The notes under the pieces: model-generated
What the model was told of the DNA's origin: nothing
The model's input: the letters and a program-made list of their open reading frames with translations, nothing else
Databases searched by the model: none
Translations under genes and position numbers: made by a program
In this document: one piece after another, positions 1 to 49,310 of the stretch
Numbering within the stretch: the first letter of the stretch is position 1
Layout: every line of letters starts with the position of its first letter
Assembly: GCA_028823395.1 (NCBI GenBank)
Contig: JAPKBO010000005.1
Coordinates: 1 to 49,310 of the forward strand
Direction: 5' to 3'
DNA length: 49,310 bases
From: Planctomycetota bacterium
Lineage (GTDB): Bacteria > Planctomycetota > UBA1135 > GCA-002686595

Positions 1-1
1 T

Positions 2-199
2 CTGTGCGCCGCCCTGACTCGCGCGGCAGACCAAACGGACAGGTGGCGAAGACCCAATATGCGGGCAAGCCGCCGTGAACTAGTGCAATCCCACGCGGCC
101 CAGCAAACGGCCCTCCAGTTGGACGCCGCCTGCGAGGCCCTGCAGGCCAGCTCAGGGGACAAGCAAGTGGCCCGCGCCGGCCCCCCCAGCGGTCTCTAG
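2..199 (+). CDS. C-terminal tail of an unidentified protein, cut by window edge
   Basis: An open frame runs from the first bases of the window to a TAG at 197-199, giving about 65 residues. It is absent from the ORF track because its start lies upstream of the window. The tail is rich in Ala, Arg and Gln, with a stretch 'MRASRRELV' followed by a probable amphipathic helix. This pattern resembles the last helices of family 4 glycosyltransferases, but that is a weak resemblance and I do not assign a function. It stops 47 bases before the next plus-strand gene, so the two could be co-transcribed. It could also be a chance open frame in GC-rich DNA. Confidence 0.35.
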   Translation: MCAALTRAADQTDRWRRPNMRASRRELVQSHAAQQTALQLDAACEALQASSGDKQVARAGPPSGL

Positions 200-246
200 C
201 AATCTTCCTTTTCCGATTCCAACGGGTTTCCCCTACCCTGGCAAGC

Positions 247-915
247 ATGGTCGTAATTCCTACCAGCCGTACGCTGATTGCCGCCGCGACCGTTCTGATT
301 ATCGCCGGGTTCGGAATCAGCACCCTTGTGAACGATCGCGCTCTCAATGAAGAGCGCGGCACAAGTATGGCGAAGCAACTCCCCTTCTACCCCATGTACA
401 CCTGCGTGGTCAGTGGTGAGGGTTTGAGCTTGGCCACGCTCGCGATCGAATTCTACGAGGGTCACCTAGTCCTGCTCGCCAACGAACCTGCACGGCAAAT
501 CTTCCTGAGCGACCCGCGCACCTACTGGGACATCCTCCGTCAGGAGACAATCCGGTCCCAACAAGAGACCTACCCCACATCCAACTGCGTGGTGAGCCAA
601 GAGCCCCTTGGCTCAATGGGCGCGACGATTCATCACCTACACGGCATGCAACTCGTGGAACTTTGCTGTAGCCGTTGTGTCTCTACCCTGAACAAGACTC
701 CGGAACGTTACTTGGAGACCTTGAACAAAGGCTACCTAGATGCTGGCCGAGAGGTGCTTGACGGCATGGCCGTGTTCTGCCCCGTGACCCAAGTCCCCCT
801 GGGGGGAAAGGCCTTGGAATTGCTGTGGGGCACGCGGCTCGTGCGGCTCGCCGATGAGAGTGCCAAGCGCGTCTTCCTCAGGGATCCCTGGCGGTACGCG
901 CTCGACCTTCGCTAA
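247..915 (+). CDS. Membrane-anchored protein with three tandem YHS/TRASH-like modules
   Basis: 222 residues starting at ATG 247. A hydrophobic segment at about residues 7-27 is a signal anchor. The rest reads as three copies of one module of about 50 residues. Each begins with an aromatic-x-Cys stretch ('YPMYTCVVSGEGL', 'YPTSNCVVSQEPLG', 'AVFCPVTQVPLGG'), has a middle strand ending near 'LV.L', and closes with 'F/L..dP.rY...L'. This layout matches YHS/TRASH-type metal-binding modules. Only the middle copy keeps the distal 'CCSRC' cluster; the first and third have 'LANEPAR' and 'LADESAKR' there, so they probably cannot hold metal alone. The role is unknown; metal sensing or delivery at the membrane is an inference. 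It converges on the leuB-like gene with 3 bases between the stops. Confidence 0.75.
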   Translation: MVVIPTSRTLIAAATVLIIAGFGISTLVNDRALNEERGTSMAKQLPFYPMYTCVVSGEGLSLATLAIEFYEGHLVLLANEPARQIFLSDPRTYWDILRQETIRSQQETYPTSNCVVSQEPLGSMGATIHHLHGMQLVELCCSRCVSTLNKTPERYLETLNKGYLDAGREVLDGMAVFCPVTQVPLGGKALELLWGTRLVRLADESAKRVFLRDPWRYALDLR

Positions 916-918
916 GCG

Positions 919-1989
919 TCAGGAGTTGACCGTCAGCGCCCTGAGTTCCGCGAGGACCATGTCGCCCACTTCGCCCGTGGCGTGCATGCCCGTTCCCACG
1001 CCCGTCAAGCGGCGCGAGCAAAGGAGGTTTGAGACGGAAGTCTCGATGGCCTTCTCCGCCTCGAGCTGCCCCAGATAGCCGAGCATCATTCCGGCCGCCA
1101 GGATTGCGGCCACGGGAGAGGCTACCCCTTGGCCCGCGTACTTGGGAGCGGAGCCGTGGATGGGCTCAAACAGGCTCACGCGACCCGGATGGATGTTGCC
1201 CGAAGCTGCAATACCCATTCCACCCTGCACCATGGCCCCTAGGTCGGTGATGATGTCCCCGAACAAGTTGGGGGTCACTGCGACGTCGAACCACTCGGGA
1301 TTCTTGACCATCCACATGCAGGCCGCGTCGATATACGCGTGCTCGGTGGAGATATCGGGATACTCCGTCGCCACCTCCGCGAACACGCGCGTCCACAGAT
1401 CGTGGGCGCGTACGGCGTTGGCTTTGTCAATCAAGGTGACCGTCTTGCGCTTGTTGCGCATTCTGGCCGTCTCGAAGGCGTAGCGAACGGCCCGCTCCAC
1501 ACCCATGCGGGTATAGACCATGGTCTGAGTGGAAACCTCATGGGGCTGCCCCTTGTGAGCAAAACCATGCATGCCCGTGTACGCACCCTCGGTATTCTCG
1601 CGGACGATCACCATGTCCACATCCTCTGGTCCCTTATCCTTGAGAGGGCATAGATCGGCGTGGAGCAGCTTGATGGGTCGGAGGTTGATGTACAGATCGA
1701 GGTCAAAGCGACACTTGGCAATGATCCCGTATTCCACTTTCCCAGGCTCTAGGCGCGGATCACCGATGGCCCCGAGGAAGATGGCACCCTGTTGCTTGAC
1801 CTCTTCGAACGCGGCATCCGGAAACATCTCGCCTGTGTCGAGGAAATGCTGGCTGCCGAAGGGGTAGATGGTTTTACGCATGCTGAAGCCGAAGATCTCG
1901 GCAGCAGCATCTGTTACTCGCATGGCCTCGGCGGTGACTTCCGGACCGATACCATCTCCGCCGATAATTGCAATGTCGTATGAATTCAT
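919..1989 (-). CDS. leuB: 3-isopropylmalate dehydrogenase-like decarboxylating dehydrogenase
   Basis: 356 residues from ATG 1989. The longer TTG-started frame in the ORF track overlaps the upstream gene and adds unconserved sequence, so it was rejected. It is an NAD-dependent beta-decarboxylating dehydrogenase: 'GGDGIGPEV' at the N-terminus, 'LRPIK', 'VRENTEGAYTG', the metal-binding 'NLFGDIITD' and the nucleotide loop 'GSAPKYAGQG'. The family includes isopropylmalate, isocitrate, homoisocitrate and tartrate enzymes. The 'GTPHE/GQPHEVSTQ'-type segment and overall length resemble the actinobacterial LeuB branch, but 'ENTEG' is also found in the isocitrate and homoisocitrate branches, so substrate is not certain. 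It lies 25 bases downstream of the dehydratase gene and is the last gene of an operon otherwise devoted to acyl-CoA enzymes. No leuA is present in the window. Confidence 0.8.
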   Translation of the reverse strand: MNSYDIAIIGGDGIGPEVTAEAMRVTDAAAEIFGFSMRKTIYPFGSQHFLDTGEMFPDAAFEEVKQQGAIFLGAIGDPRLEPGKVEYGIIAKCRFDLDLYINLRPIKLLHADLCPLKDKGPEDVDMVIVRENTEGAYTGMHGFAHKGQPHEVSTQTMVYTRMGVERAVRYAFETARMRNKRKTVTLIDKANAVRAHDLWTRVFAEVATEYPDISTEHAYIDAACMWMVKNPEWFDVAVTPNLFGDIITDLGAMVQGGMGIAASGNIHPGRVSLFEPIHGSAPKYAGQGVASPVAAILAAGMMLGYLGQLEAEKAIETSVSNLLCSRRLTGVGTGMHATGEVGDMVLAELRALTVNS

Positions 1990-2014
1990 GAGTGAGATCA
2001 GATGGGTGAGCGCT

Positions 2015-4024
2015 TCAGACGCTCGTCGGAGTACGGAACATACCTGGAGTGTAGGCCACGATGCGGCCCTCGACCGCACTGGCGGCCACGCTGAGTGGAG
2101 AGCCTAGGTACAGACGCCCTGGCCCACTGCGTCCATTGAAATTTCGATTGATGGCGCTGATGGTGACCTGCTCTCGGTCATCAGAAACCCCTGGTCCGCA
2201 ACCGATGCACGCACCACAACCGGGATCGATGACCTGGACACCGGCGCGCTCGAACACATCTAGGTATCCCATGCGCTTGGCGTAGCCGGCCACAGCCTCT
2301 GAACCGAATTGTATCAGCATTTGAGTTCCCGCAGCGACCTGGCGGCCCGCATCGAGAGCCTCTGCCAAGACGAGAGCGTAGAAGTCCATGTCGTGCTCTT
2401 TACCCGCAGTGCACGAACCGCCGTAGGCAATATCGATGGACACCTCTTCCAATTCCTCGATGGCCCGGCCGTAGGTGGGGTCACCAGGCTCGGCCACCAT
2501 AGGCACCAGAGAGGACATGTCGATCTGGTAGACGCCGCCGGAGTACTCCGCTCCCTCATCCGGGGCCACAAAGCGGGCACGGAACATATCCGGGGTGGTA
2601 CCTTCGCGCCGCTCGGCCATCCACTCAGCAGTAAGGTCGTCGCCTTCGCAGATACCCGAACGTGCAGAACACTCGGTGGCCATGTTGCACAGAGTCGCTC
2701 GCTCATCCATCGAAATGGACGCGAGCCCTGGCCCACCAAACTCCATGACGCGATCAAGAGTCTCTTCGCGTTTCGCGTAGGTGTCCAGGATGTGAAGCAT
2801 CAGGTCCTTGGCCGTCATGCCAGGATTCAACTCGCCCACAAGCTCAAACCGAATGGATTCCGGCACACGCACAATGGTGAAGCCCGACGAAATCAGGCCG
2901 GCGTACTCCGTGGAGCCCACGCCGTAGGCCAGGGCATTGCTACCCCCACCCATGCAGGTGTGCGAGTCCGTCGCCTGAATGAAGTCTCCCGGATCCACGA
3001 ACATCTCGCGGGCCACCTGATGGCAGATCCCTGGCGAGACGCCGTCTTGGGCGGAGTAATCCCGAACACCCGTATGGAGTTGAAACTCTTTTTGTAGATC
3101 ACGGAGCGTCTGGATCTTGTCGCTGAACGGCGCCATGCGCTCAACACCATCGGCATACAGGAGGTGATCCTCGAAGACGGCGAACTTTGCCGGATTCTGG
3201 ACCACGTAGTCCTCGCCGTATTCCTGGCTAAGGAAGTGGTGTACCTGGGCGGTGGTAAACTCGTGACTGTAGCCACCATCCACCTTGACTAAGCAGACAT
3301 CGCCCGGCTGAACGCAAGTCACTCCCCCGTCCTCCGCAGAGTCAGAGACGAGCTTGGCCGCGATGATCTTCTCGGACATGTTCATGGGCCTGGGAGCCGT
3401 CGTCAGCTCCGGAACCGAAGCAGCACCACTGGCGTACAAAGCGGCGAACTGAAAGAGTCCGCCGGCCTCAACGATGGCCCCGCTGATTGCATCGAGCCGC
3501 GAAGTGAACTCCTCCAGCGCGATTTCCTCTCCAGCCTGGAGACGTTGCAACTGGTCATGATCCCCCATCAACTGGCCGAGGTTGACGTTGTTACGCCCGT
3601 GGATGGGTGCAAAGGAGGAAGCGATAACTAGGTGTACGCCACACCAGCGCTCGGCCTGGGGCGCCGTCTCCCGGCTCGAGCCCGTGCCCTTGCGTTGGCC
3701 AGAGACGATCACCTCAAAGCCACCGTCCAAAAGCGCGCGTGATTCGAATACCCGCTGTCCTTGTTCATCGAGCAGGCCCGCATAGGCATCGAGAGCGATG
3801 TCCTCAGGCCGATGCCTGAAGCAAACCCAAGCCGGGGTCATGGTGTCCGTGTTGATGTCGTCGAGCAGCTCGGCCGGATCCACATCCTGCATGCGCAACT
3901 CGGCCTCGCCCCGCAATTGTGCGCCGATGCGAGCTAGGTCCTTGGTCAGGAATAACGCGCGCTTTCCAGGAGTCAAACGCACGACCCTGCGGCCGTCGGC
4001 CGCTATGTGAATCAATGGGTTCAT
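2015..4024 (-). CDS. One-chain aconitase-superfamily dehydratase, swivel (LeuD) domain first, then LeuC domain
   Basis: 669 residues. Residues 1 to about 200 form a LeuD/swivel domain with the active-site loop 'GTGSSRETAP' at 113-122. A LeuC-type catalytic part begins near residue 215 ('MSEKIIAAKL') and runs to the end. The expected 4Fe-4S ligands are Cys357 in 'DSHTCMGGG' and Cys603 and Cys606 in 'PGCGACIGC'; 'GGSCTAGK' is a further family motif. Normal LeuC and LeuD are separate subunits, and most one-chain aconitases have the swivel domain last. Swivel-first order is known from AcnB, but there a HEAT domain precedes it, which is missing here. It probably interconverts 2- and 3-isopropylmalate or a related citrate-like acid for the LeuB-like enzyme 25 bases downstream. 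An aconitase or homoaconitase role is the main alternative. Only 7 bases separate it from the upstream thiolase stop. Confidence 0.82.
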   Translation of the reverse strand: MNPLIHIAADGRRVVRLTPGKRALFLTKDLARIGAQLRGEAELRMQDVDPAELLDDINTDTMTPAWVCFRHRPEDIALDAYAGLLDEQGQRVFESRALLDGGFEVIVSGQRKGTGSSRETAPQAERWCGVHLVIASSFAPIHGRNNVNLGQLMGDHDQLQRLQAGEEIALEEFTSRLDAISGAIVEAGGLFQFAALYASGAASVPELTTAPRPMNMSEKIIAAKLVSDSAEDGGVTCVQPGDVCLVKVDGGYSHEFTTAQVHHFLSQEYGEDYVVQNPAKFAVFEDHLLYADGVERMAPFSDKIQTLRDLQKEFQLHTGVRDYSAQDGVSPGICHQVAREMFVDPGDFIQATDSHTCMGGGSNALAYGVGSTEYAGLISSGFTIVRVPESIRFELVGELNPGMTAKDLMLHILDTYAKREETLDRVMEFGGPGLASISMDERATLCNMATECSARSGICEGDDLTAEWMAERREGTTPDMFRARFVAPDEGAEYSGGVYQIDMSSLVPMVAEPGDPTYGRAIEELEEVSIDIAYGGSCTAGKEHDMDFYALVLAEALDAGRQVAAGTQMLIQFGSEAVAGYAKRMGYLDVFERAGVQVIDPGCGACIGCGPGVSDDREQVTISAINRNFNGRSGPGRLYLGSPLSVAASAVEGRIVAYTPGMFRTPTSV

Positions 4025-4031
4025 GATTGCT

Positions 4032-5237
4032 CTAGCCCGCCGTATTCTCGATCAACATGGCGATGCCCTGTCCGCCACCGATACAGGCCGAACCCACGCC
4101 GTAGCGCTTGCCGCTGCGACGTAATTGATAGCAAAGGGTCAAGATCAAGCGCGTACCCGTGGCACCGAGTGGATGTCCAAGGCTGATCGCGCCGCCGTTC
4201 ACGTTGCACCGATCGCGATTGAGGCCCAACTCCTTCTCGCAGCCCAGATACTGAGCACTGAAGGCCTCGTTGATTTCGAAGTAGTCCACATCGTCGGTGC
4301 TCAAGGAGGCTTTCTCCAAGAGTGACCGGATGGCGGGCACGGGGCCAATGCCCATCTCCTTGGGATCCACACCCACGTAGCTCCAGCCGCGGATGGTTGC
4401 CATCACATCCAGACCATCGGCCCTGGCGCGCTCAGCGGTGGTCACCACGACAGACGCCGCACCGTCGACGATCCCGCTGGCGTTGCCCGCGGTCACAGTG
4501 CCTTCCTTTCCGAAGGCGGCGCGCAGTCCGCTAAGGACTTCGATGGTGGTCTCGGGCTTGATGTGATCATCGGTATCGATCAAGCGCTCGCCCTTACGGG
4601 TCTTGAGAGTCACCGGCGCGATCTCCTCGGCGAAGAGTCCCTCACTGACAGCCTTGGCCCCCAGTTGGTGGCTGCGCAGGGCGTACTCGTCCTGGGCTTC
4701 ACGGCCGATATCGAGGCGCTTGGCCAAACGCTCTGCGGTCTGCGCCATGTAAGTGTCGGCGTAGGGGTCGTAGAGGCTGGCGAACAAGAGGTCCTGCATC
4801 TCGGGCGCCTTGCCAAATGGAAAGCCACGCCGCGCGCCGTACAGCACAAAGGGCGCCTGGCTCATATTCTCCATCCCGCCAGCGAGCACGGTCGTCGCTT
4901 CACCCAGTTGGATCAGCTGAGCTGCGCTGACGATGGACTGGATGCCGGAACCACATAGTCGGTTAACGGTCAGCGCCGGAGCGTGCTCAGGAACTCCCGA
5001 CCGCAAGGCCACGTGACGGGCACCGTAGATCGCATCCGTGGAGGTCTGAAGCGCATTGCCCATGACCACGTGATCGACGCTGGCCGGGTCCACCTTCGAT
5101 CGCTCGAGGGCTGCCGTGGATGCGTGCACGCCAAGATCGATGGCGGACAGATCCTTGAACGCTCCGTAGCCGGGTGTGCCCACGTATTCGGCCATGGGAG
5201 TGCGTGCTCCACCGACGATGACGACTTCTTGACTCAT
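4032..5237 (-). CDS. Acetyl-CoA C-acyltransferase (thiolase)
   Basis: 401 residues, the usual thiolase length. The nucleophilic Cys95 lies in 'NRLCGSGIQ', the catalytic His in 'GHPLGATGTR' and the second Cys in 'SACIGGGQG'; 'NEAFSAQ' is also present. It condenses two acetyl-CoA to acetoacetyl-CoA or cleaves 3-ketoacyl-CoA in the reverse direction. It is the second thiolase of this operon, 33 bases downstream of the enoyl-CoA hydratase and 7 bases upstream of the dehydratase gene. It differs clearly from the two other thiolases in the window (for example 'YVGTPGYGAFKDLSA' near the N-terminus), so it is not a recent copy and may prefer a different chain length. Direction in vivo cannot be told from sequence. 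Confidence 0.93.
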   Translation of the reverse strand: MSQEVVIVGGARTPMAEYVGTPGYGAFKDLSAIDLGVHASTAALERSKVDPASVDHVVMGNALQTSTDAIYGARHVALRSGVPEHAPALTVNRLCGSGIQSIVSAAQLIQLGEATTVLAGGMENMSQAPFVLYGARRGFPFGKAPEMQDLLFASLYDPYADTYMAQTAERLAKRLDIGREAQDEYALRSHQLGAKAVSEGLFAEEIAPVTLKTRKGERLIDTDDHIKPETTIEVLSGLRAAFGKEGTVTAGNASGIVDGAASVVVTTAERARADGLDVMATIRGWSYVGVDPKEMGIGPVPAIRSLLEKASLSTDDVDYFEINEAFSAQYLGCEKELGLNRDRCNVNGGAISLGHPLGATGTRLILTLCYQLRRSGKRYGVGSACIGGGQGIAMLIENTAG

Positions 5238-5270
5238 GATTGCTTGTTTCCTGCCTGTTGAATGAACGGC

Positions 5271-6059
5271 CTACTTGCCTTGGAACGACGCCTTACGCTT
5301 TTCGAGGAACGCAGCCATGCCCTCGGCCATGTCTTCGGTGACCGAAGCCTTGCCGAAGAACTCGGTCTCCATCTGCTCACCCTCGGCCTGGGTCACATCC
5401 CAGCCACGAAGGATGGCCTGCATCCCGAATCCGATGGCCTGGGGGCCCTTGCTGAGCATGGACTTGACCAGCTTGGCCGTGCCTTCTTCCAAATCCTCGG
5501 GCGCGAACAAGCGATTGATCACACCCACACGGTGAGCCTCTTCAGCGGAGACCATGTCGCCCGTCAGGATCCACTCCCGAGCCACGCCGGGACCGGCGAT
5601 GCGCGAGAGGCGTTGGCTGCCGCCATAGCCCGGGATAATGCCCAGGCTCACCTCGGGCAACCCCATGCGTGCGGTATTGGAGGCCGTGCGCAGGGTGCAG
5701 GCGAGGGCCAATTCGCAACCGCCACCGAGAGCGAAACCATTCACCATGGCCACCGAAGGCTTGCCCAGCTCGTCAAGCTTGCGAAGGACGGACTGACCGA
5801 AGCCAGCCAGCTTGGCCGCCTCTTCGGACTGGCCCGCCACCTCAAGCAACTCGCCGATGTCAGCGCCGGCCACAAAAGCCTTTTCCCCGGCGCCCGTGAT
5901 CACGAGCGCACGGATGTCCGCGTCCCCCTTGACGTCATCAAACGCCTCACCCAACTCCAACAGAGTCTGATGGTTGAGCGCGTTCATCTTGTCGGGCCGG
6001 TTGATCGTCACGCGAGCGACGGCGCCGTCCTTCTCGAGGAGAATGTTCTCAAATGTCAC
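5271..6059 (-). CDS. Enoyl-CoA hydratase (crotonase family)
   Basis: 262 residues, full length for a crotonase. The CoA-binding and oxyanion-hole motifs 'VAGADIGEL' and 'FALGGGCELALA' are intact. The two catalytic glutamates of true hydratases are both present, Glu116 in 'GGGCELA' and Glu136 in 'LPEVSLG', the normal 20 residues apart. This separates it from isomerase or decarboxylase members that lack one of them. It hydrates crotonyl-CoA-type 2-enoyl-CoA to 3-hydroxyacyl-CoA, supplying the substrate for the dehydrogenase in the same operon. It is the only crotonase in the window, so the second acyl-CoA operon would have to share it or use one elsewhere. Confidence 0.93.
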   Translation of the reverse strand: MTFENILLEKDGAVARVTINRPDKMNALNHQTLLELGEAFDDVKGDADIRALVITGAGEKAFVAGADIGELLEVAGQSEEAAKLAGFGQSVLRKLDELGKPSVAMVNGFALGGGCELALACTLRTASNTARMGLPEVSLGIIPGYGGSQRLSRIAGPGVAREWILTGDMVSAEEAHRVGVINRLFAPEDLEEGTAKLVKSMLSKGPQAIGFGMQAILRGWDVTQAEGEQMETEFFGKASVTEDMAEGMAAFLEKRKASFQGK

Positions 6060-6098
6060 GGGTAGGTCCTGGATGGAGGTTGGATGAGGAACGAAGAC

Positions 6099-6611
6099 TC
6101 AGTCGTTCTCAACGACGGTCATGCGCACGACTTGTACCGGCTCAACCGGGGAGGAACCCTCGCCACCCGGGGTGCAAGCCCCGCCGACAATGGCATCCAA
6201 CACTTCAAGGCCTTCGGTCAGACGACCAAAAGCTGTGTATTGGTTGTCCAGGAATCCGGCCTCGCCGTGGCAGACGAAAAACTGACTGCCTGCCGAGTTG
6301 GGATCTTGGGAGCGGGCCATGGAGAGCACGCCACGCTCGTGGTGCACATCGTTGAATTCAGCGTCGATCTGGTAGCCCGGACCGCCGGTGCCTGCAGGGC
6401 CACTGCCACCGTCTTTGGTGTTGGGGCAGCCACCCTGGATCATGAACCCGGGGATGATGCGGTGAAAGCGAGTGCCGTCATAGAAGCCCTCGCGGGCCAG
6501 CTTCACGAAGTTCTCCACGTGGCCCGGGGCCAGGTCGGTGAAAAACTCGGCGGTCATATCGCCGGCTTCGGTCTCGATCTTCACGGTCACGTTTGCAGTC
6601 GTCTTAGGCAT
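6099..6611 (-). CDS. Cyclophilin-type peptidyl-prolyl cis-trans isomerase, probably cytoplasmic
   Basis: 170 residues forming a single cyclophilin domain with no signal peptide. The core motif 'RFHRIIPGFMIQGG' carries the catalytic Arg; 'GVLSMARS' and 'SQFFVCHGE' complete the active site. Cyclophilins speed prolyl isomerisation during folding. It sits 15 bases downstream of a second, larger cyclophilin and 39 bases upstream of the enoyl-CoA hydratase start, so it is embedded in an acyl-CoA operon. The link between the two functions is unexplained; it may be a simple operon insertion of housekeeping genes. Confidence 0.93.
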   Translation of the reverse strand: MPKTTANVTVKIETEAGDMTAEFFTDLAPGHVENFVKLAREGFYDGTRFHRIIPGFMIQGGCPNTKDGGSGPAGTGGPGYQIDAEFNDVHHERGVLSMARSQDPNSAGSQFFVCHGEAGFLDNQYTAFGRLTEGLEVLDAIVGGACTPGGEGSSPVEPVQVVRMTVVEND

Positions 6612-6626
6612 CGGTATGGGTATTTC

Positions 6627-7622
6627 TTAGAGGTCAGAGTTATCAGGATTGCCCTCGGGGGCGGTTACGACGATGGCTCGCCGAATGATCTGCCGCGTGG
6701 GCGGCCTGTGCGTTGCCGGATTGCGAGGGTTGAACCCCGCCTTGACACTATCCACCACCGCTTCCACGGCGGGCATACCCGTCAGCACCTGGCCAAAACC
6801 CGTGTACTTACCGTCAAGGCTGGGGTACACGGCGTGCATGACGAAGAACTCGCTGCTGGCCGAGTCAAAGGCGGGAATGGTCTGCCCGTTCTTGTCCTTA
6901 CTGTCGACGCCAAAGCGCGCCATGGAGAGCACACCAGGCACGTGGCGCTTGGCATTGAACTCGTTCTTCAGAGTTCGAGGCGCAGGGCGCTCGGGTCGAG
7001 CACTGCCTGCCTGGACCATAAAGCCGGGCACGACTCGGTGAAACTGGTTGTCGTCGTAGAAACCGGTGTAGACCAGATCGAGGAAGTTACGCACGTGATT
7101 GGGTGCCACATCAGGCCACATCTCGGCGCGCAGGGGACCGTGCAGCGTGAGCAGCACGACCTGATAGCCGGAGAGCTGCTCGGCAGACATGGACATGAAG
7201 TCCAGCCCTTCCGGCACACCTCGTAGGATGGGGACGCGAACCTCCTGCCCCTCTCCCAGATTCAGGTTCAGTACCAGCTCCGAATCGTCCGCTAGCTTGG
7301 CGGTCGCCAGAGCGGGCCCGATGTTGAGGCTAGTCGTGATTCTTTGCTCCGCAGCCAGCGTCAGGTTTGCCCTGACCCTGCGACTTCCCAGAGCCTTGCC
7401 CCCCACCGAAAATGCCGCCGGCGACAGCGCCCATGCGGGGACCTCAGTCGCAGCTCCCGCCGCCTGGATGCTCAATTCAACCTCGAAGCTCTCGCCCTCG
7501 ATGTAGACCTCGGGCACGGATAGCGCATAGCTAACTTCTGCTGCCTCGGGCTCCTGAATACAGAAGGCCCCCGCAGCGAGCGCGAGAGAGCCGAGACCGG
7601 AAACGACGTAAGTAGTGCTCAT
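6627..7622 (-). CDS. Exported cyclophilin-type isomerase with extra N-terminal beta domain
   Basis: 331 residues. A signal peptide ('VVSGLGSLALAAGAFC') is followed by about 120 residues of strand-rich sequence that I do not recognise. The cyclophilin domain spans about residues 150-315 with 'FHRVVPGFMVQAG', 'GVLSMARFG' and 'SEFFVMHAVYP'. The N-terminal part ('VPEVYIEGESFEVELS') looks like an immunoglobulin-type beta sandwich and could bind clients. The ATG overlaps the stop of the upstream hydroxyacyl-CoA dehydrogenase as ATGA, which points to translational coupling. It likely acts outside the cytoplasmic membrane, unlike its smaller neighbour. The Cys at the end of the hydrophobic stretch could be a lipid attachment site, but the preceding residues fit a lipobox poorly. 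Confidence 0.88.
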   Translation of the reverse strand: MSTTYVVSGLGSLALAAGAFCIQEPEAAEVSYALSVPEVYIEGESFEVELSIQAAGAATEVPAWALSPAAFSVGGKALGSRRVRANLTLAAEQRITTSLNIGPALATAKLADDSELVLNLNLGEGQEVRVPILRGVPEGLDFMSMSAEQLSGYQVVLLTLHGPLRAEMWPDVAPNHVRNFLDLVYTGFYDDNQFHRVVPGFMVQAGSARPERPAPRTLKNEFNAKRHVPGVLSMARFGVDSKDKNGQTIPAFDSASSEFFVMHAVYPSLDGKYTGFGQVLTGMPAVEAVVDSVKAGFNPRNPATHRPPTRQIIRRAIVVTAPEGNPDNSDL

Positions 7623-8512
7623 GATTTTTTGTCCCCTTCCCAGCTGTAGTACCCCTCGCCCGTCTTGCGGCCCAACTTGCCCTCGGCCACCTTGCTGCGC
7701 AGGCTGGCGGGCACCGAGAAGGCGGGCTCATCGGGATAGCGCTCGGTCCAGCCCTCAAGAATGAAGAGGGTGGTGTCGAGCCCCACGTAGTCGGTCAAGG
7801 TCAGGGGCCCCATCGGGTGGCCGCAACCAAACTGCATGGCCGCGTCAATATCTTCCTTGCTGGCGTCGCCGCGATCGAGCATCTCGATGGCCTGCACCAT
7901 GTAGGGCACGAGCAATCGGTTGACCACGAAGCCCGGAGTATCCTTGCAGGAGACGGGGGTCTTCCCGCAGGCGCTCCCGAAGGCGCGCGCGGCCTCATGG
8001 ACATCCGCATCGGTCTCGTCGGTGCGTACGACCTCGACCAGACGCATGAGCTGCACGGGATTGAAAAAGTGTAGGCCAACGAAGCGTTCAGGACGGCCCG
8101 AGGCAATCGCCATCTCCCCGATGGGGAACGAAGACGTGTTGGAAGCGAAAATGGTCTCGGGCTTGCAGGTGCCGCCCAACTCGCTGAAGAGGCTCTTCTT
8201 CGCGTCCAGGTTCTCGACGATGGCCTCCACAACCAGGTCACAGTCGGCAAGGCTGGCCTTCTCTGTACTGGAAGTGATGCGCCCGCGTGTCTCCGCCACC
8301 CAGGCCTGAGCCTCGTCCTCGCTCATCTTGCCCTTCTCGACTTTCTTGGAAGCCAGCTTGGCGAGGCTCTTCTCGATACGCGCCATACCTTTGGCCAGGG
8401 CGCCCTCGTCCATCTCAAAGGCAACGACGTCGCAGCCACCCTGGGCAGCGACCTGAACAATGCCGTGGCCCATGAGGCCACATCCGACGACTCCGACTTT
8501 CTTGATTTCCAT
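7619..8512 (-). CDS. 3-hydroxyacyl-CoA (3-hydroxybutyryl-CoA) dehydrogenase
   Basis: 297 residues from ATG 8512; the ORF-track start at 8830 lies inside the upstream thiolase gene and was rejected. A Rossmann nucleotide-binding motif 'VGVVGCGLMGHGI' opens the protein, followed by 'VVEAIVENLDAKK', 'ASNTSSFPI', the catalytic His in 'GLHFFNPVQLMRLVEVV' and the C-terminal 'DTPGFVVNRLLVPY'. It oxidises (S)-3-hydroxyacyl-CoA to the 3-keto form with NAD, or the reverse. It has the short monofunctional form rather than a fused trifunctional FadB. It lies 64 bases downstream of a thiolase, and its stop overlaps the start of the exported cyclophilin. A diverged paralogue lies in the second acyl-CoA operon. 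Confidence 0.93.
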   Translation of the reverse strand: MEIKKVGVVGCGLMGHGIVQVAAQGGCDVVAFEMDEGALAKGMARIEKSLAKLASKKVEKGKMSEDEAQAWVAETRGRITSSTEKASLADCDLVVEAIVENLDAKKSLFSELGGTCKPETIFASNTSSFPIGEMAIASGRPERFVGLHFFNPVQLMRLVEVVRTDETDADVHEAARAFGSACGKTPVSCKDTPGFVVNRLLVPYMVQAIEMLDRGDASKEDIDAAMQFGCGHPMGPLTLTDYVGLDTTLFILEGWTERYPDEPAFSVPASLRSKVAEGKLGRKTGEGYYSWEGDKKS

Positions 8513-8576
8513 GGGTGCGTTCTGGTGGTTGGTCCGGAGCAAGGGGTGCGTCCGAAGGGAGGTGAAGGGTCGAGCG

Positions 8577-9812
8577 TCAGCCCGGTGTATTCGAGGGGTC
8601 CTCGCGGTGGAAAGCGGCGGCCAGACCCATGCCGCCTGAAATGCACAGGCTGGCCAGTCCGTGGGTCCCTCCACGGCGCGCCAGTTCGTGCAGGAGCGTG
8701 ACGACGATGCGGGCACCTGTCGCCCCAATCGGGTGGCCCAGGGCGATGGCCCCGCCATTGACGTTGAGTTTTCCCGCGTCGAAGCCCATCTCGCTCTGGC
8801 AGGCCAAGACCTGCGCAGCAAAGGCCTCATTCAACTCGATCAGATCGTAGTCGCCCAAGGCCAGCTCATTCTGACGCTGTAACTGTTCGAAGGCCGGGAC
8901 CGGGCCTAGGCCCATAATGGTGGGATCCACCCCTCCCGCAGCAATCTCGCCCACGTAAGCGAGGGGCTCAAGGCCCATCTCGCGGGCCGTGTCTTCGCCC
9001 ATGAGTAGCACCGCGGCCGCACCATCAGTGATGCCCGAGGCGTTGCCCGGGGTGACGGTGCCCTCGTCCGCAAAGACGGCCGGTAGTTTTGCAAGCCGCG
9101 CCATATCCGTGTCGGGCCGCAGGTGTTCATCAGCGCTAACGGTGACCGTCTCCTTACGCCCCACGACCTCTACGGGGCTCAACTCCGCATCGAAGCGCCC
9201 GGCCTCAACGGCCGCACCGGCCTTGTGCTGGCTATCCAAGGCGAAGGCGTCCTGCTGCTCGCGCGTGATCGAGTACTGCCCGGCCAACTTCTCAGCGGTC
9301 GCACCCATGAGCATGTCCGCTAGGGGGCAATGAAAGCCGTCCTGATACATCGAGTCGACGACCTTGCTGTGGCCCAAGCGATAACCGCGCCGCATCTTGG
9401 GGAGGAAGTAAGGCAGGCCGCTCATGCTCTCCACGCCACCCGCCACAACCACGTCAGCGCGGCCCAGGCGAATCGAGTCCGTGCCGAATTGAATGGCCTT
9501 CAAGCCGCTGCCGCAGGCCATGTTGACGGTGGTCGCGGTTGTGGTCTCAGGGATTCCTGCCCGCACGGAGATCTGACGTGCCACATTCGGACCGCCTCCT
9601 GCCTGGCGGCCATTCCCCATGAAGACCTCTCCCACGCGCTCGGGGTCGACCGTGGAGCGCGCGAGCAGGTCTGTCACCAGTGACGTCCCCAAGTCCGCAG
9701 CGGACAGGTCGGCAAAAGAACCCAGGTAGCGCCCAATGGGCGTTCGCAAGGCATGGGTGATCACCACGCCGCGGCCAGCCGGGTTCGATGCTGTGGTGGA
9801 GTGTGTGCCCAT
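8577..9812 (-). CDS. Acetyl-CoA C-acyltransferase (thiolase), first gene of operon
   Basis: 411 residues with a short extra N-terminus of about 14 residues before the first thiolase strand ('[13 protein letters not shown]'). Nucleophile Cys100 is in '[10 protein letters not shown]', the catalytic His in '[10 protein letters not shown]' and the second Cys in 'SLCISGGMG'. 'NEAFAAQV' is also intact. It performs reversible thiolysis of 3-ketoacyl-CoA. As the first gene of the minus-strand run that ends at 919, it should be preceded by the operon promoter in the 286-base gap shared with the divergent SirB1-like gene. Confidence 0.93.
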
Positions 9813-10098
9813 GGGTAGTCCCTGCAGATCTCAGGTGCCGCGAGCGGCCTCGCCAAGTGCGAAGGAAGCTGGTGCGGCCGGGTCTGGGCGGGCTCTCGCC
9901 TGCTCAAAACGCGACATCCGCGACCGTGCCACGCCCGCGCGTCCCTAAGATTTGGGCCAACCAGGGTAGTGCCCCCTCGTTTGACCTTCAAGACGTCCTG
10001 GCAGTCCTTGTGAGGGCTAGGCTCCGCCTCGGGAGGGCAGTACCAGGGAGATTCTGCCCCCCAGGTTCTTCCCGTGGCATACTGGGAGCCTGCCCCAC
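9813..10098. promoter_or_regulatory. Divergent intergenic region between thiolase operon and SirB1-like gene
   Basis: 286 bases separate the two divergent starts, and promoters for both should lie here. I see no gene, no tRNA and no convincing -35/-10 pair. The two ORF-track frames here are short and of no recognisable composition. Confidence 0.4.
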
Positions 10099-10989
10099 AT
10101 GCCTTCCCCCACCCACGCGACCCCCAGGCTGGCCAGATCCAGCGCGCCAGGCTCCAAGGCGCACATCGAGACCCTCATCAGTCTCCTGGAGGACGACAGC
10201 CCCGTCGTGCAGGCCGAGGTGAGGGGGGAGTTCTCGCGCTTGGGCAAGACCGCCTACCCAGCGCTTGAGCGAGCCGCCCGTAGCGGCCCGGCCCGTCGAC
10301 GGGCACGAGCCCGCCAATTCCTGTTGAGCATCGCACGCCGCCGGCAGGTGCGCCGCTTGATTCGCTACGCCGCTCGATCCAAGCACGACCTGGAGACAGG
10401 CCTCTTCCTGCTCGATAGGCATGCCAACCCTGCGGCCGACACCCGTGCCCATCGCCGCGTCCTCGACATCTACGGGAACAAACTGCACAAGCGGATTCAG
10501 GTTCTGACTCCGGGAGAAGCCAGGGTCGAAGCCTTCGTGCAGTTTATGGCCGAAGAGATGGGCTTCGCAGGCGCCTTGGATGACTACCACCATCCCTCGA
10601 ACATCTACCTCTCCAGCGCCATTGAGCGACGCACCGGGATGCCGCTGACCCTCTGCGCCATCTACTCCTTTGCGGGTCGCCGTGCAGGTCTGCAAGTAGG
10701 CCTACTACCCTTCCCGGGCCATGTCCTGCTCGCCGTTCACGAGGCAGGCCGACTGTTCATTCTTGATCCATTCGGGGGCGGAAAGCTAGTCGACAAACAG
10801 CATTGCGCCCGCTACCTAGCCGCACATGAGGTGCCCTACTCAGACGAGTACCTGCGCGATGCCAGTGACACGCACATGCTTCTCCGCCACGTGAGCAATC
10901 TTGTACACAGCTGCAAGCTGCGAGGTCGCTGGAGGGATGCGCGAGATCTGGCTCAGGTTCAAACAGTACTCCGCCTAGCCGAAGCGTAG
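10099..10989 (+). CDS. SirB1-like protein with transglutaminase-like fold
   Basis: 296 residues. The central region matches the SirB1/transglutaminase-like family: 'DYHHPSNIYLSSAIERRTGMPLT', then 'RRAGLQVGLLPFPGHVLL' and 'LFILDPFGGGKL', corresponding to the usual 'NSyL..Vl..R.GiPisLs', 'PGHFl' and 'DPF.gG' signatures. Residues 1-110 are basic and helical and may be HEAT-like ('EDDSPVVQAEVRGEFSRLG'). The C-terminal part ('DTHMLLRHVSNLVHSCKL') corresponds to the TPR-like tail of the family. Biochemical function of SirB1-like proteins is not settled. The Cys in 'TLCAIY' is a candidate for the transglutaminase-like nucleophile position. It starts divergently from the thiolase operon. Confidence 0.82.
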   Translation: MPSPTHATPRLARSSAPGSKAHIETLISLLEDDSPVVQAEVRGEFSRLGKTAYPALERAARSGPARRRARARQFLLSIARRRQVRRLIRYAARSKHDLETGLFLLDRHANPAADTRAHRRVLDIYGNKLHKRIQVLTPGEARVEAFVQFMAEEMGFAGALDDYHHPSNIYLSSAIERRTGMPLTLCAIYSFAGRRAGLQVGLLPFPGHVLLAVHEAGRLFILDPFGGGKLVDKQHCARYLAAHEVPYSDEYLRDASDTHMLLRHVSNLVHSCKLRGRWRDARDLAQVQTVLRLAEA

Positions 10990-11154
10990 GGCGGCCCCAA
11001 TCGGGATGCGCGCGGTGTGCTCGAACATGCATCGCACAACGTATTGATGGATTAGACGTCCCGTGATCCCAATCTGACCCTACGCTCTTGTAATCCACCG
11101 TTTCGGGTAAACAGGTGAGTGCACCAATTTTCTTTTGTCGGACCAATAGAAGCA

Positions 11155-13113
11155 ATGAAGAACCCTCTCAGTTCGCCCCTTTCGCCAGGATGCGCCGGCC
11201 CCGCGTTATTCTCCAAATTTTTGGTGGCGATGACCCTCGCCATTCATTGCGTGGTCGGCACAGAAGCAGCATCGGCTCAGTACAACGAACGACCGGACCT
11301 GGTGGGTTCGGGGAGCAAGGCGGTTGATTCGAGTGGCCGCTCGATTAAAAATAAACGTATTCGCGCCATCCACCACACCGACCCCACAGCACTGGGGGGC
11401 ACGGCGGCACTGATTCAGCGCGACCCTTTCCTCGCTTACCAGTTGGGTCGCAATCTCAATTTCAGGGAGTTCCGCACCCGCGACGGAGTATTCTCCGCGA
11501 TTGGCAACCTCGGCGGCGGCATGCCCGACGGGACAACGGCCAAGATCACGGCTAACAATCAATTGAGCTGCGCAGGCTGCCATAACCTCCCGCAGGGAAA
11601 CCCGGGAGGGGGGGTTAGCTTTCATAAGGAAAGCGGCTTCTCCCGCAATTCCCCTCACTACTACGGGGCGGGAGTAGTCGAAATGCTCAGCCTGCAGATC
11701 CGTTCCCAAATTCTGTTGGACGCCGACACCAATGGTGATGGTTGGATCAACATCGCCGAGGCCAGCTCCGCTCCACCCGTGACGGTGGAAACGTATTCCG
11801 GAGGGCCTGTTGTCAATTACGGGTCACTGGCACTGTCTAACGGCCTTACCGGCAGCCCAAGCCTCAACAACATATTCCGCGTCTGGTATGTCGACTCAAC
11901 CGGTAGTCCGGTCAGTGGCGCACAAGGTGTCGACGGAATAGCCACAGCAGGTTTCAATTTCAGCATGATCGTCTGGGGTTGGGGGCAGGGCAAAGGCCGT
12001 AGTGCGCTGAACCCCACCAATAGGGTGTTCTTCTGGGACCCAGCCACCGCACACAGCGGGCTTGATGCATTTGACCCTTCAACGACAAATGACCCAGACG
12101 GCAATGGAGTCAGCCTACCGACAATTCCAGGCGCGATTCAGTTCCCGGCAACGCACCGCCCACCTGACGATGGTTCCGTTTTGGACCCGCTCGGATTCAG
12201 TCGCGTCGATCCGGACGGCGACCAGTACTTGAACGAGATCAGTGAAGGGGACCTTGATCTCGCGGAGTGGTTCATGCTCAACCTGCCCCGGCCCACTTTC
12301 GCTGGATCGAAGAAGGACTTCCATATGGGCTTGAGGCTCATGGAACACATGAAATGCACGACCTGCCACAAGGCTCGTTGGGACATCAAGCCGCAAGACG
12401 CGACCTTTGATGGAGATCGTCGCCTCTTCGATCTCGACGTGGTTTGGAACACATCTACCGAGCAGATTGAAGGCTCCTTGGATCCGCTCTACACCAAGGC
12501 CGGCTTGGACTACATACCCAATCGTGACGGATTTACGGTCACGGGTATTTTCTCTGATTTCAAGCACCACAACATGGGTAAAGGATTCAAGGAGAGGGAC
12601 TTCGGTGGAATCGAAAACACCATCTGGAGAACTCCGTTCCTTTGGGGTGTGGGAAGTGGTTTCCCTTGGGGTCACGACGGTCAATCCCTAACTATCGAAC
12701 ACGCAATCCTCCGCCATGGCGGCGAGGGAACGGGTTCAAAAATGGCCTACAAGAACGCAACACCTACAGAGCAGGCACGATTGCTAGAGTTCCTTTCGAA
12801 CTTGGTGCTCTACGATATTGAGAGCTTGCCGGCCGACATCGACGGTGACGGCCTGATTTCATCATCCTTCATGGTGGCGGGAATGAACACTGAACTGGAG
12901 CGGTTCAATGCGGAGTGGTTGTTCAATACACCGCTTCAGATCCAGGGACCCGTAACCGTTGCTGGTAAAGTGATCAACTCCTTTGCAGGCATCAACATCG
13001 ATCAGGCCTATCAGCAACTGGCCCCCTATCGCATCGACCCAGACAATGATGGCTGGCCGACGGTCTGGGATGCTGCTCCGGGGATACTGGGCTATAAAGA
13101 CGGCGTGAACTGA
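11155..13113 (+). CDS. Secreted di-heme peroxidase-like (thiol oxidoreductase) protein with calcium-type loops
   Basis: 652 residues from ATG 11155, chosen over the GTG at 11119 because it puts a normal signal peptide ('FSKFLVAMTLAIHCVVG...ASA') at the start. Two c-type heme sites are visible, CAGCH at 139-143 and CTTCH at 401-405. The layout resembles the di-heme oxidoreductase / cytochrome c peroxidase-like family that is common in planctomycetes and myxobacteria, including the 'RTPFLWGVGSGFPWGHDG' segment near the second half. Several Asp-rich loops of EF-hand or thrombospondin-3 type are interspersed: 'DADTNGDGWI', 'DPDGDQYLNE', 'DIDGDGLI' and 'DPDNDGW'. It probably acts outside the cytoplasmic membrane in electron transfer or peroxide handling; the substrate is unknown. 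It appears to be a single-gene transcript. Confidence 0.85.
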   Translation: MKNPLSSPLSPGCAGPALFSKFLVAMTLAIHCVVGTEAASAQYNERPDLVGSGSKAVDSSGRSIKNKRIRAIHHTDPTALGGTAALIQRDPFLAYQLGRNLNFREFRTRDGVFSAIGNLGGGMPDGTTAKITANNQLSCAGCHNLPQGNPGGGVSFHKESGFSRNSPHYYGAGVVEMLSLQIRSQILLDADTNGDGWINIAEASSAPPVTVETYSGGPVVNYGSLALSNGLTGSPSLNNIFRVWYVDSTGSPVSGAQGVDGIATAGFNFSMIVWGWGQGKGRSALNPTNRVFFWDPATAHSGLDAFDPSTTNDPDGNGVSLPTIPGAIQFPATHRPPDDGSVLDPLGFSRVDPDGDQYLNEISEGDLDLAEWFMLNLPRPTFAGSKKDFHMGLRLMEHMKCTTCHKARWDIKPQDATFDGDRRLFDLDVVWNTSTEQIEGSLDPLYTKAGLDYIPNRDGFTVTGIFSDFKHHNMGKGFKERDFGGIENTIWRTPFLWGVGSGFPWGHDGQSLTIEHAILRHGGEGTGSKMAYKNATPTEQARLLEFLSNLVLYDIESLPADIDGDGLISSSFMVAGMNTELERFNAEWLFNTPLQIQGPVTVAGKVINSFAGINIDQAYQQLAPYRIDPDNDGWPTVWDAAPGILGYKDGVN

Positions 13114-13216
13114 CCGGTCCGAGCCAGAAGCAAGAGCCATAGCACTCCGAGGGAAATCGATGGTTCTTCCTCCCACTTAGCGGGCAGGAGAGCCTCCCTT
13201 GGAGCGAGAGCCGGCT

Positions 13217-14830
13217 CTACTTGAAAGCGACCGACACGGCCTCGCTGAACCCCGAAGGAGCGCCAGCGGGATTGCGGTGCCAATACTGGAAGTTCCATGT
13301 TTCACCGGGCTGAATGGAGGCTCCGCCCGAGGAAGGGATCCCGAACCCCGGACCGCCTGAGGCCGAGCTAGAGATGTCGGTGGTGAAGGTCCCGGCCGCC
13401 GAGATCGCACCCAGATCCAAGCGATAGCGGCTCAGGAGCCCACCCACCACGCACAGATCCCCCACAGCTCCCGCCGGGTTCGTGACAACAGAAGAGCCGG
13501 CTCCAATCAATAGGTAGGTGAATTGGCTTGGTGGGCCGTTACTCAGATCAATGCTTATCGGGCTCAGGAGATCGCAGCCCGACACGCCGATACCCGTGAC
13601 ATTGCTAGAGCTACCACCACCGACGGTGCAATAGAGGTTGGTACATGCCAACAGGTCGTACTGGTAGGCAGAGCCGGCATCATTGATGGCGCCAAGGTCA
13701 TCAGCGACCGCGCCCACGAACAGAATGTCGTTGAGGAGGCGTACGCTACCCCCGAATCGGTCGCCAGCTGCGCCGTCGCCTGCCACGATCTTCGATTCAA
13801 GCGCACCGGTTGCCACGTCAAGAACGTAGGCCGCTCCGGAATCTATTCCCAATGAATTGCTGTAAGCCGCGCCGACTGCAACCCGCGTACCACCCAAGTC
13901 CAAGCCATAGCCAAACTCATCATTCGCAGCTCCGTCTGGCGCCCTGTACTTGGCCAGTTGGCTTCCCGAGGCCACGTCAAACACATAGATGGCACCGGAA
14001 TCCACCGCGCCCAAGAAATCGCGCTTATGGGCGCCAACAACAGCCAGCCCCCCCTCCATGTCCAGCTTCCAACCGAATTGATCGCCTGTTGACGTGTCAT
14101 TACCGAGAAGCTTGTGAACCTGAGCGCCTGTTGCAGCGTCAAAAATGTAAGCAGACCCCGCATCCGTGCCGCGATCATCATCGTAGTGCGCTCCGACCAA
14201 AACGAGACCATTGTCGATGGCGACAGTCCAGCCCATCCGGTCCATCGTTGTCGCATCATTCTGTACAAGCGAATGCAACTGAACACCCGTCGTCCAATCG
14301 AAGACGAAGGCCTCTCCACTGTCGACAGCCGCTCCATCCCGCGTGTGGCCTCCGACCGCGGCGAGGTTTCCTTCTGCAGCCACCCCGATTCCAAAGTGTC
14401 CTTTCACGTCCAGAGTCCCTGGCACCAGTCGACCAACTTCCAACCCACTGGAAAGATCGTAGACATACACACATCCCACCATGGACACCCCACCAATACT
14501 GTGATGCGGGCACCCGATGAGTACGTGGCCATTCTCGATGGCAACGCTGAAGCCGAACTTGTCGTTCGAAGCTCCATCGGCCGGGACAATCTTGTAGAGC
14601 TCCTGCCCCGTTGTTGTGTCAAAGACGTAGGCCGCTCCCATGTCCACTCCGTTCACGACAGCATTACGCGACCCGACTACCGCATACGCTCCCTCGGCGT
14701 CCACAGCATGCCCAAAGGCCTCAGCCGGCCCGGCATCCGAGGCCACGTATTTGAACGATTGGGTTTGAGCCTCGAGATCTGCAGCGAGAAAGAGCAGCGC
14801 TGCGAGCAGCAGATATGTGTGGTTCAACAT
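13217..14830 (-). CDS. Secreted seven-repeat FG-GAP beta-propeller protein
   Basis: 537 residues with a signal peptide ('YLLLAALLFLAADLEAQ'). Residues of about 25-390 contain seven repeats of about 53 residues. Each has a phrase such as 'ND.FG..V....G..VVGA' and closes with 'D.G.AYVFD..TG..L.K', the FG-GAP/integrin-alpha type, consistent with one complete seven-bladed propeller. After 'CTNLYCTVGGGSSSNVTG' comes a C-terminal domain of about 140 residues ending in 'GETWNFQYWHRNPAG' and 'AVSVAF'. I recognise this tail from many secreted planctomycete proteins. It is probably extracellular or outer-membrane-associated, with an adhesion or structural role. It converges on the peroxidase-like gene. 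A 12-base perfect palindrome (13207-13218) overlaps its stop codon but has no loop or T-run. Confidence 0.88.
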   Translation of the reverse strand: MLNHTYLLLAALLFLAADLEAQTQSFKYVASDAGPAEAFGHAVDAEGAYAVVGSRNAVVNGVDMGAAYVFDTTTGQELYKIVPADGASNDKFGFSVAIENGHVLIGCPHHSIGGVSMVGCVYVYDLSSGLEVGRLVPGTLDVKGHFGIGVAAEGNLAAVGGHTRDGAAVDSGEAFVFDWTTGVQLHSLVQNDATTMDRMGWTVAIDNGLVLVGAHYDDDRGTDAGSAYIFDAATGAQVHKLLGNDTSTGDQFGWKLDMEGGLAVVGAHKRDFLGAVDSGAIYVFDVASGSQLAKYRAPDGAANDEFGYGLDLGGTRVAVGAAYSNSLGIDSGAAYVLDVATGALESKIVAGDGAAGDRFGGSVRLLNDILFVGAVADDLGAINDAGSAYQYDLLACTNLYCTVGGGSSSNVTGIGVSGCDLLSPISIDLSNGPPSQFTYLLIGAGSSVVTNPAGAVGDLCVVGGLLSRYRLDLGAISAAGTFTTDISSSASGGPGFGIPSSGGASIQPGETWNFQYWHRNPAGAPSGFSEAVSVAFK

Positions 14831-15059
14831 GCGAAATACAAACGGGCGGGGGAATGGGCTCGGGCCAGCAATCCACCGAAGCGGATCGCCATTGCGCAGA
14901 TGTGATCCAATATAGAGTACCCCACCAAAGACGAAATAAATCGTGCAAGACTAGCCAGCGGCTCCTGCCTCATGGCGGGGACGGAATTCGACGCATGGGG
15001 CCGGAAAAAGTTCCCATTTTGGGCCGCACTGCGCCAGTGCTACGCGCGACCAGATGAAC

Positions 15060-15854
15060 CTAGACCATGCGGGCCACTACCGGAGCATGGTCGGAAGGCT
15101 TCGGCCCATCGCGGGCTTCTAGTGCCACGTGAACCGAGGTGCACGCATCGAGAGCGGGGGGCGACATGAGGAAGTGGTCGATGCGCATGCCCGCCTTGCG
15201 CTGCCAGCCACGGCTTCGGAAATCCCACCAAGTGTACTGGCCCGGCTCCTCGTTATGCTTGCGGAACGCATCAGAGAAGCCGCAGCCCATTATCCGCGCC
15301 AGGGCGTCCCGCTCGGGTTCCGAACACAGCACCTTGTCGCGCCAGGCATCTGGATCGTGAACGTCGCGATCGTCAAAGGTGATATTGAAGTCACCCGTCA
15401 GGACGACCTTCTCGCTCATGTCGTAGCGCTCATCCACCAGGTCGTGCAGCTGTTCTAGCCACTTGAGCTTGTAGGCATATTTGGGATCCCCCACCTCACG
15501 GCCGTTGACCACGTACAAGTTCAAGAGCATCACGTCTCCACCCACGATGGCCCCCAAGACCCGCGCTTCGGCTCCCGGTTCATCGTCGGGGAATCCTGTA
15601 AAGATGTCCTCAATGCCAACCTTGGAAAGTATGGCTACGCCGTTGTAGGTCTTCTGACCATGAGTCACGACCTGGTACCCCAAGTCCTCAAATGGCTCGC
15701 GCGGGAAAAGCCCATCCACGACCTTGGTTTCCTGGAAGCAGACGACGTCGGGCTGCTCGGCTTCCAGCCAGGGCAACACCCGCGGCAGGCGAGCGCGCAG
15801 GGAATTCACGTTCCAGGTAACTATGTCCACCTGCGGATCGTAACTTCTGGCCAT
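15060..15854 (-). CDS. xthA: Exodeoxyribonuclease III / AP endonuclease
   Basis: 264 residues. All signatures of the ExoIII branch of the EEP superfamily are present: 'TWNVNSLRAR', the metal ligand Glu in 'FQETK', 'NGVAILSK', 'LNLYVVNG', 'TGDFNI' with the catalytic Asp/Asn, 'RIDHFL' and the terminal 'SDHAPV'. It cleaves DNA at abasic sites and removes 3'-blocking groups in base excision repair. The ATG at 15854 shares bases with the ATG of the divergent glycosyltransferase gene. An in-frame GTG at 15830 would give 'MDIVTWNVNS', the more usual family start, and would separate the genes, so the true start may be 15830. Confidence 0.93.
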   Translation of the reverse strand: MARSYDPQVDIVTWNVNSLRARLPRVLPWLEAEQPDVVCFQETKVVDGLFPREPFEDLGYQVVTHGQKTYNGVAILSKVGIEDIFTGFPDDEPGAEARVLGAIVGGDVMLLNLYVVNGREVGDPKYAYKLKWLEQLHDLVDERYDMSEKVVLTGDFNITFDDRDVHDPDAWRDKVLCSEPERDALARIMGCGFSDAFRKHNEEPGQYTWWDFRSRGWQRKAGMRIDHFLMSPPALDACTSVHVALEARDGPKPSDHAPVVARMV

Positions 15855-17157
15855 GGCTACTCCCAGTCACAAACGCCTCCTGTGGGTGGCCGTCCTACTC
15901 TCCATCGCCACGGCCATCGGAGCTAACCACCGCGCGAGCAAGGGCCAAAGCGCCTTGCTGAAATGGGAGGCCGACTTTGTGAGGCTGGAATCTGGTCAGA
16001 CCCTCTACGGTCGGGGGCCAGCCTTCGGCGACGGGCCCACAGCCGAGGGCTACCCAACTCTTCCCTTTAGCCTGCTTCTGCTCAGCCCCTTCCGAGCTCT
16101 GGGCCCCAGCTTGGGCCCCCTGGCCTGGGCCCTGTTCAAGATCGGATTGGCCTAGTGGATTATCCTACGTGCTTACGAGCTTGCGGCAGGGAGTGCTAGC
16201 CGCTTTCCACCCTGGGCAGCGTGGGTGGTGTTGCTGCTGAGCGTGCGGGTGCTGCACTCCGACGTGCAGCACGGCAACGTCAATATCCTAGTGGGCGCAA
16301 TCGTGCTAGCTGCGTTCAGCACCTGGGAGAAGGGCTGGGACTTGCGGTCGGGCCTGCTATTCGGAGTAGCGGCGGTGCTCAAAGTGACCCCGCTACTAGG
16401 TCTGCTGTACCTGGCCCGCAAGGGAAGCGTTCGCGGGCTAGTGGGTGTTGCTCTAGGGGTATTCCTGTGTACCTGGGTCATTCCCGCGCTTTGGCTTGGA
16501 TGGGAGATCAACCTGCAGCTCTCGCGTGAATGGTGGCACCAGATGGTTGGCCCATACCTGGCGGGCGCCCCCCTCACGATTGTTCAGACCGAGCAGATCA
16601 ACCAGTCCATGTTGGGTGTTGGCGCACGCTGGTTGACGGACTGCATAGCCATCGTCGCTCGCCCGCCCATTCATCCGAGCGATACATCCATCCACCTTCT
16701 GAGCCTCTCACCCGAGGTCTTTCGGTGGGTGCATCGCGTCGGCTGCGCCTTGGTTCTCCTCCTGCTCTGGCGCTCCATCCGCCCGCGAATGGAGCGTGGC
16801 AGGTCCATTGTCCTGGGCGAGGCCGCCATGGTGGCGCTGTCCATGCTGATCCTCTCCGAACGGAGCTGGAAGCAACACTACGTCCTCCTGCCGTTGGCCC
16901 TTACTTTCCTTACCTGGACCCTAGATCAGGACTTGCTCACGCCGGGCCTGCGGCGCCTGGGCTGGACGGCACTGGCGTGGGTCGCTCTCCTCATCGGGCT
17001 GAGTGGGGATGCGGTGCTGGGAGACCGGGGCGCGGACCTGGCTGAGGCCTATGGGGTGTGGTTTTGGGCCGCGGCGCTCCTGCTTGGGACGCTGAGCGCC
17101 CTATTGAGGCACAGAAGCCGGGAATGCGAGCCTTTGGGCTCCCCCCGGTCCCCTTAG
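15853..17157 (+). pseudogene. GT87/DUF2029-type membrane glycosyltransferase interrupted by one in-frame TAG
   Basis: Two ORF-track entries (15853-16155 and 16225-17157) lie in the same reading frame and are separated only by a TAG at 16153-16155. Reading through gives about 434 residues. The frame stays coding-like on both sides of the stop ('ALFKIGLA', then 'WIILRAYELAAG'). The combined protein has about nine hydrophobic segments, a 'GYPTLPFSLLLLSPFRALG' segment and 'HSDVQHGNVNILVGAIVLA', both typical of the DUF2029/GT87 polyprenyl-phosphate mannosyltransferase family. The stop falls within the core, so the product would be non-functional unless read through or unless the base is an error. 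A TGG-to-TAG change would explain it. The downstream helicase begins about 95 bases after the stop. Confidence 0.72.
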
Positions 17158-17252
17158 CGCCGTCGAGTCACTATCCTACTCGCCCTTCAACTCTGCGCCG
17201 CCGGATCAATTACCCCGCGCAGACCTCCCCTGACGAATCCGAATACAAACAC

Positions 17253-18815
17253 TTGAGTCAAACTAGTCGAGACAACCGTGGCCCGCGGCGGGCAGCAGGT
17301 AACAACCGAGGCGGTCCCCGCAGTGGCAAAGCAGGCGGTGCGGGCAAGCCCCGCAACAGTTCAGCCAACGCTGAACCCCTGCAGCCCGTCCTGGACGTCC
17401 CCCCCATCGAAACCTTTTCCGAGTGGGACCTGGGACCGGAAGTCCAGGCCGCCATCGCTGGCATGGGCATTGTCAAACCGACTCCCATCCAAGCACTGAC
17501 GATCGGTCCAGTACTTGATGGTAAAGACGCCATCGCTAAAGCGGAGACCGGAACAGGCAAGACCCTCGCCTTCGGGGCCCCCATGATTGCCAAGGTGGAT
17601 GCCGGCCGCACCACGGTGCTTGGCCTGGTCCTCTCCCCCACCCGCGAACTTTCCGAACAGGTGCACGAGGTACTCAAGGAACTTGGTGCCGCGCGTGGCA
17701 TCAAGACGGCATTGATCGTGGGCGGTGAGCCCATGCGGCCTCAGGTGCTCGCCCTCCAAAATGGGGCGCAAGTTGTAGTCGGGACGCCCGGCCGCGTGCT
17801 TGACCTTATGAATCAAGGCTTCTTGTCATTTCCGTGGACGGAGTTCGCCGTACTCGATGAAGCCGACAAGATGCTAGAGATCGGGTTCATTGACGACATC
17901 GCCAAAATCCTCGCCGCCTGCAATGAAGATCGCCAGACCCTGCTCTTCTCAGCGACCTTCCCACCGGCGCTCCTGAAGCTGGCACGGACCTACACCAAGG
18001 ACCCCATCGAAGTCGCTACAGCCTCTGGCATGGCGACGGTGGACAACATCGCCCAATTCCACCTGAAGGTCACCGATGAGAACCGCGTACGCGGGCTGTC
18101 GATGATGATTAACTCCAGTGCGGAGAGTGATGTGTTCCTGGTGTTCTGCGAGCGGCGGACCGACGTAGACCGACTCATGCGTCGCCTCGAGCGTGAGCGC
18201 TTCTCCGTGAAGGCCCTACATGGTGGCTACGATCAGGCTTCGCGCTTTCGAGTTATGACGGCATTTCGCACAGGCGATGTGAAAGTCCTGCTCGCCACCG
18301 ATGTCGCCTCTCGAGGGTTGGACGTGTTGCACGTCACCCACGTGGTCAACTTCGGGGTCCCACGCGACATCGCCGATTACACCCACCGCATCGGCCGCAC
18401 CGGCCGTGCCGGTAGAAACGGTACGGCTGTAACCATGGTTAGTCCCGAGGACGACCGTCGCTGGTCGTCCCTTTGTGACCAGGCCACCTACGAAATCCCC
18501 GAGGCAGACAGCCCGCGCTCCGTGCACCCCAAGCGCGAGCCAGGCGAGAAGAAGTCAACGGAGAAACCCAAGCCACAAGCCAGCACTCCCGAGCCGGAAC
18601 CGGCGGCGGATATGAGCTTGGAGCAAGCGCCCGACTCCAGCAGCGCCCCCGCCGCAGGATTCGGTCTTGGCATCATGGAATCGGAGCCCCCTGTCGCAGA
18701 TTCCCAGCCGGAGACTCCAGCAATCCCTGAGCCGCAACCCGAGCCCGAAATGGCTCCCATCGCAGAGCCCGAAGCTGAAACCGACCATGGGTCGGGATTC
18801 GGCGCGGGCTTGTAG
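17253..18815 (+). CDS. DEAD-box ATP-dependent RNA helicase
   Basis: About 520 residues from TTG 17253. The frame is open back to 17058, but the upstream part overlaps the glycosyltransferase gene and reads like non-coding sequence; ATG 17124 is the other candidate start. All helicase motifs are present in order: Q-motif 'PTPIQ', Walker A 'AETGTGKT', 'PTRELS', 'TPGR', 'DEAD', 'SAT', 'LVFCERR', 'TDVASRGLD' and 'HRIGRTGRAGR'. The N-terminal 50 residues are basic and disordered ('RGPRRAAGNNRGGPRSGK'). The C-terminal 110 residues are acidic and proline-rich and contain 'GFGLG' and 'GFGAG'. It probably unwinds structured RNA in ribosome assembly or decay. It is followed after 16 bases by ferredoxin. 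Confidence 0.92.
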   Translation: MSQTSRDNRGPRRAAGNNRGGPRSGKAGGAGKPRNSSANAEPLQPVLDVPPIETFSEWDLGPEVQAAIAGMGIVKPTPIQALTIGPVLDGKDAIAKAETGTGKTLAFGAPMIAKVDAGRTTVLGLVLSPTRELSEQVHEVLKELGAARGIKTALIVGGEPMRPQVLALQNGAQVVVGTPGRVLDLMNQGFLSFPWTEFAVLDEADKMLEIGFIDDIAKILAACNEDRQTLLFSATFPPALLKLARTYTKDPIEVATASGMATVDNIAQFHLKVTDENRVRGLSMMINSSAESDVFLVFCERRTDVDRLMRRLERERFSVKALHGGYDQASRFRVMTAFRTGDVKVLLATDVASRGLDVLHVTHVVNFGVPRDIADYTHRIGRTGRAGRNGTAVTMVSPEDDRRWSSLCDQATYEIPEADSPRSVHPKREPGEKKSTEKPKPQASTPEPEPAADMSLEQAPDSSSAPAAGFGLGIMESEPPVADSQPETPAIPEPQPEPEMAPIAEPEAETDHGSGFGAGL

Positions 18816-18831
18816 GAACAGGAACGGATCG

Positions 18832-19242
18832 ATGTCTGGCACAAACCCCTACCAAACGGGCACCTCTACGAAGCTGCCGCAGAAGCCCTACCGCCTCACG
18901 TTCATGCCCATGGACGTGACGCTGGAGGTCCACCCGGACCAGCTGCCCGCCTCGGGTGAAGGTCTTCCAGGGTCCATTCTCGACATCGCGTTGGCCAACG
19001 GGATCGATGTGGACCACGCCTGCGGTGGAGTATGCGCCTGCTCCACATGTCACGTCATTATTCGCGAGGGAGAGGGTTCTTGCCCCGAGCCCACAGAAGA
19101 CGAAGAGGACATGCTCGACAACGCGCCGGGTCTTGAGCTGGGCTCGCGTCTAGCTTGTCAGGCCGTGCCCAATGGCAGCAGTCAGGTGACGGTCGAGATT
19201 CCCAACTGGAACCGCAACCATGCCCAGGAAGCGAGCCACTAG
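18832..19242 (+). CDS. fdx: 2Fe-2S ferredoxin, Isc/adrenodoxin type
   Basis: 136 residues from ATG 18832; the ORF-track start lies inside the helicase gene. The four cluster ligands are visible as Cys64, Cys70 and Cys73 in 'ACGGVCACSTCH' (C-x5-C-x2-C) and Cys109 in 'RLACQ', the spacing of vertebrate-type/Isc ferredoxins. An acidic patch 'PEPTEDEEDML' lies between them, where partner proteins dock in this family. There is an N-terminal extension of about 20 residues. It lies 2 bases upstream of ispH, so a role as electron donor to IspH is a reasonable inference, along with Fe-S cluster assembly. The rest of an isc operon is not present. Confidence 0.92.
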   Translation: MSGTNPYQTGTSTKLPQKPYRLTFMPMDVTLEVHPDQLPASGEGLPGSILDIALANGIDVDHACGGVCACSTCHVIIREGEGSCPEPTEDEEDMLDNAPGLELGSRLACQAVPNGSSQVTVEIPNWNRNHAQEASH

Positions 19243-19244
19243 GA

Positions 19245-20165
19245 ATGGACGCGCACCTCGCCAACCCTCGCGGCTTCTGTGCGGGGGTCGACCGTGCCAT
19301 CGAGATTGTCAAGCGTGCCCTGGAGAGATACGGCGCCCCCGTGTACGTGCTGCACGAAATCGTTCACAACAAGCATGTGCTTCAAGACCTGGAGTCACGC
19401 GGCACCGTCTTCGTCCGGTCCCTCGATGAGATCCCCAGCGGTGGGGTCACGATCTTCAGCGCACATGGGGTCTCCGATGCCATCGTGCGCGAGGGCCGCG
19501 AGAGAGGCCTGCAGGTCATCGACGCCACCTGTCCGCTGGTAACCAAGGTCCACAACCAGGCCATCCACTACGCCAACAATGGCCGGGAAGTCATCCTGAT
19601 CGGGCATCCGGGCCATCCCGAGATGGAAGGCACCCAGGGCCGCATCCCCGGCAAGGTGCACATCCTCTCCACCGTTGCGGAAGTCGAGGCCCTAGAAGTG
19701 GCAGACCCGGCAAGGCTGGCCTACGTCACGCAGACAACCCTCTCCGTCGATGACACCCGCGATGCCATTGAAGCCCTCACCCAGCGCTTCCCCACCATCC
19801 AGGGCCCCGACGTAACGGACATTTGCTACGCCACGCAGAACCGACAGAACGCGGTCAAGGGACTGCTTCCCAACGTGCAGTTGCTGCTCGTGGTGGGCTC
19901 ATCCAACTCATCCAATTCCAACCGACTGCGCGAGCTGGGAGAGCGTCACGGCGTGCCCTCCTACCTCGTCGACCATCCCGATCAGATTCAATCGGAGTGG
20001 GTCGATGGTGTCACAGAAGTCGGTGTCACGGCCGGCGCCTCGGCGCCCGAATCTCTAGTCAAGCTGGTGTTAGGTCGCCTGACGGAGTTGGGCGTTTCGG
20101 CGTGCCACGAAATGCCTGGCAAGCTGGAGACGGTCGTTTTCCAGATGCCGGCTGAGTTGAACTGA
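19245..20165 (+). CDS. ispH: 4-hydroxy-3-methylbut-2-enyl diphosphate reductase
   Basis: 306 residues from ATG 19245, chosen because 'ANPRGFCAGVDRAI' is the conserved start of the family; the upstream extension in the ORF track overlaps ferredoxin. The three Fe-S ligands are Cys12, Cys96 ('DATCPLVTKVH') and Cys194 ('DICYATQNRQ'). 'HEIVHNKHV', 'SAHGVS' and 'SSNSSNSNRL' bind the diphosphate substrate. IspH reduces HMBPP to IPP and DMAPP in the last step of the MEP isoprenoid pathway and needs two electrons per turnover. The ferredoxin gene ends 2 bases before it. No other MEP pathway genes are in the window. Confidence 0.96.
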   Translation: MDAHLANPRGFCAGVDRAIEIVKRALERYGAPVYVLHEIVHNKHVLQDLESRGTVFVRSLDEIPSGGVTIFSAHGVSDAIVREGRERGLQVIDATCPLVTKVHNQAIHYANNGREVILIGHPGHPEMEGTQGRIPGKVHILSTVAEVEALEVADPARLAYVTQTTLSVDDTRDAIEALTQRFPTIQGPDVTDICYATQNRQNAVKGLLPNVQLLLVVGSSNSSNSNRLRELGERHGVPSYLVDHPDQIQSEWVDGVTEVGVTAGASAPESLVKLVLGRLTELGVSACHEMPGKLETVVFQMPAELN

Positions 20166-20197
20166 TCTCTGGAATTCAAATATGCTCAGTGCCGAGT

Positions 20198-20605
20198 ATG
20201 CGTGAGATCCTCTTCAAGGGACTGATGTCCGGGCTTGCCTGGACCCTCTTCCCACTCCTTGTGTTCAGCCAGTCGTTCGGCCGCTACCCCACATGGTGGA
20301 TGCTGATCTGCGGCTGCCTAACCGGCGTTCTGGTAACGCTGCTCCTGCGATCCACAGGCCGCGGTCTCGGCCCCCGCTCCCGGCTCCTGCTGTGTATTCC
20401 CACCGTCTTCTTGGGGGAGGCGCTTTGGGCTCTGCTCTTGACGCTCCCCATCGTTAGCGAGGGGAAGTGGCCCGAGCGGTGGTATGAGTTGACCCTGGGG
20501 ATTTACTACACCAACGTCCTGAGCCTCTTCATTCTCCTGTTCGCCCCGCTGGCATACCTGAATGCCTGGTGGGTGCTGGACTCCGATGGCGCGGACAACG
20601 GCTAA
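20198..20605 (+). CDS. Small membrane protein of unknown function
   Basis: About 135 residues from ATG 20198; a GTG at 20189 is an alternative. Four hydrophobic helices are apparent: 'GLAWTLFPLLVFS', 'WMLICGCLTGVLVTLLL', 'LLCIPTVFLGEALWALLLTL' and 'VLSLFILLFAPLAYLNAWWVL'. I recognise no family. It follows ispH by about 32 bases and probably belongs to the same transcript. It converges on the DUF481 gene with 13 bases between the stops. Confidence 0.7.
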   Translation: MREILFKGLMSGLAWTLFPLLVFSQSFGRYPTWWMLICGCLTGVLVTLLLRSTGRGLGPRSRLLLCIPTVFLGEALWALLLTLPIVSEGKWPERWYELTLGIYYTNVLSLFILLFAPLAYLNAWWVLDSDGADNG

Positions 20606-20618
20606 GGACGCGGGACTC

Positions 20619-21323
20619 CTAGAACTTCCAGCCGACAGTCAGGAGATAGAGGCTGTCCACTCGATCAGCGCCGGAAGCGGGAGTATTGTCCCAGTCCATG
20701 ACCCACTGCACCTGTGCGAACATGTTGTCGCCGAGGGTAGCCTTCGCGCGCGTGTCGAGCTTTGAGTACACGTCTGCGGTATCCCCCACACTGGGATAGA
20801 CCTCTGCACTCTGCAGGAATTCCCAGCGGTCGTTCGGCTTCCACCCCAGGTTGTAAGCCATTCGAGCGGCCATGTAGCTTTGGGATTCGGATGCGGCTTC
20901 TTCTTGATTGAACCAGGTCAGGCCCAACTCAGCGGAGGCATCCCATTTGTCCGTAGCGAGGAACTGACGCCCGGCACCCGCGCCAAGCGTTGTCCGCAGA
21001 TCGACACCGGCCTGTGCGTCAGCTTCCGCACTGGACTGAGCTAGCCAATAAGTCTTCTCCGTGAAGAATCGGTCGTACTGGGCCTTCCCGAACGACTTGC
21101 GCTGGGTGATGAGATCCGATTCCTGCGAGAAGTTCCAGGAGAGCCCGAAGGTATAGCGCGACTCGGCGAGCTCTTTCTTTGCATCAGCCGTGGCGGAGGC
21201 CTTCTTGAGATCGGTATTACCCTCGGTCGCACTGAGGCCTGCAGTCACGGCTCCCGTCCATACGGGTTTGGGTTCGACGTCTTGAGAGGCCGCGAGGGCC
21301 GTGAGGAGCAGGGGGAGAAGCAT
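20619..21323 (-). CDS. DUF481 family (YdiY-like) outer-membrane beta-barrel protein
   Basis: 234 residues. A short signal peptide ('LLPLLLTALAASQ') precedes a protein made of alternating strands, with 'WTGAVTAGLSATEGNTD' at the beginning, the hallmark of the DUF481 family. Aromatic-flanked strands follow ('SRYTFGLSWNFSQE', 'MAARMAYNLGWKPNDRW') and the chain ends in 'LLTVGWKF' with a terminal Phe, as expected for a barrel inserted by the BAM complex. The function of the family is not established; it was described as salt-induced in enterobacteria. No operon partner is evident; the next minus-strand gene upstream ends 144 bases away. Confidence 0.85.
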   Translation of the reverse strand: MLLPLLLTALAASQDVEPKPVWTGAVTAGLSATEGNTDLKKASATADAKKELAESRYTFGLSWNFSQESDLITQRKSFGKAQYDRFFTEKTYWLAQSSAEADAQAGVDLRTTLGAGAGRQFLATDKWDASAELGLTWFNQEEAASESQSYMAARMAYNLGWKPNDRWEFLQSAEVYPSVGDTADVYSKLDTRAKATLGDNMFAQVQWVMDWDNTPASGADRVDSLYLLTVGWKF

Positions 21324-21467
21324 GGGAGGCTGGGTTGGTGGAAAATGGAGAGGAGTGTTTACCCGGGAAGGCGACGGGAGGGGAAGAACACGGTGAGATT
21401 TTTTTGGAAGCGCCGGAGGGAGTAGATGACCCTCAAAAGCGAGGCGCGCAGCCCACCATCCACCAGG

Positions 21468-22376
21468 TCAACTAGCTTCGATCAGCGCCACTTCCTCTAA
21501 CCCGAACCGTCGACCATCCCTGACGATACGGGCGAACGAGCGATCCGCGTCGTGATAGAACATCCCGATCCACCCTTCGCGAGCCGCCTCCTCAAGCAGA
21601 ACCGAGCGCTGCTCATAGGAGAGGCCGGCGTTCACGTCGTACGCCATGATGTACGGGGGCTGAATGTGATGGGTCGTAGGCACGATGTCCGCCCAGAATA
21701 CAGCCGTTTCGCCGGCGGCCTTCTCGTTGACAGTCACCAAGCAAACCCCATCTGAATGACCACCGACGTGACGCACTTGCACCCCGTCAAAGAGCTCCAG
21801 GCTCTCGACATCACGCGCATCAAACACCTCGACTAGGCCAGCGGCCTCCAAGGGAATGGCATCCTCGGGCCGGTAGGATCCTCGCCTGATAGGGTCAGGG
21901 TTCTTGGCCATCTCGAACTCCACAAGCGGCATGAAGTGGCGCGCATTGGGAAACAGCGGAGTGGGCACGCCATCCCTCTCTTCCACGAAGCTGCCAATGT
22001 GATCCCAATGGCAGTGGGAAGCCACCACCTCGGTGATCTCTTCGGGCTCGACGCCGCAAGCGGTCACCGTCTCCCTGAGGCTCGTGCTGCGGTCGATGTG
22101 GTAGATCGCGCGCAACTTGTCCGACCACCGATCTCCCACCCCTCCCTCCACCACAATCTTCTGGCTGCCCCGTTCGAGCAGGTAAGGGCGTAGGGCCAAT
22201 CGAATCGTGTTGTCTTCTGCGGGAGGCGTCATGGGCCGCCAGATCGTGGCGGGAACAACGCCCCACATAGCTCCTCCATCTAGGCGGAAGAACCCATCGG
22301 AGAGGGCCGTTACGCGCCACTCCCCTACCATCACACTCTCTCGGGTCCAGGGAGCGGAATTGGAGGGGGCGGTCAT
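21468..22376 (-). CDS. Metallo-beta-lactamase-fold hydrolase
   Basis: 302 residues. The metal-binding motif reads 'SHCHWDHIGS' (H-x-H-x-D-H), followed by the third-site His in 'HVGGHSDG', the bridging Asp in 'FWADIVPT' and a late His in 'MFYHDAD'. This is a complete dinuclear site. The length and 'RPYLLERG' start resemble the lactonase-like branch that includes quorum-quenching enzymes, but substrate cannot be told. It is the last gene of the second acyl-CoA operon, starting 10 bases after the acyl-CoA dehydrogenase stop. That context makes a thioester- or lactone-cleaving role in acyl metabolism plausible. Confidence 0.87.
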   Translation of the reverse strand: MTAPSNSAPWTRESVMVGEWRVTALSDGFFRLDGGAMWGVVPATIWRPMTPPAEDNTIRLALRPYLLERGSQKIVVEGGVGDRWSDKLRAIYHIDRSTSLRETVTACGVEPEEITEVVASHCHWDHIGSFVEERDGVPTPLFPNARHFMPLVEFEMAKNPDPIRRGSYRPEDAIPLEAAGLVEVFDARDVESLELFDGVQVRHVGGHSDGVCLVTVNEKAAGETAVFWADIVPTTHHIQPPYIMAYDVNAGLSYEQRSVLLEEAAREGWIGMFYHDADRSFARIVRDGRRFGLEEVALIEAS

Positions 22377-22386
22377 GGGATCGGCC

Positions 22387-23586
22387 TTAGCCTACGCTCT
22401 TGGCTTCCCGCAGAATCAGGCGTGAGATTACTAGACGTTGAATCTCACTCGTGCCCTCACCGATGGTGCACAGCTTGGCATCACGCCACATGCGCTCCAC
22501 AGGGTAGTCGCGGGTGTAGCCGTAGCCACCGTGGATCTGGATTGCGTCGTAGGTCACTTTCATCGCGACCTCTGAGCTCATCAGCTTCGCCATAGCGCCC
22601 TGCTTGGAGAAAGGCAGGCCCGCGTCCTTGAGTCGCGCGGCGTGGTAGACGAGATGGCGCGCGGCCTCAATCTGCATCGCCATATCCGCCAGCTTGAATT
22701 GCACGGCCTGTTGGTCTGCGAGGGTCTTGCCGAAGGCCTCCCGCTCGGTGGCGTAGCGCAACGACTCACGGTAGGCGCCTTCGGCAATGCCAAGGGCGAG
22801 GGCGCCAATGGAGATGCGTCCCCCATCGAGAGTTTTCATGAAGGTTTTGAAGCCGTCTTTCTGGGAACCCAGCAGGTGACCGGCCGGAATACGCGCATCC
22901 TCGAACACTAGGCTGGCCCAATCCGACCCCCGCATGCCGAGCTTGACCTCACCCTTCTCAAGGCTGAAGCCGTCCACATCACGGGGCACGACGAAGGCAC
23001 TAATACCCTTGGCTCCAAGCGACTTGTCGGTCACGGCGGTGCAAATGAAAACGCCCGCATGGTTGGCGTTCGTAATGAAACACTTCCGTCCGTTGAGGAC
23101 GTACTCGTCCCCATCCAACACAGCTGTAGTCTGAGTGCCTCCAGAATCGGAGCCGGCACCGGGCTCGGTAAGTCCATAGGCCCCCATGTACTCCCCCGAG
23201 ATCAGGCGGGGTACGTACTCAGCCGCGAGGTCCGCGGTCCCCCACCGGAAAATGGGATAGGTCCCAAGGCTGACGTGGGCAGCAAAGGTTAAGCCCGTCG
23301 AACCACAGACTTTGGAGAGCTCCTCCACCGCTAGGACGTAGGCCAAGGTGCTCGAACCCGACCCGCCCAACTCCTCAGGAAACGGAATGCCCGGGAGCCC
23401 TAACTTGACGATCTTATCCCACAGCTCTTTCGGGAAGCGGTGGTTCTCGTCGATCTCTGCGGCGATGGGAGCCACTTCGTTCTGGGCGAAGTCGGCGACC
23501 ATTTCCTGGATCATGCGCTCGTCCTCGGTGAGGTCGAAGGCGTGCTGAATACCGGGCAATTCGTTCATGGATTCTTTCTGTGTCAT
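22387..23586 (-). CDS. Acyl-CoA dehydrogenase (short/branched-chain type), second copy
   Basis: 399 residues from ATG 23586; ATG 23568 ('MNELPGIQ') and TTG 23622 are alternatives, the last overlapping the upstream gene. Family signatures are '[16 protein letters not shown]', '[13 protein letters not shown]', 'GIRGSDW'-like '[14 protein letters not shown]' and '[21 protein letters not shown]'. The catalytic base is the Glu in '[15 protein letters not shown]', at the position used by short-chain and butyryl-CoA dehydrogenases rather than the isovaleryl position. It introduces the 2,3-double bond with FAD and passes electrons to an electron-transfer flavoprotein, whose genes are not in the window. 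It lies between the helix-turn-helix gene and the hydrolase. Confidence 0.92.
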
Positions 23587-23600
23587 GGCTGGGCGCGACG

Positions 23601-23885
23601 TCAGTCGAGTTCGATTTGCCAACCCGCCGAACGGCGAGCTGCTGTTTCATGTTTCTCCCGGCCAGAGGCTGAGGAACTCTCCCCGTTCTCACGGTAGAAT
23701 TCGGTCGAAGTCCCAGCGCCCACCCACTCGATCAATGCACGCCGCGAGAATTTCCATTCGCGACCGATCTTGCGCGCGGGAAGGGCTTCGGCGTGGAGAA
23801 CCTTGTTGAAGGTTTTCACGCTTACGCCAAGGAGTTCGGCAGCTTCGTCGATGTTAAGGATGTCGCGATCGGAACTTGTGCTCAT
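23601..23885 (-). CDS. Small excisionase-type helix-turn-helix DNA-binding protein
   Basis: 94 residues. Residues of about 10-55 match the HTH_17/excisionase (MerR-like winged helix) pattern: '[22 protein letters not shown]' then '[21 protein letters not shown]'. The last 35 residues are polar and unstructured. It sits between two acyl-CoA dehydrogenase genes, 47 bases after one and 14 before the other, in the same direction. No integrase, attachment site or phage gene is near, so a phage excisionase is unlikely; an operon regulator is a better guess. It has no effector domain, so it would have to act with a partner or respond by its own level. Confidence 0.85.
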
Positions 23886-23932
23886 TGCTGTTGCCTCGGC
23901 AGGGCGATTAATGGTCTGAGGAGGGGGCAGGG

Positions 23933-25075
23933 TTACTTCAGAAGTTGGCGGGCGATAACGAGTCTTTGGATGTCAGTGGCGCCTTCGTAGATCTCCGTAA
24001 TGCGCGCATCACGGAACAGGCGTTCCACGTGGAATTCGTCGGTGTAGCCCGCGCCGCCGTGAATCTGCAGGCATTCATCTGCGCAGAAGTTCGCGGTCGT
24101 CGAAGCGGCAAGCTTTGCTTGCGCCGCTTGCATTCCGCAGGGCTTACCTTGGTCGCGCAACCATGCCGCGCGTTGGGTCAGGAGGCGGGCAGCATCGAGG
24201 CGCGTGGCCATGTCCGCTAGTTTCCACTGCACGGCCTGGAACCGCCCAATGGGCTTGCCGAACTGCTCGCGCTCTTGGGCGTAGCTCACGGAAGCCTCCA
24301 AGCACGCTCGGCCGATCCCCAGTGCCTGGGCAGCGATGCCGATACGCCCACCGTCGAGGGTATCCATGGCAATCGGAAAACCCCGATGGAGTTCACCCAA
24401 CAGAGCCTCTGCGGGCACACGACAATTCTCAAAGATCAGCTCCGTCGTCGACGAGCCACGCAGGCCCGTCTTCTTCTCTTTCTTGCCGACCTTATAGCCG
24501 GGCGTCTTGGCATCGACCAAGAAGGCGCTGATCCCGCGCGCCTTGGGCGCATCAGGGTCCGTGCGGAAGTATCCGATCACCAACCCCGCCTGTTCTCCTG
24601 TTGTGACAAATAGCTTGGTGCCATTAAGCACCCACTCATCGCCGTCTCGCACCGCAGTGCTACTCAAGGCCGCGGCATCGGATCCTGCCCCAGCCTCCGT
24701 TAGGGAGTAGGCGCCGATCACCTCACCGGTTGCGAGCTTGGGCAGCCAATGAGCCTTTTGCTCGTCTGTCCCGAACTTAACAATGGGTGTGCAGACCAGG
24801 CTGGCGTGAACCGAGACGGTCACCCCCGTTGAGGCACAAGCGTGATTGAGCTCTTCAAGGACGAGAACAAGACCCAGGCTACCCGCGTCAAATCCCCCGT
24901 ACTGCTCGGGAATGCTCAGACCGAAGAGGCCCAACTCACCCATCATTCCAAACAAATCAGGATCGATCTGCTCTTCACGGTCATGGCGAGTGGCTCTCGG
25001 CGCCAGTTCATTGGCGGCAAAATCACGCGCCATGTCGCGAATGAGGCGGTGGTCTTCTTGAAGATCAAATTCCAT
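23933..25075 (-). CDS. Acyl-CoA dehydrogenase (short-chain/butyryl-CoA type), first copy
   Basis: 380 residues, the usual size. Signatures are 'GAYSLTEAGAGSDAAAL', 'LFVTTGEQAGLVIGYF', 'GLRGSSTTELIFENC' and 'QIHGGAGYTDEFHVERLFRDA'. The catalytic base is Glu364 in 'EIYEGATDIQRLVI', as in butyryl-CoA dehydrogenase. It is 27 bases downstream of the 3-hydroxyacyl-CoA dehydrogenase in the same operon. The second copy is clearly diverged, with different residues around the substrate pocket, suggesting different chain length or branching preference rather than a recent duplication. Confidence 0.93.
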   Translation of the reverse strand: MEFDLQEDHRLIRDMARDFAANELAPRATRHDREEQIDPDLFGMMGELGLFGLSIPEQYGGFDAGSLGLVLVLEELNHACASTGVTVSVHASLVCTPIVKFGTDEQKAHWLPKLATGEVIGAYSLTEAGAGSDAAALSSTAVRDGDEWVLNGTKLFVTTGEQAGLVIGYFRTDPDAPKARGISAFLVDAKTPGYKVGKKEKKTGLRGSSTTELIFENCRVPAEALLGELHRGFPIAMDTLDGGRIGIAAQALGIGRACLEASVSYAQEREQFGKPIGRFQAVQWKLADMATRLDAARLLTQRAAWLRDQGKPCGMQAAQAKLAASTTANFCADECLQIHGGAGYTDEFHVERLFRDARITEIYEGATDIQRLVIARQLLK

Positions 25076-25102
25076 GTTGGATCAGTGGTTTGGAGTGCAG
25101 AT

Positions 25103-25963
25103 CTACGCGTAGTCGTAGAAGCCCTTACCTGTCTTTCGGCCGAGGTGTCCATCAGCGACCATGCGCTCTAGCAACGGGCAGGGAAGGTATTTGCTGTCCC
25201 CGAAACCCTGGTGCAGGACATTCATGATGTCCAGGCAGACATCAAGGCCGATCAGGTCCGCCAAGCTCAGCGGTCCCATGGGGTGCGCCATGCCCAACTT
25301 CATGACCGTGTCAATCCCGTCGCAATCCGCCACGCCTTCCATCAGGCAGAAGGCAGCCTCGTTGATCATGGGCATCAAGATGCGGTTGGAGACGAAGCCC
25401 GGAGAGTCGTTGACCTCCACGGGGGTTTTGCCCAGGGCAGCGGAGCTCTCCATCACCTTGCGCGTCACCTCATCGCTGGTGGCCTGACCGCGGATGACCT
25501 CGACAAGTTTCATCAAGGGCACCGGGTTCATGAAGTGCATCCCGATGACCTGCTTGGGACGCTTGGTGGCCGAGGCAATCGTGGTGATCGAGATAGACGA
25601 TGTGTTTGAGGCTAGGACAGCATCGGGGAGGGTGATTGAATCCAATTCGGCGAACACCGCCGTCTTGACATCCTCGCGCTCCACAATGGCCTCTACCACC
25701 AGACTCTGGTCGGTGATGGCCGTCAATGCGGTCGCCCCCTGCAGTCGTCCAAGAGCTGCCTCAGCATCCTCTTTTGCCATGCGTCCCTTGGAGACCATGC
25801 GGCCCAAGTTCTTCTCAATGGTTGCCTGACCACTAGCAAGCGCGTCGGCGTTTGTGTCCACGAGCAGCACCTGTGAGCCGCCGCTGGCGAACACCTGGGC
25901 GATGCCATTACCCATGGTGCCGGCACCGATCACGGCTACTTTTGGAAAGTGGAGTTCAGACAT
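25103..25963 (-). CDS. 3-hydroxybutyryl-CoA dehydrogenase
   Basis: 286 residues from ATG 25963, 10 bases after the thiolase stop; the longer ORF-track frame overlaps the thiolase. The Rossmann motif '[15 protein letters not shown]' opens it. The catalytic His is in '[17 protein letters not shown]', with '[10 protein letters not shown]', '[19 protein letters not shown]' and the terminal '[11 protein letters not shown]'. Sequence and length are close to the clostridial Hbd type, which works on 3-hydroxybutyryl-CoA with NAD(H). The paralogue in the first operon differs in most positions outside the motifs. Confidence 0.94.
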
Positions 25964-25973
25964 GTTCGGAGGA

Positions 25974-27155
25974 TCAGGCGCGCTCAACAGCCATGGAGAC
26001 TGCGTTGCCACCGCCAAGGCAAAGGGAGGCCATGCCGGTCTGCGCGTCGCGCTGTTGCATGGCATGCAAGAGGGTCACGAGGATACGCGCCCCCGAAGCT
26101 CCGATCGGATGTCCAAGGGCCACGGCGCCCCCGTTCACATTGATTCGTTCTGGATCGAGATCCAACTGCCGTTGCAAGGCGATAGCCGCGACGGAGAAGG
26201 CCTCATTGATTTCGTGCAGATCGTAGTCGCCTGGCGCCTTCCCGTCCTTCAGCGCGCAACCCTGAATCGACTGTTGAGGCGCCATCATTACCCATTCGGG
26301 CGCACACCCGCCGGTACCGTAGGCTCTAATCGTGGCCAAGGGCGTCACACCGAGAGCTTGTGCGCGCTCGGCGCTCATCACGAGCAGGGCCGCCGCACCA
26401 TCATTGATGGAGGAGGCGTTTCCGGCGGTGACGCTGCCGTCTTTCTTGAAAGCGGCGCGCAGGCCAGCAAGCTTGTCCGCAGTCATGCCGGCCCGAATGG
26501 ACTCGTCAGTGGTGAATGCGATGGGATCACCCTTGCGTTGTGGGACGTCGATCGCAAAGCGCTCCGCATCAAACCGTCCGGCCTCGGTCGCCGCTTCGGC
26601 TCGATTGTGACTGGTCGCGGCAAAGGCGTCCTGTTCCTCGCGCGTGATCTCGTACTTTTCCGCCACGAGCTCGCCCGTGATTCCCATGTGGAAATCGTTG
26701 TACACGTCCCATAGACCGTCGTGGACCATGGAGTCGATCAGCTCAGCATGCCCCAGTCGCGCACCGGTCCGCGCGGCGGGCATCAGGTAGGGTGCTCCGG
26801 ACATGCTCTCCATCCCGCCCGCCAGGACGCAGTCCGCATCACCGGCACGAATGGCCTGGGCGGCGAGCATGACGGCCTTGAGACCTGAACCGCAGACCTT
26901 GTTGATCGTCAGAGAGCCCACCTGATCGGGAATGCCTGCCGCCCGCGCCACCTGTCGGGCAGGGTTCTGCCCCGCACCCGCGGTCAGCACATTGCCGAAA
27001 ATGACTTCCTCAACGACGTCGGCCTCCACGCCAGCTCGCCGCAGAGCTTCCCCAGCCGCCAAGGCGCCTAGCTGTGGAGCCGTAAATTTGGCCAGGCTTC
27101 CCTGAAAGCTGCCGATGGGCGTTCGGCAGGCACTGGCAATGACAACGTCGCGCAT
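25974..27155 (-). CDS. Acetyl-CoA acetyltransferase (thiolase), first gene of second operon
   Basis: 393 residues from ATG 27155; the 49 extra residues in the ORF track come from an upstream non-ATG start and read like non-coding sequence. It has the classic biosynthetic thiolase length. Nucleophile Cys88 is in '[16 protein letters not shown]', the catalytic His in '[12 protein letters not shown]' and the second Cys in '[10 protein letters not shown]'. '[11 protein letters not shown]' and 'NEAFSVAA' also fit acetoacetyl-CoA thiolase. It leads the operon thiolase - hydroxybutyryl-CoA dehydrogenase - acyl-CoA dehydrogenase - HTH - acyl-CoA dehydrogenase - hydrolase. Confidence 0.95.
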
Positions 27156-27611
27156 GGGTTTCGGGGGTGGGGTTGGGCGCCGGGAAGCGGAGAGGGTTAG
27201 GCCTCTGCAGCCTGACCTCCTGGCCTCTCTTTGGGCCTGTCTTTGAGCCTGTTTCCAAAGCTGCTCTCGGCACCGAATTCGGGGCAACACACTACCGCGC
27301 AACGGGACGCGAAGACAGATCGCCAGGGTGTAAATTTGGTCTAAGTTCGTCCCTATTGGGGGTCAGATTCGGGCTCATCGAAATACACCGCGAGAATGCA
27401 CCCGTGCCGTATTTCATGCCCTCTAAGCCCCTTAGACAAGGACATTGAGAGGCTTTGCAAGGTAATACAGCCCGAGGGCCATACCCTCCACCCTTTCCCC
27501 ACCCCGTATGGGGAATGCGATGCACAAAACGCCGAGTTGCATCCCCACCCTTAAATCCCTATCCCAGTCTCATGGATTCGGTGTCTCAGCCGGTCCAAGG
27601 GGGAATTGACG
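27156..27611. promoter_or_regulatory. 456-base divergent intergenic region upstream of the sigma/CHAT operon and thiolase operon
   Basis: This is the only gap over 300 bases. It lies between divergent operons and must contain both promoters. It is less GC-rich in parts than its surroundings, with 'TTGAGA' near 27446 and 'TAATAC' shortly after, but their spacing of about 12 is too short for a normal promoter pair. A small perfect inverted repeat CCCC-GTAT-GGGG lies at 27502-27513, within a longer TTCCCC...GGGGAA arrangement. No gene or tRNA is visible; ORF-track frames here are short and unconvincing. Confidence 0.45.
27597..27603 (+). promoter_or_regulatory. Ribosome binding site deciding the sigma factor start
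   Basis: AAGGGGG lies 8 bases before GTG 27612 but only 2 bases before the TTG 27606 used in the ORF track. The spacing favours the GTG. Confidence 0.6.
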
Positions 27612-28190
27612 GTGGAAGAGCATCTAATCGTACAAGGACTGCGTGACCGCGAAGAGGAAGCCGTAAAGGTCTTTCTCGAGCGGTACCGTTCACTGTTCTA
27701 CCACTGCATAGGCCACTTCGAGTCGGATCCCGGCGCAAGGGAAGATCTCTACCAGGACCTGGTGGTCTACGCCCTTGAAAGGCTGGACCGTGGCACCTTC
27801 GATCCCGAGAAGGGCTCTTTCGGGACTTGGCTGTACCGCGTGGCTTGGTGCCGCTCTGTCGACCTCAAGCGCCGCCAAAGTGCGCGCAATCGGCCGGGCC
27901 CTGCCAGCGGGGGAGACGAGGTTCCCGATAGAGCAGATGAAACTCCTGGCCCGGATGAGCGCGCAGGGACCGGTGAAATCGGGGACATGGTGCGCTCCGC
28001 CATGGGCCAGCTCGCCCCAGAGGAACAAGACCTCTTGAATCTGAGGTTCGTGGATGCCCAGACCATGGGCTCCATTTCCCGCAGCCTTGGAATCTCACTG
28101 GAGCAGACCAAGTACCGGCTGCGAAAGGCCGTCGTAAGCATGCGCAAGGTGCTCTTGAACCAATACGCATATGAGGAGGTCACGGAGTGA
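27612..28190 (+). CDS. ECF-type RNA polymerase sigma factor
   Basis: 192 residues from GTG 27612. Region 2 covers about residues 10-90 ('AREDLYQDLVVYALERLD', 'FGTWLYRVAWCRSVDLKRR'). After a 35-residue polar linker, region 4 covers about 128-185 with the helix-turn-helix 'QTMGSISRSLGISLEQTKYRLRKAV'. There is no sigma region 1 or 3, which defines the ECF group. It directs RNA polymerase to a private regulon, usually including its own operon. The GTG start of the anti-sigma gene overlaps its TGA stop by 4 bases, so the two are probably translated in fixed ratio. Its release would switch on the downstream CHAT protease gene if autoregulated, which is an inference. Confidence 0.92.
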   Translation: MEEHLIVQGLRDREEEAVKVFLERYRSLFYHCIGHFESDPGAREDLYQDLVVYALERLDRGTFDPEKGSFGTWLYRVAWCRSVDLKRRQSARNRPGPASGGDEVPDRADETPGPDERAGTGEIGDMVRSAMGQLAPEEQDLLNLRFVDAQTMGSISRSLGISLEQTKYRLRKAVVSMRKVLLNQYAYEEVTE

Positions 28191-29323
28191 AGGCCTCAGA
28201 TCACCTGCCCAACAGCCCATTTCCCAAGATTGGGAAGAAATCTGCCCCCCAGGACGGCTGGGCTGCGGAAACGAGGTCAGCTATGGACTCTCTAAACCAA
28301 GGAAGAGGACCCCTGCCTGACGGGCGGGATGATCCCAACGTCACCGAATTGCTTGCCCATTGGGATGAACTCCCCGAAGAGGGCCTCGCCAACATCACGG
28401 CACATCCGGTACACGGAGCGCGGCTGGAGTTGCTCCGTGCGGTAGACGATTGGCTTGATGGCCGGACCGCCAGCTCCGGCAGTTGTCCCTCAGCAGAGAC
28501 TCTCTACGACTTCTCCAAAGGCCCCGGCTATGCGCTGCTCGACCGCGAGCACCAGGGTGCGGTACTCGACCATCTGACCGAGTGCGCCGAGTGCGCAGAC
28601 CTCGTGGGTTCATTGGAGTCTTCCCCACCGGTCCCCTTGGACTGGTCCCCGCCGGGGCATTCAGATGCGAGCGACACCGATCCGAGTCTCTTCTCTCGGC
28701 CAAAGCCTTGGGGGATGCCGCAGCGTCCGCACCGGCCGGTCCCCATCCAGCTCCTGCGCCGCCTGACCCCCATCGCCGCCGCCATGGCAGCCCTCGTCGG
28801 TGGCTTGATGCTCTTCCAGGGAGGAGAGGGCCAATCAAATCTGCCGGCCTACCCGCTTCTGCGCGGCAGCGCCCAGGGCAGCCTCCTCTTCCCGCGCGGA
28901 CCCGTACTGCTCGCATCGGAGGATCAGGGTCTCCTCTTCGAAGTGAATCCAGTTGCCGAAGCACAGGGCTATACGATCATCTTGCGCGCCCATGCGGGTG
29001 GCGCCTTTGCCGAGGGCAGCCGCGTAACGCAGCTCAGCGGCGACACACCTGATTTGGCGCTCGGCCAGGTACTGCCCGTAGGTCACTACACCTGGGAAGC
29101 CCACGCCACGGTGAACGGCCTGGAACAGCCCCTAGGCGAGCGAGATTTCGAAGTACTTCATAACGACTCCTACCTGCAAGCTCTCAATGAGGAGCAGGAC
29201 GTGCTTGAGCGCGTCAGGTCTCTGCACGAGGCCGGTTATTGGACCGATGCCCGTGCGGCAGCTCGCCGCTTGCCTCCCAGTAGCGAACGTGATTCGTACC
29301 TGGGTTCCAACCCGGGGCGCTAG
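28187..29323 (+). CDS. Single-pass zinc-type anti-sigma factor with extracytoplasmic beta domain
   Basis: 378 residues from a GTG that overlaps the sigma stop. The cytoplasmic part ends in a zinc-binding H-x3-C-x2-C motif ('DHLTECAECADLV') with an upstream Cys in 'SGSCPSAETLYD', the ZAS pattern of anti-sigma factors. One transmembrane helix follows ('LTPIAAAMAALVGGLMLFQ', about residues 185-205). The C-terminal part of about 170 residues is strand-rich and ends in a fibronectin-like 'PVGHYTWEAHATVNG', then a helical tail. By position and motif it should hold the sigma factor at the membrane. The large outer domain could sense a ligand or be the site of proteolytic triggering. The N-terminal 90 residues are polar and without recognised motif. 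Confidence 0.8.
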   Translation: MKASDHLPNSPFPKIGKKSAPQDGWAAETRSAMDSLNQGRGPLPDGRDDPNVTELLAHWDELPEEGLANITAHPVHGARLELLRAVDDWLDGRTASSGSCPSAETLYDFSKGPGYALLDREHQGAVLDHLTECAECADLVGSLESSPPVPLDWSPPGHSDASDTDPSLFSRPKPWGMPQRPHRPVPIQLLRRLTPIAAAMAALVGGLMLFQGGEGQSNLPAYPLLRGSAQGSLLFPRGPVLLASEDQGLLFEVNPVAEAQGYTIILRAHAGGAFAEGSRVTQLSGDTPDLALGQVLPVGHYTWEAHATVNGLEQPLGERDFEVLHNDSYLQALNEEQDVLERVRSLHEAGYWTDARAAARRLPPSSERDSYLGSNPGR

Positions 29324-29328
29324 CTCAC

Positions 29329-31860
29329 GTGTCCACTCAGCAGTTGTCCACCCGGCTCCACCAGGGAGCACCCGGTAGGCCGCTGCGAGCCAGGCTCAGT
29401 CGCGGAACGGGCTTGGGTGTTTTGCCGCTGCTGACGGCCCTCGGCCTATTTGCGTGGGCACCCTTTGGTTTCGCCCAGCAAGCGAACCCGGCACAAGCGG
29501 AATTGACCGCGTTCGTCCGTACACTTTCGGCATTACGCGCCGGGGAAGGGGTTGAAGACGATCACGCCGGTCGACTGCTCCAGCAGGCGGAGAGCCTGTG
29601 TGTGGACTTCGCGCGCTGCGATACGTTGGCTGTAGCCCGGTACTACTTGCGCCTCACTCCGGGCCAGCGAGCTCAAGGGTTGGAAGCCGAACAGACCTTC
29701 TTGACGCTCCGTAAGACCTTCCAGACCCTACGCACCCGGTACGAGCAGTCGAATCAAGAGCTCCCGGGAACGAACCCCGACTGGCAAGAGGAGGTCCGCA
29801 CCCTGTGTGCCGGATTGGAACACCTGGCCGCCCAAGTCGAGAACCGTCAGGACGTAGTTCCAGCTGCCCAGAGCTACGCTCTTCTAGCACGCGTAGAACT
29901 CCACGAATTAGAACAGGCGCTCGATCTATCTGACGCCCGGCGACAGGCACTGCCCGGCCTTATCTCAGACCACATCGAACGCAGTCTGCTGCTCTTCGAA
30001 CGCGCCGGGCAGGTCACCCCGCGACTCGAACCTCTTTGGCTCCGCGGCCGTCTGGCCCGAGCTCGCGCAGAGCACGAACGGGCGCGCGAGGTCTTCGAAG
30101 ATTGCCTGCGCCTCGCGCGAGACGTCGGCCGCTTCGAGTACCAGGAACGCGCGCTCTCCGGCCTGGTGGATCTGGCCAAGGATGCGGGCAACCTGAGGGA
30201 TGTTGACGAGCATCTGGCCACCTGGGCCAGCCTGACCTCTCCTAGTGAGAGCTGGCCCCTGGCACGAGAGCACGCCGCGCGCCTCCTGGCCGATGACCGC
30301 GCAGAGTCGGCCCTGGCATTTCTCGCAGGCCATAAGCCCAAGCACGCCGGCGATCAACCTCAGTGGCATGGCATGCTGGCAGTGACCTACCTGCGCACCG
30401 GCGACCTGACCTCCGCACGCCGCGAGGTTCAGGCCCTTGGTAGCGAAGCAAGCGAATTCAATGCTCTGGCCAGAGCGGCCCTGGCCATGGCCGAGGGCAC
30501 ACCCGACCAGGTGCGCACCCTGCTTGCCGATTCTGACCAGCGGGCGAAGTGGTCCCCCCAAGGCCAAGTAGAAGCAGCCTCCCTCATGGGCGAGAGTTGG
30601 CTCGCTTCTGGGCAGCCCGCCCTGGCGCTGCCCTACCTGGAGAGCGCCTTAGACGCGGCTCGTCGAAAGGCGAGCCAGGTGCAGGATCAAGCGGGCAGCA
30701 TTGTCGGCGAGTGGGTTGGCATTCACACCCTGACCCTTTTGGCCCGGGCACACGCCGAACTGGGAGACCCGCTCAACGCAGCACGGGTCATCGAGGACAA
30801 TCAATCCCGTCGGCTGCGGCCCACCGGCGCGCGGATCACGATCGAAGAGTTGCGCGCCTGGGCTGCCCGCTTCGATCTGGGCCTTGTGACGTTTGCCGTG
30901 GGAGCTGACTCCACGGTGGTGGTCTGGGTTGATGCCAACGGAAGAGCTGGGGCCAGCTCGCAGCCACTTGGCCGACGCAGCCTAGAAGGAGCCGTGCGCA
31001 GGTTGCGCGAGGCCGTTGTCGCTGGTGACCTGCCGCGGGCAGAGGTTCTGGGACAGGAGATAGGCGCGGCCTTGTTGCCTGTGGAGCTACGCGACCACCT
31101 CAGATCTGCGGGCGTGGGTGCTCGCGCTCTCTTCCTCTTGCACGGCCCCCTTGAGGCTCTACCCCTCAGCCTGCTCGGAGTGGATGGATCCTGGCTCGAC
31201 GATCTGCTGACCCCTCTGGTTCTCCCTGGCCTGCCCCTGGGGGAGGCGGCGGAACCGCTCGCGGTGGATACTCCCTGGACCTTGATGGGCAGCCCCCTCG
31301 GGAGTGAAGAGCGTGTTCCTCTCCTGCCCGGTGCAGCGCTTGAGCTTGCTCATCTTGGGCGCATGCACCCGACCGCCAACCTGCTAACCGGCACCGCATT
31401 TGTGCGCCCCGCCCTTGAGGCCGCCATGGCGAGCGGCCGGCCCCTTCACCTGGCAACGCACCTGGTACCGGCACCTGGCTGCTCGGAGGGTCGCCTGGCA
31501 CCTGTGGGACTGTTGCTCTCCGGGGGCGACGTGCTTTGCCCCGAACAGATCTTGAGCAGGGCCCCACGTCTGCCGCTTGTGGTCCTGGCTGCATGCGAAA
31601 CTGCTGGCGGCCGAACGATCGACGCTGAAGGGTCCCACGGTGTGGCGCGAGCATTCCTGGAAGCTGGCACTCGCAACCTCCTCGTGACGCTCTGGCCCAT
31701 TTCGGACTCCGCAGCCCAGACGTTTGCTCTGGCCTACCACGAGAGCCTAAGGGCAGGTGTCCCCCCGGCAGGAGCCGCTCAGGAAGCGCGCAAACATCTG
31801 CGCTCCTTGGGTCACGGCCCCCAGGACTGGGCTGCATTCCGCGCAATGGGCCGCGAATAG
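29329..31860 (+). CDS. Exported TPR-CHAT caspase-like protease
   Basis: 843 residues from GTG 29329, 5 bases after the anti-sigma stop. A signal peptide is likely ('VLPLLTALGLFAWAPFGFA', cut before 'QQAN'). Residues of about 50-560 are almost all helical, with paired helices of TPR type. The last 280 residues form a CHAT (caspase HetF-associated with TPR) domain: the catalytic His711 lies in 'LHLATH' and the nucleophile Cys756 in 'VVLAACETAGG', followed by 'GVARAFLEAGTRNLLVTLWPISD', a hallmark of the family. Both dyad residues are intact, so it should be an active cysteine protease of clan CD. The TPR part would bind a partner or act as trigger. The likely place of action is the periplasm or membrane surface. 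Its target is unknown; the outer part of the anti-sigma factor or the small secreted protein downstream are candidates by proximity only. Confidence 0.88.
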   Translation: MSTQQLSTRLHQGAPGRPLRARLSRGTGLGVLPLLTALGLFAWAPFGFAQQANPAQAELTAFVRTLSALRAGEGVEDDHAGRLLQQAESLCVDFARCDTLAVARYYLRLTPGQRAQGLEAEQTFLTLRKTFQTLRTRYEQSNQELPGTNPDWQEEVRTLCAGLEHLAAQVENRQDVVPAAQSYALLARVELHELEQALDLSDARRQALPGLISDHIERSLLLFERAGQVTPRLEPLWLRGRLARARAEHERAREVFEDCLRLARDVGRFEYQERALSGLVDLAKDAGNLRDVDEHLATWASLTSPSESWPLAREHAARLLADDRAESALAFLAGHKPKHAGDQPQWHGMLAVTYLRTGDLTSARREVQALGSEASEFNALARAALAMAEGTPDQVRTLLADSDQRAKWSPQGQVEAASLMGESWLASGQPALALPYLESALDAARRKASQVQDQAGSIVGEWVGIHTLTLLARAHAELGDPLNAARVIEDNQSRRLRPTGARITIEELRAWAARFDLGLVTFAVGADSTVVVWVDANGRAGASSQPLGRRSLEGAVRRLREAVVAGDLPRAEVLGQEIGAALLPVELRDHLRSAGVGARALFLLHGPLEALPLSLLGVDGSWLDDLLTPLVLPGLPLGEAAEPLAVDTPWTLMGSPLGSEERVPLLPGAALELAHLGRMHPTANLLTGTAFVRPALEAAMASGRPLHLATHLVPAPGCSEGRLAPVGLLLSGGDVLCPEQILSRAPRLPLVVLAACETAGGRTIDAEGSHGVARAFLEAGTRNLLVTLWPISDSAAQTFALAYHESLRAGVPPAGAAQEARKHLRSLGHGPQDWAAFRAMGRE

Positions 31861-31905
31861 TCCCTCTGGGGGGCAGTGTGGAATGATTTTCCGTTTCTAG
31901 GCCCT

Positions 31906-31924
31906 GGGGACTAAAGCTAGCCCC
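31906..31924 (+). other. Hairpin between CHAT gene and the downstream small gene
   Basis: GGGG-A-CTA / TAG-CCCC with an AAGC tetraloop makes a seven-pair stem with one bulged A. No T-run follows, so it is not a standard terminator. It could mark mRNA processing between the CHAT and small secreted protein genes, or be chance. Confidence 0.3.
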
Positions 31925-31970
31925 ACGCCGGATCCGATAGAGGGGGGGTCAACGGACAACAACCGCTGAC

Positions 31971-31975
31971 AGGAG
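31971..31975 (+). promoter_or_regulatory. Strong ribosome binding site of the small secreted protein gene
   Basis: AGGAG lies 6 bases before ATG 31982. A clear Shine-Dalgarno is uncommon in this window and supports this gene being real and well translated. Confidence 0.65.
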
Positions 31976-31981
31976 TGAGAC

Positions 31982-32560
31982 ATGTTCACAACCGCCCTCT
32001 GCGCCGCCCTCTTCATCCAAATCCCCACCCCCTGCGACTTGCCCGAAGGTCTCGAGCAGGCCCAAGTGGAGATGCTGATCCAGGTAAACGAGAACCACTT
32101 CGCCATTCACAACCTCTCCTCCCTACCCCAGGTCCTGGTGGTTGGAGAAGAGGAGCTAGGTGCCACGGGCGCTGCACGGGTCGAGCCCGGCGAGTCCTTG
32201 ATCTACCCCTTCCCGCGCGGCGCTGCCGATGCCCTTTTGTTCGACGTCATCGCCTTGGCATCGGACACCTGGCGCAACACCGGCGCCCTGGAAGTCGCTC
32301 GTGTCCGCCAAGCCGATGGAGGATCCCTTTGGATCCAAAACGCCCAGAGCTTCTCCCTGGGTTGGACGAGTGAACGAGGAGAACTGAAACACGAGCGGCC
32401 CGTAACGGGCCTCTTGCCAGCGGCCTTGATTGCCGCCCATTCCGGACTGCAGGACTATGAGGCATTGGCCAGCGCGCACGTGCCTGTCCCTATCCCGGTG
32501 GACGACAAGAAAGGTGGCGGACCTCCCGTTGTGGAGGACGAAGTGTTGCCTCCGGTGTGA
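31982..32560 (+). CDS. Small secreted protein of unknown function, last gene of the sigma/CHAT cluster
   Basis: 192 residues. A short hydrophobic start ('FTTALCAALFIQIPTPC') looks like a signal peptide. The body is about 140 residues of mixed strands with no recognised motif ('MLIQVNENHFAIHNLSS', 'EPGESLIYPFPRGAADALLFDVIAL'). The C-terminal 25 residues are low-complexity, with 'VPVPIPVDDKKGGGPP'. It follows the CHAT gene by 121 bases, in the same direction, and is closed by an intrinsic terminator 48 bases after its stop. Its proximity makes it a candidate partner, ligand or substrate of the CHAT protease, but nothing in its sequence shows this. It could also be an independent gene with its own promoter in the 121-base gap. 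Confidence 0.75.
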   Translation: MFTTALCAALFIQIPTPCDLPEGLEQAQVEMLIQVNENHFAIHNLSSLPQVLVVGEEELGATGAARVEPGESLIYPFPRGAADALLFDVIALASDTWRNTGALEVARVRQADGGSLWIQNAQSFSLGWTSERGELKHERPVTGLLPAALIAAHSGLQDYEALASAHVPVPIPVDDKKGGGPPVVEDEVLPPV

Positions 32561-32607
32561 GGACCGGAGAGCGACTAAAAGAAGAAGTATCGCCAGAAGA
32601 GAGACGG

Positions 32608-32640
32608 AAAGAGAGGACGCTTTGGCGGCCTCTCTTTTCG
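32608..32640 (+). terminator. Intrinsic terminator closing the sigma/anti-sigma/CHAT cluster
   Basis: AAAGAGAGG pairs with CCTCTCTTT over nine bases, continues after one A/G mismatch with CGC-TTTG-GCG, and is followed on the plus strand by TTTTCGTTTGT. The T-run is on the plus-strand side, so it mainly ends transcription coming from the CHAT cluster. Confidence 0.8.
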
Positions 32641-32762
32641 TTTGTATGGAACTCGACTCTGGACACGGGCCCCTGAAAGCTTGAACCACAGTCGACACCC
32701 ACCTCCGGGCCCCCGGCCACCCAGGGGATACACCCCAAGAAGACCCCCCACACCCGCACCGG

Positions 32763-32782
32763 TTTCACGGATTCCGTGAGAA
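32763..32782. repeat. Inverted repeat downstream of the M16 peptidase gene
   Basis: TCACGGA-T-TCCGTGA is a perfect seven-base inverted repeat with a one-base centre, flanked by TT and AA. It lies 23 bases beyond the minus-strand M16 stop, between two converging gene clusters. The effective loop is three bases and no T-run follows on either strand, so it may be an mRNA 3' end structure rather than a classical terminator. Confidence 0.4.
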
Positions 32783-32804
32783 ATAGGCTTCCAAGCGGAT
32801 CGGT

Positions 32805-34115
32805 CTAGAGCAGCGGGCGCAGGTCCTGCTTGCGCACCGGACCGGCAACCGACAGGCAGCACTTGTCGGGGTACAGGTGCTGATTGGCGACGCGCTGGAC
32901 GTCTTCAGCCGTCACGGTCGCAATCTCCTTGGGGAGAGTCTCGAGCACGTCGTCAGGCAGAGAGTGCAATTCCGAGGCCACCAGGAAGGCCGCCCGCCGA
33001 CTGGCCCGCTCAAATCCCAAGGCAAAGGAGCCCACGACGAAATCCTTGGCAACCTTCAGCTCTTCCTCCCCCACCACTTCATCCCGAATGCGATGAATTT
33101 CGCGCATGAATCCCTGCACCGCGGTCGGTAGATGCTGGGGCGAAGTGCCGATGTAGGCCCGGAAGATCCCCGGATAAGTGCCCGCGCTTGAGTGGATATC
33201 GGCCTCCACCGAATAGGCCAGTCCCAGCTCATCCCGTAGCCGACGCGTGATGCGATTGGTGAACCCGGGCCCCGTGCCCAACACGTGATCCATCACAGTC
33301 AAGGCAGCGTAGTCCGGGTCGGCACGCTTGATGCCCAAGTGGCCGAGGTATACGTGGACCTGCTCGCGCTTGCGGTGGAACGCGTCCACGCGCACCCCAC
33401 GCTTGGGAAACCGCAGGGGCTCGACCTTGAATGGTCTTCCCTTCTTCCAGGAACGCAGGAGGCGATTCAACTTCCGGCGTACCTTCTCGGGATCTACATC
33501 ACCGCACACGGCGATCAGCGCACGCTCGGGGCGCCAGTGCCGCTTTCGATGGCGGCGCAGATCGGCCGGAGTAATGGAGGACAGACTCTCCACGGTTCCG
33601 GACACGGACTGGCCCAGCCAGTTCTTGCCATAGACCAATGTCCTGAATCGACTCGCCGCTTGTGCGTGGGGATCTGCCGCATGGGCTTCCATGCGTGCGA
33701 GAATGCGCTGCTGCTGGCGCTTGACTGGCCCGGCTGGATAGGCCGCACCCAGCAAGACCTCCGCCATTGTGTCGAGGAGCAGTCCCCACGAGTCGCCCTG
33801 AATCGCGCCCGAGAGGCCCGACGCGTCTCCGCGAACCCCGCCGCCCGCAGGCTCGAGCAGCGAAGCCAGACCCATTTCGTCGTGCAGATCCGTCCCCTGA
33901 TCAGCCAGCGTCCCCGTGAGGAATGCCGTGCCCTCCTTGCCGAGCGCATCCTGGCTACGGCCTCCACGCACGTGCACGTGCACCGCAGTGATGGGAGCGC
34001 CCGGACGAGCCGAGACCACGAGTTTGGCCCCACAGTCGAGCTCGAAGCGAGCCCGGGGAAGGGTCACTACCGGGACCTGTCCCCTGCCCGCTGCCAGATC
34101 CGTGAAAGAGCTCAT
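32805..34115 (-). CDS. M16 peptidase-like subunit lacking the zinc-binding motif
   Basis: 436 residues. It has the two-lobed M16B layout but the HxxEH site is replaced: the expected position reads 'GKEGTAFLTGTLADQGT'. It therefore cannot bind zinc in the usual way. The C-terminal lobe keeps family features such as 'RLRDELGLAYSVEADIHSS' (the R...Y region that helps bind substrate) and 'GTYPGIFRAYIGTSP'. In several bacteria M16 enzymes work as a catalytic plus a non-catalytic chain, like the mitochondrial processing peptidase. Its start overlaps the stop of the active partner by 4 bases (ATGA), which fits a heterodimer made in equal amounts. No signal peptide is visible, so a cytoplasmic location is likely. 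Confidence 0.88.
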   Translation of the reverse strand: MSSFTDLAAGRGQVPVVTLPRARFELDCGAKLVVSARPGAPITAVHVHVRGGRSQDALGKEGTAFLTGTLADQGTDLHDEMGLASLLEPAGGGVRGDASGLSGAIQGDSWGLLLDTMAEVLLGAAYPAGPVKRQQQRILARMEAHAADPHAQAASRFRTLVYGKNWLGQSVSGTVESLSSITPADLRRHRKRHWRPERALIAVCGDVDPEKVRRKLNRLLRSWKKGRPFKVEPLRFPKRGVRVDAFHRKREQVHVYLGHLGIKRADPDYAALTVMDHVLGTGPGFTNRITRRLRDELGLAYSVEADIHSSAGTYPGIFRAYIGTSPQHLPTAVQGFMREIHRIRDEVVGEEELKVAKDFVVGSFALGFERASRRAAFLVASELHSLPDDVLETLPKEIATVTAEDVQRVANQHLYPDKCCLSVAGPVRKQDLRPLL

Positions 34116-35398
34116 GCCTTATTCTCCGCATCCGCGCCGCCGGGAAGGCTCCACCCCACAACCCGGCGCTGACTGCCGAGGTACTCCCGTACGACACTCC
34201 GCAGGGCATTGGCTGTGACCTTCTTACGCCGCTCGGAGAGTTCCAAGGTCAAGGTCCAGTCCGCATCCATGGCATAACCACCGATGTGCTCCGCCAGATC
34301 GCTGACCGTTTCCCCCTCGGCCGCTGCTCCAGCGATGAGGAGGGCCTTAGCACGCTTCATTTCCGCAGGGCGCACCAAGTGCTCATGCAGTTGGCCGAGT
34401 TCGGCATCGATCGCACTCTCCAAATCCGCAGGATTCACTCCCGGTGCGGCTTCGGCGTACAGCCAAAACGCGCCACCTTCCGCGCGTGTGTCATTGCTGG
34501 TGCTGATGGAGGTGGCGAGGCCCTTTTCTAACACCAGACTGCGGTACATGCGCGAGAGCCGGCCCGCGGTGAGGATGGTGGTCAGCACGTCGAATGCAAA
34601 ATCCACATCCGTTCCCACAGCCGTCGTGGGCCAGGCCATGATCATGCGGGCCGTGGGATCGTCCCAAGACAGCTGCACACGACACTCACCGTCCGGCTCG
34701 GGTGGTGCGGGCCGGTAGGGCGCGGCATCGGAATCAAAGTCGCCCTGCAGGCCACCCAGGTGCTTGCGCACCTGCTTCAGGGCAGAGCTCGGGTTCAAAT
34801 CACCGCAAAGTACGACGGTGGCATTGGCGGGTTGATAGAAGCGGGAGTAGTACTCGCGCATCTCGGCAGGACCGGCGCGATGCAGAATATCGGCGTACCC
34901 AATCACCGGTCGCCCGTAAGGATGGCGCCCAAAAAGGATCTCCTGCACGGCACGAGATAGGCGCCTCCAGGGGTCATCGAGACCCATGGCCAATTCCTCC
35001 AGCACGACAGCCTTCTCCGCTTCGAACTCAGCAGGATCCAACAGCAGGCCTTGCATGCGATCCGCTTCGATTTTCAGCGCACTCTCCCAACGATCGGAAG
35101 CCAACTCAAACCAATAGGCCGTGTGGTCCGGGGTGGTGAAGGCGTTGTTGGAGCCGCCGAGGCAAGTGGTGATGCGGTCCACCTCGCCCTTGCCGAGTTG
35201 CGCGGTGCCTTTGAACATCATGTGCTCGAGAAAGTGGGACAAGCCCGCTTCCTCCGGCTTCTCGTGACATGAGCCAACGCGATAAAAAATCATCGCGGCC
35301 ACAACTGGGTCCAGGTGGCGCTCCGCAATCAAAACCCGCAGGCCGTTGCGCAGTCGGTGCTCGGAAATCGTGGCACCACACAGGGAGCCCTTACTCAT
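34112..35398 (-). CDS. M16 family zinc metallopeptidase, catalytic subunit
   Basis: 428 residues from ATG 35398; the ORF-track start adds ten residues from a non-ATG codon overlapping the upstream gene. The inverted zinc motif H-x2-E-H is His55-Glu58-His59 in 'LSHFLEHMMFKGTA', and the third ligand Glu lies about 76 residues later in 'VVLEELAMGLDDPWR'. The second lobe has 'LVLEKGLATSISTSND'. This enzyme class degrades peptides of limited length within an enclosed chamber. It precedes the zinc-less M16 gene, with overlapping stop and start, and follows the pseudouridine synthase gene by 26 bases. No signal peptide is seen. Confidence 0.92.
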   Translation of the reverse strand: MSKGSLCGATISEHRLRNGLRVLIAERHLDPVVAAMIFYRVGSCHEKPEEAGLSHFLEHMMFKGTAQLGKGEVDRITTCLGGSNNAFTTPDHTAYWFELASDRWESALKIEADRMQGLLLDPAEFEAEKAVVLEELAMGLDDPWRRLSRAVQEILFGRHPYGRPVIGYADILHRAGPAEMREYYSRFYQPANATVVLCGDLNPSSALKQVRKHLGGLQGDFDSDAAPYRPAPPEPDGECRVQLSWDDPTARMIMAWPTTAVGTDVDFAFDVLTTILTAGRLSRMYRSLVLEKGLATSISTSNDTRAEGGAFWLYAEAAPGVNPADLESAIDAELGQLHEHLVRPAEMKRAKALLIAGAAAEGETVSDLAEHIGGYAMDADWTLTLELSERRKKVTANALRSVVREYLGSQRRVVGWSLPGGADAENKA

Positions 35399-35424
35399 TG
35401 TCTTGGTCTGGGCGCGGTTCAAGA

Positions 35425-36726
35425 TCAACGTCCCCTACGCCCGCGCTCACCGGACGCCCCACGCCGGGCTCCACCCCGGCCTCGGGGTCCACCACCACCT
35501 CGGGGGCCACCACGACCTCGTGGGCCGCCACGACCGCGGGGTCCACCACGACCTCGTAGACCGCCACCACCACGGCGTCTGGATCCACCCGTGCTGCGAC
35601 GTGAACTGCTGCTCCTACGGGATTCGCCCTCATCACGCCGGGGCTCGTCCTCGCTTACCGATTCCGTCCGAGGGCGGTAGCCGCGGGGTGATCCCCCTCG
35701 CGAGGGCCCCTCGGGGGTCCACTCATCCTCCAACTCCTCGGCTGATTCCAAACGTGCAACCTGCCGGCGGCGCGGTGTATCCAAAGGTTCAAGGGCCTGC
35801 TCCTCGTCTGCCAAGTCGAGCAACCCCTCCACCTCTTCCCGAGAGAGCGGACGCCACTTGCCGGCGCGCAGACCACGGGCACTCAAGGGCCCGATATCCA
35901 CCCTCGCCAGGCCCACAACCTTGAAGCCGACGTCCGCAAATACACGACGCACTTCCCGGTTGCGCCCTTCGCGCAGGGTCACGAGCAGTACGGAAGAAGA
36001 TGCGGACCGGCGACGAATCAAGATGCGCGCACCGCCGGTACGGCCATCTGAGAGGTACACGCCCTCGCGCACCTTCTGGATGGCTTCGTCGTGAATGCGT
36101 CCGTGCAAAGTAACGCGGTAGGTCTTGGGGACTCCGTAACGCGGGTGAGCCACGCGTTGGGCAAAATCACCATCGTTGGTGAGCAGGATCAGGCCCGTGC
36201 TCTCCTCGTCCAAGCGCCCCACGCTGTAGATGCGACCCTTATCGGGGTCGGTGATCAGATCAATGGCGCGCGGGCGGCTCTCACTGCGCTCGTTGGTGCA
36301 GAGCACCCCCGCAGGCTTGTTCAAAACGTAATAGCGACGCGAGGCCCCCTCCGGGCGCAGCGGCGTGCCATCCACTTCGACCGTCTGCTCGAAGGGATTG
36401 ACCTTTGTGCCCAACTCGGACACGGGCATGCCATCTACGGTGACCTTGCCCTGTTCGATCAGGACGTCACAGGCACGGCGTGAGGCCACGCCGTGATCGG
36501 CAAGATACTTGTTGAGCCGCACCAGCGGGTCGGCTGACGCCGACTCATGTGCAGAGGAAGAGCTGGCCGCCGGCCGGCGTACGCTCACCTTGCGGGGCCC
36601 GCCTCTGGCTCCACGCCCACGCCCTCGACCGCCACGAGCACCGCCGCTCGAGCGGCGCGAACTCGCACCACGGGTTCCCGATCCTGTTCTTGACGATCGT
36701 CGCGATCCTTCTCTTCGTCCACGCAC
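35425..36726 (-). CDS. RluB/RsuA-type 23S rRNA pseudouridine synthase with RGG-rich tails
   Basis: 433 residues from a GTG start. The core is the usual S4 RNA-binding domain (about residues 68-115, 'VRLNKYLADHGVASRRACD') plus the RsuA-type catalytic domain, with the nucleophile Asp173 in 'SVGRLDEESTGLILLTND' and 'REGRNREVRRVF'. It converts uridine to pseudouridine in rRNA, most likely in the 2605-type site of 23S rRNA. What is odd is about 60 Arg/Gly/Ser-rich residues before the core and about 110 after it, the last part containing five six-residue repeats of type RGRGGP. Such tails bind RNA weakly and promote condensation in other proteins. It is 17 bases after manA. Confidence 0.9.
   Translation of the reverse strand: MRGRREGSRRSSRTGSGTRGASSRRSSGGARGGRGRGRGARGGPRKVSVRRPAASSSSAHESASADPLVRLNKYLADHGVASRRACDVLIEQGKVTVDGMPVSELGTKVNPFEQTVEVDGTPLRPEGASRRYYVLNKPAGVLCTNERSESRPRAIDLITDPDKGRIYSVGRLDEESTGLILLTNDGDFAQRVAHPRYGVPKTYRVTLHGRIHDEAIQKVREGVYLSDGRTGGARILIRRRSASSSVLLVTLREGRNREVRRVFADVGFKVVGLARVDIGPLSARGLRAGKWRPLSREEVEGLLDLADEEQALEPLDTPRRRQVARLESAEELEDEWTPEGPSRGGSPRGYRPRTESVSEDEPRRDEGESRRSSSSRRSTGGSRRRGGGGLRGRGGPRGRGGPRGRGGPRGGGGPRGRGGARRGASGERGRRGR
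35467..35556 (-). repeat. Five in-frame 18-base repeats coding RGRGGP-type units
   Basis: Three perfect RGRGGP units are followed by RGGGGP and RGRGGA near the C-terminus of the pseudouridine synthase. Codons differ slightly between copies. Such arrays change copy number easily. Confidence 0.8.
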
Positions 36727-36743
36727 TCTGATGTACTCCTGGT

Positions 36744-37733
36744 TCAGGCGCGTGCCTCCACGCGCAGCAATTCCAAATCCCCATCGGATTCAGTGATCGA
36801 ATAATTTTCCGAATCCGCAGGGAGAAGCCAGGCATCGCCAGCTTCCATGCGGCAGGCCTCGTTCTTGCCCACCCGCAGAGCACCACTGCCTGCGAGGACA
36901 ACGTAGACCCATGCACGCCCCTGCGTATTGTTCTGGTAGTCCTCAAGGACCTGCAGCCACTGAACGCCGAAGGGGCCCTCTTCCAGGAGGGGCACTATGG
37001 GATTCACTGCGGCCTCATCCGTTGCACGAGCCCGTATGGGCCCCGATGCTTGGCGCCCGAAAGCGATGGCCTGCAAGGCCTCCTCACGATGCAGCTGCCG
37101 AGTCTTGCCGTCCAGACCCACTCGATCCCAGTCGTGAGCTCGATAGGTGGTGTCCGAATTCTGTTGGATTTCCACCAAGGTCAAGCCCGCACCGATTGAG
37201 TGGAGTGTCCCTGCGGGTACGTGAAAGAAGTCGCCGGGCTTTGGGCTAAAGCTCTGCAAGAGGTCAAGCACATCACCGTTCGCACTCGCGTCCGCAAAGG
37301 CTGCGGCATCCACGCCGTCTCGCAAACCCAGATACAGAACACTCCCCGGCTCAGCATCACAAATGTACCAGCACTCGGCCTTGGGTTCGGATCCCAGGCG
37401 TTTGGCCAGACCCTCACCGGGATGAACCTGCAAGGAAAGTAACTCCGCTGTATCAAGCCACTTGATGATGAGGGGGAAGCCACCGCTGGAGGACGGAGCA
37501 GACTCGCCCAACAGCGCAGCTTCCTCGGACAGCATGAGCCCGTTTAGCGTCCGGCCCGCCAGAGGCCCTTCGGCCACGGTAGAAGCCTGCTCGGGACGAT
37601 CACATAGCAACCAAGCCTCACCCGTTTGGGAAGGCCAAGTGAGCCCCCCACGCAATCGGTGTTGGAGGCGTTCGCCACCCCAGACGCGCCTAAAGGCCTG
37701 GGGCTCGAATCGAAGGGCTTGCTGCAGAGACAT
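36744..37733 (-). CDS. manA: Mannose-6-phosphate isomerase, class I (cupin)
   Basis: 329 residues. Signatures of class I enzymes are present: 'RVWGGERL' at the start, the zinc-binding 'LSLQVHPGEGLA', 'KAECWYI', and 'AGTLHSIGAGLTLVEIQQNSDTTYRAHDWDR' with the late metal ligand. It interconverts fructose-6-phosphate and mannose-6-phosphate, supplying mannose for surface polysaccharide. The gene lies between recN (112 bases upstream) and the pseudouridine synthase (17 bases downstream). A GT87-type mannosyltransferase-like gene elsewhere in the window could use the product indirectly, but that gene is broken. Confidence 0.92.
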   Translation of the reverse strand: MSLQQALRFEPQAFRRVWGGERLQHRLRGGLTWPSQTGEAWLLCDRPEQASTVAEGPLAGRTLNGLMLSEEAALLGESAPSSSGGFPLIIKWLDTAELLSLQVHPGEGLAKRLGSEPKAECWYICDAEPGSVLYLGLRDGVDAAAFADASANGDVLDLLQSFSPKPGDFFHVPAGTLHSIGAGLTLVEIQQNSDTTYRAHDWDRVGLDGKTRQLHREEALQAIAFGRQASGPIRARATDEAAVNPIVPLLEEGPFGVQWLQVLEDYQNNTQGRAWVYVVLAGSGALRVGKNEACRMEAGDAWLLPADSENYSITESDGDLELLRVEARA

Positions 37734-37845
37734 GGGTCAAGGACGGACGGAACGGCCCAAGAGAATAGCGTCCCCTGCCGAGGGGCGACCCCTGGAGGCA
37801 GAAACCCGTGAATATGGTCGTAGAAAGAGAGGCCTAAACGCTCGC

Positions 37846-39627
37846 CTACTGCGCGGCAAGCAGCCGCCGGGCTTCCGCCAAGGCCGTTGCCTGATCCCGG
37901 CCCCCACTGATCATGTCAGCAACCTCGGCCGTGCGGTCGTCACCGGCAAGGGTCTGTACCCGGGTGCGTGTGCGACCGTCCTCGACACTCTTGGCAACGC
38001 GCAGGTGATGCGCGGCCCGGGCAGCAATGGGTGCCAGATGAGTGACACATAGGATCTGGTGTACGGCTCCAAGCCCCTGGAGATGGGCCGCCACCTGGGG
38101 ACCAAGTCGTCCCCCTACTCCGGCGTCCACTTCGTCAAAGATCAGGGTAGGCGTGGATTGCTTTACGGCCAGTGCCCCACGCAACGCCAACATGATGCGC
38201 GCAGCTTCACCCCCCGAGGCCACATCCCGAAGGGGGCTGGTGGGCTCGCCGGGGTTGGCAGCCAACAGGAACTGCACGTCCTCCGCACCGTGCTCCCCGA
38301 AGCACTTGCGATCCACCGAGAGGGGCAACGGGGTGTCAGCCTCAAGTCCATCCATTCGCGACAGGAGAGCCACGTCGAACTCCGCGTTGGGCAGGCCAAG
38401 CTCTTTTAGCCCACCGTGTACAGCCGCTTGAAGTCGCGGAAGGAGATCCGCACGCCCTTGACCGAGACGCACCGCCGCCTCCTCAACCCCGGCCCGCAGG
38501 AGAGCCACCTCGCCCGCCAGTTGATCGCGATCTTCCTGGGCCGACTCGAGGGCCTCCAACTCTTCACTGAGCGCGGCATGTTTTTGAGCCAATCCGTCTC
38601 CATCCGTTCGGAACTTGCGCATCAATCTCTCTAGGTTGCTGAGGCGCTCCTCCACCATCTCCAGTCGCGGGGGGTTGGCTTCAACTCCATCCGCGAAGGA
38701 CACCAGATTCGCAACGGCATCTTCAAGATGGGCACTCACCTCGCGCAGACTCGCCACCGCATCATCCAACCCCGGAATGCGCACCCGCCATTGCTCCAAT
38801 TGGCGCTCCGCCAATCGCACGCGATCCAAGGCCGCTCCATCATGTTCCGAGAGGCCCCCCAGAATCCCGCTCAGCTCTGTCGACAACTCGCCCGCATGCC
38901 GCAGCAGCTCCCGTTCCTCCTGCAAGCCGAGAACCTCCCCCGCTTGTGGGGCAAGATCGCTGAGCTCGCTGATTTGGAAGCGCAACAAATCAAGACGCTC
39001 CAGCCGCTCAATCTCCTGGGACTCGAATTCCTCCAAGCGCTGAGCACCCTCCAACCAGTTCGTGCGCCGCTCCTTGTAGCCAGCCAACGCGTCTTCCAAT
39101 CCGCCGAACGTGTCCAACAAGGCGCGCTGCTCGCCCGCCTCAAATAGGCGCTGGTGGTCGTTCTGTCCATGAATCTCCACCAGTTGCGAGGCCAGTTCGC
39201 GCATCACCTTCTGCGTCACGGGTCGATGATTGACATGTGCGCTGCTGCGTCCATCCTTGGAGAGGGTGCGGGTCAGAATCAATTCCAAATCCAATTCGGG
39301 ATCGCCATCCGCCCCCTGGAACTCGCGCTCCTCGCGCCACTCCTCCAAGATCTCTGGCAGTTGATTCGCAAGCCACTTTTCCACCTGAGCCCCGTAGCCC
39401 GCGCGCCCCAAACCCTGCACGACAAAGCGGCCTTCAACTCTCGCACGCTCGGCCCCGGCTCGAATCAGACCCGAACGCGCACGGCGTCCGAGCAGTAGTT
39501 CGAGCGCGTCGATGAGCAAACTCTTACCAGCTCCGGTTTCGCCGGTGATGACGTTCAAGGCTCCCTGAAAGGAGAGGGACGCGCTCTCAATCAGAGCCAG
39601 GTCGCGGATGGTGAGTTCGGTAAGCAT
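37846..39627 (-). CDS. recN: DNA repair ATPase RecN
   Basis: 593 residues from ATG 39627; the upstream TTG adds two residues. It is an SMC-like protein: the Walker A 'GETGAGKSLLIDALELLLG' is near residue 33, a long coiled coil spans about residues 150-380 broken by 'QLVEIHGQNDHQRLF', then the ABC signature 'VASGGEAARIMLAL' and Walker B 'LIFDEVDAGVGG' near residue 500. 'EIHGQNDHQ' is specific to RecN among SMC-like proteins. It binds broken DNA ends and helps recombination repair. It starts 10 bases after the sulfatase stop. Confidence 0.95.
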   Translation of the reverse strand: MLTELTIRDLALIESASLSFQGALNVITGETGAGKSLLIDALELLLGRRARSGLIRAGAERARVEGRFVVQGLGRAGYGAQVEKWLANQLPEILEEWREEREFQGADGDPELDLELILTRTLSKDGRSSAHVNHRPVTQKVMRELASQLVEIHGQNDHQRLFEAGEQRALLDTFGGLEDALAGYKERRTNWLEGAQRLEEFESQEIERLERLDLLRFQISELSDLAPQAGEVLGLQEERELLRHAGELSTELSGILGGLSEHDGAALDRVRLAERQLEQWRVRIPGLDDAVASLREVSAHLEDAVANLVSFADGVEANPPRLEMVEERLSNLERLMRKFRTDGDGLAQKHAALSEELEALESAQEDRDQLAGEVALLRAGVEEAAVRLGQGRADLLPRLQAAVHGGLKELGLPNAEFDVALLSRMDGLEADTPLPLSVDRKCFGEHGAEDVQFLLAANPGEPTSPLRDVASGGEAARIMLALRGALAVKQSTPTLIFDEVDAGVGGRLGPQVAAHLQGLGAVHQILCVTHLAPIAARAAHHLRVAKSVEDGRTRTRVQTLAGDDRTAEVADMISGGRDQATALAEARRLLAAQ

Positions 39628-39637
39628 GGTCAAAAAC

Positions 39638-41179
39638 CTAGAAGTACTTCTTCTTGATCCATTCGGGCTGGTGCCTATCAGGTTTGCGAGTGCGACCGGA
39701 TAAGTCCACCTGTTTGGGCCCCAACTCCTTCGCGACCCAAGGGGTTTTGTCCGCGAGCTCGGATTGGTGGCCTAGGAGTAGGGCCTGCATTCGATCCAGG
39801 GTGGAAGCATGCTCCGTGTCGGCAGCTAGATCGTGGGTCTCCAGAGGGTCGGCCTCCAGGTCGAAGAGCAGGGTCACGTCGATCTTGGGGAAGCGGATCA
39901 GCTTCCAGCGCCCATCGCGCACAGCGAGCTGGCTGTGCTGGTAGACCGTGAATAATGACTCCCGGGTAGGAGGCCCCACACCCTTGGTGAGCGCCAGGAA
40001 GCTCCGACCCTCGACCGTCTCATTCAGCGGCACAGCCGCGACCTCGCACAAGGTCGGGTAGATGTCGAAGAGGTAGGTCAAAGCCTCTCGCACCTCTCCC
40101 ACTGGAATGCCCGGGCCCCGCAGGATGAGAGGACAACCCATCGAATGCTCGTAGAGATTCTGCTTGCCGAGTAATCCGTGGCTGCCCACAGCCAGGCCGT
40201 GGTCGGCGGAGTAGATCACAAGGGTGTTCTCATCCAGCTCTAAACGATCGAGGGTGTCGAGAATGCGACCCACCTGCTCATCCACGTGGGAGATCAGGCC
40301 GTAGTACTCTCCTAATTGCTCTCCGACGATCTTCGAATCCCTTGGCCAACCGGCGAGGACTTCGTCCCGAACAACCAGGGTGCCCGCATCGAAGGCCCAG
40401 GGGTGCTGGGGTAGAAAGTTGGCGGGCAGGGGCGGAAGGGCCGCGGCGTAATGCTCACGCCAGCGCAGAGGGGGATCGCGTGGATCATGGGGCGCAGTGA
40501 AAGCCACGTACGCGAAGAAGGGCTGATCGCGATCGGATGCGCCGTAACCCTCGAGGAAATCCACCGCAGCGTCTGCGAAGATGTCGGTGGAGTGCCCTTG
40601 GCCGGTCCGTTTCTCGGTGAAACCCGAGCCATCATCTGTCAGGTCCTGCAGCGGCACCCTGTTGTGATCGGACATCCCGCCAAAGAACACGCTCTTGCCC
40701 TCATGGAAGCTGCGCGCAAAAGACCCGGAACCGTTGTGCCACTTGCCCGTACCGAAAGTCCGGTACCCCCCTTTGCCCAGTGCCTCCCCCAGGGTAATTA
40801 CGCCCGCCAGATCAGTCTTGACCCGATGCAGGCTACGGCCGCTCATCACCATTGCCCTCGAGGGCAGGCAAACGGCCCCACTGGTGGAGCCCATACAGTG
40901 ATTGTTCAAGAAGCTCGTTCCCTCAGCCACCAATCTGTCGAGGCCTGGAGTCTCGATGAACTCGTTGCCAAGAGCACCGATCGTATCGGGACGTTGGTCA
41001 TCGGCGAACAGGAACAGGATGTTGGGCCTGGCCTCAGGCCCTGCCGAGTCCGATCCGGCTTCACTACGAGCGCCCGCGATAAGGGAAGCAGTCAGGACGG
41101 CAAGGGTCAGGCCTCCAGCCACGGACGCCGCGATACGAGGCGCTGGCCGGGCGGGGTTCCCCTCACCGAGGCCCTTCAC
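39638..41179 (-). CDS. Exported sulfatase (formylglycine-dependent)
   Basis: 513 residues from a GTG whose bases overlap the TGA of the upstream gene. A signal peptide or anchor is at about residues 17-37. The core has 'RPNILFLFADDQRPD' with metal-binding Asp residues, and the formylglycine site Cys104 in 'CLPSRAMVMSGR', matching C-x-P-S-R. 'GTGKWHN', 'TAPHDPRDPP' and 'IYSADHGLAVGSHGLLGKQNLYEHS' complete the active site. It hydrolyses sulfate esters, probably on polysaccharides or small organic sulfates, after maturation by an FGE-type or radical enzyme not in this window. Exported sulfatases are abundant in planctomycetes. The gene is close to recN, whose link is probably only genomic. Confidence 0.93.
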   Translation of the reverse strand: MKGLGEGNPARPAPRIAASVAGGLTLAVLTASLIAGARSEAGSDSAGPEARPNILFLFADDQRPDTIGALGNEFIETPGLDRLVAEGTSFLNNHCMGSTSGAVCLPSRAMVMSGRSLHRVKTDLAGVITLGEALGKGGYRTFGTGKWHNGSGSFARSFHEGKSVFFGGMSDHNRVPLQDLTDDGSGFTEKRTGQGHSTDIFADAAVDFLEGYGASDRDQPFFAYVAFTAPHDPRDPPLRWREHYAAALPPLPANFLPQHPWAFDAGTLVVRDEVLAGWPRDSKIVGEQLGEYYGLISHVDEQVGRILDTLDRLELDENTLVIYSADHGLAVGSHGLLGKQNLYEHSMGCPLILRGPGIPVGEVREALTYLFDIYPTLCEVAAVPLNETVEGRSFLALTKGVGPPTRESLFTVYQHSQLAVRDGRWKLIRFPKIDVTLLFDLEADPLETHDLAADTEHASTLDRMQALLLGHQSELADKTPWVAKELGPKQVDLSGRTRKPDRHQPEWIKKKYF

Positions 41180-41682
41180 TCTGAACGGACGTAGACCGTG
41201 CTCGCGGCCACGCTCATGTTCCCCAGGTCATCGATGGTGAGCTTGCCCGTGACGACCACCTCGGAGAGGTTGTCCAGACCGTGAAATCCTTTGGCCGTTT
41301 CCTTGACGGGAGTTCCGTCTTCAATGAACTCAACCATCAAGGTGCCCAATTTGAGCGCCGCCGGATCCTCGCAGCAGTAGTCCCACGGTGTCGCACAGTG
41401 ATCGGGATCCTCCATGGCAGCGCAACTCACCAGCGCCATGTCCGCCAAGGTAAAGGCGGAGCGTTCGGAAATATCGCGCACTCGACCCTCGACAACAACG
41501 TCCGCTCCAGATTCAACACCAACCCGCAAGGATGCAACGGTCTTGGCTAGAGCCGGTTCCGTCGCGCTATAGAAGTGCTCAGAAAGGATGGGCCAGGAGG
41601 CAGACGGAACGGCCTCCTCGGAAGCACAACCTGCAAGCGCAAAGGTCGAAAGGAAAAGGAGGGAGCAAAGTGTGTTGCGCAT
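41176..41682 (-). CDS. Small lipoprotein of unknown function
   Basis: 168 residues from ATG 41682; the ORF-track start 15 residues upstream adds sequence before the signal peptide. A lipobox is clear: 'LLFLSTFALAGCAS', with the lipidated Cys at about residue 19. The body contains a strand-rich fold with 'VGVESGADVVVEGRVRDI' and a four-Cys cluster 'VSCAAMEDPDHCATPWDYCCED'. I recognise no family; the 'VEGRV.DI...' and 'TGKLTIDDLG' segments look like an OB-fold. Its stop overlaps the sulfatase start, so they are likely translated together. It lies 69 bases after the ABC permease stop. Confidence 0.8.
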   Translation of the reverse strand: MRNTLCSLLFLSTFALAGCASEEAVPSASWPILSEHFYSATEPALAKTVASLRVGVESGADVVVEGRVRDISERSAFTLADMALVSCAAMEDPDHCATPWDYCCEDPAALKLGTLMVEFIEDGTPVKETAKGFHGLDNLSEVVVTGKLTIDDLGNMSVAASTVYVRSE

Positions 41683-41751
41683 CGATCTGAAGGGAAAGGG
41701 TGGAGTGGAGCTTCGAGACAATACCACGGGAGAGCGTTTTGAAGTGGGAGC

Positions 41752-42894
41752 TCAAGAGTCCTTGAGGGCTACGGCCACCGATATCCTGGAAGCACGGAAG
41801 GCCGCTGGCGCCACCCCCAGCACACCCAGCAGGAATGCCCCGGCAAAGCCGACCAGAATACTGACGGCATCCAGCTCAAGTGAAAAAGCACTCATGGCCA
41901 GACCCACAGAAGTGCCGGCCAGAGCGAAACGGGCGACGAGTACTCCTGCCAGGCCACCGGCACAGGCCAAGAGCACCGATTCCTGAGCCAAGGATTTGGC
42001 CAAGTGCCAACCGGAATAGCCCACAGCCCGCAGTGTCGCGAGCTCACGCATCCGGTCCTGAACCGCGGCCCCCATAGTGTTGGCCCCGCCGAACAGAGCG
42101 GCGCCGGCGATAATCACCGACAGGGCCCAAGCCATACTACGAATCGGACCGAAGTAATCGGTCAACTCACGGTAGTAGACGGCGGTCGGAATCATGACGA
42201 GCTCCAAGTCGAGCCTGCGAGCCGTAAAGAGACTGAGATCTGCGAAGTCACCAGAAGCCATGCGCACAAACAAGACCGAGTCGTCGTCGCGTTGGACAAT
42301 GCCCCGTAGTGGCGCCACCGGCGTCCACAGTTCCGCTTCGAGCGTGGTCCCCGGAGCCGAGAAAGTTCCCACGATTTCGAAGGGGCTACTCTCAATCCAG
42401 AGCACCTCCCCCAGGGGAAGAGCAGAAGGATCAACGCCCATCTGACTGGCTGCCAGCCGGCCCACAAGAACCTCACCCGTTCCCGGAATGCGTCCGGATG
42501 TCACGGTGACCGACTCGTGAATGGAGTAGGCATCGACGGAAACGCCGCGCACGAACCCGGGGTAGATCGGACCATCCTCAGCCCCGAGGCGCACGCTGGT
42601 GCCCATGTGGATCTCACCCGAGGTTGTCTGCACGCCTGGCACCGAAGCACTCACGAGCTCGCCAAGGCCAGCAGACACCGAAGAGCGCACCACGTCCCGT
42701 TGGGCAACGGCCGACAGGAGAATAGCCGTGTCGGGCTGGGCGGCTCCGGAGAAGGTCCCGTCCAGACCGCGCACAAAGGAAGTCGTAGCCACCAGGAGAG
42801 CAGTAACCAATGCACTAGCCCCCGCGGTCAAGAAGGTCCGCAAGGGATGACGCATCAGATTGCGGATCGCGTAGTCGAGGGGAAGGCCTCTCAT
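41752..42894 (-). CDS. FtsX-like ABC transporter permease, second of pair
   Basis: 380 residues. Transmembrane helix 1 is near the N-terminus ('LRTFLTAGASALVTALLVATTSF'), a periplasmic domain of about 200 residues follows, then three helices ('MAWALSVIIAGAALFGGANTMG', 'ESVLLACAGGLAGVLVA', 'VSILVGFAGAFLLGVLGV'), the MacB/FtsX layout. 'NTMGAAVQDRMRELATLRAVGYS' is the typical cytoplasmic coupling segment. Its ATG overlaps the stop of the first permease by 4 bases. The two permeases would form a heterodimer powered by the neighbouring ATPase. MacB-type exporters pass substrate or mechanical force from the periplasmic side. Confidence 0.9.
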   Translation of the reverse strand: MRGLPLDYAIRNLMRHPLRTFLTAGASALVTALLVATTSFVRGLDGTFSGAAQPDTAILLSAVAQRDVVRSSVSAGLGELVSASVPGVQTTSGEIHMGTSVRLGAEDGPIYPGFVRGVSVDAYSIHESVTVTSGRIPGTGEVLVGRLAASQMGVDPSALPLGEVLWIESSPFEIVGTFSAPGTTLEAELWTPVAPLRGIVQRDDDSVLFVRMASGDFADLSLFTARRLDLELVMIPTAVYYRELTDYFGPIRSMAWALSVIIAGAALFGGANTMGAAVQDRMRELATLRAVGYSGWHLAKSLAQESVLLACAGGLAGVLVARFALAGTSVGLAMSAFSLELDAVSILVGFAGAFLLGVLGVAPAAFRASRISVAVALKDS

Positions 42895-44033
42895 GTCGCA
42901 CTCCTAAGAGAAGCCACAATGGGGGCCCGCGCGGAACGGATGGCCGGTGCGAGACCTGCCAATGCTCCAGTGACAAGGGCGATGCCAAGCCCGCGAGCAA
43001 AGAGGGCCGGTGAGGTGGCAAAATTCACAGGCACCCCCTCCGTACCGATGGATAGATGCATCCCGTTCAGAATCGCCAGGGATACTCCCAGGCCCACAAG
43101 TCCACCCAACAAGCTCAGAGCAAGGCTCTCCGCCAGGACAACCCAGCCAAGATGCTCCTCACGGAAACCGAGCGTTCTAAAAACACCGAACTCCCGCACC
43201 CTCTCCTGTACAGACATGAAGACGGTATTGGCCACTAGGGCCAGGACGACGATCACACAGGCAAATCCCAATAGGCGTCCGATACCGAGGATCTCCCGCA
43301 GGTCACGGGTCGCCCGCTCAAGGAATGCCACCTGGGCCCGGGTGTCCGTCGGCTCCTCGGCCGTTACGAACAAGCTGTCTATCTCGCGGGAAATCTCACG
43401 GGCCTTCGAAGCATCCGTCACCTTGACTTCGAATTGGGTGACAGTCCCCAGCCGGTTGACCGGACCTGCGCGCTGGAGAAACTCCAGGTGCGTCAAGATC
43501 AGCCCTTCCTCAATGGCGGCCTCGGACTCGAAGATACCACGTACTTTCACGTCGATATCGCCGAAGCGGAAGGTGTCACCCACACTCACACCTTTGCGTA
43601 AGGCGAAGTCCGACCCCACCAGGGCAGCGTCGTGCTCGGTTCGGAACTGCTCCATGTTGCCGTCGATCAACTGAATGGCACGGGCCTTGAGCAAGGTGTC
43701 CACCGGCGTCCCCTGGAAAGCCACAAGGTCCAGGCTTGCGCGGCAATTACTCAGGTAGACCTTCACCGGGAGTACGGATTCAACACCTGGCACATCGGCG
43801 ATGCGAGTGGTGTACCACTCGGGCAGGAACGAGGTTTGCGGACAGTAGCGGTTCTTGCGATAGACGATCAGCGTACGCGCCGATTCGTCGCCGGAGAGAG
43901 CCTCATTCATACCCATGCTCAGACTCTCGACGAGCATGAGCAGAGTCATGGCACAGGCAATCCCACAAACCGAAAGGAAGGTACGGCCGGGGCGACGGAA
44001 GAGGTTACGCCAGATCAACTTGGTGAGCTTCAT
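42891..44033 (-). CDS. FtsX-like ABC transporter permease, first of pair
   Basis: 380 residues with the same four-helix layout as its partner. Helix 1 is 'TFLSVCGIACAMTLLMLVESL', the long periplasmic domain follows, then 'LLGFACVIVVLALVANTVFMSVQERVREFGVFRTLGFREEHLGW' with the coupling segment, and two more helices. It contains 'VGSDFALRKGVSVGDTFRFGDIDVKVRGIF', the usual beta-rich MacB-PCD periplasmic pattern. Overlaps of 4 bases with both neighbours indicate coupled translation with the ATPase and the second permease. Confidence 0.9.
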   Translation of the reverse strand: MKLTKLIWRNLFRRPGRTFLSVCGIACAMTLLMLVESLSMGMNEALSGDESARTLIVYRKNRYCPQTSFLPEWYTTRIADVPGVESVLPVKVYLSNCRASLDLVAFQGTPVDTLLKARAIQLIDGNMEQFRTEHDAALVGSDFALRKGVSVGDTFRFGDIDVKVRGIFESEAAIEEGLILTHLEFLQRAGPVNRLGTVTQFEVKVTDASKAREISREIDSLFVTAEEPTDTRAQVAFLERATRDLREILGIGRLLGFACVIVVLALVANTVFMSVQERVREFGVFRTLGFREEHLGWVVLAESLALSLLGGLVGLGVSLAILNGMHLSIGTEGVPVNFATSPALFARGLGIALVTGALAGLAPAIRSARAPIVASLRSAT

Positions 44034-44734
44034 GCGCTTGTAGCCTCCGATTTGTCGGACGTGATTGCGTGTAATTGTCCCTTCTCAAGATGCATGATGC
44101 GCGTCCCATGGTCGGCTGCTCGCGGGTCGTGGGTGACCATCACGATCGTCTTGCCGCGCTCTGAATTCAATCGCTGCAGAAGGTGCAGAATCCCTGCGGC
44201 GGACTCCGCATCCAGGTTGCCCGTGGGTTCGTCGGCCAGGATCATGTCGGGGTCCGTCACTAGAGCGCGTGCGATAGCCACGCGCTGCTCTTGGCCGCCG
44301 GAAAGTTGACCAGGGCGGTGGTCCGCGCGGTCGCTGAGACCCACGGCCTCCAAGGCCAAGCTGACCCGCTGATGACGCTCAGCCCTTGAGAGAGGCAGGA
44401 GCCAGAGGGGCAAGTCCACGTTCTCATAGGCCGTCAGCACGGGAACGAGGTTGGCCTGCTGAAATACGTAGCCGATGTGATCCGAGCGCCAGCGGGCAAG
44501 CTCGCGGGACGAGGCCGCAGTCAGGTCGGTGCCGGCCACCTCGATACGACCTTCGTCGGCATCGTCGATACCGGCAAGGAGGTTCAAGAGGGTCGTCTTA
44601 CCGCTGCCCGACGGGCCCAGCAGCACGAAGAACTCACCAGCCTCGATTGTCAGGTCCACCCCCTCTAGAGGGGTCACCGCATGCCCGCCCTTGGTGTAGC
44701 GCCGCGTCACGTTCGTTAAATTGGCAAAGCTCAT
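44030..44734 (-). CDS. LolD/MacB-type ABC transporter ATPase
   Basis: 234 residues. Walker A 'LGPSGSGKTTLLN' at about residues 39-51, 'YVFQQANLVPVLTAYENVDLPL' around the Q-loop, the signature 'LSGGQEQRVAIARAL', Walker B 'MILADEPTGNLD' and the H-loop in 'VTHDPRAADHG'. This is the LolD/MacB branch that drives FtsX-like permeases. The start overlaps the adaptor stop and its stop overlaps the first permease start, each by 4 bases. Confidence 0.95.
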   Translation of the reverse strand: MSFANLTNVTRRYTKGGHAVTPLEGVDLTIEAGEFFVLLGPSGSGKTTLLNLLAGIDDADEGRIEVAGTDLTAASSRELARWRSDHIGYVFQQANLVPVLTAYENVDLPLWLLPLSRAERHQRVSLALEAVGLSDRADHRPGQLSGGQEQRVAIARALVTDPDMILADEPTGNLDAESAAGILHLLQRLNSERGKTIVMVTHDPRAADHGTRIMHLEKGQLHAITSDKSEATSA

Positions 44735-46233
44735 TGTGTTGATTTCTCCCGGATCTCGATTCGATCCCCTTCTTCTAGTTGTTGACGTCCTTGGTCCACC
44801 ACCTTGTCACTGATATTCAATCCGGAGAGGACCTCGGTACGGTCGCCGAGGACCTGGCCCAGGGTGAGAGTACGCTTCGCGGCCAGCCCTGTGGTCCCAT
44901 CTACAACCCAGGCCGTCTCTCCCACCAGCACGCGGGTGGGAATGAGAACGCGATCCGAGGCCTCTGCGGACATGGAAGGATCGAGAGCGTCGCCCGTCCC
45001 AAAGAAACGGGCCTGGACGAGCATCTCGGGCTTCAATAGCACGTCCGCATCGTTCACGCGCACGTGTACCTGCAAGGTGACCTTTTGAATGTCCGCCCGC
45101 TGGACCAAGCGCAAGACCTCCCCCTCATAGGGCAGACCCTTGCGTGACTCCGCGAGGATTTCGACACGCTGGCCTATTTGCAGCCCGGACACGTTGGCCT
45201 GTGGCACGTCGACGCGTACGCGCAGTGAGGTCGGGTCGTAGAGGGTGCAGACCGACTGGTTGGCCAAGGTCATACCCGGCACGGCGAGTCTCGCCAGCAC
45301 CACCCCGTCTACGGGAGCCCGCACAATCATCCGCTCTACACGCAGAGCGGCTTCCTGGAGACGAGCCTGCGCCACCTGCACCTCTGCAGTCGCACGCTTG
45401 GATCGGGTCCGTGCTAGATCCAGACGGTCCTTGAACAACAAACGCACATCGGAGGCGGCACGGTCGTGCACGACCTGGGCTAAATCCACTGCGGCATTAG
45501 CCAAAGCGGTTTGAGCTTTCAGGCCCTCCAACTTGGCGCGGGCTTGCACAACGGCGGACTCGGCATTCTCTACCTGCCAATGGCTCGTTGCACCAGCGAC
45601 CTCAAGCTCCACCTGTACCAGCAGGGTAGTCTCAGCGAGGCTCAACTGCTCAGTGCCCTCCAATTCGGCTGCAGCCTGCTTATGAGCCGCAGCTTTGGCT
45701 CCATTGAGGCTGGCTTCGCTCGTGGCCACGGCCAGCCTTGTCTCGATGCCCTCCTCAAGTCGCTCCCGGCCGATGATCATGCCCGTCTCTACCAGCTCGG
45801 ACTGACGCACCTCCAACACGGCCTGCGCCTCGTCCTGGGCGATCAGCGCATCCTCGTCGACCAGTCGAGCGATCGGGTCCCCTGCGCTGACCTTGTCCGA
45901 TTCCTCGACGAGCATTTGTCTGACCGTACCGGGCGCGAGCGTCGGAACCTGAATGGGGAACGGATCGGGCTCGACCCAACCCGCAGCCTGCAGCACAACC
46001 TGCCCAACTGAGACTGCGCCGGCTTCACCGCCAGCAGTCGACTGGGGACGGATCACACTCACTTCCACCACGGGGGCAAAGTAGTCCTGCAGGGTCGTGG
46101 CCAAGACGCCAGCAAAACCCAGCAGTATCAATGTTGGAACCAACCAGCGGAGCACACTTCGCTTGGGAGGGTTGATGGAGGCCTTCGGTCGCGCCAAAGC
46201 CTCAAGATCAATGTCTGACTTTACTGAATCCAC
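44731..46233 (-). CDS. HlyD-like membrane fusion (periplasmic adaptor) protein
   Basis: 500 residues. One N-terminal anchor helix ('LRWLVPTLILLGFAGVLAT') is followed by the half-lipoyl motif 'GTVRQMLVEESDKVSAGDPIARLVDEDALI', a long alpha-helical hairpin (about residues 130-290, rich in Ala, Glu and Gln), the second half-lipoyl segment 'VRAPVDGVVLARLAVPGMTLAN' and a beta-barrel plus membrane-proximal domain. It bridges the inner-membrane transporter and the TolC-like protein. The long hairpin and the MacB-type partners fit a tripartite ABC efflux machine. It overlaps the TolC gene by 13 bases. Confidence 0.9.
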   Translation of the reverse strand: MDSVKSDIDLEALARPKASINPPKRSVLRWLVPTLILLGFAGVLATTLQDYFAPVVEVSVIRPQSTAGGEAGAVSVGQVVLQAAGWVEPDPFPIQVPTLAPGTVRQMLVEESDKVSAGDPIARLVDEDALIAQDEAQAVLEVRQSELVETGMIIGRERLEEGIETRLAVATSEASLNGAKAAAHKQAAAELEGTEQLSLAETTLLVQVELEVAGATSHWQVENAESAVVQARAKLEGLKAQTALANAAVDLAQVVHDRAASDVRLLFKDRLDLARTRSKRATAEVQVAQARLQEAALRVERMIVRAPVDGVVLARLAVPGMTLANQSVCTLYDPTSLRVRVDVPQANVSGLQIGQRVEILAESRKGLPYEGEVLRLVQRADIQKVTLQVHVRVNDADVLLKPEMLVQARFFGTGDALDPSMSAEASDRVLIPTRVLVGETAWVVDGTTGLAAKRTLTLGQVLGDRTEVLSGLNISDKVVDQGRQQLEEGDRIEIREKSTQ

Positions 46234-47678
46234 AGGGTCACCTCGTTAACGGGTTCGGATGATGGTGTTTGTCTGCCGCCGAGGCTGAGCGGGCCCAAGT
46301 GATCTTGCAGGTCGATCCTGGCAAGCTGCTCTTGCTCCCAGGCGTCGATGACCAGGTGGGACGAGCCCAAGCGTCTGTCGAAGAAATCGAACCACTCGGA
46401 CATGGGCTCCTCACCCTCATGCAGACGCGCACGGGAGGCGCCCCACATGGCGGCGGCGCCGCGCTCCATAGCGGAAGAGTGCAGGTCACGCTGCAGCAGA
46501 GCCTGTTCGTGGCTCGTGCGGGATCGCTCGATCCTAGCCAGTTGGTCCAGGTACGCTTCTTCAATGCGTTCGAGTTGGCGAGCGCGCCGGGCTTCCATGA
46601 CCTCCAGCTCTCCACGCCAACTCGACGGCCACGGCAGCTGAAGTTGGACAAAGCCGCCGAGTGTCGGCGAGTCAGTGATCAGACTCATGTGCGGACCGAT
46701 GCGCACCTCAGGCCAGGCCTTGGCAGCGACCCGACGCAGTTGCGCCTCGGCCACAGCCAGGGCAATGCGCTCTCGCCTGAGAAGCGGATGCCGATCGAGC
46801 AGGCCCCCCGCGTCTATGGTGTCCAGGTCCGCCGCTGGAATCTGAGCCTGGTTGGGAATGGCAAGCGAGGGATGCCCCATGGGCACACCACTCACCTCTG
46901 AAAGCAGCGCCTCGGCCCTCGCCTCTTGGACACGCAGGCGGGAGATCGCTGCTGCAAGTGAATGGGTGCGAGCCTCAACCCCTTCCCAGACAGCCGAGGG
47001 GAGGCGCCCGTGGGCCTGAAGAATCTCAAGGCGCACACGGTCTACCTGGAGATCCGATTGGAGCTGCTCAAGGGCCGTGTATCTGGCGCGGGCAGCCGCC
47101 AAGCTCACCCGCGAGCGCTCCACCTTGAAGCACGCGGACCACAGAGCCACTTCCAGCCCGACCGTGGCTTGCAGTACCTCGGTTCTCGCCAGCTCACGCT
47201 CGGCCTCGGCGGGTCCCAAACCCAGGAGGCGCGTCCATTCAATCGAGAGCTGGCCATCCACTAGGTCCTTGCCGTTCGGTACCTCGTGGAGCATGGACTG
47301 GAACCCCAGGGGGGCCGGAGCGCCGGCGGACCTGGCCAGACCCACGGCAGCCTGGAGTGCGCGGCGCGCCGCACGCACCTCGGGACTCCAGGTGTAGGCG
47401 CAGGCCTGCCAGTACCCCATTCGGCTGGCGTCGATCAAGTCCTCCGCACTGGGCTGAGGAAGATCGATCGCTTCAAGGCGTGCGATCTCGACAACCTCCG
47501 CTACGGGAGTACGAGAGACGTCGCGTTGATGCACGCTTCGGGCGATTTCACCCGGCTCGCTCTTCAGCGCCACGGGCGCGGCGCAGCTCGCAAGAAGAGC
47601 AACGGGAATCAGGATTCGGAGTTCGGGCCTTGGTAGAAACCTGGCCCATGAGTGACTCGGCATGGCATGGTTCCGCAT
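46221..47678 (-). CDS. TolC-like outer-membrane efflux protein, probable lipoprotein
   Basis: 485 residues. The signal sequence ends in 'VALLASCAAP', so lipidation at the Cys (about residue 32) is likely, as in many OprM-type proteins. Two long helical hairpins of TolC type are visible, rich in Ala, Arg, Leu and Gln ('RALQAAVGLARSAGAPA', 'LEVMEARRARQLERIEEAYLDQLARIERSRTSH'), with short strands between ('VRIGPHMSLITDSPTLGGFVQLQLPWP'). Three such channels would form a trimer joined to the adaptor. ATG 47663 is an alternative start. The next upstream gene in the run is the Cys-rich protein, 69 bases away. Confidence 0.87.
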   Translation of the reverse strand: MRNHAMPSHSWARFLPRPELRILIPVALLASCAAPVALKSEPGEIARSVHQRDVSRTPVAEVVEIARLEAIDLPQPSAEDLIDASRMGYWQACAYTWSPEVRAARRALQAAVGLARSAGAPAPLGFQSMLHEVPNGKDLVDGQLSIEWTRLLGLGPAEAERELARTEVLQATVGLEVALWSACFKVERSRVSLAAARARYTALEQLQSDLQVDRVRLEILQAHGRLPSAVWEGVEARTHSLAAAISRLRVQEARAEALLSEVSGVPMGHPSLAIPNQAQIPAADLDTIDAGGLLDRHPLLRRERIALAVAEAQLRRVAAKAWPEVRIGPHMSLITDSPTLGGFVQLQLPWPSSWRGELEVMEARRARQLERIEEAYLDQLARIERSRTSHEQALLQRDLHSSAMERGAAAMWGASRARLHEGEEPMSEWFDFFDRRLGSSHLVIDAWEQEQLARIDLQDHLGPLSLGGRQTPSSEPVNEVTLWIQ

Positions 47679-47747
47679 GGAAAGCGGAAGGGGGACTGGA
47701 ACGGCTGACGGGATTCACCCGCCGGAAAAAAAAGCCGACCAGCCGAG

Positions 47748-48164
47748 TCAGTTGCGCATAGGTGCCGTGCCGGGCAGCAGGCCCGATGGCGTCACCCCCA
47801 CCGGGGGTGGCCTCACGCAGCGTTCATTCGTTCGCTCCACAATCCGAAGAACCTCATTCTTAGAGAGGTTCGCAAACAGCGGCGTCGCGTCTTGATTCTG
47901 GGGAGCCGGACTCGAATCCAGGAACTGCTCGAAATCCGGTACGTCCACCGTGTGGCAGGAAGGACAATCGCTCTTGTCACAGCTCTTGCCGGTCTGAATC
48001 TCCATCAGCTCATCGCCCCCGTTTTGCTCCATCAGGCAGCAGGGCGAGCTATGTTCCGGAGCAATCACCGGGCATAGGCACCATCCCATCTCCACCCCGC
48101 GCGGCACCAAGAGTGCTGGCAGGCAGGCAAGAATCAGGAGTCGAACGTGGATGAGGGCGGACAT
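47748..48164 (-). CDS. Cys-rich exported protein leading the efflux operon
   Basis: 138 residues. A signal peptide ('VRLLILACLPALLVPRG') is followed by a short Cys-rich stretch: 'WCLCPVI', 'SPCCLMEQ', 'KSCDKSDCPSCHTVD' and a last Cys in 'ERCVRPPP', eight in about 90 residues of the mature protein. Spacing C-x4-C-x2-C-H resembles metal or disulfide clusters, not c-type heme (it reads CPSCH, which also fits CxxCH, so one heme is possible). I recognise no family. It is the first gene of the minus-strand run and lies directly upstream of TolC, adaptor and ABC genes, suggesting a periplasmic partner, perhaps metal-related. The rest of the protein is Pro- and Gly-rich. Confidence 0.75.
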   Translation of the reverse strand: MSALIHVRLLILACLPALLVPRGVEMGWCLCPVIAPEHSSPCCLMEQNGGDELMEIQTGKSCDKSDCPSCHTVDVPDFEQFLDSSPAPQNQDATPLFANLSKNEVLRIVERTNERCVRPPPVGVTPSGLLPGTAPMRN

Positions 48165-48361
48165 TTGATGGTTTCTTATCGACTAGGCGCAGTACGCATC
48201 ACAATCCTACTTGTTTGAAACTACCCCGACGGGCCCAGGATGCCCCAGGGCCTGTGCCATGGACAAGAACCACCGATGAACGGCTCCTGGGGGGTGTTTT
48301 GCGCCCCTTGCCATGCCACCATGGACACATCCTGCGCCCTCTGTTTCCGCATTCCATCTTC
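48165..48361. promoter_or_regulatory. Divergent intergenic region between the efflux run and the nuclease-like lipoprotein
   Basis: 197 bases between divergent starts, probably holding both promoters. I see no clear -35/-10 pair or repeat. Confidence 0.4.
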
Positions 48362-49310
48362 ATGTCGGGTCAATTTTCTCCACTTCAGAGCCCCATAAGC
48401 GCAGTAGTCGCCGCGCTGGGCACCCTCGTCCTGGCCTCGTGCCTTTCGAGTTGCACCCCTCAAACGCACGGGAAGCCACCGGCCAGCGGCACAGCCGTGC
48501 CCTTCGCCTTCTGGAATCTGGAGAACCTCTTCGACGCCGATGACGATCCGAACAACGACGGCGACGATGAGTACCTGCCAGGAAAGGAATGGACCCAGGA
48601 ACGCTACACCCTGAAGGTCAGCCACCTCGCGGAGGCCATCGCCGCCCTGGACGTGGACGTCCTAGGTGTCTGCGAAGTGGAAAACCGACGGACCCTGGAA
48701 GACCTGGTGAGCCACGCAGCCATCGCGGCTCGGGGCTATCAGATCGCGCACCTGGACTCCCCCGACCTGCGCGGCATCGATCTTGCCCTCCTCGTCGCGA
48801 AGCCCCTGCGCATCACAGGTGACCCGGTCCTGCACCCCATCGACCTTGGTGAAGATGAGCGTCCGACTCGCGGGGTTCTTGAAGTCCAACTCCAGATTCA
48901 GTCTCGGCCTTTGACTGTGCTCGTCAACCACTGGCCCTCGCGCTACGGAGGGCGAGAAGAATCGACCCCTCGACGGGAGAAGGCGGCAAGGGTGGTGCGG
49001 GCCATAGTGAATGAGCGCATGCGTACCGCGGCACAGAACGGTAGCGAAGCCGAGGTGCTGATCATGGGTGATTTCAACGACGACCCCTGGGACGACTCGG
49101 TGAAGGGGATCCTGGGAGCCGCCAAGGAGCTACGCACGGTGACCCACCCCTACAACCTGTTCACCCAAAACGACAAGCAGACCGCTCCACGCCTCTACAA
49201 TCCCACGTGGTCTCTCTTGGCCAATGGAGACCAGGGCACCTACTACTACTGGACCGATTGGACCTGGAACGTCTTCGACCAGATCATGGTGAGCCCGGGC
49301 CTCTTGGACG
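48362..49310 (+). CDS. Endonuclease/exonuclease/phosphatase-family lipoprotein, cut by window edge
   Basis: At least 316 residues from ATG 48362 with no stop before the window ends, which is why the ORF track shows only shadows here. A lipoprotein signal is clear: 'VAALGTLVLASCLSSC'. The EEP fold motifs are 'FAFWNLENLFDADDDPNNDGDDE', 'VLGVCEVENRRTLEDL' with the metal Glu, 'GIDLALLV', 'LVNHWPSRYGG' and 'LIMGDFNDDP' with the catalytic Asp/Asn. The segment 'DADDDPNNDGDDE' is Asp-rich. The protein should sit on the outside and cleave DNA, RNA, phospholipid headgroups or another phosphodiester; the substrate is unknown. Related exported nuclease-like proteins are common in environmental bacteria. 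Confidence 0.85.
   Translation, partial: MSGQFSPLQSPISAVVAALGTLVLASCLSSCTPQTHGKPPASGTAVPFAFWNLENLFDADDDPNNDGDDEYLPGKEWTQERYTLKVSHLAEAIAALDVDVLGVCEVENRRTLEDLVSHAAIAARGYQIAHLDSPDLRGIDLALLVAKPLRITGDPVLHPIDLGEDERPTRGVLEVQLQIQSRPLTVLVNHWPSRYGGREESTPRREKAARVVRAIVNERMRTAAQNGSEAEVLIMGDFNDDPWDDSVKGILGAAKELRTVTHPYNLFTQNDKQTAPRLYNPTWSLLANGDQGTYYYWTDWTWNVFDQIMVSPGLLD

Follow-up and report, generated by a model that had tools for sequence, protein, structure and literature searches.

An orphan gene in the window, the whole 49,310-nucleotide stretch of Planctomycetota DNA analysed here, is strictly associated with the gene of a TPR-CHAT protease, and comparison of its homologues indicates that selection on its product acts mainly on a 28-residue C-terminal tail. 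By analogy with the MucE-AlgW pathway, the orphan may be a dedicated exported partner whose tail signals through the TPR-CHAT protease, a membrane anti-sigma factor and an ECF sigma factor, a proposal whose chances are about even. The features on which this account draws are collected in Table 1.

Table 1. Positions of the genes, promoters and other elements of the module within the window.
Feature	Position	Strand	Basis
Sigma-operon promoter TTGCAWC-N16-TATYCC	27537..27565	+	Conserved
ECF sigma factor, 194 aa	27606..28190	+	PF04542/PF04545; TIGR02937 1.2e-20
Membrane anti-sigma factor with Fn3-like outer domain	28187..29323	+	C100-H129xxxC133xxC136 zinc-binding-type motif, TM ~193-211
TPR-CHAT protease, 843 aa, with N-terminal hydrophobic export/anchor segment	29329..31860	+	PF12770 5e-31; His711/Cys756 dyad
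GGAATGATTTTCC, imperfect palindrome upstream of many orphan promoters	31880..31892	+	
Sigma-28-type orphan promoter CTAAAG-N17-CCGATA	31911..31939	+	Class before 52/55 homologues
Ribosome binding site CAGGAGTGAGAC ahead of orphan ATG	31970..31981	+	AGGAG, well spaced
Orphan gene, 192 aa protein, predicted to be exported	31982..32560	+	ORF with ATG start and homologues
Divergent beta-sandwich core, model residues ~29-138	32066..32395	+	AlphaFold2 model m2001b4fae5ec
Conserved C-terminal tail AHVPVPIPVDDKKGGGPPVVEDEVLPPV, 28 residues	32474..32557	+	Family conservation; low-confidence in model

The orphan protein

The original prediction had described the orphan as a secreted protein with no recognised domain, encoded behind a strong ribosome binding site. 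The ribosome binding site is a good one, and the lack of a domain was borne out: searches of the protein returned zero matches in Pfam, NCBIfam or PADLOC, and a Pfam search with 54 homologues gave nothing meaningful. The protein is 93% identical in two congeneric genomes and approximately 19-42% identical in distant ones; the congener identity, together with the homologues in distant genera, rules out a chance or overlapping reading frame, and by this comparison the gene is genuine. The suggestion that it represents a new family is likewise supported.

The predicted signal peptide is likely present, though atypical. The N-terminus is strongly hydrophobic in 54/54 homologues, with a best 11-residue mean hydropathy of at least 1.53 in every one, but a lysine or arginine at residues 2-6 is seen in just 9 of them.

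Structure prediction and remote-homology searches had been recommended for the orphan. AlphaFold2 models the core as a confident beta-sandwich, with pLDDT mostly above 90. When compared with PDB structures, the core had no match at E≤1e-3, and a known fold was rejected, as there were only weak beta-sandwich matches, of which the best had an E-value of 0.011; no sequence relatives were found in the PDB. The core must have some role as well, since nearly all genomes retain it.

Association with the TPR-CHAT gene

Homologues of the orphan occur in 57 of the 81 genomes of the host's family, as a single copy in each; 56 were detected with a profile built on the initial 17 homologues, and one more (G012) with a wider profile. 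A further 73 genomes from the same order gave no convincing match, and among 392 genomes sampled across the phylum the matches fell in the host's family alone. A single-sequence scan with the orphan protein matched only the two congeners. The TPR-CHAT protease of the window was found in 59 of the 81 family genomes and nowhere else in the order (search at E≤1e-20). As far as the searches extend, both proteins are restricted to the host's family.

Within that family, both genes are present in 56 genomes, the orphan alone in 1, the CHAT gene alone in 3 and neither in 21 (Fisher p 3e-15, calculated over related genomes with no phylogenetic correction). In the sole orphan-only genome (G065) the orphan stands at the start of a contig, and the three CHAT-only genomes (G090, G092 and G023) are all incomplete or cut. 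Furthermore, two genomes with neither gene (G019 and G063) contain the sigma gene of the module and its promoter, so some of these absences may be assembly gaps.

The original prediction had placed the orphan behind a CHAT protease gene and held that homologues found widely without a CHAT or sigma neighbour would speak against a link between them. The upstream gene is a CHAT family member by its PF12770 match, and His711 and Cys756 are present in 51 of 51 sequences. A same-strand CHAT gene lies upstream of the orphan in all 48 loci for which upstream DNA is available: a hand tally places it within the fetched DNA in 46, the window included, and about 11 and 15 kb upstream in G006 and G034. At seven further loci the contig breaks off immediately before the orphan. 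Only two loci are unlinked, both in the genus with tail-only genes described below, and these genomes still carry CHAT. The pattern that would have counted against the link to CHAT and sigma thus did not appear, and the neighbourhood claim is strengthened. Gaps of approximately 1 to 15 kb do occur between CHAT gene and orphan; order and strand persist across them. A gene family common to these gaps was not seen, since the genes in those inspected by eye look unrelated and lie partly on the opposite strand.

The C-terminal tail

The tail had been described as being of low complexity; in evolution it is the most conserved segment of the protein. Among 37 sequences dereplicated from 54 homologues, mean pairwise identity is 0.40 for the tail (the last 28 residues) versus 0.21 for the core, and tail identity exceeds core identity in 96% of pairs. 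The best-conserved part of the family is the pattern HVPV..P...PP....LPPV-COOH, in which the H, P, P and L of HxP...P...L are invariant and the V and final PP almost so, with conservation reaching its maxima at HVP and at the extreme C-terminus. Basic residues are frequent in the middle of the tail; some tails have no lysine or arginine there, and no basic residue is invariant in the tail alignment. In the AlphaFold2 model, the pLDDT of the tail is approximately 60, and the tail is probably disordered.

The exact C-terminus is not absolute, because the tail of G079 runs on past LPPL, and two genera alter it while keeping the module. In these genera, g62 (loci L093, L094 and L091) and g32 (L033, L077 and L096), the tail is strongly altered and CHAT homologues are still found in the genomes, which provides a natural test of whether tail and receptor change together. 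As for other C-terminal tails in the window, a pseudouridine-synthase-like gene at 35425-36726, read by eye, ends in an RGG-rich one.

G091 and G012, both from a single genus, carry an orphan gene that has shrunk to 59 and 64 codons, respectively, with the hydrophobic N-terminus fused almost directly to the tail. Both tail-only genes occupy the same syntenic site, apart from the CHAT operon, and the sigma, anti-sigma and CHAT matches of both genomes all lie on a different contig. Their flanks hold glycolate-oxidase-like and carbon-nitrogen-hydrolase-like genes (ORFs read by eye), and the flanking DNA is merely 67-78% identical, approximately, over longer blocks. The orphan promoter and the signal segment are retained in both genomes. 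The tail-only genes look like the outcome of selection on the tail, not of decay. They also point to a peptide of about 28 residues, which could be synthesised and assayed directly.

Promoters of the orphan and the sigma operon

A loose form of the orphan promoter, CTCAAG/CTAAAG-N16/17-YCGATA, lies 13-61 nt ahead of 52 of the 55 orphan genes, where 0.016 occurrences would be expected per 160 nt, and the strict form precedes 41 of the 55 versus a mean of 0.005 in shuffles. The consensus for sigma-28 is TAAAGTTT-n11-GCCGATAA (PMC2859248), and the orphan promoter, CTMAAG-N16/17-YCGATA, falls in this FliA/WhiG class with a spacing 1-2 nt longer than that of E. coli. A FliA/WhiG-type sigma factor is found in all 81 genomes, above the cut-off in 79. 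The promoter class is also found in genomes without the module. Among the loci at which it occurs (L116, L117, L123, L131, L135, L147, L150, L155, L159, L160 and L162), the genes, as read by eye, include pilin-, GGDEF-, CheA-, MsrA-, glycosyl hydrolase- and signal-peptidase-like ones; some other matches to the sigma-28-type pattern fall within coding sequence. Upstream of the orphan -35 element in many genera there is a GGAA-N-TTCC imperfect palindrome, GGAATGATTTTCC in the window, which may be an operator.

The sigma operon has a promoter of a different kind. Its strict form, TTGCAWC-N16-TATYCC, has 15 matches in the 81 genomes, 14 of which, assigned by genomic position or by inspection of the downstream ORF, stand before the sigma gene of the module. 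This near confinement suggests autoregulation of the ECF sigma operon and a small regulon. Their distinct promoters suggest that expression of the orphan and of the ECF operon depends on different sigma factors.

Two simpler arrangements were considered and rejected. The orphan is not a plain fourth gene of the operon, as it has its own conserved promoter, which is kept where the orphan is separated or unlinked. Nor does it appear to be controlled by the ECF sigma factor of the module: its promoter class is absent before the sigma genes, bar one loose match with divergent spacing, and is present in genomes that lack the module.

The partner proteins

The dyad of the TPR-CHAT protease is invariant, and its N-terminus is hydrophobic in 44 of 46 homologues; the protease is therefore likely to be active and to be exported or anchored. 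The predicted anti-sigma factor gave no match in a Pfam search. By its sequence it is of the ZAS type, possessing HxxxCxxC, an upstream cysteine and then a single transmembrane segment, for which residues 193-211 are the best hydrophobic candidate. HxxxCxxC is present in 32 of 41 homologues, and C100, H129, C133 and C136 are kept at 81-86% over the family, some members of which lack these cysteines. The outer domain is Fn3-like by structure matches.

A possible role for the orphan

Together, the four genes would form an envelope module composed of the ECF sigma factor, the membrane anti-sigma factor, the exported, caspase-like TPR-CHAT protease and the orphan. In the proposed mechanism, the orphan would be transcribed from its own sigma-28-type promoter and exported, and would then present its working part, a probably disordered tail ending in LPPV-COOH. 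The receptor of the tail would most likely be the CHAT protease's TPR array or, alternatively, the anti-sigma outer domain; the TPR array is proposed because some TPR domains bind C-terminal peptides. Binding would trigger or gate cleavage of the anti-sigma factor, thereby freeing the ECF sigma factor. The sequences themselves show the module and its co-inheritance, the conserved tail, the tail-only genes and the two promoter classes, whereas export, the binding partner, the direction of the effect and the sigma factors that read the promoters are inferred. Counting against this reading are the tails that depart from the usual C-terminus, the atypical signal peptide, the retained core and the lack of a PDZ match in the protease.

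An activator, a substrate and an inhibitor are inseparable by sequence, and the pattern of conservation is no less compatible with a C-terminal signal that is recognised than with a substrate that is cleaved. An activating role is ranked above the other two because conservation is concentrated at the C-terminus and HVP and not at a cleavable site. The orphan might instead be a substrate of the CHAT protease, as the original prediction had suggested, and be cut near or within its tail such that the tail peptide or the core becomes the active product. This is rather unlikely but deserves weight: the strict partnership with an intact CHAT, the frequent basic residues in a probably disordered tail, and the tail-only versions, which could be pure substrate tags, would all be accommodated. 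Yet the middle of the tail has no strictly conserved basic residue resembling a P1 site, the positions that are most conserved lie elsewhere, and the anti-sigma factor, encoded in the same operon, is already an obvious candidate substrate. Less probable still is an inhibitory or buffering role, in which the tail would hold the protease off until stress displaces the orphan. Co-inheritance and tail conservation would fit inhibition equally, and with a promoter of its own for the orphan the cell could adjust the threshold, although nothing in the sequence separates inhibition from activation, and three genomes have CHAT with no detected orphan, albeit all three assemblies are incomplete or cut.

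A very improbable explanation is that the orphan belongs to the envelope or the cell surface, that its tail serves for sorting or anchoring, and that its link to the module is incidental, through shared localisation. C-terminal motifs are a common form of sorting signal, and the promoter class of the orphan also precedes genes that look envelope-type, such as the pilin-like and signal-peptidase-like ones. However, a sorting signal would sit on many proteins, whereas of 20 genomes searched with a profile of the tail, 13 were tail-positive, each with a single real location. Besides the orphan itself, the 20 genomes gave weak, scattered matches and no second copy of the tail, and the sole extra match below E 0.01 (in G018) was a spurious frame; a widespread tag shared by multiple proteins, of the PEP-CTERM or LPXTG kind, was rejected on these grounds. 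Sorting would also leave the co-occurrence with CHAT unexplained.

Signalling by the tail, the preferred reading, can be extended to a relay of two sigma factors, in which a factor of the sigma-28 class turns on a secreted protein, the C-terminal peptide of this protein acts as a specific ligand on the envelope TPR-CHAT protease, and the membrane anti-sigma factor is cut by the protease to free the ECF sigma factor. This extension is tentative and, taken as a whole, somewhat unlikely. If true, it would represent a peptide-gated, extracytoplasmic CHAT protease that is independent of CRISPR and unrelated to DegS and AlgW.

Relation to known systems

Release of sigma factors by envelope proteases is known mainly with HtrA/PDZ proteases. 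In Pseudomonas aeruginosa, the C-terminal peptide of MucE activates AlgW, which cleaves the anti-sigma factor MucA (PMC8545111, PMC3819740). The MucE-AlgW-MucA-AlgU pathway resembles the proposed one in its small envelope protein, its C-terminal peptide and its protease that cuts an ECF anti-sigma factor, and the orphan is, like MucE, a small protein, of predicted export, with a conserved extreme C-terminus. AlgW, however, is an HtrA serine protease, the PDZ domain of which binds the C-terminus, whereas the partner here is a cysteine-type protease in which Pfam shows TPR and CHAT alone, with no PDZ domain found. In addition, the MucE promoter depends on AlgU, while that of the orphan is sigma-28-type; the likeness is one of analogy, with no sequence relation claimed. 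Similarly, in the DegS-RseA-RpoE system of E. coli an envelope protease that targets an anti-sigma factor is started by C-terminal peptides, but there the signal comes from mis-assembled outer membrane proteins and not from a dedicated protein, and the protease is unrelated.

The TPR-CHAT architecture of the protease is shared with the type III-E CRISPR system (Craspase/CASP), in which the TPR-CHAT protein Csx29 cleaves the sigma inhibitor Csx30 and the sigma factor is an ECF-like one, CASP-sigma (PMC10028731). Csx29 is activated by RNA and forms part of a CRISPR effector, whereas no CRISPR gene was seen beside the module. Unlike in the Csx29 system, moreover, the protease here has a hydrophobic N-terminus, and the anti-sigma factor sits in the membrane and carries a zinc-binding motif together with an Fn3-like outer domain. 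A literature search did not find CHAT together with an ECF sigma or anti-sigma factor outside CRISPR, and the TPR-CHAT proteases that it turned up were all CRISPR-associated. If the proposed role is correct, this chromosomal, family-wide module would give CHAT proteases a housekeeping function in signalling, along with a ligand that can be tested.
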